A DNA stretch of 57,668 nt from an uncultured Chlorobiota bacterium. Lineage in GTDB: Bacteria; Bacteroidota; Bacteroidia; Bacteroidales; JAADGE01. Of the stretch, positions 1 through 57,668 are shown one piece after another; positions within the stretch are counted from its first letter, which is position 1; every line of letters begins with the position of its first letter. A program made the translations under genes and the position numbers. The DNA lies in contig CAMZKV010000007.1 in NCBI GenBank assembly GCA_947311445.1, forward strand, positions 1 through 57,668, written 5' to 3'. The notes beneath the pieces are model-generated. The model saw nothing but the letters and a program-made list of their open reading frames with translations, was not told where the DNA came from and did no database searches.

Positions 1-29
1 AAAAAAATGTGTTATTTAATAAAATTTAT

Positions 30-37
30 TAATTTTG
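30..37 (+). promoter_or_regulatory. -7 promoter box of tRNA-Arg(TCT)
   Basis: TAATTTTG matches the Bacteroidota -7 consensus TAnnTTTG and lies 15 bases before the tRNA. A weak -33 candidate, TGTG at 8-11, is 18 bases upstream. The following bases GCAATCCGAAAAAT recur exactly after the rpmH promoter. Confidence 0.7.
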
Positions 38-51
38 CAATCCGAAAAATT

Positions 52-125
52 GGTCTCGTAGCTCAGTTGGATAGAGCAACAGCCTTCTAAGCTGTGGGTC
101 CCAGGTTCGAATCCTGGCGGGATCA
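52..125 (+). tRNA. tRNA-Arg (anticodon TCT)
   Basis: A cloverleaf can be folded by eye. The acceptor stem pairs GGTCTCG with CGGGATC (two G-U pairs) and is followed by discriminator A. The anticodon stem ACAGC/GCTGT encloses loop CTTCTAA, giving anticodon TCT, which reads AGA and AGG. The T-loop GTTCGAATC is canonical. CCA is not encoded. AGA is the dominant Arg codon in the AT-rich genes here, so this is a major tRNA. Confidence 0.95.
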
Positions 126-136
126 CATTTAAAATT

Positions 137-167
137 AAAGCCTTACAAAAATGTGAGGCTTTTTTTA
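137..167 (+). terminator. Rho-independent terminator of tRNA-Arg(TCT)
   Basis: The stem AAAGCCTTACA / TGTGAGGCTTT has one mismatch or wobble and is followed by a run of T. It starts 12 bases after the tRNA end. Confidence 0.85.
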
Positions 168-235
168 TTTTCAATATGAAAATATGTTTCTTGAAAATAT
201 AAGTTACATTCAATTTTTTAAACTCGCTCTTATAT

Positions 236-275
236 AAAAAAAGCCCCATATATTTTTAATATACAGAGCTTTAAA
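236..275 (-). terminator. Rho-independent terminator of the minus-strand tRNA-Arg
   Basis: Read on the minus strand, AAAGCTCTGTATAT can pair through 14 positions (three G-U wobbles) with ATATATGGGGCTTT. A run of seven T follows. It lies 11 bases beyond the tRNA 3' end. Confidence 0.75.
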
Positions 276-285
276 ATTGTATTAG

Positions 286-359
286 TGACCCCGGCGGGAC
301 TCGAACCCACAACCAACAGAGCCGAAATCTGCCATTCTATCCAATTGAACTACGGGGCC
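286..359 (-). tRNA. tRNA-Arg (anticodon TCG)
   Basis: On the minus strand the acceptor arm GGCCCCG/CGGGGTC is followed by discriminator A. The anticodon stem GCAGA/TCTGT encloses loop TTTCGGC, so the anticodon is TCG, which reads CGA and related CGN codons. The T-arm GTTCGAGTC is canonical and CCA is not encoded. The gene is divergent from leuS and faces the other tRNA-Arg gene, so two arginine isoacceptors sit tail to tail. Confidence 0.92.
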
Positions 360-372
360 AAATTTATGGATG

Positions 373-403
373 CAAAATTAGAAAACATTTCAACATATTC
401 AAA
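373..403 (-). promoter_or_regulatory. Full-consensus Bacteroidota promoter of tRNA-Arg(TCG)
   Basis: On the minus strand, TTTG (400-403) is separated by exactly 19 bases from TAATTTTG (373-380). This is a complete match to TTTG-N19-TAnnTTTG. The tRNA begins 13 bases after the -7 box. Confidence 0.85.
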
Positions 404-442
404 CAAAAATTAATAGCTTTAATAAATCAAAATGTTTTTTAC

Positions 443-450
443 TACTTTTG
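443..450 (+). promoter_or_regulatory. -7 promoter box of leuS
   Basis: TACTTTTG fits TAnnTTTG and is followed by GCAATTC, the extended discriminator seen at other translation genes here. No TTTG is present at -33. The leader to the leuS ATG is about 75 bases. Confidence 0.6.
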
Positions 451-495
451 CAATTCTCTAAAAATTTAGTTTTAATTGTGGTGTTAATTTTAGCA

Positions 496-524
496 ATATT
501 ACAATGAAACAATGAAACAATGAA
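496..524 (+). repeat. Short tandem repeat AACAATGA in the leuS leader
   Basis: Three near-perfect 8-base units of the type AATGAAAC stand directly before the leuS start codon. They resemble the AACAATG-type repeat array at 14841-14945. Confidence 0.6.
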
Positions 525-527
525 AAT

Positions 528-3293
528 ATGGAATATAAATTCTCAGAAATTGAAAAGAAACACCAAGAAAATTGGAAAAAATCTAACATTTATAAAGTTA
601 CAGAAGACAAATCTAAACAAAAATTCTATGTCTTGGATATGTTTCCATACCCATCAGGTGCAGGGCTACACGTTGGACATCCATTAGGTTATATTGCTTC
701 TGATATTTACAGCCGATATAAAAGACTTAATGGTTTCAATGTTTTGCATCCTATGGGTTTTGATGCATTTGGTTTGCCTGCCGAACAATATGCAGTACAA
801 ACAGGGCAACATCCCGCAATTACTACTGAAATAAACTTAAAAAGATATAAAGAGCAACTTTCAAAAATAGGCTTTTCATTCGACTGGACAAGAGAAGTTA
901 GAACCTCTGACCCAAAATATTATAAATGGACACAGTGGGTATTCATAAAAATGTTTAAGCATTGGTTTAATAATGAAACACAAAAAGCAGAGCCAATTGA
1001 AAAGTTAATAGAAGAATTCTCAAAAAATGGAAATACAGAAGTTAATGCTGCTTGTTCAGACATCCCAAATTTTTCATCAGCAGTTTGGAATGGACTTGAA
1101 GAAGAAGAAAAAGAAGACATTTTAATGAATTACAGACTTGCATACAGAGCTAACACTAAGGTAAATTGGTGCCCTGCATTAGGAACTGTTCTTGCTAATG
1201 ATGAAGTTAAAGATGGAGTTTCTGAAAGAGGTGGACATCCTGTAATTCAGAAAGATATGATGCAATGGCAATTGAGAGTAACAGCCTATGCTCAGAGATT
1301 GCTTTCGGGTTTAGATAAGTTAGATTGGTCAGACTCTTTAAAAGGAATGCAAAAAAATTGGATAGGTCGTTCCGACGGTGCAGAAGTGCTTTTTAACATT
1401 AAAGATTCTGATAAACAAATTCAAGTTTTCACAACAAGACCCGATACGCTTTTTGGTGCAACATTTATGGTTCTTGCCCCGGAAAGTGAACTTGTAGATA
1501 CAGTTACAAGCGTAGAAAAAAGTGAAGATGTAGATGCTTATGTTGAAAAAACTAAAAATAGAACAGAAAGAGAACGCCAAGCAGATGCAAAAAATATTAC
1601 AGGTGTTTTCTCAGGCTCTTATGCAATAAATCCTTTTACAAAAAAAGAAATTCCAATTTGGATTGCAGACTATGTTTTAGGTGGCTACGGAACAGGTGCA
1701 ATAATGGCTGTTCCTGCACACGATAGCAGAGATTATGCCTTTGCAAAAGAATACAATATAGAAATTATTCCTGTGGTTGAAGGTGGAAACATTTCAGAAG
1801 CATCTTATGATGCAAAGTCTGGAAAATTAATTAACTCCGATTTTTTAAATGGACTCGAAGTTAAAGAAGCTGTTAAAAAAATGATTGATGAAATTGAAAA
1901 GCAAAATTTAGGTTACAGAAAAGTGAATTTTAGATTGCGTGATGCAATTTTTAGCAGACAAAGATATTGGGGCGAACCTTTTCCGGTTTATTATGATGGA
2001 AATACAGCAAAAACTCTTAAAGAAAATGAACTTCCGCTAAGATTACCAAAAATAGATGATTATAAACCAACAGAAGCAGGCGACCCGCCTTTGGGAAGAG
2101 CAAAGGATTGGTTGTATGATGGAAAATATAAATATGAACTAAGCACAATGCCGGGTTTTGCGGGCTCATCTGCCTATTACTTGCGTTATATGGATCCGAA
2201 AAATGAAAAAGAATTAGTTTCAAAAGCAGCAAATGAATATTGGCAAGATGTTGACCTTTACATTGGCGGTACAGAACACGCAGTTGGGCATTTAATTTAT
2301 TCTCGTTTTTGGAATAAATTCTTATTCGATTTAGGATATGTTATAAAAGATGAGCCATTTAAAAAACTTGTAAATCAAGGAATGATACAAGGACGTTCAA
2401 ATTTTGTTTACAGAGTTAAAGACACAAATAAGTTTGTTTCGTATAATTTAAAAAAGAATTACGAAATAACTGAACTTCATGTTGATGTAAATATTGTACG
2501 TAACGATATTTTAGATATAGAAGCATTTAAAAACTGGCTTCCCGAGTTTGCAAATGCAGAATTTATTTTAGAAGAAGACGGTAAATATCATTGCGGAAAC
2601 GGAATAGAAAAAATGTCAAAATCTAAATTTAATGTTGTAAATCCTGACCTTATAATTGAAGAATACGGAGCAGATACATTAAGATTATATGAAATGTTCC
2701 TAGGTCCAATTGAGCAATCAAAACCTTGGAATACAAATGGAATTGAGGGAGTTTCTCGTTTCTTGCAGAAGTTTTGGCGTTTATTTTTTGATAAAGATGG
2801 AAATTTTAATCTTTCAGAAAAAAAAGCAACAAAAGAAGAGCAAAAAGTAATTCACACACTTATAAAAAAGATAGGGGAAGATGTTGAAAATTTTTCATTC
2901 AACACATCAGTAGCAGCGTTTATGGTATGTGCCAATGATTTATCAAAACTAAAATGCAATAAAAAAGAGGTTTTAACAAACTTTATAATTACACTTTCAC
3001 CATTTGCACCACATATCGCAGAAGAACTTTGGCAATTGTCTAAAAACGAGGGTAGTGTTGTAAATGCAAAATTTCCTGAATTTAATGAAGATTTTTTAAA
3101 AGAAGATACCATTACTTACCCTGTTGCATTTAATGGAAAAACAAAATTTACAATTGATGTTCCTGCCGATTTGAAAAAAGATGAAATTGAAAAACTTGCA
3201 CTTGCTGATGAAAGAACTAAAAAAAGATTAGAAAGTGCTAATCTAAAAAAAGTAATTGTAGTTCCAGGTAGGATGATAAATATTGTTGTCTAA
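528..3293 (+). CDS. leuS: Leucine--tRNA ligase
   Basis: Cytoplasmic class I aminoacyl-tRNA synthetase that charges tRNA-Leu with leucine using ATP. The 921 residues agree with the usual length in Bacteroidota. The HIGH-type ATP-binding signature appears as HVGH at residues 48-51 in [11 protein letters not shown]. The KMSKS loop is at about 695-699. The editing (CP1) domain carries the threonine-rich TTRPDTLFG near residue 304. The C-terminal anticodon-binding region ends in [11 protein letters not shown]. The start follows a tandem AATGAAAC repeat and its own -7 box, and no other ATG competes. Transcribed alone, divergently from tRNA-Arg(TCG). Identification is secure. Confidence 0.98.
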
Positions 3294-3369
3294 AGTATTT
3301 TTATTAGTAGTCAAATGTAAACTATTGATATATAGCTAGTTAAAAATATTATTAAGTATTATTTAATTT

Positions 3370-3403
3370 TTTGTTATTTATAAAATAAAAAGCCTTATTT
3401 TTG
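3370..3403 (+). promoter_or_regulatory. Promoter of the primary sigma factor gene
   Basis: The -7 box TATTTTTG (3396-3403) is preceded by TTTG at 3370-3373. The spacing is 22 bases, slightly longer than the ideal 19. GCACACC follows the -7 box. Confidence 0.55.
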
Positions 3404-3458
3404 CACACCTTTTAAGAAGAGGGAGATTTTTTATTTTTCTAATAGTAAATTCCAATAT

Positions 3459-4319
3459 ATGAGACAGTTAAAGATTACGAAGTCGATTACAAATCGAGAG
3501 AGTGCATCACTTGATAAATATTTACAAGAAATTGGAAGATATGACCTTATTAGTGTTGAAGAAGAAGTTGAATTAGCACAAAGAATAAAAAAAGGTGACC
3601 AACTTGCAATTGAAAAACTTGCAAGTGCAAATTTACGTTTTGTAGTTTCAGTGGCAAAGCAATACCAAAATCAAGGACTTAGTTTGCCGGATTTAATTAA
3701 TGAAGGCAACTTAGGATTAATTAAAGCTGCTGAAAAATTTGATGAAACAAGAGGATTCAAATTTATTTCGTATGCTGTTTGGTGGATTCGCCAATCAATC
3801 ATGCAAGCAATTAATGAACAATCAAGAATTGTTAGATTACCTTTAAATCAAGTTAGTTCATTAAGTAAATACAGAAAAGCTGTTGCTGAATTTGAACAAA
3901 AAAACCAAAGAAAACCATCAATTGATGAATTGTCTGAAATTTTAGAAATATCAAAAGCAAAAGTAAAAGCTACAATGAAAGTTTCCGGAAGACATGTTTC
4001 TGTTGATGCACCTTTTCAAGAAGGTGAAGACAACAGTCTTTTAGATGTTTTGTCTGATGGAGACTCTCCAATAGCAGATAAAGCTCTAATACATGAGTCC
4101 TTAAGAAAAGAAATACACAGAGTTTTTGCAACACTTGATGAAAGAGAAAGTAAAATTTTACAACTTTCTTATGGAATTGGTGTGGAGGAAATGTCATTAG
4201 AAGAAATTGGACAACAGTTCGGTTTAACAAGAGAAAGAGTTCGACAAATTAGAGAAAAAGCTATAAAAAGGTTGAGAACCACTTCAAGAAGTAATCCTTT
4301 GAAAAAATATCTTGGATAA
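3459..4319 (+). CDS. rpoD: RNA polymerase primary sigma factor (SigA/RpoD)
   Basis: Vegetative sigma-70 factor that directs RNA polymerase to the TTTG/TAnnTTTG promoters. At 286 residues it has the short form typical of Bacteroidota and lacks region 1.1. Region 1.2 is at about residues 17-45 ([14 protein letters not shown]). Region 2 is at about 46-117 and includes the -10 recognition helix [13 protein letters not shown]. Region 3 is at about 125-200. Region 4 carries the helix-turn-helix [21 protein letters not shown] at about 246-266. The gene is monocistronic, with its own promoter and a strong terminator immediately downstream. Confidence 0.97.
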
Positions 4320-4342
4320 AGTATAAATATATTACATTTTTT

Positions 4343-4377
4343 AAAAAAGCTGTCTTAATTAGACAGCTTTTTTTTTA
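4343..4377 (+). terminator. Rho-independent terminator of the sigma factor gene
   Basis: The perfect 10-bp stem AAAGCTGTCT/AGACAGCTTT with a 5-base loop is followed by eight or more T. Confidence 0.93.
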
Positions 4378-4483
4378 ATATTTTGAGGGATAATCAAAAA
4401 AGAATTGTCATACTAAAAAACAAGTTTATGGAAATTAATTAATAATTTAATCTATTAAATAAAAGATTTTTAAAACAATAACT

Positions 4484-6367
4484 ATGAAACGAATACTTTT
4501 TATCTTAACTTTTCTAATTTTTATCTCAGAACTTATTTTCTCTCAAAAAACAATAACAGGAATTGTAATCGATACCGAAGGGGAATTGTTACCGGGAGTT
4601 TCTATAATTGCTAAAGGAACTAAAATACGAACAATAACATTAAGTAATGGAACTTATTCAATTGAGATAACAGAAGATGTGAAATTTCTCATTTTCTCAT
4701 ACATTGGAATGGAAACAATCGAAAAACAAATAAAAGGAAACACGGTAAATGTAATTATGAAGCCAACAATAGATGATTTAGATGAAATTGTTGTTACAGC
4801 AATAGGAACTAGTAAAAGAATAAGTTTAAGAGGAATTGCTAGTTATCGGAAAAGCCATTCAAAAATTAGAGGAAAAAAGCCTATTGGTTATGCAACAGAA
4901 AGTGTAGAATACGATATAATATCATCAGATGAACTTAGTGATTCAGAAATAACAAATAAAGATATAAAAAGCGGAATGTTAACTGCCGGAGAATTAAATG
5001 ATTTTGGAAAATGGGAACTATGGAAAGATATTTCTGAAAATCAGTTAAAAACTTACAAATCAACATGGAAAATGAAGCCACAAGAACGTTATTGTGTACA
5101 ACTTACAAATTATTCAAACAAACCCGTTGTTAATGCAAAAGTATTGCTAAAAACAAAATCGGGAGAAACAATTTGGGCTTCAACAACTGACAATACAGGA
5201 AAGGCAGAGCTTTGGGCAAATATATTTGGAGAAAAATATAAGCAAAAAGACCTTTTTATAAAAATTATTAACAATAAAAAGTCCTACAAATTGTTAAAAC
5301 CTAATAAATTTCAAGAAGGTATTAATTTTATTAGTATTCCGGCAGATTGTAATGTTCCCGAGATTGCCAATATAGCCTTTGTTGTGGATGCTACAGGATC
5401 AATGGGAGATGAAATTTCATATTTAAAGGCTGAATTGCAAGATGTTTTAAATAAAATTAAAAAACAGCATAAAAATTTAACTATAAATTCTGCAAGTGTT
5501 TTTTATAGAGATAAATCTGATGAGTATTTAGTAAGAAAATCAGATTTTTCGGAAGATGTAAAAACAACAATTGATTTTATAAACAAACAAACTCCTGGTG
5601 GAGGAGGGGACTTTCCTGAAGCAGTTGATGCAGGTTTAAATACAGCAATTAATCAACTTTCTTGGAGTGAGAGCGCTCTTGCAAAAGTTGTTTTTTTAAT
5701 ACTTGATGCTCCCCCACACAATGATACTGCTAGTGTGAAAAATATGCAGAAACTTTCAAAAAAAGCCTCTGAGAAAGGTATTAGAATAGTTCCGGTTACA
5801 GCGAGTGGGATTAATAAAAGCACAGAATATTTAATGCGTTCAATTGCACTTGCAACAAATGGAACATATGTTTTTTTAACAGATGACAGTGGAATAGGAA
5901 ACAATCACATAAAACCTACAACAGATGAATTTCAAGTTGAACTTTTAAATGATGTTTTTATCCGTTTAATTAAGCAATACTTAACAATTCCTGATTGCAA
6001 AGAAGAAATAGTTTATAACGAAGAAGAAATTCAAGACACTTCATTTATTGCAGATAATAGTCTAATTCAAGATTCCTCAGAAATTGATACAACTAAGAAA
6101 ACTGATATTATTATAAAACCTGAAATAGGAAAAGTTAAATACTATCCTAATCCAACTTCCAATATTTTGAATATTGAAATAACCGGAGATATGAACGAAA
6201 TGTTTCTAGCGGATATTTCCGGCAAAATTTTGCAAAAATTTGATATTAAGAACAAGAAAAAATTCAAAATTAGTTTATCAAGATTTCCTGCAGGTATATA
6301 TTTTATTCAATATCAAAACGGAGAGCGTTGGCAAACCGGAAAAATTATTCATACACATATTATGTAG
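4484..6367 (+). CDS. Secreted vWA-domain protein with carboxypeptidase-regulatory-like head and T9SS type A sorting domain
   Basis: Predicted cell-surface protein of unknown partner. Residues 1-20 are a signal peptide (ending ISELIFSQ). Residues 22-95 are a carboxypeptidase D regulatory-like beta-sandwich (TGIVIDTEGELLPGVSI). Residues 97-107 read LDEIVVTAIG, the sequence that normally joins this domain to a SusC-type TonB plug, but no plug or barrel follows. A von Willebrand A domain occupies about 297-490, with a MIDAS-like DATGS at residue 302. The last ~80 residues (YYPNPTSNILNI ... GIYFIQYQNG) form a T9SS type A sorting domain that is cleaved on export. Stand-alone gene. The function is not recognised beyond surface adhesion or metal-dependent binding, which is inference. 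Confidence 0.85.
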   Translation: MKRILFILTFLIFISELIFSQKTITGIVIDTEGELLPGVSIIAKGTKIRTITLSNGTYSIEITEDVKFLIFSYIGMETIEKQIKGNTVNVIMKPTIDDLDEIVVTAIGTSKRISLRGIASYRKSHSKIRGKKPIGYATESVEYDIISSDELSDSEITNKDIKSGMLTAGELNDFGKWELWKDISENQLKTYKSTWKMKPQERYCVQLTNYSNKPVVNAKVLLKTKSGETIWASTTDNTGKAELWANIFGEKYKQKDLFIKIINNKKSYKLLKPNKFQEGINFISIPADCNVPEIANIAFVVDATGSMGDEISYLKAELQDVLNKIKKQHKNLTINSASVFYRDKSDEYLVRKSDFSEDVKTTIDFINKQTPGGGGDFPEAVDAGLNTAINQLSWSESALAKVVFLILDAPPHNDTASVKNMQKLSKKASEKGIRIVPVTASGINKSTEYLMRSIALATNGTYVFLTDDSGIGNNHIKPTTDEFQVELLNDVFIRLIKQYLTIPDCKEEIVYNEEEIQDTSFIADNSLIQDSSEIDTTKKTDIIIKPEIGKVKYYPNPTSNILNIEITGDMNEMFLADISGKILQKFDIKNKKKFKISLSRFPAGIYFIQYQNGERWQTGKIIHTHIM

Positions 6368-6446
6368 TAATAATCAATAATAAATTTGTCTAAAAAAACC
6401 TGCCAACAAACATATGCAAAAAACTAAATATAATTTTTAAATGCCT

Positions 6447-6454
6447 TATCTTTG
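6447..6454 (+). promoter_or_regulatory. -7 promoter box of maeB
   Basis: TATCTTTG matches TAnnTTTG and lies 22 bases before the maeB start. No clear TTTG is seen at -33. Confidence 0.55.
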
Positions 6455-6476
6455 TTTTTTTAAAAGTAATTAGGCT

Positions 6477-8762
6477 ATGGCAAAAATCACAAAAGAAGAC
6501 GCTTTAAAATACCATTCCGATAAAAGACCCGGAAAAATTGAAGTAGTTCCAACAACACCACATTCGACCCAAAGAGATTTGGCTCTTGCATATTCCCCGG
6601 GAGTTGCAGAACCATGTTTAGAAATTGAAAAAAATCCGGAAGATGCATACAAATATACGGCAAAAGGAAATCTTGTCGCAGTTATTTCAAATGGTACAGC
6701 TGTTTTAGGTTTAGGAAATCTCGGAGCAGTTGCAGGGAAACCTGTAATGGAAGGAAAAGGTTTGCTTTTTAAAATCTTTTCCGATATTGATGTGTTTGAT
6801 ATTGAGTTAGATACAACAGATATTGATAAGTTTGTTGAAACTGTAAAAATTATGTCTCCCACATTTGGAGGAATTAATCTTGAAGATATTAAATCTCCTG
6901 AATGCTTCGAAATTGAAAGAAGATTAAAAGAAGAACTTGATATTCCCGTAATGCACGATGACCAGCATGGAACAGCAATTATTTCAGCAGCAGGAGTCGT
7001 AAATGCAGTAACATTTGCAAAAAAGAAGCTAAAAGATATTAAAATGGTTGTTAGTGGAGCAGGGGCATCTGCAATGGCTTGCACAAGATTAATAATGTCT
7101 TTGGGGGTTGAGAAAAAAAATGTTGTTATGTGCGACAGCAAAGGTGTTATTAATAATGAAAGAAAAGATATAAATAAATATAAAAAAGATTTTGTAACAA
7201 GCAGAAAAATAAAAACTCTAGAGCAAGCAATGAATGGAGCAGACTTGTTTTTAGGACTTTCTGTAAAAGGAATAGTAAACAAGGATATGATTAAATCAAT
7301 GGCCGAAAATCCAATTGTATTTGCTATGGCAAATCCTGATCCCGAAATTACATATGAAGATGCAAAAGATGCCAGAGAAGATGTTTTAATGGCAACAGGT
7401 CGTTCAGATTACCCAAATCAGGTTAATAATGTTCTCGGATTCCCTTTTATTTTCAGAGGAGCATTAGATGTAAGAGCAACATCTATAAATGAAAAAATGA
7501 AGATTGCCGCTGTTCACGCAATTGCTGGTTTAGCAAGAGAAGATGTTCCGGAAGAAGTAAGCAATGCTTACAATACAAAGCACCTTGTTTTTGGTAGAGA
7601 TTATTTTATTCCAAAACCATTAGATCCTAGACTAATAACGAGGGTTTCAATAGCTGTAGCAAAAGCTGCAATGGATTCTGGAGTAGCAAAACAACCTATT
7701 GAAGACTTTGAAAAATACCAAGAAGAACTTCTTGAAAGAATTGGCTCAGGAAATAAATTAATCAGACGTATTTTTGTTCAAGCAAAACTAAATCCTAAAA
7801 AAGTAATATTTGCAGATGCTGAAAACTACAATGTTCTTAGGGCTGCCGAAGTTGCAATGCACGAAGGTTTTGCAGAGCCTATTTTACTTGGTCAAAAAGA
7901 AAAAATATTAAATGTTATTTCAGAATATAAACTAAATGATTTGCTTGAAAGTGCCGTAATTATTGACCCATATTCGCCTGAAGAAAAAAATAGAAGACAG
8001 AAATATGCAAAATTCTTTTATGAAAAAAGAAATAGGGAAGGAGTTAGGTTGAGAGATGCAAATTTAAAAATGTTTAATAGAAACTATTTTGGTTCAATGA
8101 TGGTTGAACATGGAGAAGCCGATGCGTTTATTACAGGTTATGATACTAAATATTCAGAAGCTCTTTCTCCTATTTTAGAAGTAATAAAATGTTCTGATGA
8201 AATTGACCATATAGCAGGAATGTATGTTGTGAAAACAAAACAAAAATCATTATTTTTTGCTGATGCTACTGTTAATGAAGACCCTGACTGTAAGGTGCTT
8301 ATTGATACAACTCTTACTGTTACAAGAACAATAAAATGGTTGGGTGAAGAACCGGTTGTTGCAATGCTTTCCTACTCAAATTTTGGATCTTCAAAAACTC
8401 CAAGTCCTAAATTTGTTAAAAAAGCTGTTAAGACTTTACATAAAGAACATCCTGAAATTATGGTTGACGGTGAGATGCAAGCAAATTTTGCATTAAATAC
8501 AAAATTAAGAGACGAATATTTTCCTTTCTCAAAAATAAAAGGGAAAGATGTAAATACTTTAATATTTCCAAATTTGGCAGCAGGAAATATAGCTTACAAG
8601 ATGATGCAAGAAATTGGAGAAACCGATGTTTTAGGACCAATTCTATGTGGAACAAAAAGACCCATCCATATTGTTCAGCTTGGCTCATCAGTTACTGAAA
8701 TAGTTAATATGGTTGCAATTGCAGTTGTAGATTCACAAAATCCTTCAAACAGGTATAGATGA
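6477..8762 (+). CDS. maeB: NADP-dependent malic enzyme with C-terminal phosphotransacetylase-like domain
   Basis: Decarboxylates malate to pyruvate with NAD(P)+ reduction, linking C4 acids to pyruvate and supplying reductant. The 761 residues match MaeB. The N-terminal malic enzyme domain is at about 15-150 (YSPGVAEPCLEIE). The Rossmann domain is at about 160-390 (VVSGAGASAMAC). From about 430 to the end lies a phosphate acetyl/butyryltransferase-like domain (IHIVQLGSSVTEIVNM), thought in MaeB enzymes to bind acetyl-CoA or related effectors rather than to catalyse. Stand-alone gene with its own -7 box. Identification is secure; cofactor preference is by family only. Confidence 0.96.
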   Translation: MAKITKEDALKYHSDKRPGKIEVVPTTPHSTQRDLALAYSPGVAEPCLEIEKNPEDAYKYTAKGNLVAVISNGTAVLGLGNLGAVAGKPVMEGKGLLFKIFSDIDVFDIELDTTDIDKFVETVKIMSPTFGGINLEDIKSPECFEIERRLKEELDIPVMHDDQHGTAIISAAGVVNAVTFAKKKLKDIKMVVSGAGASAMACTRLIMSLGVEKKNVVMCDSKGVINNERKDINKYKKDFVTSRKIKTLEQAMNGADLFLGLSVKGIVNKDMIKSMAENPIVFAMANPDPEITYEDAKDAREDVLMATGRSDYPNQVNNVLGFPFIFRGALDVRATSINEKMKIAAVHAIAGLAREDVPEEVSNAYNTKHLVFGRDYFIPKPLDPRLITRVSIAVAKAAMDSGVAKQPIEDFEKYQEELLERIGSGNKLIRRIFVQAKLNPKKVIFADAENYNVLRAAEVAMHEGFAEPILLGQKEKILNVISEYKLNDLLESAVIIDPYSPEEKNRRQKYAKFFYEKRNREGVRLRDANLKMFNRNYFGSMMVEHGEADAFITGYDTKYSEALSPILEVIKCSDEIDHIAGMYVVKTKQKSLFFADATVNEDPDCKVLIDTTLTVTRTIKWLGEEPVVAMLSYSNFGSSKTPSPKFVKKAVKTLHKEHPEIMVDGEMQANFALNTKLRDEYFPFSKIKGKDVNTLIFPNLAAGNIAYKMMQEIGETDVLGPILCGTKRPIHIVQLGSSVTEIVNMVAIAVVDSQNPSNRYR

Positions 8763-8799
8763 TGGTTAAAAATAACTTATAAATAAAATAATAATCATA

Positions 8800-8830
8800 T
8801 TTGCAAAGTTTAATTAAATTTTTAATTTTG
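8800..8830 (+). promoter_or_regulatory. Full-consensus promoter of the first siaC-like gene
   Basis: TTTG (8800-8803), a spacer of exactly 19 bases, then TAATTTTG (8823-8830). The gene starts 60 bases downstream. Confidence 0.85.
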
Positions 8831-8890
8831 TTGTTCCATAACAAGTTATAAGCACCTTTGTTAATTGTGAAAATTAATTAAATATCTGAT

Positions 8891-9322
8891 ATGAACATCT
8901 TAACCTATGAAGAACAAGGGTATTTGCCAGGTATTATACTTGACAAAGAATCTAGAAAGTTTGAAATATTTGGAAAAACTTGCCCTGAGGATGCTATTGA
9001 ATTTTATAACCCTGTTTTTGAGTGGCTCGATGAATATTCACAAAACCCACTAGAAAAAACTGTTTTTGATTTTAAATTAACTTATTTTAATACAGTTTCA
9101 TCTAAAATAATAATGATGATAATGATGAGGTTGGAAGAAATTTATGAAGATGGTAATGAGGTGTTAATTAGATGGTTTTATCCTGAAGATGATGAAGATT
9201 TAGAAGAAACAGGAGAAGATTTTGAGAGTATGGTGGAAGTCAATTTTGAATTAGTACCATATGAAGAAGATGAAGATGAAGAGTTTGATGATTCAGACGA
9301 TTTAATAGATTCATTATTATAA
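8891..9322 (+). CDS. SiaC family (DUF1987) regulatory phosphoprotein, paralogue 1
   Basis: Small cytosolic partner-switch protein. In Pseudomonas aeruginosa the SiaC protein is phosphorylated on Thr68 by the kinase SiaB and dephosphorylated by the PP2C protein SiaA. This 143-residue protein keeps the family core: FYNPVFEWLDEY near 38-49, the phospho-site motif YFNT with its Thr at residue 68, then SSK and the acidic PEDDEDLEETGEDF. It differs from the other two paralogues by a long acidic tail (EDEDEEFDDSDD). It sits alone behind a full-consensus promoter, apart from its likely partners at 22.6-24.5 kb and 28.7-31.4 kb. The family call is firm; the pathway is inferred. Confidence 0.9.
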   Translation: MNILTYEEQGYLPGIILDKESRKFEIFGKTCPEDAIEFYNPVFEWLDEYSQNPLEKTVFDFKLTYFNTVSSKIIMMIMMRLEEIYEDGNEVLIRWFYPEDDEDLEETGEDFESMVEVNFELVPYEEDEDEEFDDSDDLIDSLL

Positions 9323-9356
9323 TTTTTTGTTCTTGTAAAATAAAACAGCTTTCTTT

Positions 9357-10877
9357 TTGTTTATTAGAAAAGTACATAAGTTAAACAAACTGAAAAAAAA
9401 AGCCCTTATATTATTTATCTTATCTGCTAGTATATTTTCTGCAAACTCTCAAATTGTTGAAGTCCCTTATGTTGAATATGTAACAGTAAACCATTTAACA
9501 GGAAAACCTGTTATTAAATGGTCTGTAAATAATTCTACCTTAATTTCGGGATATATAATTAAAAGAAAAATATATTCTTGTCCCGGTTATAGCTCAAATT
9601 GGCATAATATAAAAATAATTGATAATTCAAGCCAAACAATATATGAAGATAACTCGTTTGTTTGTGAAGCAATGCCCAATATTAGGAAGGAAAAGTATAT
9701 TATTAGAGCATTCAAAATAACTGGAAACGACACACTTAAAAGCTCTATTAGTGAAATTCATGAAACAATTTTTTTAGAAGCCCAATATGATTTTTGCAAA
9801 AAAGCAAACAGGCTTATTTGGAATAATTATTTAGCATGGGAGGGCAATTTTAATTCTTACGAAATATATGCATATGATTTTATTTCAGGATACATTAAAA
9901 TAGGAAACACTAATTACAATGACACAACATTTATTCATTTAAATGTTGATTATAATAAAAATTATAAATACTATATAAAAGCAATAAAAAATTCCGGAAC
10001 AGAATCCGTTTCAAATATTCAGACTGTTTTTACGCAAGATATTAATAGACCAAGTTTTTTAAAAACTGACTCACTAATAGTTAATAACAAAATTAATCTT
10101 TGGTATAGTGTTGACCCTGATTCAGATACAAAAAGATACATCCTATATAAATCGTCTGATATTAATGAAGTTTATGATTCAATAGCTGGTATTAATAATA
10201 AAGATAATTTAATTTCAGCAACTTTTACAGATGATTATAACAAAAAAAGAAACTATTACTATTTATCTGCCATTGATTATTGTGGAGATGAAATAATGAA
10301 ATCTAATATTGTTAGCAATATTGTTTTGGATGTTAAAAAAGAAGTTGGAAATCAAAAAATAAACAATCTTAAATGGCAAGGAGAATTAAATACTGAATAT
10401 TTAATTACAAGATGTGAAAAAGATAAAACAAATTGTTCTATAATTAATTCAATATATGGATTATCTTATTCGGACAATATACAAAATGAATTTGAAAATC
10501 AGTTTAAGAAAACAACAGAAGGAATATTTTGTTATTATATAGTTTCTGAAAACGAAAACCTAAAAAACCTGTCAAATACAGATTGTGTAATTTATGATGA
10601 AACAATTTTTTTAGCAAATGCCTTCAACCCAAATAGTAGAATTGAAGAAAATAGAATTTTTAAACCAAAAATTGCTTTTATTTCCAATTATGAACTGACT
10701 ATATACGGAAACTTCGGAAATATTATTTTTCAAACAAATAATCCTAATTATGGATGGAACGGAAAACTACTCAGTGGAAAACTTGCCCCAAGAGCTTCTT
10801 ATCTTTATTTTATAAATTATACAAATTCAAAAGGAAAAAAAATATCAAAAAAAGGATATGTTTCACTTGTTTATTGA
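9357..10877 (+). CDS. Secreted protein with T9SS type B (gliding-motility-type) C-terminal domain
   Basis: Predicted extracellular or surface protein of 506 residues. The basic N-terminus KLNKLKKKA and a hydrophobic stretch ending ASIFSANSQ form a signal peptide. The middle (about 35-400) looks like several fibronectin-III-like beta domains, with recurrent patterns such as YEIYAYD and YILYKSS. The last ~90 residues (NAFNPNS ... YGNFGNIIFQT ... YGWNGK ... GYVSLVY) match the T9SS type B / CHU_C sorting domain. The track start is a TTG and no ATG precedes the signal peptide, so the exact start is uncertain. The stop lies one base from the convergent DUF819 stop. The specific role is unknown. Confidence 0.8.
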   Translation: MFIRKVHKLNKLKKKALILFILSASIFSANSQIVEVPYVEYVTVNHLTGKPVIKWSVNNSTLISGYIIKRKIYSCPGYSSNWHNIKIIDNSSQTIYEDNSFVCEAMPNIRKEKYIIRAFKITGNDTLKSSISEIHETIFLEAQYDFCKKANRLIWNNYLAWEGNFNSYEIYAYDFISGYIKIGNTNYNDTTFIHLNVDYNKNYKYYIKAIKNSGTESVSNIQTVFTQDINRPSFLKTDSLIVNNKINLWYSVDPDSDTKRYILYKSSDINEVYDSIAGINNKDNLISATFTDDYNKKRNYYYLSAIDYCGDEIMKSNIVSNIVLDVKKEVGNQKINNLKWQGELNTEYLITRCEKDKTNCSIINSIYGLSYSDNIQNEFENQFKKTTEGIFCYYIVSENENLKNLSNTDCVIYDETIFLANAFNPNSRIEENRIFKPKIAFISNYELTIYGNFGNIIFQTNNPNYGWNGKLLSGKLAPRASYLYFINYTNSKGKKISKKGYVSLVY

Positions 10878-10878
10878 C

Positions 10879-12018
10879 TTATTTTAAGGCATAAGCAATC
10901 ATAATTCCCAAATAATTTCCCAAAGCATAACCGATAATTCCAATAGTGAGTCCGGAAATTATTATTTCCTTGTTTTTTAACTTTGCAGCAACAACAGGGA
11001 CAAAAGGTGGCGAAAATATTAAAGAAGTCATTGTTATTATAGTTGTGTCAACATCAATTTTAAATATTGCAGAAAATAAAAAAGTTAAAAATGTAATTCC
11101 AAAAACTACATATACAACATATAAAAATATTTTCGGTGAAATATTACTTATAGTTGTTAAATCTCCCATTGAAGCAACAACTAAACTAAAAATAAGAATA
11201 AAATATATTCCAATATGAAAAGTTTTAGGGATTTTATTTATTCTTGGAACCAATGCAAGTAATATCCCTAAACTTGTAATGGCTAAAATAGCAACAACAG
11301 TTGAAAAATCTTTTGGAACTAACATACTTATTCCTCCGCCTGTTGCAACAATGAGAATTGAAAGCCCAATTCCTTTCAGTATATTAGGTGTGTTTTTCTT
11401 AGTTAAAATATCATCAAAAGACTCTAATTCAGCAATGATTTTATCTTGTTTTTCATTGTCTGTTTTAAAATTAGATTTGAATTCAGGGAGAAATAGTAAG
11501 CCAAATTTTTTAAAAACAGATAATGCTAAAATTATAAAAACCGTACAAACCAGCATATCATATGTGTGAGTAATTATAAAAAGGTCAGAATCTACATTTA
11601 AAGCTGTTTTTATTGCTGCCATATTTGGTGTTCCTCCTGTATATACTCCTGTAAGTAAACCTGCAACTTGCCATCCATCTGCAACATCACCCATGAAAAT
11701 ATAAAACCCGGAAACAACAGTTATGATAACAGCAATTGCAACTAATAATCCTGACAACATTGTTTTTCCGGCAATTTTTAACCATTGCCTCACATTTGTT
11801 GAAAATAATAAAAGAGGAATGGCTAGTAAAACAGAGATCTCAGAAAATTTTTCTTGAACTTCTTTAACTCCCTCAGGCATAATTCCACTATTCCCAATAA
11901 CAAGTCCAAAAAAGTAAGCAATTAAAACTGCTCCAATTTTATTCATTGCCGAAAACTTATGTGTAATAAATAAAATAACTGCCGGAAAGAGTAAATAAAA
12001 AAGTATTAAGATTATCAT
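10879..12018 (-). CDS. DUF819 family integral membrane protein
   Basis: Polytopic inner-membrane protein with about ten hydrophobic segments. DUF819 (YjcL-like) proteins resemble transporters, but no substrate is established. Recognisable features are AYFFGLVIGNSG, the glycine-rich TGVYTGGTPNMAAIKTAL, and a second repeat-like half with ILIVATGGGISML. I prefer the ATG at 12018 (MIILILFYLL) over the TTG at 12060, because the membrane segment begins there and family members start at this point. It follows the GNAT-like gene on the same strand by 53 bases and may be co-transcribed with it. Confidence 0.82.
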   Translation of the reverse strand: MIILILFYLLFPAVILFITHKFSAMNKIGAVLIAYFFGLVIGNSGIMPEGVKEVQEKFSEISVLLAIPLLLFSTNVRQWLKIAGKTMLSGLLVAIAVIITVVSGFYIFMGDVADGWQVAGLLTGVYTGGTPNMAAIKTALNVDSDLFIITHTYDMLVCTVFIILALSVFKKFGLLFLPEFKSNFKTDNEKQDKIIAELESFDDILTKKNTPNILKGIGLSILIVATGGGISMLVPKDFSTVVAILAITSLGILLALVPRINKIPKTFHIGIYFILIFSLVVASMGDLTTISNISPKIFLYVVYVVFGITFLTFLFSAIFKIDVDTTIITMTSLIFSPPFVPVVAAKLKNKEIIISGLTIGIIGYALGNYLGIMIAYALK

Positions 12019-12071
12019 ATTTTTAATATTTAGATTTACTAATGCTTTAAGAGTTAGCAAAATTCTAGTTC

Positions 12072-13241
12072 CTACGACTCCTTGAGACTTGCCCGTTCAA
12101 AAGTTTTTTCTCTATCAAACAAATATCTGTAAGTAGAAAATTGTCTGTATAAATTTGTTCCTAAATTTTCACAAACTTTTATCATTTTAGGATTAAAATC
12201 ACCAATCCAAGTTAAAATTGTATCTCTATATTTGTTCATCGGAACAAGCATTTCTCCTGCTAATTTTATCATTGCACCTTCAACTCCCTTTCCATGAAAA
12301 TCATGGGCAACACCAAAAACCAAACCGTACATCGTGTTTGGAGGATTAATATTTTTCTTCCACAAAAAAATTAACTTGCCAATCAAGTTCATTTTTCCGT
12401 TAACATATTTAAAAATCTGATTTAATTCAGGAATATTTACAAACATTCCAATTGGTCTGTTATCATAATATGCGAAAAATATAATATCAGGGTTAATAAC
12501 TGCTTTCATAGAATTTAAAAGTTTTTCTGCAAAAGAAAGTTCCATTTCTTTGAAGTTGTCTCTTGTATGCCCCCAACCATCATTATAAACATTAATAAAA
12601 TCCTGTGCAACTTGTTTCAATTTCATCCCTCTAATATTTTTGAACTCAAATTTAGGGTCGTTTCTTAAATCCTTCGATTTATTAACTAAAACATCTGGAA
12701 TAGGGTCGTTAACTAATCTTTGATACATAAATTGATTGTAAAAAACCTTGAACCCATATGTCTCGAATAGTTTAATATAATATTCCGGATTATAATTCAT
12801 TGCATAAGTATTTGGGTCTGTGAAGTTCTTCACAAGCAAACCCCAAAATTGATCACGTTCACCAAAGTTTATTGGACCATCCATTGCCTCAACTTTGTTT
12901 TTTTGAAACCAAAACTTTGCTGTATCAAATAATAAGTCTGCAGCTTCCTGATTGTTAATACATTCAAAATAGCCAATTCCTCCGGTTAATTGTTTGTATT
13001 TTTTTGAATATTTAGGATGAAGCCATGCAGCAATTCTACCAACTAATTTCTCAGAGTTGTCATATAAAACCCATCGTTTTGCATTTAATCCGTCAAAATT
13101 ATTATTAAATTTTCTATGAAATTTTTTTTCAATATCACTTTCGATGTGAGGAATCCAATTTGAATCATCTTTATATATAATTTTTGGAACTTTGTGAAAC
13201 TCTTTTATTGAGAAATTATCAGAAACTTCTTTTATTTTCAT
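12072..13241 (-). CDS. GNAT-like protein of the YghO type
   Basis: About 389 residues, found widely in Bacteroidota with no assigned substrate. The hallmark is GPINFGERDQFWGLLV near residue 130, followed by AMNYNPEYYIKLFETYGF. The C-terminal half resembles an N-acetyltransferase fold (FFAYYDNRPIGMFVNIPE; later GVAHDFHGKGVEGAMI, where the acetyl-CoA loop would lie). The ATG at 13241 (MKIKEV) is preferred over the upstream track start at 13277, as homologues begin this way. The enzymatic activity is not known; acyltransferase is inference from the fold. Confidence 0.75.
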   Translation of the reverse strand: MKIKEVSDNFSIKEFHKVPKIIYKDDSNWIPHIESDIEKKFHRKFNNNFDGLNAKRWVLYDNSEKLVGRIAAWLHPKYSKKYKQLTGGIGYFECINNQEAADLLFDTAKFWFQKNKVEAMDGPINFGERDQFWGLLVKNFTDPNTYAMNYNPEYYIKLFETYGFKVFYNQFMYQRLVNDPIPDVLVNKSKDLRNDPKFEFKNIRGMKLKQVAQDFINVYNDGWGHTRDNFKEMELSFAEKLLNSMKAVINPDIIFFAYYDNRPIGMFVNIPELNQIFKYVNGKMNLIGKLIFLWKKNINPPNTMYGLVFGVAHDFHGKGVEGAMIKLAGEMLVPMNKYRDTILTWIGDFNPKMIKVCENLGTNLYRQFSTYRYLFDREKTFERASLKES

Positions 13242-13430
13242 ATTTACAATTATAATAACTTTGTTGAATACTACCAAAAAATGTTATAAAACCATAAAGG
13301 AAACTCAAACTTCGTTAGTTTTGTTAGAAGTATTAAATATCTTGAATCCTTAAACGTTAGATAAGACAAATAGTAATACTTTTATTAAATAAAAACATCT
13401 AAATTTTACCAATAATTAAGTTAAATTTAT

Positions 13431-13438
13431 TACTTTTG
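13431..13438 (+). promoter_or_regulatory. -7 promoter box of the 2-oxoacid:ferredoxin oxidoreductase operon
   Basis: TACTTTTG matches TAnnTTTG and leaves a leader of about 65 bases before the first gene. There is no clear -33 TTTG. Confidence 0.6.
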
Positions 13439-13503
13439 AAAACTCTTAAAAAATAAAGTAAAAGTAATATCTAATTTAAAAATGTTAAAAAAATATATAA
13501 ATT

Positions 13504-13743
13504 ATGGCAAAAATTAAAGGAGCAATAGTAGTTGATACAGAACGTTGCAAGGGATGTAATCTTTGCGTTGTTGCTTGTCCTACAGATGTTATTGCCTTAA
13601 ACAAATTAGTAAATGGAAAAGGATTTAATCCTGCATTTCCTGAAAATCATGGAGCATGTATTGCTTGCATGAGTTGTTCATTGGTTTGTCCCGATATGTG
13701 CATAACAGTGTACAGATACAAACCTCAAAAAGAAACAGTTTAA
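13504..13743 (+). CDS. 2-oxoacid:ferredoxin oxidoreductase, delta subunit (2x[4Fe-4S] ferredoxin)
   Basis: A 79-residue two-cluster ferredoxin subunit that relays electrons from the TPP site of the oxidoreductase to external ferredoxin. The two cluster motifs are plain: CKGCNLCVVACP near residue 14 and CIACMSCSLVCP near residue 51. It is the first gene of a four-gene unit in the order delta, alpha, beta, gamma. Its stop is 17 bases before the alpha start. The gene set is usually annotated as VOR (2-ketoisovalerate) or KOR (2-oxoglutarate), and the sequence alone does not settle the substrate. Confidence 0.9.
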   Translation: MAKIKGAIVVDTERCKGCNLCVVACPTDVIALNKLVNGKGFNPAFPENHGACIACMSCSLVCPDMCITVYRYKPQKETV

Positions 13744-13760
13744 CTAAATTTAAACAGAGA

Positions 13761-14840
13761 ATGGAAGAAATAAAATTAATGAAAGGTAATGAAGCATTTG
13801 CCGAAGCAGTTATAAGAGAAGGAGTTGATGCTTATTTTGGTTATCCTATTACTCCTCAATCAGAAGTTATTGAATATCTAATGCTTGAAGAACCATATAA
13901 AAGAACAGGAATGGTTGTGCTTCAAGCAGAAAGTGAAATTGGTGCAATCCATATGGTTTATGGTGCAGCTGGTGCTGGAAAAAAAGCAGTAACTTCATCG
14001 TCAAGCCCCGGTATTAGTCTTAAACAAGAAGGAATATCATATATGGCAGGTTCAGAATTGCCATGTGTAATGCTAAATGTTGTAAGAGGTGGCCCCGGAT
14101 TAGGAACTATACAGCCTTCTCAAGCAGATTATTTTCAAACTGTAAAAGGTGGCGGACATGGAGATTATAAATTAATTGTACTTGCTCCTGCATCAGTTCA
14201 AGAAATGGCTGATTTTGTAGAAGACGGTTTTAAAATGGCATTCAAATACAGAACACCTGTAATGTTACTTTCAGACGGATTAATTGGACAAATGATGGAA
14301 AAGGTTCAACTTAAACCTCAAAAAGCAAGATTGTCAAACGAAGAAATTAGAGAAAAATACGGCTCTTGGGCAACAATTGGTCATAAACCGGAAGAACGAA
14401 CAATTATAACTTCATTAGAATTAAAATCTGAAAGACAAGAAAAACACAATCATAAATTACAAGCAAAATACAGAGAAATTGAAAAGAAAGAAGTAAGACT
14501 TGAAAAATTTAATTGTGAAAATGCTGATTATCTATTGGTTGCATATGGTTCGAGTGCAAGAATTTGCCAAAAAACAATTCAGTTAGGTAAAGAAAAAGGA
14601 ATAAACATCGGTTTAATAAGACCTATTACACTTTGGCCTTTTCCATCAGATGAAATCAATAAAGCTGCTGATAAAGTAAAAGGTGTTTTGTCAGTTGAAT
14701 TAAGTGCAGGACAAATGGTTGATGATGTAAGATTAGCCGTTAACGGAAAAGTTCCTGTTGAGCATTATGGACGGTTTGGAGGAATGATACATTCTCCTGA
14801 TGAAGTACTTGAAGCATTAGAGAAAAATTTTATTAAATAA
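13761..14840 (+). CDS. vorB: 2-oxoacid:ferredoxin oxidoreductase, alpha subunit (VorB/KorA-like)
   Basis: Catalyses, with the beta subunit, oxidative decarboxylation of a 2-oxoacid to the acyl-CoA with ferredoxin reduction. The 359-residue pyrimidine-binding subunit starts MEEIKLMKGNEAFAEA and contains YFGYPITPQSEV and VTSSSSPGISLKQEGISY, closest to subunits annotated VorB. The true start is the ATG at 13761. The track ORF beginning at 13656 overlaps the ferredoxin gene out of frame and is rejected. The gene is followed by a 105-base spacer full of AACAATG-type repeats before beta. Confidence in the family is high; the substrate could be 2-ketoisovalerate, 2-oxoglutarate or a related acid. 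Confidence 0.92.
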   Translation: MEEIKLMKGNEAFAEAVIREGVDAYFGYPITPQSEVIEYLMLEEPYKRTGMVVLQAESEIGAIHMVYGAAGAGKKAVTSSSSPGISLKQEGISYMAGSELPCVMLNVVRGGPGLGTIQPSQADYFQTVKGGGHGDYKLIVLAPASVQEMADFVEDGFKMAFKYRTPVMLLSDGLIGQMMEKVQLKPQKARLSNEEIREKYGSWATIGHKPEERTIITSLELKSERQEKHNHKLQAKYREIEKKEVRLEKFNCENADYLLVAYGSSARICQKTIQLGKEKGINIGLIRPITLWPFPSDEINKAADKVKGVLSVELSAGQMVDDVRLAVNGKVPVEHYGRFGGMIHSPDEVLEALEKNFIK

Positions 14841-14945
14841 CATTGTTAAATATTGTTACATTTTTTAATGTTTTTGTAATTTTAACAATGCAATAATTTT
14901 AACAATGCAACAATTTAACAGTGCAACAATTTAACAATAAAAATT
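14841..14945 (+). repeat. AACAATGCAACAATTTAAC-type degenerate repeat spacer
   Basis: The 105-base gap between the alpha and beta genes is built from imperfect direct repeats of TTTAACAATGCAACAA, with at least four units between 14880 and 14940. A related inverted stretch (TTGTTAAATATTGTTAC) lies near 14843. It splits an otherwise tight operon. Confidence 0.75.
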
Positions 14946-15716
14946 ATGTCAGAAAATATAACACCCGAAGAAATAATAAAAAAAGGAACATTAGTTTTTG
15001 AGAAAACAAAGTTAATGACCGATGCACACTTATCTTATTGCCCAGGCTGTGGACATGGTGTAGCACACAGAATTACTATGGAAGTTCTTGAAGAAATGGG
15101 AGTAGGCGACCAAGCCATTGGAATTGCTCCTGTAGGATGTTCAGTTTTAGCATATGATTTTATGAATATTGATATGCAACAAGCTGCACATGGAAGAGCT
15201 CCTGCCGTAGCAACAGGAATAAAAAGATTATATCCTGAAAAATATGTTTTTACTTACCAAGGCGATGGCGATTTAGCTGCAATTGGAACAAATGAAACAA
15301 TTCACGCATGCAACAGAGGAGAAAATATTGTAATAATTTTCGTAAATAACGGTATTTACGGAATGACAGGTGGACAAATGGCACCAACAACTCTTGAAGG
15401 GATGGTTTCATCAACTTCACCTTATGGTAGAGATTTGGGAATGACTGGTCATCCTATAAAAATAACAGAAATGTTAGCAATGTTGCCGGGAGTTTGCTAT
15501 GCAACTCGTCATGCGGTTCATAAACCTGGTTTAGTTAGAAAAACTAAAAAAGCAATTAAAAAAGCATTTGAAAACCAAAGAGATAAAAAAGGAACATCAA
15601 TTATAGAAATAGTTTCAAATTGTAACTCGGGTTGGAAAATGACTCCTGTTAAATCTAATGAATGGTTAGAAGAAAATATGCTTCCTGTATTTCCGCTTGG
15701 AGATATAAAAGGATAG
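14946..15716 (+). CDS. 2-oxoacid:ferredoxin oxidoreductase, beta subunit (TPP-binding)
   Basis: The 256-residue TPP- and [4Fe-4S]-binding subunit of the OFOR complex. The cluster cysteines start with YCPGCGHG near residue 31, followed by GCSVLAYDF. The TPP/Mg2+ signature is GDGDLAAIG near residue 105, with NNGIYGMTGGQ completing it. It acts with the alpha, gamma and delta subunits in the cytoplasm to make acyl-CoA and reduced ferredoxin, a mark of anaerobic or ferredoxin-linked metabolism. Start ATG at 14946, just after the repeat spacer. Confidence 0.93.
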   Translation: MSENITPEEIIKKGTLVFEKTKLMTDAHLSYCPGCGHGVAHRITMEVLEEMGVGDQAIGIAPVGCSVLAYDFMNIDMQQAAHGRAPAVATGIKRLYPEKYVFTYQGDGDLAAIGTNETIHACNRGENIVIIFVNNGIYGMTGGQMAPTTLEGMVSSTSPYGRDLGMTGHPIKITEMLAMLPGVCYATRHAVHKPGLVRKTKKAIKKAFENQRDKKGTSIIEIVSNCNSGWKMTPVKSNEWLEENMLPVFPLGDIKG

Positions 15717-15758
15717 TAATACTTCAAATCAGAATTACAAATCTCAAATTTAAAAAAA

Positions 15759-16304
15759 ATGACAGAAGAAATAATTATAGCAGGTTTTGGAGGGCAAGGT
15801 GTTCTTTCAATGGGGAAAATACTTGCCTATTCAGGAATTATGCAAGATCAAGAAGTAAGTTGGATGCCATCTTATGGACCCGAAATGAGGGGAGGAACTG
15901 CTAATGTAACAGTAATATTAAGCGATGAGAAAATAAGTTCTCCGGTATTAAGAAATTTTGATACAGCAATAGTTTTAAATCAGCCTTCAATGAATAAATT
16001 TGAAGAAACTGTTAAACCCGGAGGGATTTTATTATATGATCCAAATGGAATTCTCCATCCTCCAACAAGAAAAGATATAAGAATATATAAAATTGAAGGA
16101 GCATTAGAAGCATCAAGAATGAAAAGTTCTAAAACTTTTAATATGATTGTTTTAGGAGCATATTTAAAAATTAATCCTGTTGTTAAAATGGAGAATGTAC
16201 TCAAAGGTCTGAAAAAATCATTGCCTGAAAGACATCATCACCTAATTCCACTTAATGAAGAAGCAATTAAGGTTGGATTAGAAAAAGTTGAAAAAGTTTC
16301 ATAA
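15759..16304 (+). CDS. 2-oxoacid:ferredoxin oxidoreductase, gamma subunit
   Basis: A 181-residue gamma subunit that closes the complex. It has the expected N-terminus EIIIAGFGGQGVLSMGKIL and the motif SYGPEMRGGTANV near residue 38. It lies 42 bases after beta, is the last gene of the operon, and is followed by a hairpin terminator. Together the four genes encode a full alpha-beta-gamma-delta enzyme. Confidence 0.92.
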   Translation: MTEEIIIAGFGGQGVLSMGKILAYSGIMQDQEVSWMPSYGPEMRGGTANVTVILSDEKISSPVLRNFDTAIVLNQPSMNKFEETVKPGGILLYDPNGILHPPTRKDIRIYKIEGALEASRMKSSKTFNMIVLGAYLKINPVVKMENVLKGLKKSLPERHHHLIPLNEEAIKVGLEKVEKVS

Positions 16305-16315
16305 TTTAAAATTAT

Positions 16316-16342
16316 ATAGACCTGCAATTTGCGGGTCTTTTT
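16316..16342 (+). terminator. Terminator of the 2-oxoacid:ferredoxin oxidoreductase operon
   Basis: The 8-bp stem AGACCTGC/GCGGGTCT (one G-U) with loop AATTT is followed by five T. Confidence 0.85.
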
Positions 16343-16429
16343 ATCAAACCAAAATTGCATTTTCTTAAATTTTATTATAAATTTTAGCAAAAATATATAT
16401 CTTTAACAAAATTTTAAACACATTTTATC

Positions 16430-17107
16430 ATGATGTTCGGATATATCATCTTCGGTGCCATAGCTTTACTTGGAGGGCTTGTTCAAAGAAAACTGAAAAG
16501 TAAGTTTAAAAAATACTCACAAATTGCATTACAAAATGGATTGTCGGGAAAAGAAATTGCAGAAAAAATGTTAGCTGACCATGGAATAACAGATGTTCAA
16601 GTTATTTCTGTACGAGGGAAATTAACAGACCATTACAATCCTAAAAATAAAACTGTAAATTTAAGTGAAGTTGTTTTTCATCAAAGAAATGCTTCTGCGG
16701 CAGCTGTTGCAGCACATGAGTGCGGACATGCAATACAACACGCAACTGCATATTCTTGGTTGCAGTTTCGTTCCAAAATGGTTCCTACCGTTAATGTAAC
16801 AGGAAGATTGGCACAATTTATAATCATGGGAGGAATTCTTGCAATTAATGTTTTTCCTCAATTATTATTGCTTGGAATTGCATTCTTTGCTGTATCAGTT
16901 GTGTTCACTTTTGTTACACTACCGGTTGAGTATGATGCAAGCAAAAGAGCTTTAGCATGGTTGGAAAATGAAAGGATGCTAACTCCACAAGAACATGATG
17001 GGGCAGAAGATGCACTTAAATGGGCAGCTAGAACCTATGTTGTTGCAGCACTAGGTGCTTTAACTACATTACTTTATTATGTTATGATTTTTCTGAGAAG
17101 AAGATAG
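16430..17107 (+). CDS. Membrane-bound zinc metallopeptidase (Zn_peptidase_2 family)
   Basis: A 225-residue protein with a hydrophobic N-terminus (YIIFGAIALLGGLV), a catalytic HECGH motif in AAHECGHAIQHA near residue 100, and two to three hydrophobic segments in the C-terminal half (MGGILAINVFPQLLLLGIAFF; VVAALGALTTLLYYVMIFL). The domain matches the neutral zinc metallopeptidase family (pfam04298). Substrates are unknown; membrane-protein quality control is a reasonable guess only. Two ATG codons are adjacent at the start. Stand-alone gene. A weak CTGATA...TATCAG hairpin just downstream may end transcription. Confidence 0.88.
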   Translation: MMFGYIIFGAIALLGGLVQRKLKSKFKKYSQIALQNGLSGKEIAEKMLADHGITDVQVISVRGKLTDHYNPKNKTVNLSEVVFHQRNASAAAVAAHECGHAIQHATAYSWLQFRSKMVPTVNVTGRLAQFIIMGGILAINVFPQLLLLGIAFFAVSVVFTFVTLPVEYDASKRALAWLENERMLTPQEHDGAEDALKWAARTYVVAALGALTTLLYYVMIFLRRR

Positions 17108-17231
17108 TTGCTGATATTATTTTAAAACATTCTAATGTGTTCATTATCAGTTTATTATAAATATTATTTTCAATATAACTATTGAGCATATAATTTAAAA
17201 ACTTATTTATTTATTTAAAATGATATATTTT

Positions 17232-17261
17232 TTTGTAAAGAATAAAAAAATAATAACTTTG
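17232..17261 (+). promoter_or_regulatory. Promoter of rpmH
   Basis: TTTG (17232-17235), 18 bases, then TAACTTTG (17254-17261). The next bases GCAATCCGAAAAAT are identical to those after the promoter of tRNA-Arg(TCT). Confidence 0.82.
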
Positions 17262-17325
17262 CAATCCGAAAAATAATAAGAATAAAAACAAAAAAATCCT
17301 TAAAGGATATTAAAAATAAAGAAAG

Positions 17326-17484
17326 ATGAAAAGAACGTTTCAACCTTCAAAAAGAAAAAGAAAGAATAAATTAGGATTCAGAGAAAGAATGGCAACCGTT
17401 AGTGGAAGAAATATTTTGAAAAGAAGACGCAGAAAAGGGAGATCTAAATTATCAGTTTCAGATGAATTGCGTTATAAATCATAA
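17326..17484 (+). CDS. rpmH: 50S ribosomal protein L34
   Basis: A 52-residue ORF too short for the supplied track. The translation begins [22 protein letters not shown] and continues with the arginine-rich [23 protein letters not shown], an unmistakable L34 with the longer C-terminus seen in Bacteroidota. It is a structural protein of the large ribosomal subunit near the peptide exit region. It is preceded by a near-consensus promoter and followed by a strong terminator, so it is monocistronic. The usual neighbour rnpA is not adjacent. Confidence 0.97.
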
Positions 17485-17523
17485 TTTTATTTTAATTTAG
17501 AAAGTAAAATACTAATATTATAC

Positions 17524-17553
17524 ACCCTCGATTTTGTCAATCGAGGGTTTTTT
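17524..17553 (+). terminator. Rho-independent terminator of rpmH
   Basis: The perfect 9-bp stem CCCTCGATT/AATCGAGGG with loop TTGTC is followed by six T. Confidence 0.93.
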
Positions 17554-17574
17554 GTTTAGCATTATAAAAAAAAG

Positions 17575-18699
17575 ATGAATAAAATTGATATATTTATAAA
17601 AAATAGCAATTTGAGTAATGAATTGTTGAAAATTGCAAGAAAAGTTAAAAATAATGAAAGGATTTCAGAAGAGGAAGGACTTTTTTTATATGAAAACGCA
17701 GAACTTTCATTTCTTGGAGTATTATCCAACTATTTGAGAGAAAAAGCACACGGAGATATTACGTATTTTAATAAGAATTTTCATATTGAACCAACAAATA
17801 TTTGTATTTATAGTTGCAAATTTTGCTCTTATGTTAGGAAAATAAATCAAGAAGGAGCATGGGAGTTTAATATTGAAGATATACTGGAAACTGTTAAATC
17901 ATATAAAAATAAGGATGTTACAGAAGTTCATATTGTAGGAGGAGTTCATCCTAACAGAGATTTGCATTATTATGGTAAAATGATACAAAAGATTAAAAGT
18001 ATTATACCAGAAATTAAGATAAAAGCATTTACGGCAGTTGAGCTTGAGTTTATGATTAAAAAAGCAAAAATGCCATTAGTTGAAGGCTTAAAAAAATTAA
18101 AAGAATATGGTTTAGATTCTATTCCCGGTGGAGGAGCGGAAATTTTTCATAATGATATAAGAAAAGAACTTTGCGATGAAAAAGCTAGTTCAGAAATGTG
18201 GCTTAAGATTCATGAAGCTGCACATAAAGTTGGGCTTCCCTCTAATGCTACGATTTTATATGGTCATATTGAAAAGTATTCTCACAGAATTCATCATCTT
18301 TCAAAATTAAGAGATTTACAAGATAAAACAGGAGGCTTTAAAACTTTTATTCCTTTAAAATTCAGAAAAGAAAACAATAGTCTTTCTCATGTTGGAGAAG
18401 TTTCCTCAATAGAAGATTTAAAGAATTTTGCAGTATCTCGTATTTTTCTTGATAATTTTCCTCACATAAAAGCATACTGGCCAATGTTAGGAAGAAATAT
18501 TACCCAACTATCTCTATCATATGGTGTTGATGATGTTGATGGAACTATTGATGACAGTACAAAAATTTATTCTATGGCAGGAGCAGAAGACAAAAACCCG
18601 AAGATGTCAACACAAGATTTGGTGCATCTTATTAAAAAAGTAAGAAGAATTCCTGCCGAAAGAGATACTCTTTATAACATTATAAAAAAATATGATTAA
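17575..18699 (+). CDS. mqnE: Aminodeoxyfutalosine synthase (radical SAM)
   Basis: Menaquinone biosynthesis by the futalosine route: joins SAM-derived adenosyl to 3-[(1-carboxyvinyl)oxy]benzoate to give aminodeoxyfutalosine. The 374 residues contain the radical-SAM cluster motif CIYSCKFC with Cys77, Cys81 and Cys84. HIVGGVHP and IPGGGAEIF, both typical of the MqnE/MqnC group, follow. MqnE rather than MqnC is preferred from the NFHIEPTNICIYSCKFCSY context and the length. It sits between the rpmH terminator and mreD, with 68 bases to the latter. Other mqn genes are not in the window. Confidence 0.92.
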   Translation: MNKIDIFIKNSNLSNELLKIARKVKNNERISEEEGLFLYENAELSFLGVLSNYLREKAHGDITYFNKNFHIEPTNICIYSCKFCSYVRKINQEGAWEFNIEDILETVKSYKNKDVTEVHIVGGVHPNRDLHYYGKMIQKIKSIIPEIKIKAFTAVELEFMIKKAKMPLVEGLKKLKEYGLDSIPGGGAEIFHNDIRKELCDEKASSEMWLKIHEAAHKVGLPSNATILYGHIEKYSHRIHHLSKLRDLQDKTGGFKTFIPLKFRKENNSLSHVGEVSSIEDLKNFAVSRIFLDNFPHIKAYWPMLGRNITQLSLSYGVDDVDGTIDDSTKIYSMAGAEDKNPKMSTQDLVHLIKKVRRIPAERDTLYNIIKKYD

Positions 18700-18767
18700 T
18701 TAGTGCTTAATCTTCAAGCAATAATTTTTATATTTGGCAATCTGATAAACCTTTTTAATATTTTGTT

Positions 18768-19280
18768 TTGACTTTAAATGTCCTTTTTAAAAATATAGGA
18801 ATTTTTGCTTTTGTATTTTTTTTACAAGTGCTTTTGCTAAATAATATCCATTTTACTGAACTGGGAGTAACACCCTATTTTTATATTATTTTTATATTAT
18901 TACTTCCCTTTGATACTCCCAAATGGTCTCTTTTATTATCTGCATTTTTTTTAGGACTTTTTGTTGATATGTTTGAAGACACTGGGGGAGTTCATGCCTC
19001 AGCAACTGTTTTTGTTGCTTTTGTAAGACCTTTTTTGTTGAAAGTTTTAAGTGGTAGAGATGGATATTCACTGGAAAGTTTGCCTAGAATCTCTTGGTAC
19101 GGATTTTTATGGTTTCTGAAATTTACACTTATTTCTGTTCTAATCCATAATTTTGTGTATTTCTTAGTTTTAGAATTTAGTTTTGCAAATTTCTCAATAT
19201 TATTAGCAAAAATTTTTTTAACAAGTGTTCTTTCGGTAGTTTTAATAATTATAAGCCAATATTTAATATTTCAAAAATAA
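18768..19280 (+). CDS. mreD: Rod shape-determining protein MreD
   Basis: A 170-residue inner-membrane protein with about five hydrophobic helices and the internal PYFYIIFILLLPFDTPKWSLLL, which is MreD-like in Bacteroidota. It belongs to the elongasome together with MreC, PBP2 and RodA. The start is a TTG at 18768, since no ATG precedes the first helix. The gene ends exactly where the next begins. mreB and mreC are not upstream; mqnE is there instead. Identification rests on topology and on mrdA-rodA following directly. Confidence 0.88.
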   Translation: MTLNVLFKNIGIFAFVFFLQVLLLNNIHFTELGVTPYFYIIFILLLPFDTPKWSLLLSAFFLGLFVDMFEDTGGVHASATVFVAFVRPFLLKVLSGRDGYSLESLPRISWYGFLWFLKFTLISVLIHNFVYFLVLEFSFANFSILLAKIFLTSVLSVVLIIISQYLIFQK

Positions 19281-21071
19281 TTGAAAACAAAGATCTTTAT
19301 AGTAAGCTCAATATTTACAATAAGTGCAGTTATTTTTATTGTAAAACTCTTTTTTTTGCAGGTTATTGATACGTCTTATAAACTTTCTGCTGAAAATAAT
19401 GCTCTTAGGCATATTACCAAATATCCCGTAAGAGGAAAAATTTTTGACCGAAATGGAAAAGTTTTAGTAAGTAATAAAGCATATTATGATTTGAAAGTTG
19501 TTCCAAGAAGTCTTTCTGAGTTTGATACAGTTGAGTTTTGTAAATTAATTAATATTTCTAAGGAAGATTTAATTAAAAAGATTAGAAGAAAAAGACATTC
19601 TTATCAAGCTATCATAATCAAAAAACAAATTGAAGATATTGAATTTGCCTATATTCAAGAACAACTTTTTAAGTTCCCAAATTTTTATATTGAAAAAAGA
19701 ACCTTAAGAGATTATAATGAATTAACAGCCGCACAACTTCTTGGATATTCGGCAGAAGTGAGTGGTGAAGATCTAAAAAGAGATGATTATTATAAACCCG
19801 GCGATTTTATTGGGAAAAGTGGTATTGAGAAAAAGTATGAAACTTATTTGAGAGGGGAAAAAGGAGAAAAGATATTTGTTGTTAATGTTCATGGAAGTGT
19901 TCAAGGGATATATAAAAATGGAAAATACGACAAAGAAGCAGTTGCAGGAAAAGATTTAATTTCAACAATTGATGTGGAATTACAAAAATATGGAGAATTA
20001 TTAATGCAAAATAAAATAGGGAGTATTGTAGTAATTGAACCTGCTACGGGGGAGATACTAGCAATGGTTTCAAGTCCGACATACAACCCTGATTTATTTG
20101 TTGGAAAAAAATTATCTAAAAATTACAGAAGAGTTGAAAAACAAAAAGGTAAACCGTTGTTTGATAGGGCATTGCGTTCTATGTATCCGCCAGGTTCAAC
20201 TTTTAAACTAGTAAATGCCTTAATTGGTTTAGAAGAAAAAGTAATAAACAAAAGAACAGTTTTTATTACAGACGGCTATGATGCCGGTACTCATATTGTA
20301 GGAGACCATATTAGTGGACTTGTTACATTTCAAAAATCAATTCAGTTTTCAAGTAACGCATACTATTGTCATGTTTTTAAAAGAATTATTTCTAATAAAA
20401 AATATCCTGATTATGCAAGTGCGTATGAAGAATGGAAAAAATATGTACAATCCTTTGGTCTTGGTATTAGTCTTAATACAGACTTAAATTTTGAGAAAAA
20501 AGGTATTTTGTATTCTTCAACATATTTTGACAGATATTATGGAAAAAGACATTGGAATTATAACACAATTATTTCTTTGGCAATAGGGCAGGGTGAACTT
20601 GGATTTACACCGCTACAATCTGCAAATATGATTTCTGCAATAGCAAATAGAGGATACTATATTACTCCTCATGTAATTAAAAAAATTGTAGGAGATACAA
20701 TAGCAAAAAAGTTTACAGAAAAACATTTTACCAAAGTAAAACCAGAGTATTTTGAACCTGTTATTGATGCAGCAGAGCTTGTTGTTTCAGCAGGAACAGG
20801 ATTTTCTGCATATTTGCCAGGATTAGATATTTGCGGCAAAACCGGAACTGCTCAAAATCCACATGGAATTGATCATTCAATTTTTGTTGCTTTTGCTCCT
20901 AAAAAGAATCCTAAAATTGCTATTTCTGTTTATGTTGAAAATGCAGGGTATGGTTCTACATGGGCAGCACCAATTACAGGGCTAATGATTGAGAAGTATT
21001 TGACAAATAAAATAACTAAAACTTGGCAAGAAAAGAGAATAATTAAAGCAGATTTTATTAATAAGAAATAA
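19281..21071 (+). CDS. mrdA: Penicillin-binding protein 2 (elongation transpeptidase)
   Basis: Cross-links peptidoglycan during lateral wall growth as the partner of RodA. The 596 residues comprise an N-terminal membrane anchor (about 5-25), a dimerisation/pedestal domain (KYPVRGKIFDRNG near 48) and a transpeptidase domain from about 235. The catalytic SxxK is S306-T-F-K309, SSN is near 358, and KTGTA is near 519. The TTG start directly abuts the mreD stop, indicating translational coupling. rodA follows after 21 bases. Confidence 0.95.
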   Translation: MKTKIFIVSSIFTISAVIFIVKLFFLQVIDTSYKLSAENNALRHITKYPVRGKIFDRNGKVLVSNKAYYDLKVVPRSLSEFDTVEFCKLINISKEDLIKKIRRKRHSYQAIIIKKQIEDIEFAYIQEQLFKFPNFYIEKRTLRDYNELTAAQLLGYSAEVSGEDLKRDDYYKPGDFIGKSGIEKKYETYLRGEKGEKIFVVNVHGSVQGIYKNGKYDKEAVAGKDLISTIDVELQKYGELLMQNKIGSIVVIEPATGEILAMVSSPTYNPDLFVGKKLSKNYRRVEKQKGKPLFDRALRSMYPPGSTFKLVNALIGLEEKVINKRTVFITDGYDAGTHIVGDHISGLVTFQKSIQFSSNAYYCHVFKRIISNKKYPDYASAYEEWKKYVQSFGLGISLNTDLNFEKKGILYSSTYFDRYYGKRHWNYNTIISLAIGQGELGFTPLQSANMISAIANRGYYITPHVIKKIVGDTIAKKFTEKHFTKVKPEYFEPVIDAAELVVSAGTGFSAYLPGLDICGKTGTAQNPHGIDHSIFVAFAPKKNPKIAISVYVENAGYGSTWAAPITGLMIEKYLTNKITKTWQEKRIIKADFINKK

Positions 21072-21092
21072 AAGAAATTGTTAACTTAAAAT

Positions 21093-22508
21093 ATGTCAGA
21101 CAAAATATCAAAAAATAAAATTGATTTAATAAGTATAGGAATTTATCTGTTACTTGTTGTTTTGGGGTGGATGAATATCTATTCTTCGGCTTATGATGGC
21201 TCATCTTTTGAATTTGGTTCTAGATATGGTAAACAAATGATAATGATTGCGATGACTTTTGTTATTCTTCTAATTTTGTTGTTTGTGGATGTGAATATTA
21301 TTTTTTCTGCATCTTATTTTGTTTATGGGTTTGTTTTACTTGCACTCATTGCAGTTTTGTTTTTAGGCGATAAAACTGGTGGTTCAAGATCTTGGTTTGA
21401 AATTGGAAGTTTTAAACTTCAACCGGCTGAGTTTGCAAAATTAGCAACTGCACTTGCATTGTCGCGATTTCTTGGAAAAGAAAATTCTAATTTTACGTTT
21501 GATATTAAAAGTTTTGTTTCTGTTTTAGGGATAGTTTTTTTTCCTGCTTTTTTGATTCTTCTTCAAGGTGATCTTGGTTCTGCAATGGTTTTTTCATCTT
21601 TTATTTTTGTTTTGTACAGACAAGGTCTCTCTTTTTATTGGTTTCCAATAATTCTAATTGGAATTTTAGTTTTTGTATCCTTTTTCTTTATTAATATCTC
21701 ATTAATTTTTATTTCTCTAATTATTATAGGGCTAATATCATACAGATATATTACAGGAAATTTAAAGGATACAATTTTTGGAGCCGCCCTTCTTGTTATA
21801 ATGATATTGATAGGCTTAGCAATAATTATTTTTTTTAGAGCTAATATAAAAGTAAATATTATTATTACAGTTTCAGTTTTTATTGTTTCTTTAATTGTTG
21901 TCGTAAAATCTTTTAAAGAAATGATTTTAAAATCATTAATTGTACCTGTTTTATTGTTATTTTATATAGGATCTTTATACTCTACCGGTTATATTTTTGA
22001 AAATATTTTAAAAAGTCATCATAGAGCAAGAATAAATGTTTTGTTTGGTTTAGAAAAAGATTTAACAGATATTGGATATAATGTTCATCAATCTAAAATA
22101 GCAATTGGGTCAGGAGGGTTATCAGGAAAAGGATATTTTAAAGGTACTCAAACTAAATATGATTTTGTTCCTGAACAAGATACCGATTTTATTTTTTGCA
22201 CTGTAGGAGAAGAGTGGGGTTTTGTAGGAACAGCATTTGTAATAACTATTTTTACTGTTTTATTGCTTCGTATTTTGTTCCTTGCAGAAAGGCAAAGATC
22301 TGTGTATAGTAGGGTTTTTGGATATTCTCTTGCAGGTGTATTGTTTTTTCATTATTCCGTTAATATTGCAATGACTATTGGGCTGTTTCCAGTTATTGGT
22401 ATTCCTTTACCTTTTTTTAGCTATGGAGGGTCTTCCTTGTTTGCATTTTCCGTATTGCTTTTTGTTTTTTTAAAACTTGATACTCAGCATAATACATTAT
22501 ATATATAA
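21093..22508 (+). CDS. rodA: Peptidoglycan glycosyltransferase RodA
   Basis: SEDS-family polymerase that makes glycan strands from lipid II, paired with PBP2. The 471-residue polytopic protein has the family signatures GGSRSWFEIGSFKLQPAEFAKL near 108 and LPFFSYGGSSLFAF near 445. It is longer than the Escherichia coli protein because of extra hydrophobic segments in the middle (about 185-285), common in Bacteroidota. It is the last gene of mreD-mrdA-rodA. A weak GGAAAA...TTTTCC hairpin lies downstream, between it and the convergent siaC gene. Confidence 0.95.
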   Translation: MSDKISKNKIDLISIGIYLLLVVLGWMNIYSSAYDGSSFEFGSRYGKQMIMIAMTFVILLILLFVDVNIIFSASYFVYGFVLLALIAVLFLGDKTGGSRSWFEIGSFKLQPAEFAKLATALALSRFLGKENSNFTFDIKSFVSVLGIVFFPAFLILLQGDLGSAMVFSSFIFVLYRQGLSFYWFPIILIGILVFVSFFFINISLIFISLIIIGLISYRYITGNLKDTIFGAALLVIMILIGLAIIIFFRANIKVNIIITVSVFIVSLIVVVKSFKEMILKSLIVPVLLLFYIGSLYSTGYIFENILKSHHRARINVLFGLEKDLTDIGYNVHQSKIAIGSGGLSGKGYFKGTQTKYDFVPEQDTDFIFCTVGEEWGFVGTAFVITIFTVLLLRILFLAERQRSVYSRVFGYSLAGVLFFHYSVNIAMTIGLFPVIGIPLPFFSYGGSSLFAFSVLLFVFLKLDTQHNTLYI

Positions 22509-22576
22509 AAAGGAAAAAAATGTCATTTAAACATACTTTTCCCTCTTTAATTTTAGTCTATAATTGAAGAGTATTT

Positions 22577-22957
22577 TTATTCTTCCATTTCAATCATATT
22601 GAACGGTATTTTTAAAATAGATTGATAATCTTCTCCTGCTTCGAGCATATCTTCGTCATCTTCTTCATAATGCCAATTTATTATAACATTTTCATTCTCT
22701 TTGTGAATTGTTTCTAGTTTTTTGAAAACATCAAGAATACATTTAGAAGAACTTGTGTTAAAATATTCAAGTTTTATATTTACTTCTGTTTTTTCTTTTG
22801 GGTTTTTTCCGTATTCTTCTAGCCAATCAACCAAAGGTTTGTAAAATTCTATTGAATTCTCGGGTATTGATTTTCCTTCAATTTGAATAACTCCTGTTTC
22901 TGCATTAAAAATAATGTCTGGTGTTTTACGTGTTTTTTCAATTTTTATAGACTCCAT
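22577..22957 (-). CDS. siaC: SiaC family (DUF1987) regulatory phosphoprotein, paralogue 2
   Basis: A 126-residue protein and the most canonical of the three SiaC paralogues in the window. It carries FYKPLVDWLEEYG, the phospho-acceptor motif YFNTSSSKCIL with Thr68 at the same number as the known phosphorylated Thr68 of P. aeruginosa SiaC, and the acidic YEEDDEDMLEAGEDYQS. It lies 48 bases after a SiaB-like kinase on the same strand, its probable kinase. In Pseudomonas, unphosphorylated SiaC activates the diguanylate cyclase SiaD; no cyclase is visible here, so the downstream target is unknown. Confidence 0.93.
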   Translation of the reverse strand: MESIKIEKTRKTPDIIFNAETGVIQIEGKSIPENSIEFYKPLVDWLEEYGKNPKEKTEVNIKLEYFNTSSSKCILDVFKKLETIHKENENVIINWHYEEDDEDMLEAGEDYQSILKIPFNMIEMEE

Positions 22958-23005
22958 AGTTGTGTATATTGTTTTTCTTATTTTACAAATTTAAAAATGT
23001 TAATC

Positions 23006-23557
23006 TTAAATTGCAATTCTTAAGCTAAAAAAAATGTAATCTTTATTAAAATAATAAAAATCATAGCCAATATTATTGCCTGTTCGCTTAATTAAATCTA
23101 TTATTCCAAGACCTCCGCCTCCTTTGTTAGAAAATTCTTCGTTATTTAAAATTAAACGATACAACGATTTAACTTCTTCTTTAGACAAAAAATTTAATTG
23201 GTCAATTCGTTCTTTTAATAATCTTGTATTTGTTTTTCTAATAAAATTTCCTGTAATAATTAGATATTTTTCATCTTTCAAATGCTCTAAAAGAAAAGCG
23301 ATATTATTTTTTGGTATTTCTGAATTAAAATGCTTGTCTTTTGATATGTCTGCATGATGATATAAATTTTGCAAAGTTTCAATAGCAACATTATATATCT
23401 TTTTTATTATCCTTCTTTTCTCTTCCTTTTTTGACAAAACATCATCAATATTGTCTAATATTTGGTTGACTTCTTTCTCAGAAATCTTTCCCATATAAGA
23501 TAATAGTGTATTTTCGTTTTTGTTTTTGTTATACCACTTTTCAAGTTCAAAAGCCAT
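23006..23557 (-). CDS. siaB: SiaB family (DUF6272) protein kinase
   Basis: A 183-residue cytosolic GHKL-type kinase expected to phosphorylate SiaC on Thr. The N-box-like NLYHHADI is near residue 61 and the glycine-rich GGGGLGIIDLIKRTGNN is near 148, as in SiaB proteins. It resembles anti-sigma kinases of the SpoIIAB/RsbW type in general logic. It is the middle gene of a three-gene minus-strand unit (coiled-coil membrane protein, siaB, siaC). A TATATTTG box at 23586-23593 just upstream could give siaB-siaC a promoter of its own. Confidence 0.9.
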   Translation of the reverse strand: MAFELEKWYNKNKNENTLLSYMGKISEKEVNQILDNIDDVLSKKEEKRRIIKKIYNVAIETLQNLYHHADISKDKHFNSEIPKNNIAFLLEHLKDEKYLIITGNFIRKTNTRLLKERIDQLNFLSKEEVKSLYRLILNNEEFSNKGGGGLGIIDLIKRTGNNIGYDFYYFNKDYIFFSLRIAI

Positions 23558-23585
23558 AAAAGAAGGTGTTTTCTTAAAGATTTTT

Positions 23586-23593
23586 CAAATATA
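23586..23593 (-). promoter_or_regulatory. Possible internal -7 box before siaB
   Basis: The minus strand reads TATATTTG, fitting TAnnTTTG, 28 bases before siaB and inside the 65-base gap after the coiled-coil gene. There is no matching -33, so it is tentative. Confidence 0.4.
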
Positions 23594-23622
23594 TAAAAAA
23601 AAAGATAATTATTAAATATTTT

Positions 23623-24501
23623 TTATTTCAAAATAAATTGTTTTTCTCCAATTGGGTTTCCATCCATGAAAATATCCACATCATATTTTCCTTCTGATTG
23701 TTCAGCATTTGCTGTCCAGAAAACGCAAACATTTGTTTTGTTTCCTTCGTATGTTAATTCTCTTTTTGATGAGTAAGCAATTTCTTTATTTTTGTATTTA
23801 AACATTCCGGATTCATCACTCATTAATATTATACCATCAGGTGCTGCAATTCTAATATATGCGTATCTTGTTCCTTTTTTTGCTAATACATTATCGTCTA
23901 TTGTAAAACAGATTTTAACTTTCTTTAATTTTTTTGCTTTGCTGGTTTTCTTATCTCTTTTGTTTAGTATTAAAATAGAAATATTCTCTGCTTTTAAAAC
24001 TTTTGCAATTTTAATTTGATTAGATAGGCTGTCTTTTACAATGTTTAATAAATCTGTTTTTGCAATCACACTGTCATAATTTTGTTTTATTTCTATATTT
24101 TCAGAATGTAATTTTTTGTTCTCAATGTTTAATTTATCAATTTGTTTCACAAAATCTTTCATTATAGATTTCAAAGTTTCAGTTTCGTCTTTAAGTTGCT
24201 TTATTTTTGCATAATTTGTTTTTTTAACTCCCCTTAGTTGTCTTAATGCTTCGCTAATTTTCTCTTTTTCAATTTCTAACTTTTGGTTTAGTTCTTTATT
24301 GTCGGTTTTTAGTCCATCGTATTGAACTTGCATTGCCACAAGTTCCTCTTCGATAAGAGCCTTTTCACTTTTTACCTGAACTAGCTCTGTGCTTGTTTCT
24401 TTAATAATTTCTTCTTGTTGAAATTTATCCCATACCAACCAGCCAATTACTATTGCTTCTAGAATTACTATGAATAATGTTACTTTTGAAATTGTGTTCA
24501 T
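23623..24501 (-). CDS. Membrane-anchored coiled-coil protein of unknown function, in the siaB-siaC operon
   Basis: A 292-residue protein. Residues 6-24 are a single transmembrane helix (VTLFIVILEAIVIGWLVW). Residues 30-165 are strongly heptad-like, rich in E, K, L and Q, and should form a long coiled coil. Residues 185-292 look like a small beta-sandwich (KKVKICFTIDDNVLA ... YDVDIFMDGNPIGEKQFILK). No enzymatic motif is seen. Similar TM-coiled-coil-beta proteins occur in Bacteroidota as hypotheticals. The position, 65 bases upstream of a SiaB kinase and co-directional, suggests an envelope-spanning sensor or anchor for the Sia switch; that is inference. Confidence 0.75.
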   Translation of the reverse strand: MNTISKVTLFIVILEAIVIGWLVWDKFQQEEIIKETSTELVQVKSEKALIEEELVAMQVQYDGLKTDNKELNQKLEIEKEKISEALRQLRGVKKTNYAKIKQLKDETETLKSIMKDFVKQIDKLNIENKKLHSENIEIKQNYDSVIAKTDLLNIVKDSLSNQIKIAKVLKAENISILILNKRDKKTSKAKKLKKVKICFTIDDNVLAKKGTRYAYIRIAAPDGIILMSDESGMFKYKNKEIAYSSKRELTYEGNKTNVCVFWTANAEQSEGKYDVDIFMDGNPIGEKQFILK

Positions 24502-24591
24502 ATTTACGTTTTTTGGGTTTTTTTATGTCAATTATTGCTGTTTTTTATTTACCGCATTTTTTTAAGTAATAATAAAATATATGTTAAATTA

Positions 24592-25305
24592 TTATTTTAA
24601 CTCATTAAGATACATTTGTATTGTGTTATGTAAACCAAAATATAATGCATCTGAAATAAGAGCATGACCAATTGAAACTTCTTTTAAATTTTGAATATTT
24701 TTATTGAAATATTTTAAGTTGTCAAGATCCAAATCATGTCCTGCATTTATTTCTAATCCTATTTTAGAAGCTAGCTTTGCTGCTTTTGAAAAAGGTAGAA
24801 TGGCATTTTCTTTATTCTTAAAGAAATTTTCAGCATATGGTTCAGTATATAATTCAATTCTATCTGTTCCAATATCTTTTGCATTTTCAATTAGATTAAT
24901 ATTAGTTTCAATAAAAATTGATGTTCTTATACTAGCATTTTTAAATTCAGAAATAATTTCTTTTAAAAAACTCTTGTTATTAATGGTGTCCCAACCTGCA
25001 TTTGAAGTTAAAACGTCCGGAGAATCAGGAACCAAGGTAACTTGTTCTGGTTTAATTTCTAAAACCAAGTCAATAAATCGTTTATTTGGATAGCCTTCAA
25101 TATTAAATTCAGTTTTTACAACTTCTTTTAATTTATATACATCATCATATCTTATGTGTCTTTCATCTGGTCTTGGATGTACTGTAATTCCTTGTGCTCC
25201 AAACTTTTCGCAATCTATTGCAGCTTTTATTAAATCAGGATTATTCCCTCCCCTTGCATTTCTAATTGTTGCAATTTTATTAATATTTACACTTAATCGT
25301 GTCAT
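24592..25305 (-). CDS. pdxJ: Pyridoxine 5'-phosphate synthase
   Basis: Condenses 1-deoxy-D-xylulose 5-phosphate with 3-amino-2-oxopropyl phosphate to form pyridoxine 5'-phosphate (vitamin B6). The 237-residue TIM barrel has N-terminal [21 protein letters not shown], the active-site strand [21 protein letters not shown] near 72, and [10 protein letters not shown] near 191. Monocistronic on the minus strand, divergent from the CBS-domain gene, an arrangement common in Bacteroidota. Confidence 0.96.
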
Positions 25306-25357
25306 TTTGTTTTGTTCAGAAATAATTTAATAATAATTTTGATGTTTATATAAAATA

Positions 25358-25365
25358 CAAAAGTA
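25358..25365 (-). promoter_or_regulatory. -7 promoter box of pdxJ
   Basis: The minus strand reads TACTTTTG, 52 bases before the pdxJ start. The sequence AAAAGTACT recurs 27 bases further on in the shared intergenic region. Confidence 0.55.
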
Positions 25366-25478
25366 CTATTTTTTTAATTTAAATATAAAAGTACTTACAT
25401 GAATTTTCAATATGCAATTATATTTACTATTTGGAATAGTAAGATTTAGTATTTTGATAGTTTATAAAATAATTAAAA

Positions 25479-26147
25479 ATGCAAGCAAAAAACTTAATAT
25501 CTGATATATTTCCTTCAATATACATTAACGAAACCGGCAAACAAGCTATTTCTAAAATGGATATTTTTAAAGTTTCTCACATACCTTTGATTAATAATGG
25601 AAATGAATATTTTGGACTTCTATCTGAAAATGAAATTTTTGATTTTGATTTAATGGAGAAATCATTTGAAACTTATAAAAAAGTTTTGATTAGACCATTT
25701 GTATATGAAAATCAGCATGCTTTTGATATTATAAAAATTCTTTCTAAACTAAACGTGTCGGTTGTTCCTGTTTTAAACAGAAACGAAAAGTATGTTGGTG
25801 CAGTTTGCATACATGATATTATTAACTATATCGGAAGAATTACTTCTTCAGAAAATACAGGTACTGTTTTTGTTCTTAAAATGAGTATTCAAGATTATTC
25901 TCTTTCTCAAATTTCTCAAATAATTGAAGGTAATAATGCAAAAATTTTAAATTTATATACTACAACTTATAAAGACTCTACAAGACTTGATGTTACAATA
26001 AAAATTAATTTGAATGATTTTTCTGCAATTGAGCAAACATTTGAAAGGTATAATTATAAAATTACTTATTCAAATTCCGGTAGTACTGAGCTTGACGAGC
26101 TCCTTGAAGAAAGATATGAAGAGTTTATGAATTATTTGAATGTATAA
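25479..26147 (+). CDS. CBS-domain pair protein
   Basis: A 222-residue cytosolic protein with two CBS motifs (about residues 1-60 and 66-122; e.g. HIPLINNGNEYFGLLSENEI and VVPVLNRNEKYVGAVCIHDI), likely binding an adenine nucleotide. The C-terminal half (about 128-200) has an ACT-like beta-alpha-beta pattern. The function is unknown. In Bacteroidota this gene often stands divergent from pdxJ, as here. The next gene begins two bases after its stop, so a coupled transcript with the GT39 gene is likely. Confidence 0.82.
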   Translation: MQAKNLISDIFPSIYINETGKQAISKMDIFKVSHIPLINNGNEYFGLLSENEIFDFDLMEKSFETYKKVLIRPFVYENQHAFDIIKILSKLNVSVVPVLNRNEKYVGAVCIHDIINYIGRITSSENTGTVFVLKMSIQDYSLSQISQIIEGNNAKILNLYTTTYKDSTRLDVTIKINLNDFSAIEQTFERYNYKITYSNSGSTELDELLEERYEEFMNYLNV

Positions 26148-26149
26148 AA

Positions 26150-27787
26150 ATGCCTAAAATATCTTCTATATATATATATATACTTATTACCCTAATTGCC
26201 TCATTGTTCTTTATCCCTTTTTTAGGAAATGTGCATCTTTTTGATTGGGATGAAATAAATTTTGCAGAATCTGCAAGAGAAATGATTGTAAGCGGAGATT
26301 ATTTGAATGTTCAAATTAATTATGAGTTTTTCTGGGAAAAACCTCCTCTTTTTATTTGGATGCAAGTAGTTTCAATGAAAATTTTTGGAGTAAATGAATT
26401 TGCAGCTCGTTTTCCTAATGCTTTAGCCGGAATAATTACTTTGTTGCTTCTTTTTAATATTGGGAAAAAGTATTTTGATGATAAGTTTGGAATTATATGG
26501 GTTTTTGCATATGTTGGTTCTGTACTTTCTCATTTTTATTTCAAATCAGGTATTATTGACCCTTGGTTCAATTTATTTATTTTTCTTGGAATATATTTCT
26601 TTATGAAATATATCTCGGATGATATAGCAAGAAGAAAGTTTGTTGTTTTGTCTGCTGTTTTTATTGGTCTTGCAACTTTAACAAAAGGACCGGTTGCCCT
26701 GCTTATTTTTTTGCTGACAGAATTTGTGTTTCTTATTTCAAAAAGGTTTAAAATTCGTTTGAAATTTGTGGATATTTTAATATTTTCATTAGTTTTTATT
26801 TTTATTGGAGGTTTTTGGTTTATTCTTCAGATTTTAAGTGGAAATTATACAATACTTTATGATTTTGTTATTTATCAAATTCGCCTTTTTGAAACCAAAG
26901 ATGCAGGACATGGTGGTTTTCCTGCATACCATTTTGTAATATTATTTTTTGGGGTTTTTCCTGCATCAATTTTTGCATTAAAATCGTTCTTTAACGATAA
27001 ATCGGAACAAGTTAAACAGAAAGTTTTTAAAAAAACTATGATGATTTTGTTTTGGGTAGTTTTAATTTTGTTTAGTATTGTGAAAACAAAAATTGTTCAT
27101 TATTCTTCTCTTGCATATTTCCCACTAACTTTTTTAGCAGCATATTCTATATATAAAACAGAAATAAAAGATTTTAAACAATCTAAAATTATTTCTGCAA
27201 TATTAATTTTTGTAGCAATTATTTTTGGTTTTGCTATTGCAATTATACAATATATTGGTCAAAATCATTTAAAAATAATATCATCGGGAATTATTAATGA
27301 TGAGTTTACAAACGGCAATTTACAGGCAACAACTTCATGGACAGGATTTGAGTTTTTGTTGGGAGTATTTTTAATCTCAGGGATTGTTTTTGCTTTAATT
27401 TATTTCAAAAATAGATATTTTATTAAAGTTATTTTAATATTCTCTATTGTTGCGGTTTTTACAAATTTAGCAATTTTAATTATAGTTCCAGAAGTTGAGA
27501 AAATATCTCAAAAATCTGTTATTGAGTTTTATGAAGAACACCAAAATGAAGATGCGTATTTTATAACTTACGGAATGAAATCGTATGCCCAATATTTCTA
27601 TACAAAGAGTAAACTACCAAAGAAAACTGATATTAAAGATGAAGAATTACTTTTAAATGGAAAAATAAACAAGACTGTTTATGTAACTTGTAGAAATAAT
27701 AAAGATGAATATTTTGCAGAGTCTTATCCGAAGTTTAAAAAAATGTACGAAAAAAACGGTTATGTTTTTTGGAAAAGAAGCCCCTAA
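26150..27787 (+). CDS. GT39-family membrane glycosyltransferase (ArnT/PMT-like)
   Basis: A 545-residue polytopic membrane protein with the PMT/ArnT-type acidic motif LFDWDEINFAESAREM near residue 27 and the following EFFWEKPPLFIWMQ. Such enzymes move a sugar from a polyprenyl-phosphate donor to a lipid or protein acceptor on the periplasmic face. About 10-11 hydrophobic helices can be counted, followed by a soluble tail of about 85 residues. It is tightly coupled to the CBS gene. Donor and acceptor are not predictable. The GT2-DUF2062 gene at 31.5 kb could supply polyprenyl-linked sugar; that is inference. Confidence 0.85.
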   Translation: MPKISSIYIYILITLIASLFFIPFLGNVHLFDWDEINFAESAREMIVSGDYLNVQINYEFFWEKPPLFIWMQVVSMKIFGVNEFAARFPNALAGIITLLLLFNIGKKYFDDKFGIIWVFAYVGSVLSHFYFKSGIIDPWFNLFIFLGIYFFMKYISDDIARRKFVVLSAVFIGLATLTKGPVALLIFLLTEFVFLISKRFKIRLKFVDILIFSLVFIFIGGFWFILQILSGNYTILYDFVIYQIRLFETKDAGHGGFPAYHFVILFFGVFPASIFALKSFFNDKSEQVKQKVFKKTMMILFWVVLILFSIVKTKIVHYSSLAYFPLTFLAAYSIYKTEIKDFKQSKIISAILIFVAIIFGFAIAIIQYIGQNHLKIISSGIINDEFTNGNLQATTSWTGFEFLLGVFLISGIVFALIYFKNRYFIKVILIFSIVAVFTNLAILIIVPEVEKISQKSVIEFYEEHQNEDAYFITYGMKSYAQYFYTKSKLPKKTDIKDEELLLNGKINKTVYVTCRNNKDEYFAESYPKFKKMYEKNGYVFWKRSP

Positions 27788-27818
27788 GTTGAAAGTTTAA
27801 AATTAAAAGTGTAATAGA

Positions 27819-28685
27819 TTAATTGTTTTTCAAATATTTGTTTTCTAAATCATAGACTATTTTTTTTACTTCTGCTGCCCATTCTAAATGTGTTTTAGAA
27901 TCATCAAAAGTTGAATATGGAATAGGTTTTCCGTAAACAATTGGGATTGTTGCATTACGTTTCTTAAAAACTTCGCCGGGGAGCAAAAAGAATTCTAAAT
28001 TAGCCTTAATGCCTAAAAAAGTTCTAATTTTTGCCAATCTATAAAATTTTTTGGAATTTCTCCCACCAACAAATATAGGAATAATATCTTTTTTGTGTTC
28101 AATTGCATTTCTGATAAAACTTCTATGCCAAAACCCGTCGTCTAATTTGTTTTTTACCATTCGTGCAACTTTACCTGCTGGAAAAATAAGTATGTGTGAA
28201 CCTTCTTTTTCAAGATGTTCTTCAATTGCATCTTTTTTATGCTTCTCGTTTTTTTCAATAACACTAACAGGCAAGAAAATTTCTTTTACATTTTCTATAT
28301 GCAAAAACATTTCATTGGCAATTAATTTTATGTTCTTAAATTTTTCTTGAATTTTAGAGTACACAACTCCAAAGTCAATTCCTCCCATTGAATGGTTGCT
28401 TGCAAAAATAAAACTTCCTTTTTCAGGAAGAAAATCTTCATTAAAAGCTATAATTTTCACATTCAAATGTCTTAAAACTCCATTTACAAAATCTGCTCCG
28501 TATAGATTTTTATTTTTTTTAAGGATAATATTCGTCTCTGTTTGATGAAAAGATTTTTTTAAAAAGCGAATTATAAACTTTGGAAAATTTCTAACAGTCT
28601 TATTCTTTTGATTTCGAATAATTTTTTCAATATCTAATTGTTGAGCCTCTTTTTTTATGTTGTTTTTATTTAAAATATCTTTCAT
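27819..28685 (-). CDS. PlsC-like 1-acyl-glycerol-3-phosphate acyltransferase family protein
   Basis: A 288-residue acyltransferase. The catalytic NHxxxxD-type motif appears as NHSMGGID near residue 99, and the acceptor-binding FPAGKVARM lies near 175. Family members acylate lysophosphatidate or related lipids at the inner membrane. The Bacteroidota subtype lacks a clear membrane helix but has basic N- and C-terminal parts. It lies 10 bases downstream of the PAS/SpoIIE phosphatase gene on the same strand, so it is probably the last gene of that operon. Confidence 0.8.
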   Translation of the reverse strand: MKDILNKNNIKKEAQQLDIEKIIRNQKNKTVRNFPKFIIRFLKKSFHQTETNIILKKNKNLYGADFVNGVLRHLNVKIIAFNEDFLPEKGSFIFASNHSMGGIDFGVVYSKIQEKFKNIKLIANEMFLHIENVKEIFLPVSVIEKNEKHKKDAIEEHLEKEGSHILIFPAGKVARMVKNKLDDGFWHRSFIRNAIEHKKDIIPIFVGGRNSKKFYRLAKIRTFLGIKANLEFFLLPGEVFKKRNATIPIVYGKPIPYSTFDDSKTHLEWAAEVKKIVYDLENKYLKNN

Positions 28686-28695
28686 TTTAATTTTT

Positions 28696-31008
28696 TTATG
28701 CTTCCCAATTTATTCCTAAAAAAGTAACATCATCAATTTGTTCTTGTTCTTGTTGCCAGTTATTAAAATAATCTCTGAATATTACTTCTTGATCTTTAAA
28801 AGATAATGAGCTATTTTCTGTAATAATATTTTTAAATTGTTTTTTACCTATCTTCTTCCCTTCTGGGTTTATTTGGTCGTAATATCCATCAGAGAAAAGA
28901 TATATTTTGTCATTTTTTTGAAGCTGAATTTCTATGGTTTGAAAATTAGTTTCATTATAATGAAAACCTATAGGGTTTCTACTGGCTTTATATTCAATTA
29001 ATTCGTTATTGCGAATAATTATTAAAGGATGATAAGCTCCGGAATATTTCATGATGTTTGTTTTAGAATCTACATTGCAAAGAGAAATATTAAAGCCGTC
29101 AGGATTGTTGCTTCCAAATGTTTTGTATGTTTTTTTAAAGCGTTGCCGTATTAAATCTAATGTTTTTCCTGTGTTTTCTGCATTTCCTGTTTTTGCAATT
29201 TCATGAAGATATGTAATGGCAATCATACTAAGGAAGCCTCCAGAAATCCCATGCCCTGTGCAATCACCAACCGCAAATATTATTTGGTTTTTTACTTTAT
29301 TTACATAGTAAAAATCTCCTCCAACCGAGAATTTTTGTTCAAATATTAGAAAATAGTTATTGAAAAGTTTGTCAATTAATTCTATCTTCGATAAAAGTGC
29401 ATCTTGTATTTTTTTTGCATACCTAAGATTGTCTAATATGTCTTTATGTGCAGAAGCAATTTTTTTATTGCTTTCTTCCAATTCCAATTCTGTTTGCTTT
29501 CTTCGTGTAATGTCTCTTGAAATTCCTCCTATTGCAATAGCCTTGTTGTTTTTATCATAAATAAGATAAGCCATAACTTCCGCAATAATTATATGCCCGT
29601 CTTTATGTATATATTCAATTTCGGTTGTTATTCCTTTTGCTGCATCCGGATTGTTTCTTATTTCTACTGTGTTTTCAATCAATTTTTTAATTTTGAGTTG
29701 AAATTCTTTTGTATGTATTTTTGCTAAACCAAATGATTTAATTTCTTCGATAGTATAACCCAAGAATTTTTTACAAGAAGGGCTTATATATAATGGTTCA
29801 ACATCAAAAGATAGCATCCATATAAAATCACTCATGTAATTTGCCAATAAATCATATTTTTTAATCGTTTCTTCTAATAATTTATATTGGCTTGCAATTT
29901 TTTCATGTGCATTTATAAGTACTTCATTGTTTTGTTTTAGCTCTTCTGTTTTTGCAGAAAGTTGTTTGTTTTTATGTTTTATTTCTTTTTCTGTGTTTTT
30001 TCTTTCAGTTATATCTTGAAGAACACCAATCATATGGATAAGACTACCTTTTTTGTCTTTTATTATTTCAGAAGTTGCATCTATGAAGTGGATCTTATCT
30101 TCTTTTATAATACGATATTCTGTTTTGTGAATTTTTATATTATTTTTAATTGCTAAATCTAATTCTTTTAGGATTCTATCTTTGTCTTTATAATAAATAT
30201 AGTTTAAAAACTCTTCATATTTTAGTTTTTTTCCTGTATTTTCTTTTCCGAAAATATCATATGTTATATCAGTCCAAATAACATCGCCGGTTTTAACATT
30301 CCATTCCCAAGTTCCAATTCTTCCGGTTTTTTGTGCAAGACTTAAACGTTTTTCATTTTCTTTTAATTTTTTGTTAACTAAAAACAATTCGTCATTTTTT
30401 AGCTTTTGTTCATTGTCATAGATTGTAAGCTCGTCATTGGTTTTTTCTAAGTCAGATAAAGCTTTTTTTAAGTGTTTTTGGGTTTCTTCCCTCGAATATT
30501 CAATGGTTATAAAAAGTATATTTAAAATTATATAGGAAACAACAAATCTTAACATTAAACTTGGAGTATAACTATTTGTTAGAAGTTCAGGAAAAAAAAG
30601 ATAGATTGATAATGAGGTTAGTAAAAAAAACAAAGAGTAAATAGCACCTCTTTTATAGTTTGTTAATGATATTGCTAATGTTGAAAAAATATAAAACCAA
30701 AATAAACCCGCAACACCTACACCTAAGAAAGTAAATATTATTATAGAAAAAACAAACATTAATAAAATAATAATGTGTGCAGAAATATCAACTTTATTTG
30801 AAAAATAAAGAAAGACAATATTAGAAAATGTAATTATCCAAAAAATAAAAATGTAGGTACTATATACTATTTTTCCAGACATTAATCCTCCTACTCCAAA
30901 CATTGTAAGTGGGATTAATGCAGTAAAAGAAAAAAGAAAAACTAGAAACTTTTTTCTTTTAATTTCATTGTTAATATTAATTTTAAATAATGATTTTATT
31001 TTTTGCAA
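28696..31008 (-). CDS. Membrane PAS-PAS-SpoIIE (PP2C) phosphatase
   Basis: A 770-residue sensor phosphatase. About six membrane helices lie in residues 20-180, followed by a coiled coil (~180-230). The first PAS/PAC domain is at ~230-345 (TGRIGTWEWN ... GVLQDITERK) and the second at ~385-510 (SPSCKKFLGYTIEEI ... GGISRDITRRK). The SpoIIE/PP2C domain runs from ~555 to the end, with metal-binding SVGGDFYYV and VGDCTGHGISGG. Such domains dephosphorylate Ser/Thr in partner-switch proteins. It lies 40 bases after a divergent SiaC paralogue, so it is the likely SiaA counterpart. The start is TTG at 31008; no upstream ATG exists. Confidence 0.9.
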   Translation of the reverse strand: MQKIKSLFKININNEIKRKKFLVFLFSFTALIPLTMFGVGGLMSGKIVYSTYIFIFWIITFSNIVFLYFSNKVDISAHIIILLMFVFSIIIFTFLGVGVAGLFWFYIFSTLAISLTNYKRGAIYSLFFLLTSLSIYLFFPELLTNSYTPSLMLRFVVSYIILNILFITIEYSREETQKHLKKALSDLEKTNDELTIYDNEQKLKNDELFLVNKKLKENEKRLSLAQKTGRIGTWEWNVKTGDVIWTDITYDIFGKENTGKKLKYEEFLNYIYYKDKDRILKELDLAIKNNIKIHKTEYRIIKEDKIHFIDATSEIIKDKKGSLIHMIGVLQDITERKNTEKEIKHKNKQLSAKTEELKQNNEVLINAHEKIASQYKLLEETIKKYDLLANYMSDFIWMLSFDVEPLYISPSCKKFLGYTIEEIKSFGLAKIHTKEFQLKIKKLIENTVEIRNNPDAAKGITTEIEYIHKDGHIIIAEVMAYLIYDKNNKAIAIGGISRDITRRKQTELELEESNKKIASAHKDILDNLRYAKKIQDALLSKIELIDKLFNNYFLIFEQKFSVGGDFYYVNKVKNQIIFAVGDCTGHGISGGFLSMIAITYLHEIAKTGNAENTGKTLDLIRQRFKKTYKTFGSNNPDGFNISLCNVDSKTNIMKYSGAYHPLIIIRNNELIEYKASRNPIGFHYNETNFQTIEIQLQKNDKIYLFSDGYYDQINPEGKKIGKKQFKNIITENSSLSFKDQEVIFRDYFNNWQQEQEQIDDVTFLGINWEA

Positions 31009-31048
31009 TTTAGAGAGTATTATTTTAATAACTTAATTTTTTTAAGAA

Positions 31049-31417
31049 CTATTCAGCCTCTTCAAAAATTTTAATGGGAATATTAAAAATGTCAGCTAAT
31101 TCTTCTGCAAATTCGAGATTGTCTTCATCATCATAAACATACCACAAAATTTTTATTTTCTTTCCAGATTTAAAAAAGTTATTTAGCCTTGATATTAAGT
31201 ATAGAATTTTCTTTTGAGTTATACTGCTTATAACATAAAGTTTAAAAACACAATCTAATTCACAAGAAAGACTTGGGATTTCTTTTTCAATCAAACTTAT
31301 TATATCGTCAAATAATTTGTCAACAGATTCGGAATAAGACGAACCTATTATTTCAAATTTGCATTCTTCAATTGAGATATATATAGAAGGACTCCCTTTT
31401 GTATCTTTAATATGCAT
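31049..31417 (-). CDS. Divergent SiaC family (DUF1987) protein, paralogue 3
   Basis: A 122-residue protein recognisable as SiaC/DUF1987 by its layout: short N-terminal strand pair (SPSIYISIEECKFEIIG), central region ending LDCVFKLYVISS, then helix ITQKKILYLISRLNNF and IKILWYVYDDEDNLEFAEEL. The usual phospho-acceptor YFNTSS is replaced by YVISSIT, so the acceptor, if any, would be Ser64, Ser65 or Thr67. It is the first gene of an operon with the PAS/SpoIIE phosphatase. A TATATTTG box lies 27 bases upstream. It is probably the dedicated partner of that phosphatase. Confidence 0.8.
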   Translation of the reverse strand: MHIKDTKGSPSIYISIEECKFEIIGSSYSESVDKLFDDIISLIEKEIPSLSCELDCVFKLYVISSITQKKILYLISRLNNFFKSGKKIKILWYVYDDEDNLEFAEELADIFNIPIKIFEEAE

Positions 31418-31443
31418 AGTTTTATTTTAAAAAATTTATCTAC

Positions 31444-31451
31444 CAAATATA
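31444..31451 (-). promoter_or_regulatory. -7 promoter box of the siaC3-phosphatase operon
   Basis: The minus strand reads TATATTTG, matching TAnnTTTG, 27 bases before the start. No TTTG lies at -33. Confidence 0.5.
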
Positions 31452-31488
31452 GATATAAAAACTTTAAAAAATAAAAAAGTTAAGAAAA

Positions 31489-32667
31489 TTATTTTTCTTT
31501 TCGAAAAATTTTTAATAAAAAGAAAGAAATTAAAAATGTTAATAACCCTAATGTTATTGCTAACACAAAAGCACCTACTATATACTGAAATAAGTCCTGA
31601 GAAACAGTTTTAAGATTTATGTCGGATGTAAAATGAAGTAAATTAATGTTTTTATTTAAAACTAATGCTCCCATATAAAAACTTCCGAATAAAATAAAAG
31701 GTATCATTGGAGGAACACTAATATTTGCAGCAAGAACAACAATTGCTTTGTTAAGTTTAAAATATTGCGAAAGTGCCAGAGCTACAATTACCTGCCACCC
31801 CCAAATAGGAATAATTCCCATGAAAAAACCAAAACCTATTGCTTTTGAAATTTTAATATTGCTGTCTTTGGCTTGAAGAATGTCTTCTTTAAAAATACGT
31901 TTAAATCCTTTCTTTTTTATGTTGTGAAAGAGTCTTGCAGGAAGACCGAATATTATAGCACAAACTACTAAAATTGTATTTAAAACACTAATTCTAAAAA
32001 AATCTTTAAATGGTCTAAAGTGTGTAATTCTTTCAGCTTTTTCAGGGTAAAAAACTTCTATTGGAACAGCTTCAATATCAACACCTCGCCATGAATTACG
32101 AACTATAACTTCAATCTCAAATTCATATTTGTTTGAAAAGTATCTTATTTTATTAATTTTTTTTAAAGGATAGAGACGATATCCGGATTGTGTGTCGGGA
32201 TGTTTTATTGCCGTTTCAATTCTGAACCAGAAATTAGAAAATTTATTTGCAAAACTACTGCCTTGTTTTTGGTCTTGTCCATCCATATTCCGAGCTCCAA
32301 TAATTATTGCATTTTTGTTTTTGTTAAGTTTAAGGAGAAATTGTGGCAAATCTGAAGCGTAATGTTGCCCGTCGGAATCAATTGAAATTGCATATTTATA
32401 ACCAAGTTCTTCGGCAAATTTAAAACCTGTTCTAAGAGCAAAGCCTTTCCCTTTGTTTTTTTTATAGGTTTTTATTTTAATTTCAGAAAATTTATTTAAA
32501 ACATCAAGAGTATTATCCGTTGAGCCATCATTAACAACAATCACATTTTTAGTGTATTGCAAAACATCTTTTATGACTTTTCCTAAAACGACTGAATTAT
32601 TAAAAGTTGGTATTAAAACACAACATTTTTTTTCTTCAAATATTTTATGGTAATTTTCGGCTTTCAT
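31489..32667 (-). CDS. GT2 family glycosyltransferase fused to a DUF2062 membrane domain
   Basis: A 392-residue fusion. Residues ~14-220 form a GT-A fold like dolichyl/polyprenyl-phosphate sugar synthases (CVLIPTFNNSVVLGKVI; VVNDGSTDNTLDVL; the DXD-like ISIDSDGQHYASD). Residues ~270-385 are a DUF2062 membrane domain (GFGFFMGIIPIWGWQVIVALAL; AANISVPPMIPFI). The combination suggests transfer of a sugar to a lipid carrier at the inner membrane. It is divergent from the C45-type acyltransferase gene, a neighbour often seen in Bacteroidota surface-lipid loci. The specific product is unknown. Confidence 0.85.
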   Translation of the reverse strand: MKAENYHKIFEEKKCCVLIPTFNNSVVLGKVIKDVLQYTKNVIVVNDGSTDNTLDVLNKFSEIKIKTYKKNKGKGFALRTGFKFAEELGYKYAISIDSDGQHYASDLPQFLLKLNKNKNAIIIGARNMDGQDQKQGSSFANKFSNFWFRIETAIKHPDTQSGYRLYPLKKINKIRYFSNKYEFEIEVIVRNSWRGVDIEAVPIEVFYPEKAERITHFRPFKDFFRISVLNTILVVCAIIFGLPARLFHNIKKKGFKRIFKEDILQAKDSNIKISKAIGFGFFMGIIPIWGWQVIVALALSQYFKLNKAIVVLAANISVPPMIPFILFGSFYMGALVLNKNINLLHFTSDINLKTVSQDLFQYIVGAFVLAITLGLLTFLISFFLLKIFRKEK

Positions 32668-32888
32668 TTCAAGTGCAAATTAATATTTTTTTTTGGAAGT
32701 TTCCTAATTTTGAATGAATGAGATTGAAAAAGATTAGAAATAGATTGTTGTATATTTTATTAGATAATTAAATAATAATATTTAATTGTATTTTCTTTGC
32801 GAAACTTTGTATTCCCAAAGTGCTTTTTGTGAAACGTTTTTAGAATGTTGCTGTTTTGCTGATAATAAACATATTAGATGAAAAAATA

Positions 32889-34586
32889 ATGAAGAAAATA
32901 TTTAAATTATTAAAATACTTTTTATTATCACTAATAGCTCTTGTGGTATTATTTATAATTTACTTTTTTTTAGCTGTAAAAATGTCTCCACCAGAAGTAA
33001 CGGATGTTTCTTTTGAAAAAGTTAAAAGACAGACATTAGGTAAAAATTTTTATGGAATAAAGAACAACAGACTTCGAAAAAGTGAAAGTGGTTTATACGA
33101 ACTTTATATTGAAGGAAAACCATATGAAAGAGGTGTTTTTCATGGAAAACTTACAAAAGAACTAAGTAAAAAACAAGAAGATGCTTTTGTAGAAGAAATT
33201 AGAAAAATGATTCCTTCTAAAGCATTTTTAAATTATTTAAAATATTTAACCGCTTGGTTTAACCGAAATATGGACGAATATATTCCAAATGAATATTTGA
33301 AAGAAATTTATGGAGAATCTTTTTCTGCGTCAAAAGAATATGAATTTATAGGAGAAAATTACCAACGAATTTTAAATTATCATGGTGCACACGACATTGG
33401 TCATGCTTTGCAAAACATTACAAAAGTAGGCTGTACATCTTTTTCTGTAAACCATAGCAAAACCGAAGATGGACATTTACTTTTAGGCAGAAATTTCGAC
33501 TTTTTCGTAGGAGATAAATTTGCCGAAGATAAAATTGTATGTTTCTACAATCCTAGCGAAGGCTATAAATTTGTAATGATTAGCTGGGGAGGATTTCATG
33601 GAGTTACTTCTGGAATGAATATGCAAGGGCTAACAGTAACTTTAAACGCAGCAAAATCCGAAATACCTACTTCTTCGGCAGACCCAATTTCACTTATTGC
33701 AAGAGAAATACTGCAATATTCATCAAATATTGATGAGGCTTTTAAAATTGCAAAAAAACGTAAAGCATTTGTTGCCGAAGCTATTATGATTGGTTCTGCA
33801 AAAGATGATGCAACTGCAATAATTGAAATTACTCCGGATGATTGCCAACTTTTTAATCCTAAAACTGATGTTATTGTAGGTCCCAACCATTTTCAATCAG
33901 AAGAATTTAAAAATATGGAATTAAATCTTGAGAATATTAGGGAAAGTTCATCAATGTATAGATACAAAAGAATGCAGGAATTAATTGCCAAATACGATAC
34001 AATAAATTATAAAAAAGTTGCTAAAATTCTGAGAGATAAAAAAGGTTTAAATGATAAAAATGTGGGTTTTGGGAATGAAAAAAGTATTTGTCAATTAATT
34101 TCTCATCATTCAATAATTTTTAAACCTGATGAATTGAAATTTTGGATTTCAACAAACCCATATCAACTTGGAAAATATGTTTGTTACAATTTAGATAGTG
34201 TTTTTGCAAATTTCCCAGCTATAGAAGATGATATTGAAATTTATGAAAAAGAATTTATAATTCCTCCTGATACTTTTTTATATGCTATTGAATATGAGAA
34301 TTTTAAATATTTCAAGAAAAATAAAGAAACCATAAAAAAAGCCACAAAAGAAAAAAATAATACAGTTTCTGATGAAGAAATAAAGGCCTTTATAAATTCA
34401 AACTCGGAATATTTTTATGCTTATCAGCTTGTAGGAGATTACTATTTTTCAAAAGAAAGGTATAAGGATGCGAAGCATTATTATGAAATTGCTCTTAAAA
34501 AGGAAATATCTACGGTTCCGGAAAGGAATGTAATTGAGGAAAGTTTGAGTGAAATTAATAAGAAAAAAAGACGTTTAAATAATTAA
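32889..34586 (+). CDS. C45-type autoproteolytic acyltransferase/hydrolase (Ntn fold) with N-terminal membrane anchor
   Basis: About 565 residues. Residues 5-30 are a transmembrane segment (LLKYFLLSLIALVVLFIIYFF). The core at about 150-400 carries the Ntn-hydrolase nucleophile region VGCTSFSV, where Cys would become the N-terminal nucleophile after self-cleavage, followed by GHLLLGRNFDF and ISWGGFHGVTSGMN. The C-terminal ~90 residues are helical and TPR-like (YAYQLVGDYYFSKERYKDAKHYYEIAL). Family members hydrolyse or transfer acyl amides. I chose ATG 32889 (MKKIFKLLKY) over TTG 32856. The physiological substrate is unknown. The stop codon lies inside a bidirectional terminator. Confidence 0.82.
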   Translation: MKKIFKLLKYFLLSLIALVVLFIIYFFLAVKMSPPEVTDVSFEKVKRQTLGKNFYGIKNNRLRKSESGLYELYIEGKPYERGVFHGKLTKELSKKQEDAFVEEIRKMIPSKAFLNYLKYLTAWFNRNMDEYIPNEYLKEIYGESFSASKEYEFIGENYQRILNYHGAHDIGHALQNITKVGCTSFSVNHSKTEDGHLLLGRNFDFFVGDKFAEDKIVCFYNPSEGYKFVMISWGGFHGVTSGMNMQGLTVTLNAAKSEIPTSSADPISLIAREILQYSSNIDEAFKIAKKRKAFVAEAIMIGSAKDDATAIIEITPDDCQLFNPKTDVIVGPNHFQSEEFKNMELNLENIRESSSMYRYKRMQELIAKYDTINYKKVAKILRDKKGLNDKNVGFGNEKSICQLISHHSIIFKPDELKFWISTNPYQLGKYVCYNLDSVFANFPAIEDDIEIYEKEFIIPPDTFLYAIEYENFKYFKKNKETIKKATKEKNNTVSDEEIKAFINSNSEYFYAYQLVGDYYFSKERYKDAKHYYEIALKKEISTVPERNVIEESLSEINKKKRRLNN

Positions 34587-34600
34587 ACGTCTTTTCATAA
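34566..34600. terminator. Bidirectional terminator between the C45-type gene and sucD
   Basis: The perfect 13-bp stem AAAAGACGTTTAA/TTAAACGTCTTTT with loop ATAA serves both convergent genes. The TAA stop of the plus-strand gene (34584-34586) is inside the right arm. Confidence 0.92.
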
Positions 34601-34615
34601 ATATTACTGACTTTC

Positions 34616-35485
34616 TTATTTTAAAAGTTCAGCCATTTTTGTTCCTAAGTCTGCAGGAGAATCAACAACATGAACTCCACATTCTCTTAGAATTTGTTTT
34701 TTAGCTTGGGCAGTGTCTGCTTTTCCTCCAATTATTGCACCTGCATGTCCCATCCTTTTTCCTTTTGGTGCAGTTTCTCCTGCAATAAATCCAACAACTG
34801 GTTTAGTTCCGTTAGCTTTGATCCATTCAGCAGCTTCTGCTTCCATATTTCCACCTATTTCACCAATCATAACTATTCCTTTTGTTTCAGGATCTGCTTC
34901 AAAAAGTTTTATTGCATCAAGTGTTGAAGTTCCAATAATTGGATCTCCACCAATACCAATTGCAGTTGTTTGACCTAAACCTACTTTTGTAATTTGGTCA
35001 ACAGCTTCATAAGTTAAAGTTCCTGATTTTGAAACAATTCCTACTGAACCTTTCTTAAAAATAAAACCTGGCATAATTCCAACTTTTGCTTCATCTGCTG
35101 TAATAATTCCCGGGCAATTTGGTCCAATTAAAGTACTTTCTTTATCCGATAAATATTCCTTTACTTTTACCATGTCGGAGGTAGGGATTCCTTCTGTAAT
35201 TGCAACAATAACTTTAATTCCTGCATTGGCAGCTTCCATAATTGCATCAGCTGCAAATGCCGGAGGAACAAAAATAATTGAAACATTTGCACCAGTTTCT
35301 TTAACTGCATCTTCAACAGTATTAAAAATTGGTTTGTCTAATCTGAATTGTCCGCCTTTGCCAGGAGTAACTCCACCAACTACATTTGTTCCATACTCAA
35401 TCATTTGTGTTGCATGAAATGTTCCTTCACTTCCGGTAAAGCCCTGAACTATAACTTTTGAATCTTTATTTACTAATACGCTCAT
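34616..35485 (-). CDS. sucD: Succinate--CoA ligase, ADP/GDP-forming, alpha subunit
   Basis: With the beta subunit SucC, interconverts succinyl-CoA and succinate with nucleotide phosphorylation. The 289 residues fit the family. The CoA-binding Rossmann part begins [49 protein letters not shown] is near 122, and the phosphorylated His is in [10 protein letters not shown] near 246. sucC is not adjacent, so the two subunits are encoded apart. A full-consensus promoter precedes it and a bidirectional terminator follows. Confidence 0.96.
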
Positions 35486-35521
35486 TTATAGATAGTTTAA
35501 TATTTGTTTGAAATTGAATGC

Positions 35522-35552
35522 CAAAAGTAATTTTTTTCATTCATTAAACAAA
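35522..35552 (-). promoter_or_regulatory. Full-consensus promoter of sucD
   Basis: On the minus strand, TTTG (35549-35552), exactly 19 bases, then TACTTTTG (35522-35529). It lies 36 bases before the sucD start. Confidence 0.87.
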
Positions 35553-35595
35553 AAAAATAAAGATGTTTGATAGCAAGGTATTTTTATATGCAGAT

Positions 35596-35627
35596 TTATT
35601 AATAATATGTATTATTAATAATATGTA
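35596..35627 (+). repeat. Perfect 16-bp tandem duplication containing a palindrome
   Basis: TTATTAATAATATGTA occurs twice head to tail. Each copy holds the perfect palindrome TTATTAATAA. It lies in the 337-base region between the divergent sucD and lipid-kinase genes, upstream of both promoters. The rest of this region shows only the two promoters. Confidence 0.85.
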
Positions 35628-35774
35628 ACTTGTTAAACCATGAGAGTGTTACTAAACTTGTCAGTATTTAAATTGTAAGGAATTTGTTGAGTTTTACAAA
35701 AAAGCAAATATATAATTCTAAAATTGAACGATGCAATAATTTATAAGAACAACAATTTTAATTTACAAAAAAGA

Positions 35775-35782
35775 TATATTTG
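35775..35782 (+). promoter_or_regulatory. -7 promoter box of the lipid kinase gene
   Basis: TATATTTG followed by GCAAT, 40 bases before the gene start. No TTTG is found at -33. A tiny ORF (MEKNII) starts at about 35806 and ends in a TGA overlapping the kinase ATG. Confidence 0.5.
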
Positions 35783-35822
35783 CAATTATTTTTAAATACT
35801 ATTCTATGGAAAAAAACATAAT

Positions 35823-36707
35823 ATGACAAACCTAAAAGACATAATATTTATTATAAATCCAAATTCAGGGAAAAAGAAAATATCTTCTATCTTAAAACAA
35901 ATAAAAAATTTTGATAATGAATTGTCTTACTTCATAACTAAATCTGAAAAAGATTTTAAAAATTTTGTTTCAGAAAATAATAAAAAATATAAAGTATTTG
36001 TGATTGTTGGTGGTGATGGAACTGTAAATAGTGCAGTTGATATATTTTACAACTATCCCGAAAATAAGTTGGCAATAATTCCGGCAGGCTCAGGAAACGG
36101 ATTTGCAATAGAATTAGGCTTTAAAAAAAATATAAAATCACTTATTGATGATATTTTAAAAGATGAAACTGTTGAAATTGATGTTTTACAAGCAAATGGC
36201 GAGAAATTTATAAACTTATTCGGATTAGGATTTGACAGCTATGTTGCTCACGATTTTGCCAGAAGAAAGAAAAGAGGATTAAGAAATTATATTAGGTCAA
36301 TTACAAAATCAATATTTAAATATAAACCTATTGAGGCAGAATTAAAATTTGCAGACAAAACAATAAGCGGAAAATTTAATATGATAATTGTTGCAAACAC
36401 CAAACAATTTGGCAATAATGCATACATAGCTCCCTTTGCAAAACCAAACAATGGATTTTACGATTTAGTTTTAATAAAACCTTTTCCTGTTTTTATCTAC
36501 CCTTTTTTTCTTATTAGAATGATGACAGGGAAACTAAAAAGTTCTAAATATATTACATACCTGAAGTTAAAAAATGATTTAACAATAAAAACTTCTTTTA
36601 CAAAATATCATATTGACGGCGAACCGAGAGATTCAACAGATATTATAAATTTAAAGAAATTAGAAAATATAATAAAGTTCATTAAAACTACAAAGTGTAG
36701 AATTTAA
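35823..36707 (+). CDS. Diacylglycerol kinase catalytic-domain (YegS/DgkB-like) lipid kinase
   Basis: A 294-residue cytosolic or peripheral-membrane kinase. The DAGK catalytic domain has FIINPNSGKKK near the N-terminus, the nucleotide-binding VGGDGTVNSA near residue 63, IPAGSGNGFAIELG near 92, and the C-terminal YHIDGEP typical of the family. It phosphorylates diacylglycerol or a related lipid (possibly a sphingoid or ceramide in Bacteroidota). Monocistronic and divergent from sucD. The lipid substrate cannot be told from sequence. Confidence 0.9.
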   Translation: MTNLKDIIFIINPNSGKKKISSILKQIKNFDNELSYFITKSEKDFKNFVSENNKKYKVFVIVGGDGTVNSAVDIFYNYPENKLAIIPAGSGNGFAIELGFKKNIKSLIDDILKDETVEIDVLQANGEKFINLFGLGFDSYVAHDFARRKKRGLRNYIRSITKSIFKYKPIEAELKFADKTISGKFNMIIVANTKQFGNNAYIAPFAKPNNGFYDLVLIKPFPVFIYPFFLIRMMTGKLKSSKYITYLKLKNDLTIKTSFTKYHIDGEPRDSTDIINLKKLENIIKFIKTTKCRI

Positions 36708-36727
36708 TTTATAAGATTATTTTATTT

Positions 36728-36805
36728 ATGACGAAATGTCACAAATATGACAAACTAAATCCAAATCAATTGTAAACAATATTGTTTTAACTGAATATTC
36801 GTCAT
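36728..36805 (+). promoter_or_regulatory. Nested inverted repeats upstream of groL
   Basis: ATGACGAA (36728-36735) and TTCGTCAT (36798-36805) are perfect inverted repeats. Between them lies the perfect 14-bp palindrome AAACAATATTGTTT (36774-36787). No CIRCE element (TTAGCACTC-N9-GAGTGCTAA) is present. It could be an operator or a foldable leader; the function is unproven. Confidence 0.45.
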
Positions 36806-36875
36806 GTAAAAACGCTCAACTAATACCAAATACCCTTTGGCATAAAATATGTAAAATTCAAAACTGAAAATTTAA

Positions 36876-38546
<1,671 letters not shown>

Positions 38547-38568
38547 TACTGAAACTAAAATAAATAAG

Positions 38569-38603
38569 AAAACTTTTCATTAAAATAATGAGAAGTTTTT
38601 TTA
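38569..38603 (+). terminator. Rho-independent terminator of groL
   Basis: The 12-bp stem AAAACTTTTCAT/ATGAGAAGTTTT (one G-U) with loop TAAAATA is followed by T-rich sequence. Confidence 0.9.
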
Positions 38604-38613
38604 TTTTCGCAAA

Positions 38614-39198
38614 ATGATAAGATTTTTTGATGTTTTATTGTCAATTATTGGAATTGTTTTTTTATCCCCTTTTTTTTTAATTATTTCCTGCTTAATTATA
38701 TTAGATAGCCATGGAGGAATTGTTTATAAACAAAAAAGGGTAGGAAAGAATGGTGTTGAGTTTAATTTGTTGAAATTCAGATCAATGAAACAGAATTCTG
38801 ACAAAAAAGGTTTGTTAACTGTAGGAGAAAAAGATAACAGAATAACAAAAATTGGATATTATCTACGAAAGTATAAAATTGATGAAAGTTTGCAACTTTT
38901 TAATGTTTTTATTGGACAAATGAGTATGGTAGGTCCAAGACCCGAGGTTAAAAAGTTTGTAGATTTATATACAGAAGACCAAAAAAAAGTTCTTTCAATA
39001 AAACCTGGGATAACTGATTATGCTTCAATTGAATTTGTAAATGAAAATGAAATTTTAGACAAAGCAGACAATCCTGAAAAAATGTATGTTGAAGAGATAA
39101 TGAATAAAAAGATAGAATTGAATATGAAATTTATTAACAATTATCATCTTAAAAGTTACTTTAAAGTTATATTTTTAACTTTTCATAAAATTATTTAA
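38614..39198 (+). CDS. Polyprenyl-phosphate sugar-1-phosphate transferase (PglC/WcaJ-type)
   Basis: A 194-residue bacterial sugar transferase. It has a membrane-inserting N-terminal helix (FFDVLLSIIGIVFLSPFFLIISCLIIL), KQKRVGKNGVEFNLLKFRSM near residue 45, and the core YKIDESLQLFNVFIGQMSMVGPRPE near 90-112. It starts glycan assembly by moving a phospho-sugar from a UDP donor to undecaprenyl phosphate. The size fits a catalytic-core-only PglC-like enzyme. No other glycan-assembly genes adjoin; it sits between the groL terminator and the ECF sigma gene. Confidence 0.88.
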   Translation: MIRFFDVLLSIIGIVFLSPFFLIISCLIILDSHGGIVYKQKRVGKNGVEFNLLKFRSMKQNSDKKGLLTVGEKDNRITKIGYYLRKYKIDESLQLFNVFIGQMSMVGPRPEVKKFVDLYTEDQKKVLSIKPGITDYASIEFVNENEILDKADNPEKMYVEEIMNKKIELNMKFINNYHLKSYFKVIFLTFHKII

Positions 39199-39246
39199 TA
39201 ATAATTGCAACCCTTCTTTTGTGTTGCATCTTTAAACTACAACTCA

Positions 39247-39840
39247 ATGCCTGTCAGCAATAAGATAATAAGACAGTGTAAAAAAGGAGACGAAAAAGCT
39301 CAAGAATATATTTTTAATAAATATTCTTCTGTTCTTTTTGGTATATGTTTAAGATTTATGAAAAATAAAGTGAAAGCTGAAGACGTACTTCAAGATTCAT
39401 TTTTAACTATTTTTACTAAAATAAAACAGTATAAAGGAAAAGGTTCTTTTGAGGGCTGGATAAAAAGAATTACAATTAATACTGCATTGATGCAGTTAAG
39501 AACAGACAAAAAAGAAATTGTATCGGATGAAATAGAAAATGTAAAATCATTTTATGACAATGAAGAAGAAAAGAAATATTTAGACATTAAAAAACCAAAG
39601 TCAATTATTGAAAATGCAAACCTATCACAAGATGATATTTTAGAAGCAGTTTCAAATTTGCCAAGTGGATTTAAAACCGTTTTTAATTTATACGTAATTG
39701 ACGGATTTAAACATAAAGAAATTGCAAAAGAATTAAAAATAAGTATTGGGACTTCAAAATCCCAATTAATGAGAGCAAGAAAAAAACTAGAAAAAATACT
39801 ATATAAAATAGCAATAACAAAACTTAAAACAAAGAAATAG
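39247..39840 (+). CDS. ECF-family RNA polymerase sigma factor
   Basis: A 197-residue sigma-70 ECF factor. Region 2 spans about 10-80 (AEDVLQDSFLTIFTKIKQYKGKGSFEGWIKRI). Region 4 spans about 130-185 (LPSGFKTVFNLYVIDGFKHKEIAKELKISIGTSKSQL). I chose ATG 39247 (MPVSNKIIRQC); the track start at 39205 is a TTG within the preceding intergenic region. It heads a tight run of five genes with gaps of 5, 42, 27 and 32 bases: putative anti-sigma, envelope protein, T9SS cargo and OmpA-domain protein. Such a factor probably drives its own operon or other surface genes. Confidence 0.92.
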   Translation: MPVSNKIIRQCKKGDEKAQEYIFNKYSSVLFGICLRFMKNKVKAEDVLQDSFLTIFTKIKQYKGKGSFEGWIKRITINTALMQLRTDKKEIVSDEIENVKSFYDNEEEKKYLDIKKPKSIIENANLSQDDILEAVSNLPSGFKTVFNLYVIDGFKHKEIAKELKISIGTSKSQLMRARKKLEKILYKIAITKLKTKK

Positions 39841-39845
39841 ATTAA

Positions 39846-40328
39846 ATGAAAAAAGATATTGAATATATTGATAAACTGGTAGAAGATAAACTAAGTAATC
39901 TTAAAAAAACTCCCGAACTCCAATGGGCTGTTTTCAGCTCAAAGTTTTCAGGAAAACTACAGGCAAGCACTAGTTTGTTTTCTTCTGCCAATAATATTAT
40001 TACTGTTAAAAATGCAACAATAACAGTAATAAGTTTATCTGTTTTAGCAACCGGAATAATACTATATAGTAACTCAGAAACTGAAAAAGATATTTTAAAA
40101 TCTACCAATAAAATAGAAAAAGTAGAAACTAAAACAGATATTCAGAACAAAGAAATTAAAGACAAATTAATTCAGAATGAAAATGTTTCTAATAACAAAT
40201 TTTTGAAAGATAGTACAAGCTCTATTAAAGAATCTAAAAATAAAGATGTAATTGTTAAAATTAAAGTCCCTGTTCATAAAGAAGTTAAAATAAAAAAAGA
40301 AATTATTATAGATACTATTTCAGATTAA
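39846..40328 (+). CDS. Putative anti-sigma factor, single-pass membrane protein
   Basis: A 160-residue protein starting five bases after the ECF sigma stop. Residues 1-55 are charged and should be cytoplasmic (MKKDIEYIDKLVEDKLSNLKKTPELQWAVFSSKF). Residues ~57-76 form one transmembrane helix (ATITVISLSVLATGIILYS). The rest is Lys/Glu-rich and periplasmic. No zinc-binding HxxxCxxC motif is seen. Size, topology and position fit an anti-sigma factor of the Bacteroidota type, but sequence similarity alone does not prove it. Confidence 0.65.
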   Translation: MKKDIEYIDKLVEDKLSNLKKTPELQWAVFSSKFSGKLQASTSLFSSANNIITVKNATITVISLSVLATGIILYSNSETEKDILKSTNKIEKVETKTDIQNKEIKDKLIQNENVSNNKFLKDSTSSIKESKNKDVIVKIKVPVHKEVKIKKEIIIDTISD

Positions 40329-40370
40329 AACAGCGTTGCTATAAGAAATAATTACGAAAAAATTAAGAAG

Positions 40371-41525
40371 ATGTTATCTTTCTTAAAACAAAAAATAAAA
40401 AAGGAAAAAAATAACTGCCGATATATTGCTGTAAATGTATCGGTATTTTTGTTTTTGGTATTAGGTTTTATTTTTATTAGTAGTTTTAAACCCAAAGAAA
40501 CACAAAAGTTTTATAACAAACCGCCTAAAACAGAAGATACTATTTATGTTTATGATACAGTTTATTATTATGATACAACATTTGTTTATGATACTGTATT
40601 TTTATCAAAAAAAATAAAAGAATCCAAGAAAATCTTTATTAAAAAGTTGAAAATTGAAAAGTTGGCATTAAAAGACACTAAGTTTAATTTTTTATCTGTT
40701 AAAAATAAAAACTCTCTTCCAATAGGTAAATATATGTTTTCATTTAGCCTGTCTTTTTCTCCAATGTATTTTTCTCACAGCTTTAAATCTAATTATATTT
40801 ACAAAGAAATATCATTAAATAATAAAAAGTCTGTACAAGAAGATTTAAGTGGGTCTTTTGGTTTAGGCATAAATTTTCATAAACCAAGAATTACTTATAG
40901 CTCAGGATTATACTATACAAAATTCAGAGAAAATTTTAATTTTTTGGCAACAGACTATAGAACAGATACAGTTTTAGCATATAGATATTTTACAACAACT
41001 GAAATGAGAATTGATACAGTTCTTATTCAAGATATTGATGCTCTTCCAGAAATTGTTTACTATACATATTATGATACAAACTATGTTTCAAAAATAGACT
41101 CAAACCTTGTTCATAAAATAGATACAACTTTTTATAAATTTAATGATAAATCATTAAATACATATTCATATATTGAAATACCTATTGTTTTAAGCTATAA
41201 TTTTTATTATCCTAATTTTACTTTTTCACCTCAATTTGGAATTATTACAAGTTTTTTTGTAAATTCCAAAGGAAAAATTGTATCTTTGGCTAATCTTAAT
41301 CAAAGTGAATCTTTAGAAAAAGAATCAAGATTTGCTGATATAAATATGTCAATATACGGAGGTGTTAAATTTAACTATTTTTTATCTGCGAGATTTGATT
41401 TCTTTACATCAGCTTATTTCAGAAGAAATATCCATTCTATTTTTAAAGATTATCCAATAAATTCTCAATTTAATACTTTTGGATTAAACTTTGGAATAAG
41501 ATATAAATTATATTTTAATAATTAA
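40371..41525 (+). CDS. Envelope protein with Tyr-Asp-Thr repeats and beta-barrel-like C-terminus
   Basis: A 384-residue protein. Residues ~20-42 form one transmembrane helix (VNVSVFLFLVLGFIFISSF). Residues 60-80 consist of VYDT/YYDT repeats (IYVYDTVYYYDTTFVYDTV). The C-terminal ~270 residues alternate polar and aromatic residues with many Tyr/Phe ends, like a small outer-membrane beta-barrel (PorT/OmpW-like), closing with NTFGLNFGIRYKLYF. A protein with both an inner-membrane helix and a barrel is unusual. It is co-transcribed with the ECF sigma and putative anti-sigma genes. It may be the signal-sensing outer component; not recognised as a named family. Confidence 0.7.
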   Translation: MLSFLKQKIKKEKNNCRYIAVNVSVFLFLVLGFIFISSFKPKETQKFYNKPPKTEDTIYVYDTVYYYDTTFVYDTVFLSKKIKESKKIFIKKLKIEKLALKDTKFNFLSVKNKNSLPIGKYMFSFSLSFSPMYFSHSFKSNYIYKEISLNNKKSVQEDLSGSFGLGINFHKPRITYSSGLYYTKFRENFNFLATDYRTDTVLAYRYFTTTEMRIDTVLIQDIDALPEIVYYTYYDTNYVSKIDSNLVHKIDTTFYKFNDKSLNTYSYIEIPIVLSYNFYYPNFTFSPQFGIITSFFVNSKGKIVSLANLNQSESLEKESRFADINMSIYGGVKFNYFLSARFDFFTSAYFRRNIHSIFKDYPINSQFNTFGLNFGIRYKLYFNN

Positions 41526-41552
41526 GCTGTAAAATATTCAATATTTTAAAAT

Positions 41553-42539
41553 ATGCAAACTTTGTTCAAAATAATAGTACTAATAACTCTAATGTTTTCG
41601 GAAATATTAAGCTATGGACAAATGTATTCTAATATTGTTACTAATGAAATAAATGAGCGAAATAACGAAGATTATAATACTTTTTCAGGAAATATATTTT
41701 ATGGACAGAAGTTGTTGCAAAAAGGAAAAGTTTATTTAATAGCTAATTCAAAAATGTCATACTCTTCCGAAATTAGTTGTAGTGTGGAAGATGGAAACTA
41801 TATGTTCTCAGATTTAGAATTAGGGAAATACACATTATACGTAATACCGGAATTAGATTTCGATTTTTTATATTATCCAAAATATTTACCTACATATTTC
41901 GGCGGAGCCTATCTTTGGGAAGAAGCAAGTGAGAAAGTTTTCAATAAGAATATAGAAAATATAAATATAAGCCTATATTCTTATAACGAACCATTTTATG
42001 GGCATTGTTCAATTACTGGAAAATTATTTTACAACGAAGGATACAGTAGTAGTATAAACATTCCTGTCCCAATCCTTTTGCTTAACAAAGATAAAGTTCC
42101 AATGGATTTTAGACTAGCAAATGAAAATGACGGAACTTATAATTTTGAATATCTTCCGGAAGGAAAATATTACATTCATCCTGAAATTACAGGTGTGAAA
42201 ACTCATGAATATGAGGTTATTATTAAAGACAATTCTAATAGGCAAAAAATAAATTTCATAATTAGCAAAAAATCAATAAAACCAGTAGAAAACGAAGAGG
42301 TATTAAAGCCCATTGTTGATAATAACACTATAAAAATATTTTTTGATAAAAATCAAAGAACACCTTTAATCTGTGAACTTGTTGATATATCAGGAAAATC
42401 TATTTTAAAAAATGTTTATTTAACTAATAATATAATAATTAACGTGTCCGGGGTAGCAGCAGGAATCTATTTGTTAAGGGTAAGAACTTTTGACAATTCA
42501 ATTGTTAAAACAGCAAAAGTGTATCTGAAAAATAGTTAA
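41553..42539 (+). CDS. Secreted protein with T9SS type A sorting domain
   Basis: A 328-residue protein. Signal peptide at about 1-21 (IIVLITLMFSEILSYG), then two carboxypeptidase-regulatory-like beta modules (about 40-120, SGNIFYGQKLLQKGKVYLI; and about 135-235, SITGKLFYNEGYSS). The C-terminal ~75 residues (IKIFFDKNQRTPLICELVDISGKSILK ... VAAGIYLLRVRT) form a T9SS type A sorting domain. It is therefore exported and probably surface-anchored. Fourth gene of the ECF sigma operon. The function is otherwise unknown. Confidence 0.78.
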   Translation: MQTLFKIIVLITLMFSEILSYGQMYSNIVTNEINERNNEDYNTFSGNIFYGQKLLQKGKVYLIANSKMSYSSEISCSVEDGNYMFSDLELGKYTLYVIPELDFDFLYYPKYLPTYFGGAYLWEEASEKVFNKNIENINISLYSYNEPFYGHCSITGKLFYNEGYSSSINIPVPILLLNKDKVPMDFRLANENDGTYNFEYLPEGKYYIHPEITGVKTHEYEVIIKDNSNRQKINFIISKKSIKPVENEEVLKPIVDNNTIKIFFDKNQRTPLICELVDISGKSILKNVYLTNNIIINVSGVAAGIYLLRVRTFDNSIVKTAKVYLKNS

Positions 42540-42571
42540 ACATAATTATAACAAAACTGAAAAATAATCTT

Positions 42572-43744
42572 ATGAAACAAATATCTTTTATTTCGATATT
42601 ACTCTTTTTAGTACTTTCTATTTCAAGTACTTCTCAAACATATGTTGATATTTCAAATACTAGCACATGCGAACAAGCATATGATATAACAAGATTTACG
42701 ATTTTTGGACCTACAACTGCTCCAATTGAAATGAAATCCGAAAACAGTAATAGTTTTGATCTGGCTAAGCATCCCACATGGTATAAATTTACTGTTCAAA
42801 ATGATGGCATTTTACTTTTTGATATAGTTCCTCAAAACCCAAAAGATAATTATGATTTTATACTTTATAAAGGAAGTCCAAACTTTTGTGAAGATTATAA
42901 ATATAACAGAGTAACTCCGATAAGATCTAATTTTAGCCCTCAAGAAAATATTAAAGGAACCACAGGATTATCTTATAATGGCAATAATAAAGACTATGAA
43001 AAAGGAGTAATGACAAATGAAGGAGATGTTTTTTACTTAGCTCTGAATAATCTATACAAAGATGGCAAAGGGCATACTATTATATTTAAACAGCTTAAAA
43101 CCAGCAAGTTAAGTGGTAGGATTGTAAATGCTAAGAACGATAAGCCGGTTAAAGCAGAAATAAAATGGCGAAACCTAAGAAATAATAATGCATATGTAAC
43201 TTCTCAGACCGAAAAAAAAGGATATTATGAAATTGATATTCTTATAAATAACCAATCTAATACTTTTCCGAAGTATGAATTAAGTGCATATTCTGAAAAC
43301 TATTTTCCTGATTTTAAGCTTTTCTCAACTTCAGAAGCAAATAAGCTAGATAATAAACAGATACATTTTAAATTAGATAAAGTAAAAAAAGGTTATAATA
43401 ACGAAACTCTTGGTGTTATTTATTTCAAACCTAATGATGTAATAATAACTTCTGAATCAGAATATGTAAAAAAGAAACTATTGATGTTTATGAAGTTTAA
43501 TGATAAAGCAGAAATTATACTTCAAGGACATACAAACGGACTATTTCCAAGTACCGATGTTGATTTTGAACTATCAACTAACAGAGCAGAAGTTATACGG
43601 AAGTATTTAGTAGATAATAAAATTTCCACATCAAGAATTGGAATTGAGGGAATGGGAAGTAAGAATGAAATATACCCTATACCGGAAACAGAAGAAGAAG
43701 AAGGATTTAACAGAAGAGTTGAAATAAAAATAGTTAAGTTCTAA
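42572..43744 (+). CDS. OmpA-domain envelope protein with carboxypeptidase-regulatory-like module
   Basis: A 390-residue exported protein. Signal peptide at about 1-21. A jelly-roll/PPC-like domain lies at ~25-175 (HPTWYKFTVQNDGILLFDI), a carboxypeptidase D regulatory-like domain at ~180-265 (LSGRIVNAKNDKPVKAEIKW), and an OmpA C-terminal peptidoglycan-binding domain at ~280-390 (IILQGHTNGL; LSTNRAEVIRKYLV; NRRVEIKI). The regulatory-plus-OmpA layout recalls PorE, a T9SS-associated protein, but the propeller and TPR parts are missing. Last gene of the ECF operon, followed by a terminator. Confidence 0.82.
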   Translation: MKQISFISILLFLVLSISSTSQTYVDISNTSTCEQAYDITRFTIFGPTTAPIEMKSENSNSFDLAKHPTWYKFTVQNDGILLFDIVPQNPKDNYDFILYKGSPNFCEDYKYNRVTPIRSNFSPQENIKGTTGLSYNGNNKDYEKGVMTNEGDVFYLALNNLYKDGKGHTIIFKQLKTSKLSGRIVNAKNDKPVKAEIKWRNLRNNNAYVTSQTEKKGYYEIDILINNQSNTFPKYELSAYSENYFPDFKLFSTSEANKLDNKQIHFKLDKVKKGYNNETLGVIYFKPNDVIITSESEYVKKKLLMFMKFNDKAEIILQGHTNGLFPSTDVDFELSTNRAEVIRKYLVDNKISTSRIGIEGMGSKNEIYPIPETEEEEGFNRRVEIKIVKF

Positions 43745-43758
43745 CATATAAAATAGTA

Positions 43759-43788
43759 AAAAAAAGCGGGTTTACCCGCTTTTTTTGT
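43759..43788 (+). terminator. Rho-independent terminator of the ECF sigma operon
   Basis: The stem AAAAAAGCGGG/CCCGCTTTTTT around TTTA is followed by more T. Confidence 0.93.
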
Positions 43789-43797
43789 TTTAATTAA

Positions 43798-43805
43798 TAT
43801 TTTTG
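43798..43805 (+). promoter_or_regulatory. -7 box in front of the structured intergenic region
   Basis: TATTTTTG fits TAnnTTTG and lies just after the operon terminator. Transcription from here would cover the hairpins at 43819-44024. No TTTG stands at the ideal -33 position. Confidence 0.5.
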
Positions 43806-43814
43806 TATCCAAGG

Positions 43815-44030
43815 GCATGAATAAAAAGAGTTTTATTCCTGCATCTTAAAAAATACGAATTAATTTTATAATTTCAAATTTTTAACCTTTTTAAACGCAT
43901 GAAACACCCACGACAGAGATTTTGACACCCGAGTACATGGACTACTCTGCATACATATTACTTGCAGAAGAAAGCAAGTTTTCCTATGTGCAGAACAACA
44001 CAAATATTATAAATATAGGCGGGTAAGCAA
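43815..44030 (+). ncRNA. Candidate structured RNA or structured leader of the DUF3108 gene
   Basis: This region of more than 300 bases has no gene but holds clear secondary-structure potential. A first hairpin GAATAAAA-AGAG-TTTTATTC lies at 43819-43838. A long hairpin at 43946-43994 pairs TCTGCA, CATA and ACTTGC with GCAAGT, TATG and TGCAGA around loop AGAAGAAA. It is enclosed by ACCCG (43927-43931) and CGGGT (44020-44024). By hand count 43891-44030 is about 39% GC, well above other spacers here. No U-run follows, so it may be a leader read into the gene at 44068 or an independent RNA. It matches none of the common riboswitch cores I know. Confidence 0.5.
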
Positions 44031-44067
44031 CTTATTCAACATCAGTTAATTAAACAATTTTAGGCAC

Positions 44068-44847
44068 ATGAAAAAAATAATATTAATATCATTTCTGCTT
44101 TATACAATATCATCATTTTCTCAGAATGACTCTATACCGATAATAAACACAGCATTTAATTCAGGAGAATATTTAAAGTTTAAAGTGAAATACGGAATTA
44201 TTAGCGGAGGATATGCAGAAATGAAAATAGATTTAGAACAAGTAGGTTATGATTGGTATTTTCATGTAAAAGCACTTGCAAAAACATCCGGATTAGTTGG
44301 TAGTGTTGCTAATGTTAGAGACAGATACGAAAGCTATATTGATATATCAACAGGTATGCCATTACAAGCAATTAGAGATATTAATGAAAATTCATATAAA
44401 AGATATAACGAAATAATTTTTGATAGAGATAACAACAAAGTAATAAGCCTAAAATCCGGCGAACATAAAGTACCTGCTGGCACATTAGATATTCTTTCTG
44501 CTTTTTACTATGCAAGAAGGAGTATTTTTAAAAAAGAATTTAAAAAGAATGATATAATAAATCTTACTACTTTCTTTGATGAAAAGCTTTATACAATTAA
44601 AGTAAAATACAAAGAAACTGAAAAAGTCAGAACAAAGTTCGGAAAAATTAGATGTATGAGGTTCGTTCCTGTTTTAGATCAAGAAAGTCCTTTTAAAAAA
44701 GAAAAAGATATGCAAGTTTGGTTTTCTGATGATGGGAATTTTATTCCTGTTAAAATTCGTGTAAAAATTGGTTTCAGTACAATAAAATGTGATTTAAATA
44801 AATACAAAAATCTTAAAAACACATTAGGAAAACCTTTTAATCGTTAG
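44068..44847 (+). CDS. DUF3108 domain-containing exported protein
   Basis: A 259-residue protein with signal peptide (residues 1-19, ending SSFSQ) and a DUF3108 domain from about 25 to the end: FNSGEYLKFKVKYGIISGGYAEMKID, then VRDRYESYIDISTGMPLQAIRDI and LDILSAFYYARRS. It is predicted periplasmic or outer-membrane-associated, mostly beta. The function of the family is not established. It follows the candidate structured RNA by about 40 bases and is convergent with the polysaccharide deacetylase gene. Confidence 0.88.
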   Translation: MKKIILISFLLYTISSFSQNDSIPIINTAFNSGEYLKFKVKYGIISGGYAEMKIDLEQVGYDWYFHVKALAKTSGLVGSVANVRDRYESYIDISTGMPLQAIRDINENSYKRYNEIIFDRDNNKVISLKSGEHKVPAGTLDILSAFYYARRSIFKKEFKKNDIINLTTFFDEKLYTIKVKYKETEKVRTKFGKIRCMRFVPVLDQESPFKKEKDMQVWFSDDGNFIPVKIRVKIGFSTIKCDLNKYKNLKNTLGKPFNR

Positions 44848-44868
44848 AAAATAAATTAGAATAAGCTG

Positions 44869-45585
44869 TTAAAAGAAGAAACTGCTTAAAACAGGAACAC
44901 GTTTTTCATGCTTAACAACTTTTTTTATTATTTCGGAATTAAGAGTTTCAAACTTATAACCCGCCTCACTATATAAAAGTAATGTTTGGGTTAAAGCATA
45001 AAACATATTGTTCTCAGCTTTAATGTTGTCATGAAAAACTATAACTGAACCCGGTCTAGTAAAATGTTTAACATTTTCTAAGCAGTTTTGCTCAGAAATA
45101 TTTTTATCATAATCTAATGATAAAACATCCCAAAGAACTATATTATAATTTTTAATAATTTCATTCTGTTGTGAATATCTCATTCTACCATGCGGTGGTC
45201 TAAATAAATCTGAGTCAATATATTCCGCAGCTTTTTTAATATTATAAAGATAATTTTTTGTGCTTGTTTTTAGACCTTGAAGATGAGAATATGTATGATT
45301 GCCCGTTACATGACCTTCCGATAAAATTTCTTTATAAATAGAAGGATATTTTTTAACATTTTCCCCAACACAAAAAAAAGTAGCCTTTGCATTAAAGATA
45401 TTTAAAATATCTAAAATTCTTTCTGTAATAATTGGAATAGGACCATCGTCAAAAGTTAAATATATAACCTTTTTATCTGTGTTTACTTTCCAAGTAATAC
45501 TTCCAAATAAGTTTTTAACAACTTGAGGTGGGTGAATTAATAGGTCTGAAAATTTTCTATATTTAGGTCTTAATAAAGTTTCCAA
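44869..45585 (-). CDS. Polysaccharide deacetylase family protein (NodB homology)
   Basis: A 238-residue metal-dependent carbohydrate esterase. The NodB motifs are evident: catalytic base and metal Asp in YLTFDDGPIP near 43, metal-binding His pair in GNHTYSHL near 96, and FRPPHGRM near 129. It would remove N-acetyl groups from peptidoglycan, chitin-like or surface glycans. No signal peptide is visible, so localisation is uncertain. The start used is a TTG (45585), as no ATG precedes the domain. A TATTTTTG box on the minus strand lies 26 bases upstream. Confidence 0.87.
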   Translation of the reverse strand: METLLRPKYRKFSDLLIHPPQVVKNLFGSITWKVNTDKKVIYLTFDDGPIPIITERILDILNIFNAKATFFCVGENVKKYPSIYKEILSEGHVTGNHTYSHLQGLKTSTKNYLYNIKKAAEYIDSDLFRPPHGRMRYSQQNEIIKNYNIVLWDVLSLDYDKNISEQNCLENVKHFTRPGSVIVFHDNIKAENNMFYALTQTLLLYSEAGYKFETLNSEIIKKVVKHEKRVPVLSSFFF

Positions 45586-45610
45586 AAAGTATAAGTTTTT
45601 CTTTCAAACG

Positions 45611-45618
45611 CAAAAATA
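45611..45618 (-). promoter_or_regulatory. -7 promoter box of the deacetylase gene
   Basis: The minus strand reads TATTTTTG followed by CG, 26 bases before the TTG start. The remaining spacer up to 45819 shows nothing else that I can support. Confidence 0.45.
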
Positions 45619-45819
45619 AATAAAATATTTTACAAAAGATTAAGAATTGTTAAATAAATTTAAGAAATTTTAACATTTGAGCTCTCTTAAAACTAAAAAG
45701 TTCAGTTTAAAGGGCTTAGATACTAGAAGATTAATCCTGTTATACTTTATTATTTGTAGTTAATGTTTTTTGTTGTTTTGCATATAACACCCAGAAAAGA
45801 TGAGTATAGACCAAAATAG

Positions 45820-45930
45820 CTAATTTTCGTCTTTTTTCCTATAAATTTTATAAATAATATATGCAAAACCTAATATTATATGAGATAAAACAATAATACC
45901 AATAATTTGCAATAAGTGTAAATCAGACAT
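45820..45930 (-). CDS. Possible small single-pass membrane protein (36 aa)
   Basis: Within the longer track ORF, the ATG at 45930 gives MSDLHLLQIIGIIVLSHIILG and a basic end (YKIYRKKDEN): one hydrophobic helix with a positively charged tail. This start avoids overlap with priA, which runs the other way from 45991. Small proteins of this kind are common but hard to prove from sequence, and no family was recognised. Confidence 0.4.
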   Translation of the reverse strand: MSDLHLLQIIGIIVLSHIILGFAYIIYKIYRKKDEN

Positions 45931-45990
45931 TTTTTTCTTCAAAATTAAATATTCTTTTAAATTTACATAAAAATACTTTTTAAATCTATA

Positions 45991-48465
45991 ATGCAAAAAG
46001 CACAAAAAACATACGCAAACATAATTATACCTGTTCCCCTTCCAAAATTGTTTACTTATGAAGTGCCTAATAACTTATTCCATGATTGCAAAGCAGGAAA
46101 ACGTGCAATTGTTCAGTTTGGGAATAAAAAAATATATACTGGTATTATTAAAGAAATACATTCACAAAAACCTGAATATCAAACAAAAGAAATCAATTCT
46201 ATTTTAGATGCATATCCTATAATAAATGATTTTCAATTCAAATTTTGGGACTGGATTGCAGAATATTATATGACAACATTAGGAGAGGTATATAAAGCAG
46301 CACTTCCAGCAGGTCTTAAATTAGAAAGTGAAACGAATATTATGCTTAATATAAATGCAAATTATTCAGATATTTCCGAAAAAGAAGAACTTATAATAGG
46401 ACTATTAACAAATGAAAATTCTTTAGCAATTAGTAAAATTGAAAAAGAAACTGATTTTAATTCACTTCCTATTATAAAAAAATTAATTGAAAAAGAAATC
46501 GTTACAGCAGAAGAATATTTAAAGAAAAAATATAAACCTAAATTTGAAGATTATATAAGTTTATCCGATAATTTAAAAAATGAAAAGGAACTTGCAAAAG
46601 TTTTAATCACACTTCAAAAAGCAAAAAAACAAACAGAACTATTGATGGCTTTTATCTATTTAACTAAATATGGAAGTGATAAATTTGAAGGATTGAAACC
46701 TGCTGAATATTTCCTAAAAAAAGATTTGTTGAAACATACAGAAGCCAAACCTGCAAACCTTAAAGCATTATTGGACAAAGGTTTGCTAAAAATTGAACAA
46801 AAAGAAGTTAGCAGACTAATTCATACAAAGTATGAAGACTTTGAAAATAAAAATTTAAATAAATACCAACAAAAATCTCTTACTGAAATTACAGAAAAAT
46901 TTAAAGAAAAAAATGTTGTTTTGTTTCATGGTATAACATCTTCCGGGAAAACTGAAATTTATATAAAACTAATAGAAGAACAATTAAAACAAGGGAAACA
47001 AGTTTTATATCTTCTTCCGGAAATTGCATTAACAGGGCAAATAACTATTCGTCTGGAAAAAATATTTGGTAATAAATTAGGAGTTTACCATTCAAAATTT
47101 AATGATAATGAAAGAGTAGAGGTTTGGAATAATTTACAAAAGGGAGAATATCAAATAATTCTTGGAGTTAGGTCATCAATATTTCTGCCTTTTAATAATT
47201 TGGGTTTAATTATTGTTGATGAAGAACACGAAAATACCTACAAACAATATAATCCTGCTCCAAGATATAATGCAAGAGATTCTTCAATTGTTTTGGCACA
47301 ACTTCATAAAGCAAAAGTTCTTTTGGGTACTGCAACACCGGCAATAGAAAGTTATTTTAATGCAAAAATAGGCAAATTCGCATTAGTTGAACTAGCTCAT
47401 AGATACAAAGATATTAGTTTGCCCAAAATTGAAATAGCAGATACGAAAGAAGCAAAAAGAAAAAAGCAAATGCGGTCTTTGTTTGCACCTGAATTGTTAG
47501 ATGCCATAAAAAAGACACTTGAAAATAAAGAGCAAATAATCCTATTTCAGAATAGAAGAGGTTTTTCTCCATTTACGGAATGCCAAATTTGTGGATATAT
47601 TCCTCGCTGTGAAAACTGCGATGTAAGTCTCACATATCATAAATATAACAATCAGTTGGTTTGTCATTATTGCGGTTTCTCCGAAAGAGCTTCACGCAAG
47701 TGTAAAGCCTGCGAAAGTAATGCAATGGTTACCAGAGGGTTTGGAACACAAAAAATAGAAGATGAAATAAAAGAATTATTTCCAGAAGTTAAAGTTTCCA
47801 GAATGGATACAGACAGCACTGGAAGCCGAAAAAAATATCAAAAAATAATATATGAATTTGAAACCGGAAAAACAAATGTTCTGATTGGAACTCAAATGGT
47901 TTCAAAAGGCTTAGATTTTGATAATGTTGCACTAGTAGGAATTATGAATGCCGATAGTATGCTTAATTTTCCCGATTTCAGAGCATTTGAACGAAGTTAT
48001 CAATTAATGGCACAAGTAAGTGGGCGAGCAGGAAGAAAAAATAAACAAGGAAAAGTAATAATACAAACATCAGACAAAAAACATCTTATAATTAAGAATA
48101 TTATTGATAATGATTATATTGCAATGTTTGAAAGTCAATTAAAAATTAGGAAGCAATATAAATATCCGCCTTATTACAGACTAATTGAAATAAAAATAAA
48201 ACATAAAAAGAAAGAGCTTGTTAATGAAGCGTCTGAATATTTAGCAAAAAATTTAAAATCCATTTTTGGAACTAGAGTTTTAGGACCTGAGTTCCCTGTA
48301 ATTTCATGGATTAAAACTTGGCATATAAAAACAATTCTTATAAAATTAGAAAAGAAAGTTTCGCAAAAAAAAGCAAAAGAATTAATCAGCCATACAATTG
48401 ATAATCTTAAAATGGAAAAAAAATTCAAATCTGTTCAAGTTTTACCAGATGTTGATCCTATGTAA
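45991..48465 (+). CDS. priA: Primosomal protein N' (replication restart helicase PriA)
   Basis: Superfamily 2 helicase that reloads the replisome at repaired forks. The 824 residues include the N-terminal DNA-binding domain (IIPVPLPKLFTYEVP), Walker A GITSSGKTEIY near 312, DEEH near 411, and the paired zinc-binding cysteines CQICGYIPRCENCD and CHYCGFSERASRKCKAC near 531-570. The C-terminal helicase motif QMVSKGLDFDNVALVG is followed by QVSGRAGR. Monocistronic. Confidence 0.96.
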   Translation: MQKAQKTYANIIIPVPLPKLFTYEVPNNLFHDCKAGKRAIVQFGNKKIYTGIIKEIHSQKPEYQTKEINSILDAYPIINDFQFKFWDWIAEYYMTTLGEVYKAALPAGLKLESETNIMLNINANYSDISEKEELIIGLLTNENSLAISKIEKETDFNSLPIIKKLIEKEIVTAEEYLKKKYKPKFEDYISLSDNLKNEKELAKVLITLQKAKKQTELLMAFIYLTKYGSDKFEGLKPAEYFLKKDLLKHTEAKPANLKALLDKGLLKIEQKEVSRLIHTKYEDFENKNLNKYQQKSLTEITEKFKEKNVVLFHGITSSGKTEIYIKLIEEQLKQGKQVLYLLPEIALTGQITIRLEKIFGNKLGVYHSKFNDNERVEVWNNLQKGEYQIILGVRSSIFLPFNNLGLIIVDEEHENTYKQYNPAPRYNARDSSIVLAQLHKAKVLLGTATPAIESYFNAKIGKFALVELAHRYKDISLPKIEIADTKEAKRKKQMRSLFAPELLDAIKKTLENKEQIILFQNRRGFSPFTECQICGYIPRCENCDVSLTYHKYNNQLVCHYCGFSERASRKCKACESNAMVTRGFGTQKIEDEIKELFPEVKVSRMDTDSTGSRKKYQKIIYEFETGKTNVLIGTQMVSKGLDFDNVALVGIMNADSMLNFPDFRAFERSYQLMAQVSGRAGRKNKQGKVIIQTSDKKHLIIKNIIDNDYIAMFESQLKIRKQYKYPPYYRLIEIKIKHKKKELVNEASEYLAKNLKSIFGTRVLGPEFPVISWIKTWHIKTILIKLEKKVSQKKAKELISHTIDNLKMEKKFKSVQVLPDVDPM

Positions 48466-48529
48466 TAGTTATTAAACATAAAATTATAGTATTTATAAAA
48501 AATAATAAACTTTATTTAAAATCAAAATT

Positions 48530-49759
48530 ATGAAACAAGTTAGCATTCTAATATTGTCTTTATTCACTATTGCTACAATAAATTGCAAAAAACCAAGCAA
48601 ATCTCTACCTGAAAAAAAAGTTTTTAGCCCAAGAGCAGATTTAACTGATGCAAAAGCCGTTTTTTATACCAATGAAACTTTTACAACGAAAGGAAATTTT
48701 TATAAAATTCTTAATTCAAATGAAATTAAAAGAATAGATTTAATAAATACTGACGGGACTACTATTTATGAAAACCCAAGTGAATCTTTTCTATTTGTAA
48801 AAGAATATATTAATGCAAATGAATTTTTATTAATTGACAATTATAACTCAAAACTTTGGGATAATGAAGGCAAAATTAGTGCAAATGCAGGTTTGAGTGT
48901 TATTGAGAAATCAACAGGTAAGATTTTTGATATTTCAGAAAATATTTCAAATTCTATATCAAGCATCCAAACATACAATAATAATTTTTATTTTTTAGAT
49001 TATGCAAAAATATATAAAATTAATCAAACTTACTCGCAAAGTGAAGAAGTTTCAACATCTAATAATGATGATGTTTCTGAGTATAGAATAAATAATGATG
49101 GTTTTATATTGTATTCTTCAACTTCCAATAATTTTTATTTGAAAAAACCTACCGGTGATATAATTCCGCTTGATACAGAAATTTCAGGTACCATTAAATA
49201 TTTTTGGTTAGGAAATGATAATTCATTTTATATATATAGAACAGGAGTAAATACAAATAATTATATAGATAAAATAGACACAAATAACTCATCTTATACA
49301 ATTACTAATATTATTGAAGGAATTGATTTTTATGGCGGATTTTCTTTATCCTCTGCATTTTATCTAAAAGTAAAATTAAATAATAGAGTATTGTTTATAA
49401 ATAAACTATCAAAAGGTGCAATTTTGTTTTCTGAAACTCTGCAAAATACAGAAAATGCAGCTATTTATTTTCCAGAATACGAAAATGCTTTTGATGTTAA
49501 AAAATCAGTAGACCATTTTTATCTTGCCACTGAAAAAAATATTTTCAAATTTGATTTTGATTTTAATTATGAAGCACTTTTTAATAACAATGAATTTGAA
49601 ATTCATACAATGGCAGTTGATTCTGAAAATAATATTATTTTTAGTGGAAAGAGAATTTCTGATAATAAACTAATAATTGGCACTGTAAGTAGTTCTAACA
49701 ATGTACAAACAATAGACGAAACTTTAGGTAGCTATGCTTTTGGTTTAGAGTTTTTTTAG
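48530..49759 (+). CDS. Lipoprotein of unknown function
   Basis: A 409-residue protein. The N-terminus MKQVSILILSLFTIATINCKK is a lipoprotein signal with Cys19 as lipidation site. The remainder shows repeated beta-strand patterns with Tyr/Phe/Asp-rich turns (IYKINQTY, FYFLDYAKIY, FWLGNDNSFYIYR), suggestive of a beta-propeller. No catalytic motif is visible. It lies three bases before mnmD, so the two are probably on one transcript, although a functional link is not evident. Confidence 0.72.
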   Translation: MKQVSILILSLFTIATINCKKPSKSLPEKKVFSPRADLTDAKAVFYTNETFTTKGNFYKILNSNEIKRIDLINTDGTTIYENPSESFLFVKEYINANEFLLIDNYNSKLWDNEGKISANAGLSVIEKSTGKIFDISENISNSISSIQTYNNNFYFLDYAKIYKINQTYSQSEEVSTSNNDDVSEYRINNDGFILYSSTSNNFYLKKPTGDIIPLDTEISGTIKYFWLGNDNSFYIYRTGVNTNNYIDKIDTNNSSYTITNIIEGIDFYGGFSLSSAFYLKVKLNNRVLFINKLSKGAILFSETLQNTENAAIYFPEYENAFDVKKSVDHFYLATEKNIFKFDFDFNYEALFNNNEFEIHTMAVDSENNIIFSGKRISDNKLIIGTVSSSNNVQTIDETLGSYAFGLEFF

Positions 49760-49762
49760 AAG

Positions 49763-50416
49763 ATGAAACCAAAGATTATACATACAGCAGATAAATCTCC
49801 AACACTTTATTTGGAAGAAATTGATGAACACTATCATTCAATAAATGGAGCTTTGCAGGAATCAATGCATGTTTTTATAAATGCAGGTTTACATAAAATT
49901 TCAAAAAAAAATATCAATATTTTGGAAATAGGTTTTGGAACAGGATTAAATGTTATTTTAACATATAACGAAATTAAAAATAGTAACAAGAAGGTATTTT
50001 ACAAAGGAATTGAAAAATATCCTCTAAAAAATGAAATTATTGAACAGTTACAAAAAGAAAATATTTTTAATTCTGAGGTTTTTTTAAAAATTCATAATTC
50101 AAATTGGGAAAAAGAAATAAATATTTCTGAAAACTTTGTTCTACAAAAACAAAAGATTGATTTAATTAATTTTCAAGCTACAAAAGAATACGATTTAATA
50201 TATTTTGACGCTTTTGCACCAAACAAACAACCAAAACTTTGGACAGATGAGATATTCTTAAAACTATATAAAGCAACAAAAAAAGATGGAGTTCTTGTAA
50301 CATATTCTGCAAAAGGAATTGTTAAACAAGCCCTTAGAAATGCCGGATTTGGAGTTAAAAGACTAAAAGGTCCTGCCGGAAAAAGACATATGGTTAGAGC
50401 TGTTAAATTAGTTTGA
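49763..50416 (+). CDS. mnmD: tRNA 5-aminomethyl-2-thiouridine(34) methyltransferase
   Basis: A 217-residue SAM-dependent methyltransferase for the last step of mnm5s2U34 formation in tRNA wobble positions. It matches the stand-alone MnmD domain: N-terminal DKSPTLYLEEIDEHYHSINGA, SAM-binding LEIGFGTGLN near 53, YDLIYFDAFAPNKQPKLW near 149, and the C-terminal GPAGKRHMVRA. The MnmC oxidase half of the gammaproteobacterial fusion is absent, as is usual outside that group. Confidence 0.93.
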   Translation: MKPKIIHTADKSPTLYLEEIDEHYHSINGALQESMHVFINAGLHKISKKNINILEIGFGTGLNVILTYNEIKNSNKKVFYKGIEKYPLKNEIIEQLQKENIFNSEVFLKIHNSNWEKEINISENFVLQKQKIDLINFQATKEYDLIYFDAFAPNKQPKLWTDEIFLKLYKATKKDGVLVTYSAKGIVKQALRNAGFGVKRLKGPAGKRHMVRAVKLV

Positions 50417-50477
50417 TACCTATAGTTGATATTCTAAAAACCTATTATAGTATTCAGTGTTTTTCAAATTGAAACAA

Positions 50478-51062
50478 TCAATTTTTATCCAAAAAAGTTT
50501 TTGAAAATGCCTGCAAGTCAGGAAAAAATTCTTTAAAATCTTCGTAAAACAAATTGTAGTCTCTATTAATTATTGTCATCGCTTCATTAACTTTATCCGG
50601 CATTGAAGTATAAATTGCCATTTTTTCTAGAACTTCTTCAAAACAAGATAAATTTGCATAACAAATAAGCCGTTTCTTTCGCATAAAAGGAAATGCAAAA
50701 CGTCTTCCTTTTTTAGGAATTTTCCCCAATCTTTCTAGAACAAGGTAATGAAAATCAATCACATAGCTTTTTAAGTCTTCATTGCAATAATCTTTCCAGT
50801 TTTTTGCAAGAAAATGATCGTATAAAATATCTACTGCTACACCGGCATATTTTCCGTATGCAGGCTGCAAACGATGAATACTTCTTCTTACAACAGAATG
50901 TTTATCAGTATAACTGTCAATTTCTCTATGTAAAAGAATGCCTTTTTTAATATCATATGTATATCTGTTCCACTTCTTTCCTTTAACCCAATCTCCTATG
51001 AAATTTCCAAATTTAATATCGTCATTATCGCCGGATAGGTATATGTGTGCAAGAAAATTCAT
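50478..51062 (-). CDS. acpH: Acyl carrier protein phosphodiesterase
   Basis: A 194-residue AcpH/DUF479 hydrolase that removes the 4'-phosphopantetheine arm from holo-ACP. N-terminal MNFLAHIYLSGD, then GNFIGDWVKGKK near 19, HREIDSYTDKH near 46, and VAVDILYDHFLAKNW near 75 contribute the metal-binding acidic and His residues. Two bases separate it from the upstream T9SS protease gene, so it is co-transcribed with that gene; acpP and fabF lie a few kb away on the same strand. Confidence 0.92.
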   Translation of the reverse strand: MNFLAHIYLSGDNDDIKFGNFIGDWVKGKKWNRYTYDIKKGILLHREIDSYTDKHSVVRRSIHRLQPAYGKYAGVAVDILYDHFLAKNWKDYCNEDLKSYVIDFHYLVLERLGKIPKKGRRFAFPFMRKKRLICYANLSCFEEVLEKMAIYTSMPDKVNEAMTIINRDYNLFYEDFKEFFPDLQAFSKTFLDKN

Positions 51063-51064
51063 AT

Positions 51065-52723
51065 TTATCTATTCACAATAAATTTCTTGTTGATTGAATG
51101 TGTGTTTGAAATAATTTTTAAAAAATACATTCCAGATGCAAAATTGTATGAATTAAAGGAAATTGTTTGTTTGCCGGAACTAATATTTCCGTTAAAAACA
51201 GTTTTTACAAGTTTGCCTGTTATGTTGAAAACTTCCATTTTAATTTTTTTTTCTTTTTCAAAATTAAAAGTAACATTATAATTATCTTTAACAATTGTTG
51301 GAAATAAATTTATAATAGAATTTTCAAGCTCGTCAATACCAACTGTAGGGTCAAATATATTTATTCCAAAGTTTGTAGTACTGCCTCCAATTCTTTGGTT
51401 TCCTAAAACTAAAACTAATTTTGATAAAGTATATGTGCTAGGTTGAGTAAAAATCATTTCTAAATCACCATCATCTGGAATTATTTCTTTAATACTTCCG
51501 TTTTCGTAGGCCAACAAGTGGAGTATTGAGTTTTCTTCATTGTCAGAAGTAACTTCTATCTTTATTTGTGAAAAATCAAGAGGAAGTCTATAATAAACAG
51601 CAGCACAGTCATTTATGTTTTTTGTTGTGTTTATTGGTAAGTTTGGGAAAATAATTTGTCCAAATAAAGGCAAAGTTAAATTCTCATAACCATATATTCC
51701 GGTTTCAAATTCAGTATCATCTAGAAAATTTGCAATTGTCCAATTATTGAAAATTTCAGTAAAAGTTAATGGAATGCTGTTGTTTAGAAGAACTGTATTT
51801 ATTCCTTCTGTTCCATTTTGAGTATTAGCAATAATATCTCTTATAAAACTTGCCCCATATTGTTCCGATAGGTATGTAAAAAACAACATAGTTTGGACAT
51901 AGTCCGAGAAAGTTTGATCCCAAACTATTAAATTGTTGTTTGGATTTGACGAAAAGTCAACGATAGGATCTGGTTGTCCGTATAAAACCATTGCAAGCTC
52001 TGCACAGCCTTCATCAACCCAAGAATCTTCATTTGTATCATATCCCCAATGAATTAAATGAACTAATTCGTGAGATAAAACTGATAATGTTGTTGATGCT
52101 GTCGGATTTACAGGGTCACAGCTCATATATAACATTTCACATTCATTACTGTGTGCAGGTCCTTCGGGAGGTAGAACATTTTGAGCCTCAGCTTCTGTCA
52201 TTTGATTAAAAGAAGAAAAATATCCATCAAAAACACTTCCTCCAAAACTTCCTAATCCTGAAAAGAAAAATATAACTTTTGGGTCATTATCTAATTCATC
52301 TGGAATTATACCAAAATATGTTGTATCCATTTCAATAATTCCATACTCTGAAGAATTTAATGTTTCTTCTTCAAGTCTAAATAAAATTTCATCAACATCA
52401 GTTTGATTCATATTTACATTCCACTGATTGTCAGCAACAAATATATAAGAAAGCTCACCTACAGCCCGGCAAGTGGATGGCTCTTGAATCCAAGTTGGTG
52501 GCATAACTGATAAATCCCATCTCCAAAATGTTTTTGTATCTCCAACAACATAAGAATTTGTGTTTTTATTATTTCTAATTTCTAAATGATTTTCTTTATC
52601 GGCATATAATCTGTAAGCGTTTTTTCCTATATTTATATGTTTTTGCAAAGAATTGCTTTTTTGCTGTGCTTGTACACTTAACATAATTGTTATCGAAACA
52701 ATTATTAGAATTGATTTTTTCAT
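51065..52723 (-). CDS. T9SS-secreted zinc metalloprotease (M30 hyicolysin-like)
   Basis: A 552-residue secreted protease. Signal peptide at 1-19 (IIVSITIMLSVQAQ). The catalytic zinc motif HELVHLIHW is near residue 219, followed by WVDEGCAELA, which gives a third ligand Glu as in M30-type gluzincins. The extreme C-terminus (~480-552; NLFPTIVKDNYNV ... FASGMYFLKIIS) is a T9SS type A sorting domain. Likely degrades extracellular protein for nutrition. Family assignment to M30 is by motif only. Confidence 0.85.
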   Translation of the reverse strand: MKKSILIIVSITIMLSVQAQQKSNSLQKHINIGKNAYRLYADKENHLEIRNNKNTNSYVVGDTKTFWRWDLSVMPPTWIQEPSTCRAVGELSYIFVADNQWNVNMNQTDVDEILFRLEEETLNSSEYGIIEMDTTYFGIIPDELDNDPKVIFFFSGLGSFGGSVFDGYFSSFNQMTEAEAQNVLPPEGPAHSNECEMLYMSCDPVNPTASTTLSVLSHELVHLIHWGYDTNEDSWVDEGCAELAMVLYGQPDPIVDFSSNPNNNLIVWDQTFSDYVQTMLFFTYLSEQYGASFIRDIIANTQNGTEGINTVLLNNSIPLTFTEIFNNWTIANFLDDTEFETGIYGYENLTLPLFGQIIFPNLPINTTKNINDCAAVYYRLPLDFSQIKIEVTSDNEENSILHLLAYENGSIKEIIPDDGDLEMIFTQPSTYTLSKLVLVLGNQRIGGSTTNFGINIFDPTVGIDELENSIINLFPTIVKDNYNVTFNFEKEKKIKMEVFNITGKLVKTVFNGNISSGKQTISFNSYNFASGMYFLKIISNTHSINKKFIVNR

Positions 52724-52747
52724 AAAAATTAGCTTAAATGTGAATAT

Positions 52748-54265
52748 CTATATTAAAATTTTTCCCGTCATTTCCTTTGGAATTTCCATTCCCATAATTT
52801 TCAGTAGGGTAGGAGCAACATCTGCAAGAATACCGTTCTTTATTTCTGAATAATCTTCATCAACCAAAATACATGGTACAGGATTTAAAGAATGTGCAGT
52901 ATTTGGAGAACCATCATCATTAACTGCATAGTCGGCATTTCCATGGTCAGCAATAATCATAACAGAATAACCGTTTTCTTTGGCAGTTTCTACAACATTT
53001 TTAACATTTTCATCAATAGCTTTAACAGCTTTTAATATTGCTTTAACAATTCCTGTATGTCCAACCATATCTCCGTTTGCAAAATTCAAGCAAATGAAAT
53101 CATGTTCTTGTTTTTTTAGTTCGCCAACAAGTTTTTCGGCAACTAAGTATGCACTCATTTCGGGTTGCAAATCATAAGTTGCTACTTTTGGCGAAGGAAC
53201 TAATATTCTTTTTTCTCCCTGAAATTCAGTATCTTGCCCTCCCGAGAAAAAAAATGTTACATGAGCAAATTTTTCAGTTTCTGCAATTCTTAATTGTTTC
53301 TTACCGGATTTTGCCAATAATTCGCCAATTGTGTTTTTTACATTTTCTTTATTGAAAATTATATTAACGTTTTTAAAATTTTCATCATATCTTGTCATTG
53401 TAAGATAATGCAAATCAAAAGTATTAATATTATATTCCGGCATACTTTTTTGTGTTAAAACAGTTGTTATTTGTCTTAACCTATCAGTTCTAAAATTAAA
53501 ACAAATTACTACATCTTCGTCTTTAATTATTCCAATAGGTTTTTTATTTTCATCAACAAAAACTACCGGATTTATAAATTCATCCGTAAAACCTTCTTCA
53601 TAAGATTTTGAAATAGCATCAATTACATTTGTATAGTTTTTTCCAATACCGGCAGTCATTAGATCATAACCTTTTTTTATTCTGTCCCATCGTTTATCTC
53701 TGTCCATTGTATAATATCTTCCAATAAGACTTGCTATTTGTCCATTAGAATTTTTTAAATGATTTATCAGCTCTTGTAAATACCCTTTACCACTGTGTGG
53801 GTCAGTATCTCTTCCATCAGTAATTGCATGGATAAATACATCTTTCAATCCGTAATCTTTTGTTATATCACATAGTTTATAAAGATGTTTTTGCGAAGAA
53901 TGTACTCCTCCATCAGAAATTAGTCCTAAAAAATGAACAGCCTTATTATTTTCTTTTGCATATTGTAATGCCTTTGTTAGAACAGGATTATTCGAAATTG
54001 AATTGTCTTCAACAGCTTTGTTTATTTTTACTAAATCTTGAAAAACCACTCTTCCCGCACCAATATTTAGGTGTCCTACTTCGGAGTTGCCCATTTGTCC
54101 TTTCGGTAAACCTACATTTTCTCCGTCTGTAAGTAATTGAGAATTAGGATATTTGTTTTTTAAACTATCAATGTAAGGTGTGTTTCCTTGACTTATAATA
54201 TCTGATTTTGTTTTATTTCCAATACCCCAACCATCGAGTATCATAAGTAATACTTTTTTGCTCAT
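52748..54265 (-). CDS. gpmI: 2,3-bisphosphoglycerate-independent phosphoglycerate mutase
   Basis: Glycolytic enzyme interconverting 3- and 2-phosphoglycerate with two Mn2+ ions. The 505 residues match the family: [11 protein letters not shown] at the N-terminus, the phospho-Ser region [16 protein letters not shown] near 60, [11 protein letters not shown] near 140, [10 protein letters not shown] near 266, and the C-terminal metal site [10 protein letters not shown] near 445. The 3' end lies 24 bases before the protease gene on the same strand. Confidence 0.97.
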
Positions 54266-54330
54266 TTTTCTTTTTTTTAACTATTCTCTCATTATTTTAA
54301 CAATCTCCTATATTCATCTTATAATTTCAA

Positions 54331-54795
54331 CTAAGGATAAAAATCTTCTTTTAATTTTGTAAATTTTGAAATTTCAATATATTTTCTTTTCCCTTTATAT
54401 GTGTATGATAAAAGTGCTTCTCCTTCATATTTATAAGGAAGTTCATGTTTTTCAATAAGGCATTTTTCCTTTTCTACATACGGAAGAGGTTTTCTTACAA
54501 TTCTATCTGTTACTAAAATTGAAATTGTATCTCCTTTACTGAAAATATTATTTCTAATATCTTTCCCTTTTTGAAATGTTGAAACACCAAAATACTTCTC
54601 TCCAATCCAAATTCTATCAAATACTAACTTGTCAGAATTAACTTTTGGAACAATAGTAATGTCATAGTTTGTGCCGTATCCTGCTTGAGGAATTCCACCT
54701 GTCCATTTTTTAGAAGTTGCATCAATTATTTCAAATTTATTGAAACACATTATTGAAGATATCGAAAGTAAAGTTATTATTGATAATATTTTCAT
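54331..54795 (-). CDS. Exported protein of unknown function (154 aa)
   Basis: A 154-residue protein beginning with a signal peptide (MKILSIITLLSISSIMCF). Cys17 follows SSIM, so lipidation is possible but the box is poor. The mature part is mostly beta (ATSKKWTGGIPQAGYGTNYDITIVP; EGEALLSYTYKGKRKYIEI). A -7 box TAAATTTG at 54824-54831 on the minus strand suggests its own promoter. No family was recognised. Confidence 0.7.
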   Translation of the reverse strand: MKILSIITLLSISSIMCFNKFEIIDATSKKWTGGIPQAGYGTNYDITIVPKVNSDKLVFDRIWIGEKYFGVSTFQKGKDIRNNIFSKGDTISILVTDRIVRKPLPYVEKEKCLIEKHELPYKYEGEALLSYTYKGKRKYIEISKFTKLKEDFYP

Positions 54796-54823
54796 AGGAT
54801 CATATTTTTAATTATTTAAAAGA

Positions 54824-54831
54824 CAAATTTA
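54824..54831 (-). promoter_or_regulatory. -7 promoter box of the 154-aa exported protein gene
   Basis: The minus strand reads TAAATTTG, fitting TAnnTTTG, 28 bases before the start. No -33 TTTG is found at the right distance. Confidence 0.45.
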
Positions 54832-54856
54832 GCTATTTTACAAGAATACTTATCAA

Positions 54857-55459
54857 TTAATCAAATTTTATTTTGATTTGTTTGTCAAGAAGACGAAAAG
54901 TTTTTCTGTGATATTTTGTTATACCGCATTTAATAATCCCTTCGCGATGTTTTTTTGTAGGATACCCTTTGTTTTTATTCCAATCGTATTCGGGGAATTT
55001 TTTATGGAGATCAAACATATAATCATCACGAAATGTTTTAGCAAGTATTGATGCTGCTGCAATTGACATATATTTTTCATCACCTTTTATAATACAAGTA
55101 TGTGGAATACTTTTATAAGGTTTAAATCTGTTACCATCAATAAGAATATGTTCAGGTTTTATATCTAATTTGTCAAGAGCAAGTTGCATTGCTTTTATTG
55201 ATGCATTCAAAATATTAATTTTATCAATTTCAAGATTGTCAACACTGGCAACTGCCCAAGAAATACTGTCATTAATAATTTGCTCTCTTAAAAAACTTCT
55301 GTTTTTTTTTGAAAGTTTTTTAGAATCGTCTAAAAGAATATTTTTATAATTTTCAGGAAAAATAACTGCAGCAGCAAAAACCGGTCCTGCAAGACAACCT
55401 CTACCGGCTTCGTCGCAACCAGCTTCAATGAGCTTAATATTTAGATGAGACTTTAGCAA
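54857..55459 (-). CDS. rnhB: Ribonuclease HII
   Basis: Cuts RNA in RNA-DNA hybrids and removes misincorporated ribonucleotides. The 200-residue enzyme has the DEAGRG motif in AGCDEAGRGCLAGPV near residue 16, LDDSKKLSKK near 42, and SIAAASILAKTFRD near 132. The start is a TTG at 55459, two bases after the rnc stop, matching the N-terminus MLKSHLN expected in Bacteroidota. Co-transcribed with rnc. Confidence 0.95.
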   Translation of the reverse strand: MLKSHLNIKLIEAGCDEAGRGCLAGPVFAAAVIFPENYKNILLDDSKKLSKKNRSFLREQIINDSISWAVASVDNLEIDKINILNASIKAMQLALDKLDIKPEHILIDGNRFKPYKSIPHTCIIKGDEKYMSIAAASILAKTFRDDYMFDLHKKFPEYDWNKNKGYPTKKHREGIIKCGITKYHRKTFRLLDKQIKIKFD

Positions 55460-55461
55460 AA

Positions 55462-56190
55462 TTAAATGACTAGATTAAAAGAACCATTTTTAATCTTTTC
55501 TAAACCATCTTTTGAAGCAAATTGCTCTGCTGTTTTTTTAGAAAATGCTTTTCCTTTTCCGATAACTTTATCTGAAATTTTTAATTCGCAAAGAAATTCT
55601 TTTGAATTTTCAGAAACTGCATTAGTGCAAAAATCAATATTAATTTTATGTTTCTGAGACCATTCAATTATTTTACTTTTAAAATTAGTGTCTATATATT
55701 TTAGTTTGTTCAAATCGATATGTTCAACCATAATTTTTTGAAAAACAAAGCGTTTGGCATATTTAAAACCTCTATCTATATATATTGCACCAATAAGTGC
55801 TTCAAAAGCGTCTTCATAAATACGTTCTGAAAGATTCTTTTCAGACTTTACTAACATTAATTTATTAATGTTTAATTTATGAGAAAGTTCAGCTAATTTT
55901 TTACCGTTAACAATTTTTGTTCTCATTTGAGTTAAGAAACCCTCATCTGCTGTTGGGAATCTTTTGTAAAGCAAATCACTGATAACAGCATCTAAAATGG
56001 CATCGCCAAGGTATTCTAACCTCTCATTGTTTAAAGAAGAATCTTCAAGACAATCATTTAAATCAGAAGATTTATGAGTAAAAGCAAGAATATAAAGATT
56101 TATATCTTTAGGTTTAAAACCTAAAAGATTTTTTAAAGATCTTTTGTATTTTGCATTAATGCAAGGATTTTTTTTTGAAAAACGAGTCAA
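55462..56190 (-). CDS. rnc: Ribonuclease III
   Basis: Double-strand-specific endoribonuclease for rRNA and mRNA processing. The 242 residues have the catalytic signature NERLEYLGDAILD near residue 58 and YEDAFEALIGAIYID near 124, with the second acidic cluster. A C-terminal dsRNA-binding domain starts around 175 (SKIIEWSQKHKIN). The start is a TTG nine bases after the fabF stop. The order acpP-fabF-rnc is well conserved in Bacteroidota. Confidence 0.96.
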   Translation of the reverse strand: MTRFSKKNPCINAKYKRSLKNLLGFKPKDINLYILAFTHKSSDLNDCLEDSSLNNERLEYLGDAILDAVISDLLYKRFPTADEGFLTQMRTKIVNGKKLAELSHKLNINKLMLVKSEKNLSERIYEDAFEALIGAIYIDRGFKYAKRFVFQKIMVEHIDLNKLKYIDTNFKSKIIEWSQKHKINIDFCTNAVSENSKEFLCELKISDKVIGKGKAFSKKTAEQFASKDGLEKIKNGSFNLVI

Positions 56191-56199
56191 AATATTCTC

Positions 56200-57450
56200 T
56201 TATTCAAATTTTTTAAAAATTAAAGAAGCATTATGGCCTCCAAAACCAAAAGTATTGCTTAATGCTGCTCTTACATTTCTTTTTTTAGGCTTATTAAAAG
56301 TAAAATCAAGTTTTGAATCAATTAAAGGTTCTAATTCAAAATGATTAATTGTTGGAGGAATATTTCCTGTTTTTATTGCCATAATTGAAGCAAGTGCTTC
56401 CATTGCTCCTGTTGCCCCAAGTAAATGTCCTGTCATAGACTTTGTTGAACTTATACTTAATTTATAGGCATGTTCACCAAAAACATTAACAACAGCCTTT
56501 GTTTCTGCAATATCTCCTAAGCCGGTTGAAGTACCATGTAGGTTAACATAATCAATATCTTCAGGTTTTAATTCGGCATCTTCAATTGCAACTTTCATTA
56601 CCATTGTTGCACCTCTGCCCTCTGGATGAGGAGCTGTAATATGGTGTGCATCAGCTGTCATACCTCCACCTGCAAATTCTGCATATATTTTAGCACCACG
56701 TTTTTTTGCGTGTTCGTATTCTTCAAGAATTAAAGCAGCACCACCATCTCCAATTACAAATCCATCTCTGCCTGCATCAAAAGGTCTTGATGCTGTTTTT
56801 GGATTATCATTTCTAGTTGAAAGTGCTCTCATAGAATTAAAACCTCCTACTCCGGCTTCTGTAACGGCATGTTCAGAGCCTCCTGCAATAAAAATATCTG
56901 CTTTGCCTAATCTAATAAGATTGTATGCATCAATTAGTGCATGCGATGAAGATGCACAAGCAGAAACTGTTGCATAATTAGGACCTCTAAACTGATATTT
57001 TATTGAAATATGCCCGGCAGCAATATCTGCTATCATTTTAGGAATAAAAAATGGGTTAAATCTTGGGGTAAAATCATTTTGAGTGTAATCTACAATTTCA
57101 TCTCTAAAAGTTTGTAATCCCCCAATTCCAGATGCCCAAATAACACCAGCTCTATCTAAATTAATTTTATCTAAATTAAAACCTGCATCGGCTACTGCTT
57201 CATCAGCAGCAATCATGGCAAACTGCGTGAATTTATCCATTTTTCGTGCAACTGGTTTTTTAAAATATTTAAGGGGGTCGTAATTTTTAACCTCACAAGC
57301 AAATTGTGTTTTAAATTTACTTGCATCAAAATGAGTAATTGGTCCTGCACCACTAACTCCATCAAGCATATTGTCCCAAGTTTCTTTGAGATTATGTCCG
57401 AGAGCGTTAATTGTTCCCAAACCAGTTACAACAACTCGTTTTAATTCCAT
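56200..57450 (-). CDS. fabF: 3-oxoacyl-[acyl-carrier-protein] synthase II
   Basis: Condensing enzyme of fatty-acid elongation (KAS II), joining malonyl-ACP to acyl-ACP. The 416 residues include the N-terminal RVVVTGLGTINALG, active-site Cys in VSACASSSHALIDAY near 164, and catalytic His in NLHGTSTGLGD near 305 and MTGHLLGATGAMEA near 341. Middle gene of acpP-fabF-rnc-rnhB, all on the minus strand. Confidence 0.97.
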   Translation of the reverse strand: MELKRVVVTGLGTINALGHNLKETWDNMLDGVSGAGPITHFDASKFKTQFACEVKNYDPLKYFKKPVARKMDKFTQFAMIAADEAVADAGFNLDKINLDRAGVIWASGIGGLQTFRDEIVDYTQNDFTPRFNPFFIPKMIADIAAGHISIKYQFRGPNYATVSACASSSHALIDAYNLIRLGKADIFIAGGSEHAVTEAGVGGFNSMRALSTRNDNPKTASRPFDAGRDGFVIGDGGAALILEEYEHAKKRGAKIYAEFAGGGMTADAHHITAPHPEGRGATMVMKVAIEDAELKPEDIDYVNLHGTSTGLGDIAETKAVVNVFGEHAYKLSISSTKSMTGHLLGATGAMEALASIMAIKTGNIPPTINHFELEPLIDSKLDFTFNKPKKRNVRAALSNTFGFGGHNASLIFKKFE

Positions 57451-57484
57451 ATTTGTTTGTCTTTTTTAATTAAAAAAAGAGAAT

Positions 57485-57513
57485 GAGGATTATATTTTTA
57501 TAATATAACCCTC
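57485..57513 (-). terminator. Hairpin between acpP and fabF
   Basis: A 12-bp stem GAGGGTTATATT/AATATAATCCTC (one G-U) lies just after the acpP stop. The T-run on the minus strand comes six or more bases later, so it may be a partial terminator or an mRNA-stability element that makes acpP more abundant than fabF. Confidence 0.55.
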
Positions 57514-57522
57514 AGAAAAAAT

Positions 57523-57668
57523 TTATTTTGAATTCTCTTCGATGTAACTTACAGCGTCACCTACCGTAGCAATTGTTTCTGCTTTGTCATCCGGAATTGC
57601 AATATTGAATTCTTTTTCAAATTCCATGATTAACTCAACAGTATCTAAAGAATCTGCACCTAAATCAT
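57523..57668 (-). CDS. acpP: Acyl carrier protein (3' part, cut by the window edge)
   Basis: The last 48 codons can be read on the minus strand. [20 protein letters not shown] contains the Ser that receives 4'-phosphopantetheine, and the protein ends [11 protein letters not shown]. The start lies outside the window. It carries growing acyl chains for FabF, which is encoded directly downstream. The sequence is standard AcpP. Confidence 0.95.

What the first reader, a model, noticed from the sequence alone, without database searches (positions are those of the whole stretch)
22577..31417. Two Sia-type partner-switch operons within 9 kb, plus an orphan SiaC
One minus-strand operon holds a coiled-coil membrane protein, a SiaB-like GHKL kinase and a canonical SiaC. 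A second, 4 kb away, pairs a divergent SiaC with a PAS-PAS-SpoIIE phosphatase and a PlsC-like acyltransferase. A third SiaC stands alone at 8891. In P. aeruginosa, SiaA (PP2C), SiaB (kinase) and SiaC control a diguanylate cyclase; no cyclase is visible here. One kinase and one phosphatase with three SiaC paralogues suggests a branched switch with an unknown output.
Basis: partly seen in the sequence, partly recalled or inferred. Interest (0 to 1): 0.75.

Follow-up and report, generated by a model that had tools for sequence, protein, structure and literature searches.

The report
Sia phospho-switch network driving ABC exporters
The three SiaC proteins, the kinase and the phosphatase noticed here are real, but they belong to a genome-wide set of 13 SiaC switches in a Bacteroidales bacterium with no detectable c-di-GMP cyclase, and comparison across relatives indicates that in this class of bacteria the switch controls ABC exporters instead of a c-di-GMP enzyme.

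Summary
In detail: 22577, 8891 and 31049 are SiaC (PF09345), 23006 is a SiaB-family kinase, 28696 is a PAS-PAS-SpoIIE phosphatase. The reading "one kinase, one phosphatase, three SiaC, unknown output" does not. The genome carries 13 SiaC, 11 SiaB domains, 24 SpoIIE phosphatases, one STAS protein and no detectable GGDEF. The coiled-coil and acyltransferase neighbours are not conserved partners. The output can be inferred. Across 40 relatives, 30 have SiaC, and exactly the same 30 have an ABCG-type exporter of about 1,050 residues with a TerB-like plus FHA-like front end. In a wider sample, the four other SiaC-positive genomes of the class all have it; no SiaC-negative genome has a strong match. 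A conserved six-gene operon, SpoIIE-SiaB-SiaC-ABC-lipoprotein-secreted protein, puts this exporter where Pseudomonas and two relatives outside the class have the cyclase. SiaC 22577 belongs to a second orthologue group that sits tail-to-tail with such an exporter in other families; its probable partner here is on another contig (C1). SiaC 8891 maps, more weakly, to a third exporter. Direct binding, the active phospho-form and the substrate are untested. I found no paper on this operon.

The parts
22577..22957 (-). SiaC, core orthologue group II (phospho-site Thr in NTSS)
   Evidence: PF09345 6.6e-47; 70-98% identical orthologues, nearly always next to SiaB, in 20 relatives, alpha2 and alpha3 nearly invariant; same SiaC tree group as SiaC genes convergent with the ABC exporter, SH-aLRT 94
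23006..23557 (-). SiaB-family GHKL protein kinase, upstream partner of SiaC 22577
   Evidence: NF038262 121.9 bits over cut-off 85; N-box E..QN and GGGGLG box retained in alignment with P. aeruginosa SiaB
31049..31417 (-). divergent SiaC with Ser in place of the phospho-Thr
   Evidence: PF09345 1.5e-19; Ser at position 68; clusters with the two C93 SiaC and C4:58857 SiaC
28696..31008 (-). PAS-PAS-SpoIIE (PP2C) phosphatase, partner of SiaC 31049
   Evidence: PF07228 1.3e-22, PAS domains; SiaA PP2C chain 6K4E 1.7e-25; SiaC-SpoIIE pair kept in G006 and G007
8891..9322 (+). SiaC, third paralogue (Thr phospho-site)
   Evidence: PF09345 4.2e-37; sister of a G019 SiaC that lies two genes upstream of an ABC exporter orthologous to own C61
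9357..10877 (+). type IX secretion cargo (CHU_C), recurrent neighbour of the 8891 SiaC; role unknown
   Evidence: PF13585 2.8e-09; adjacent in 7 of 8 family-member loci examined
27819..28685 (-). GlsA-type lyso-glycine-lipid acyltransferase, co-directional but probably not part of the switch
   Evidence: NF053697 262.7 bits over cut-off 260; not beside the SiaC-SpoIIE pair in L228, contig ends in L227
23623..24501 (-). membrane coiled-coil protein, co-directional but not part of the switch
   Evidence: found in 34 of 40 relatives, including 9 of the 10 without SiaC, and on another contig than the SiaC 22577 orthologue in most

Best explanation
These genes are members of an expanded Sia-type phospho-switch network whose output in class Bacteroidia is an ABC exporter, not a diguanylate cyclase. 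SHOWN by sequence: SiaC, SiaB and SpoIIE identities; genome-wide counts; absence of GGDEF; co-occurrence and operon linkage of SiaC with a TerB-FHA-ABCG exporter that travels with a ~300-residue lipoprotein and a ~145-residue secreted protein. INFERRED: a SiaB kinase phosphorylates SiaC on the Thr/Ser at the start of helix alpha2, and a sensor-SpoIIE phosphatase removes the phosphate on signal. One form of SiaC, most likely the unphosphorylated one by analogy with P. aeruginosa, binds the cytosolic TerB-FHA-like front of the exporter and switches transport on or off. In this genome SiaC 22577 with SiaB 23006 most probably serves the exporter on contig C1. SiaC 8891 may serve the exporter on C61. 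The divergent Ser-type SiaC 31049 with its own phosphatase is a separate branch whose target is unknown.
For: Own genome: 13 SiaC, 11 SiaB domains, 24 SpoIIE over the cut-off, 0 GGDEF, 1 STAS. SiaC in 30 of 40 relatives; the exporter's transmembrane half in the same 30 and in none of the other 10; 20 of 20 families concordant. Class-level sample: SiaC-positive G084, G088, G185 and G225 all have it with more than 250 bits, and no SiaC-negative genome exceeds 60 bits. Operon SpoIIE-SiaB-SiaC-ABC-lipoprotein-secreted protein in own C18 and in other families. In 80 loci found by the exporter alone, 55 have SiaC within six genes, 50 directly adjacent. Two relatives outside the class have GGDEF in that slot. 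Exporter tree: two deep clades that match the two SiaC groups; own C1 lies in a 100%-supported set with exporters adjacent to orthologues of 22577. SiaC Tyr65, Asn67, Thr68 and Trp95 are kept, while SiaD-contact Arg103 is Asp in all 83 and Leu107 is Ala in 81 of 83 SiaC of the two exporter-linked groups.
Against: No binding or transport data. Gene order and co-occurrence cannot tell output from sensor or bystander. No exporter lies in the window; the 22577-C1 pairing rests on neighbours in other families, and the 8891-C61 pairing on one locus (L123). The SiaD-type stalk motif was not found in the exporter, so the docking mode is unknown. The FHA-like domain has a weak Foldseek E-value (about 0.02) and lacks the canonical GR and SxxH signature in the consensus. 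Most of the 13 SiaC in this genome have no exporter next door. The assembly is 93.75% complete.
Confidence: 0.66

Rival explanations
1. The SiaC paralogues control many unrelated targets, and the exporter is only the target of one or two of them. The window's three SiaC would then have targets that cannot be named from gene order.
For: Other SiaC in this genome sit beside an ion-channel protein (C88), hemerythrins (C93), an Hsp90 gene (C4) or a two-component-propeller phosphatase (C37). Outside the class the gene after SiaC may be a cyclase, a histidine kinase, a PP2C or a tiny protein.
Against: Co-occurrence of SiaC and exporter is exact at genome level, and 22577 is the orthologue of SiaC genes that are exporter neighbours in at least five families.
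Confidence: 0.28
2. The exporter module works upstream: it senses or exports a signal and SpoIIE/SiaB/SiaC report on it, with a transcriptional or other output elsewhere.
For: The lipoprotein and the secreted protein of the module could be sensor parts.
Against: In P. aeruginosa the protein encoded with SiaC, SiaD, is the one bound and activated (PMC8457831), and the same operon slot holds the exporter here. The SpoIIE proteins carry their own PAS or GAF sensor domains.
Confidence: 0.12
3. Canonical SiaABCD: the switch regulates a diguanylate cyclase elsewhere in the genome.
For: SiaC, SiaB and SpoIIE homology.
Against: No GGDEF in the genome even at E=1, while eight control genomes ring above the cut-off. 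The four class-level SiaC-positive genomes also lack it.
Confidence: 0.02
4. One reading: one kinase and one phosphatase shared by the three window SiaC proteins.
For: Window content.
Against: 11 SiaB and 24 SpoIIE domains genome-wide. The SiaB-22577 pair and the SpoIIE-31049 pair are conserved separately in relatives, and the SiaC proteins differ at the phospho-site. Some cross-talk is not excluded.
Confidence: 0.06

Closest known systems
SiaABCD partner switch of Pseudomonas aeruginosa (PMC7647112, PMC8457831; PDB 6K4E, 6K4F, 6KKO, 7E6G)
   Same: SpoIIE/PP2C phosphatase, SiaB GHKL kinase and SiaC in one operon; phospho-acceptor position and core SiaC residues kept
   Different: No SiaD or any GGDEF; the SiaD slot holds an ABCG-type exporter plus lipoprotein and secreted protein; 13 SiaC paralogues; SiaD-contact residues R103 and L107 replaced by Asp and Ala
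SpoIIAA/RsbV partner switches (STAS anti-anti-sigma factors)
   Same: PP2C phosphatase plus GHKL kinase acting on a small STAS-fold protein (SiaC fold similarity per PMC7647112)
   Different: SiaC family instead of PF01740; only one STAS protein in the genome; no sigma-factor target implied
Rv1747 FHA-ABC exporter with kinase PknF, Mycobacterium tuberculosis (PMC3908365, PMC5549992)
   Same: ABC exporter with FHA-type domains encoded beside a Ser/Thr protein kinase
   Different: PknF is encoded with the transporter and modulates it; no SiaC adaptor or SpoIIE phosphatase named in those abstracts; here there is also a TerB-like domain and the FHA-like domain lacks the canonical motif
ABCG/White subfamily (TIGR00955)
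   Same: NBD followed by ABC-2 membrane domain in one chain; best NCBIfam model, though below its cut-off
   Different: TerB-like plus FHA-like front end and a large inserted region before the last helix

Membership tests
SiaC family (PF09345) | Profile match above curated cut-off | tested here: met
   158.5, 126.9 and 70.3 bits vs 24.5
SiaC family (PF09345) | Phosphorylatable residue at position 68 | tested here: met
   Thr in 22577 and 8891, Ser in 31049; all 13 have Thr or Ser
SiaC family (PF09345) | Actually phosphorylated by SiaB and dephosphorylated by SpoIIE | not testable with these tools
   needs biochemistry
SiaB kinase family (NF038262) | Profile above cut-off, catalytic Glu and G-box present | tested here: met
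   121.9 vs 85 bits; alignment
SiaA equivalog (NF038263) | Whole-protein score above 700 bits | tested here: not met
   141.8 bits, PP2C part only; the SpoIIE/PP2C domain itself is met
SiaC equivalog of biofilm regulation (NF038265) | Score above 150 bits | tested here: not met
   105.7, 72.8 and 44.8 bits
SiaABCD c-di-GMP switch | Diguanylate cyclase SiaD as output | tested here: not met
   no GGDEF in the genome
SiaABCD c-di-GMP switch | SiaD-type stalk motif (K-V/I-x-R-I-S/G-D-x-x-Q) in the output protein | tested here: inconclusive
   present in genes after SiaC outside the class, no convincing match in the Bacteroidia exporter
FHA domain (in the exporter) | FHA fold | tested here: inconclusive
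   AlphaFold pLDDT 86.9; nearly all top Foldseek hits are FHA, probability up to 1.00 but E about 0.02
FHA domain (in the exporter) | Phosphothreonine-binding GR...SxxH signature | tested here: not met
   absent from the 38-sequence consensus, judged by eye
GlsA (27819) | NCBIfam equivalog cut-off | tested here: met
   262.7 vs 260 bits, narrowly

The most novel reading that the evidence does not exclude
In Bacteroidia lacking c-di-GMP cyclases, a family of SiaC phospho-switches takes over from second-messenger signalling. Many parallel SpoIIE-SiaB-SiaC lines gate membrane exporters directly by protein binding, so that a partner switch controls transport across the membrane rather than transcription or c-di-GMP.
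Probability: 0.45. Interest if true: 0.85.

Novelty: new variant of a known kind. Interest (0 to 1): 0.7.

Why it matters
SiaC-family (DUF1987) proteins are widespread, yet the only established output in the papers read is SiaD in Pseudomonas. A six-gene Bacteroidia operon with an exporter in the SiaD slot, with exact co-occurrence in relatives, gives a concrete and testable second output, names two uncharacterised envelope proteins that go with it, and suggests how a lineage without detectable GGDEF proteins runs complex phospho-signalling. Cultured hosts with the operon (Anaerophaga, Flexithrix, Cesiribacter, Fulvivirga) make it testable.

Tried and rejected
Coiled-coil protein 23623 as SiaC target, attractive because SiaC binds a coiled-coil stalk in SiaD: rejected, since it is in 9 of the 10 SiaC-less relatives and in most genomes on another contig than the 22577 orthologue. 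Genes upstream of SiaB in relatives as partners: by eye a short-chain dehydrogenase and an RNA methyltransferase-like protein, taken as housekeeping and not pursued. GlsA as part of the switch: not supported. Regex search for the SiaD stalk motif in Bacteroidia proteins: only SpoIIE linker helices resembled it, probably a general SpoIIE feature. Foldseek of the lipoprotein: no match (best E 0.4), so its function stays open. Literature: no paper found linking SiaC or SiaB with Bacteroidota or with ABC transporters; the SiaC in two listed Bacteroidota papers is, from my own knowledge, the Capnocytophaga sialidase, an unrelated use of the name.
Full report
OBSERVATION. All three small proteins match SiaC above the curated cut-off, 23006 is a SiaB-family kinase, and 28696 is PAS-PAS-SpoIIE. 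Solved relatives are SiaC and SiaB (6KKO, 6K4F) and the SiaA PP2C domain (6K4E). The acyltransferase is GlsA-like rather than generic PlsC. In alignment with P. aeruginosa SiaC, the phospho-acceptor Thr68 is Thr in 22577 and 8891 and Ser in 31049. SiaB 23006 keeps the catalytic Glu, Asn and G-box.

SCALE. The window is the whole of contig C7 of a 2.75 Mb, 93.75% complete assembly. That genome has 13 SiaC, 11 SiaB domains, 24 SpoIIE domains over the cut-off, no GGDEF at E up to 1 and a single STAS protein. Arrangements elsewhere include a SiaB-SiaB-SiaC single polypeptide (C88), a tandem SiaB with four SiaC (C23), two SiaC with a run of hemerythrins and two SpoIIE (C93), and SpoIIE-SiaB-SiaC (C18). 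All family members searched have SiaC, 10-19 copies except 3 in a 70% complete genome; the rest of the order is patchy. In a phylum sample only 12 of 103 genera have SiaC, usually one copy.

WHICH NEIGHBOURS MATTER. The coiled-coil protein beside SiaB occurs across the order, also in 9 of 10 genomes without SiaC, and mostly on another contig than the SiaC, so it is not the partner. The SiaB-SiaC pair itself is conserved: SiaC is 70-98% identical and SiaB 36-97%, while flanking genes change. The 31049 SiaC and its SpoIIE stay together in G006 and G007, without the acyltransferase in the one case that could be read. The 8891 SiaC keeps its CHU_C neighbour in 7 of 8 family loci examined.

THE OUTPUT. 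In own contig C18 the gene after SpoIIE-SiaB-SiaC is a 1084-residue ABC transporter with TerB-like, ABC and ABC-2 domains. Its transmembrane half was searched in the same 40 relatives: it is in exactly the 30 that have SiaC and in none of the 10 that lack it. Counting families instead of genomes, 20 of 20 agree; random assortment would give that with probability 5e-6 if families were independent, which they are not fully. In the phylum sample, the four other SiaC-positive genomes of the class have it at more than 250 bits, and no SiaC-negative genome exceeds 60 bits. These four also lack GGDEF. The eight SiaC-positive genomes outside the class lack a strong exporter match but have GGDEF proteins, and in two of them the gene after SiaC is a GGDEF protein. 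So the slot after SiaC is filled by a cyclase or other protein outside the class and by an exporter inside it.

OPERON. The order SpoIIE-SiaB-SiaC-ABC-lipoprotein-secreted protein recurs in many families. The lipoprotein (~300 residues, lipobox Cys seen by eye and invariant) and the secreted protein (~145 residues, signal peptide by eye) match no Pfam family above cut-off and no NCBIfam family. A scan of GTDB genomes with the exporter alignment returned 80 loci, whose titles name Bacteroidota or its subgroups bar a few such as one labelled Candidatus Planktophila. Of these, 55 have SiaC within six genes and 50 directly adjacent. They were found through the exporter, so the fraction is not a test from the SiaC side.

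TYING IT TO THE WINDOW. The SiaC tree has a group of operon-type SiaC and a separate group (SH-aLRT 94) holding 22577 and the SiaC genes that are convergent with an exporter in other families; the alignment is short and many forks are open. The exporter tree splits into two strongly supported clades that match: exporters with SiaC upstream on the same strand, and exporters with convergent SiaC or none. Own C1 falls in a 100%-supported set with exporters next to 22577 orthologues (L088, L091, L096, L119). Own C61 pairs with the G019 exporter that lies two genes after a SiaC sister to 8891, with the same symporter in between. Thus two of the three window SiaC map, with unequal support, to two exporters on other contigs.

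HOW IT MIGHT WORK. In P. aeruginosa, unphosphorylated SiaC binds a coiled-coil stalk of SiaD through Tyr65, Asn67, Thr68 and Ser69 by helix alpha2 and through residues of alpha3, and phosphorylation of Thr68 blocks this (PMC8457831). In 83 SiaC of the two exporter-linked groups, Tyr65 and Asn67 are invariant, Thr68 and Trp95 are kept in 82, but Arg103 is Asp in all and Leu107 is Ala in 81. This fits a same-surface, different-partner switch. The exporter's first 262 residues are predicted with good confidence as a TerB-like helical domain plus an FHA-like sandwich, a plausible docking site. The FHA-like domain lacks the usual phosphothreonine signature, so I do not claim that it reads phospho-SiaC.

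LIMITS. Everything about binding, direction of control and substrate is inference. The co-occurrence is strong but the genomes are related. The Ser-type SiaC 31049 has no assigned target. The host is known only as a relative of unnamed Bacteroidales metagenome assemblies; the nearest named record is an uncultured MAG labelled Chlorobi.

Noticed in passing
L133, L134, L135, L137, L138, L139, L140, L141 (gene just after SiaC outside the class): Genes after SiaC share a helical stalk motif like A-M-K-I-T-R-I-G/S-D-x-x-Q-x-K-L, matching SiaD residues contacted by SiaC, attached to cyclases, a histidine kinase, a PP2C, a membrane protein and 77-99 residue proteins. It may be a portable SiaC-binding tag.
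   Followed up: partly
L057:7969-9516 (own contig C88): One polypeptide holds two SiaB domains and a SiaC domain, followed by a 662-residue protein ending in an Ion_trans_2 channel.
   Followed up: partly
L060 (own contig C93), L231, L233: Operon of two Ser-type SiaC, a run of hemerythrins and a SpoIIE phosphatase, conserved in two other genus members; suggests oxygen or iron input.
   Followed up: partly
L058:10971-12143 and L054:10033-11098: Tandem or paired SiaB in which one kinase domain has degenerate catalytic or G-box residues, possible pseudokinase regulators.
   Followed up: no
L056:7619-9355 (own contig C23): Four SiaC genes in a row downstream of a tandem SiaB.
   Followed up: no
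L233:2949-6356: WD40-repeat protein with a C-terminal caspase-like (Peptidase_C14) domain directly upstream of the SiaC-SiaC-hemerythrin operon in G001.
   Followed up: no
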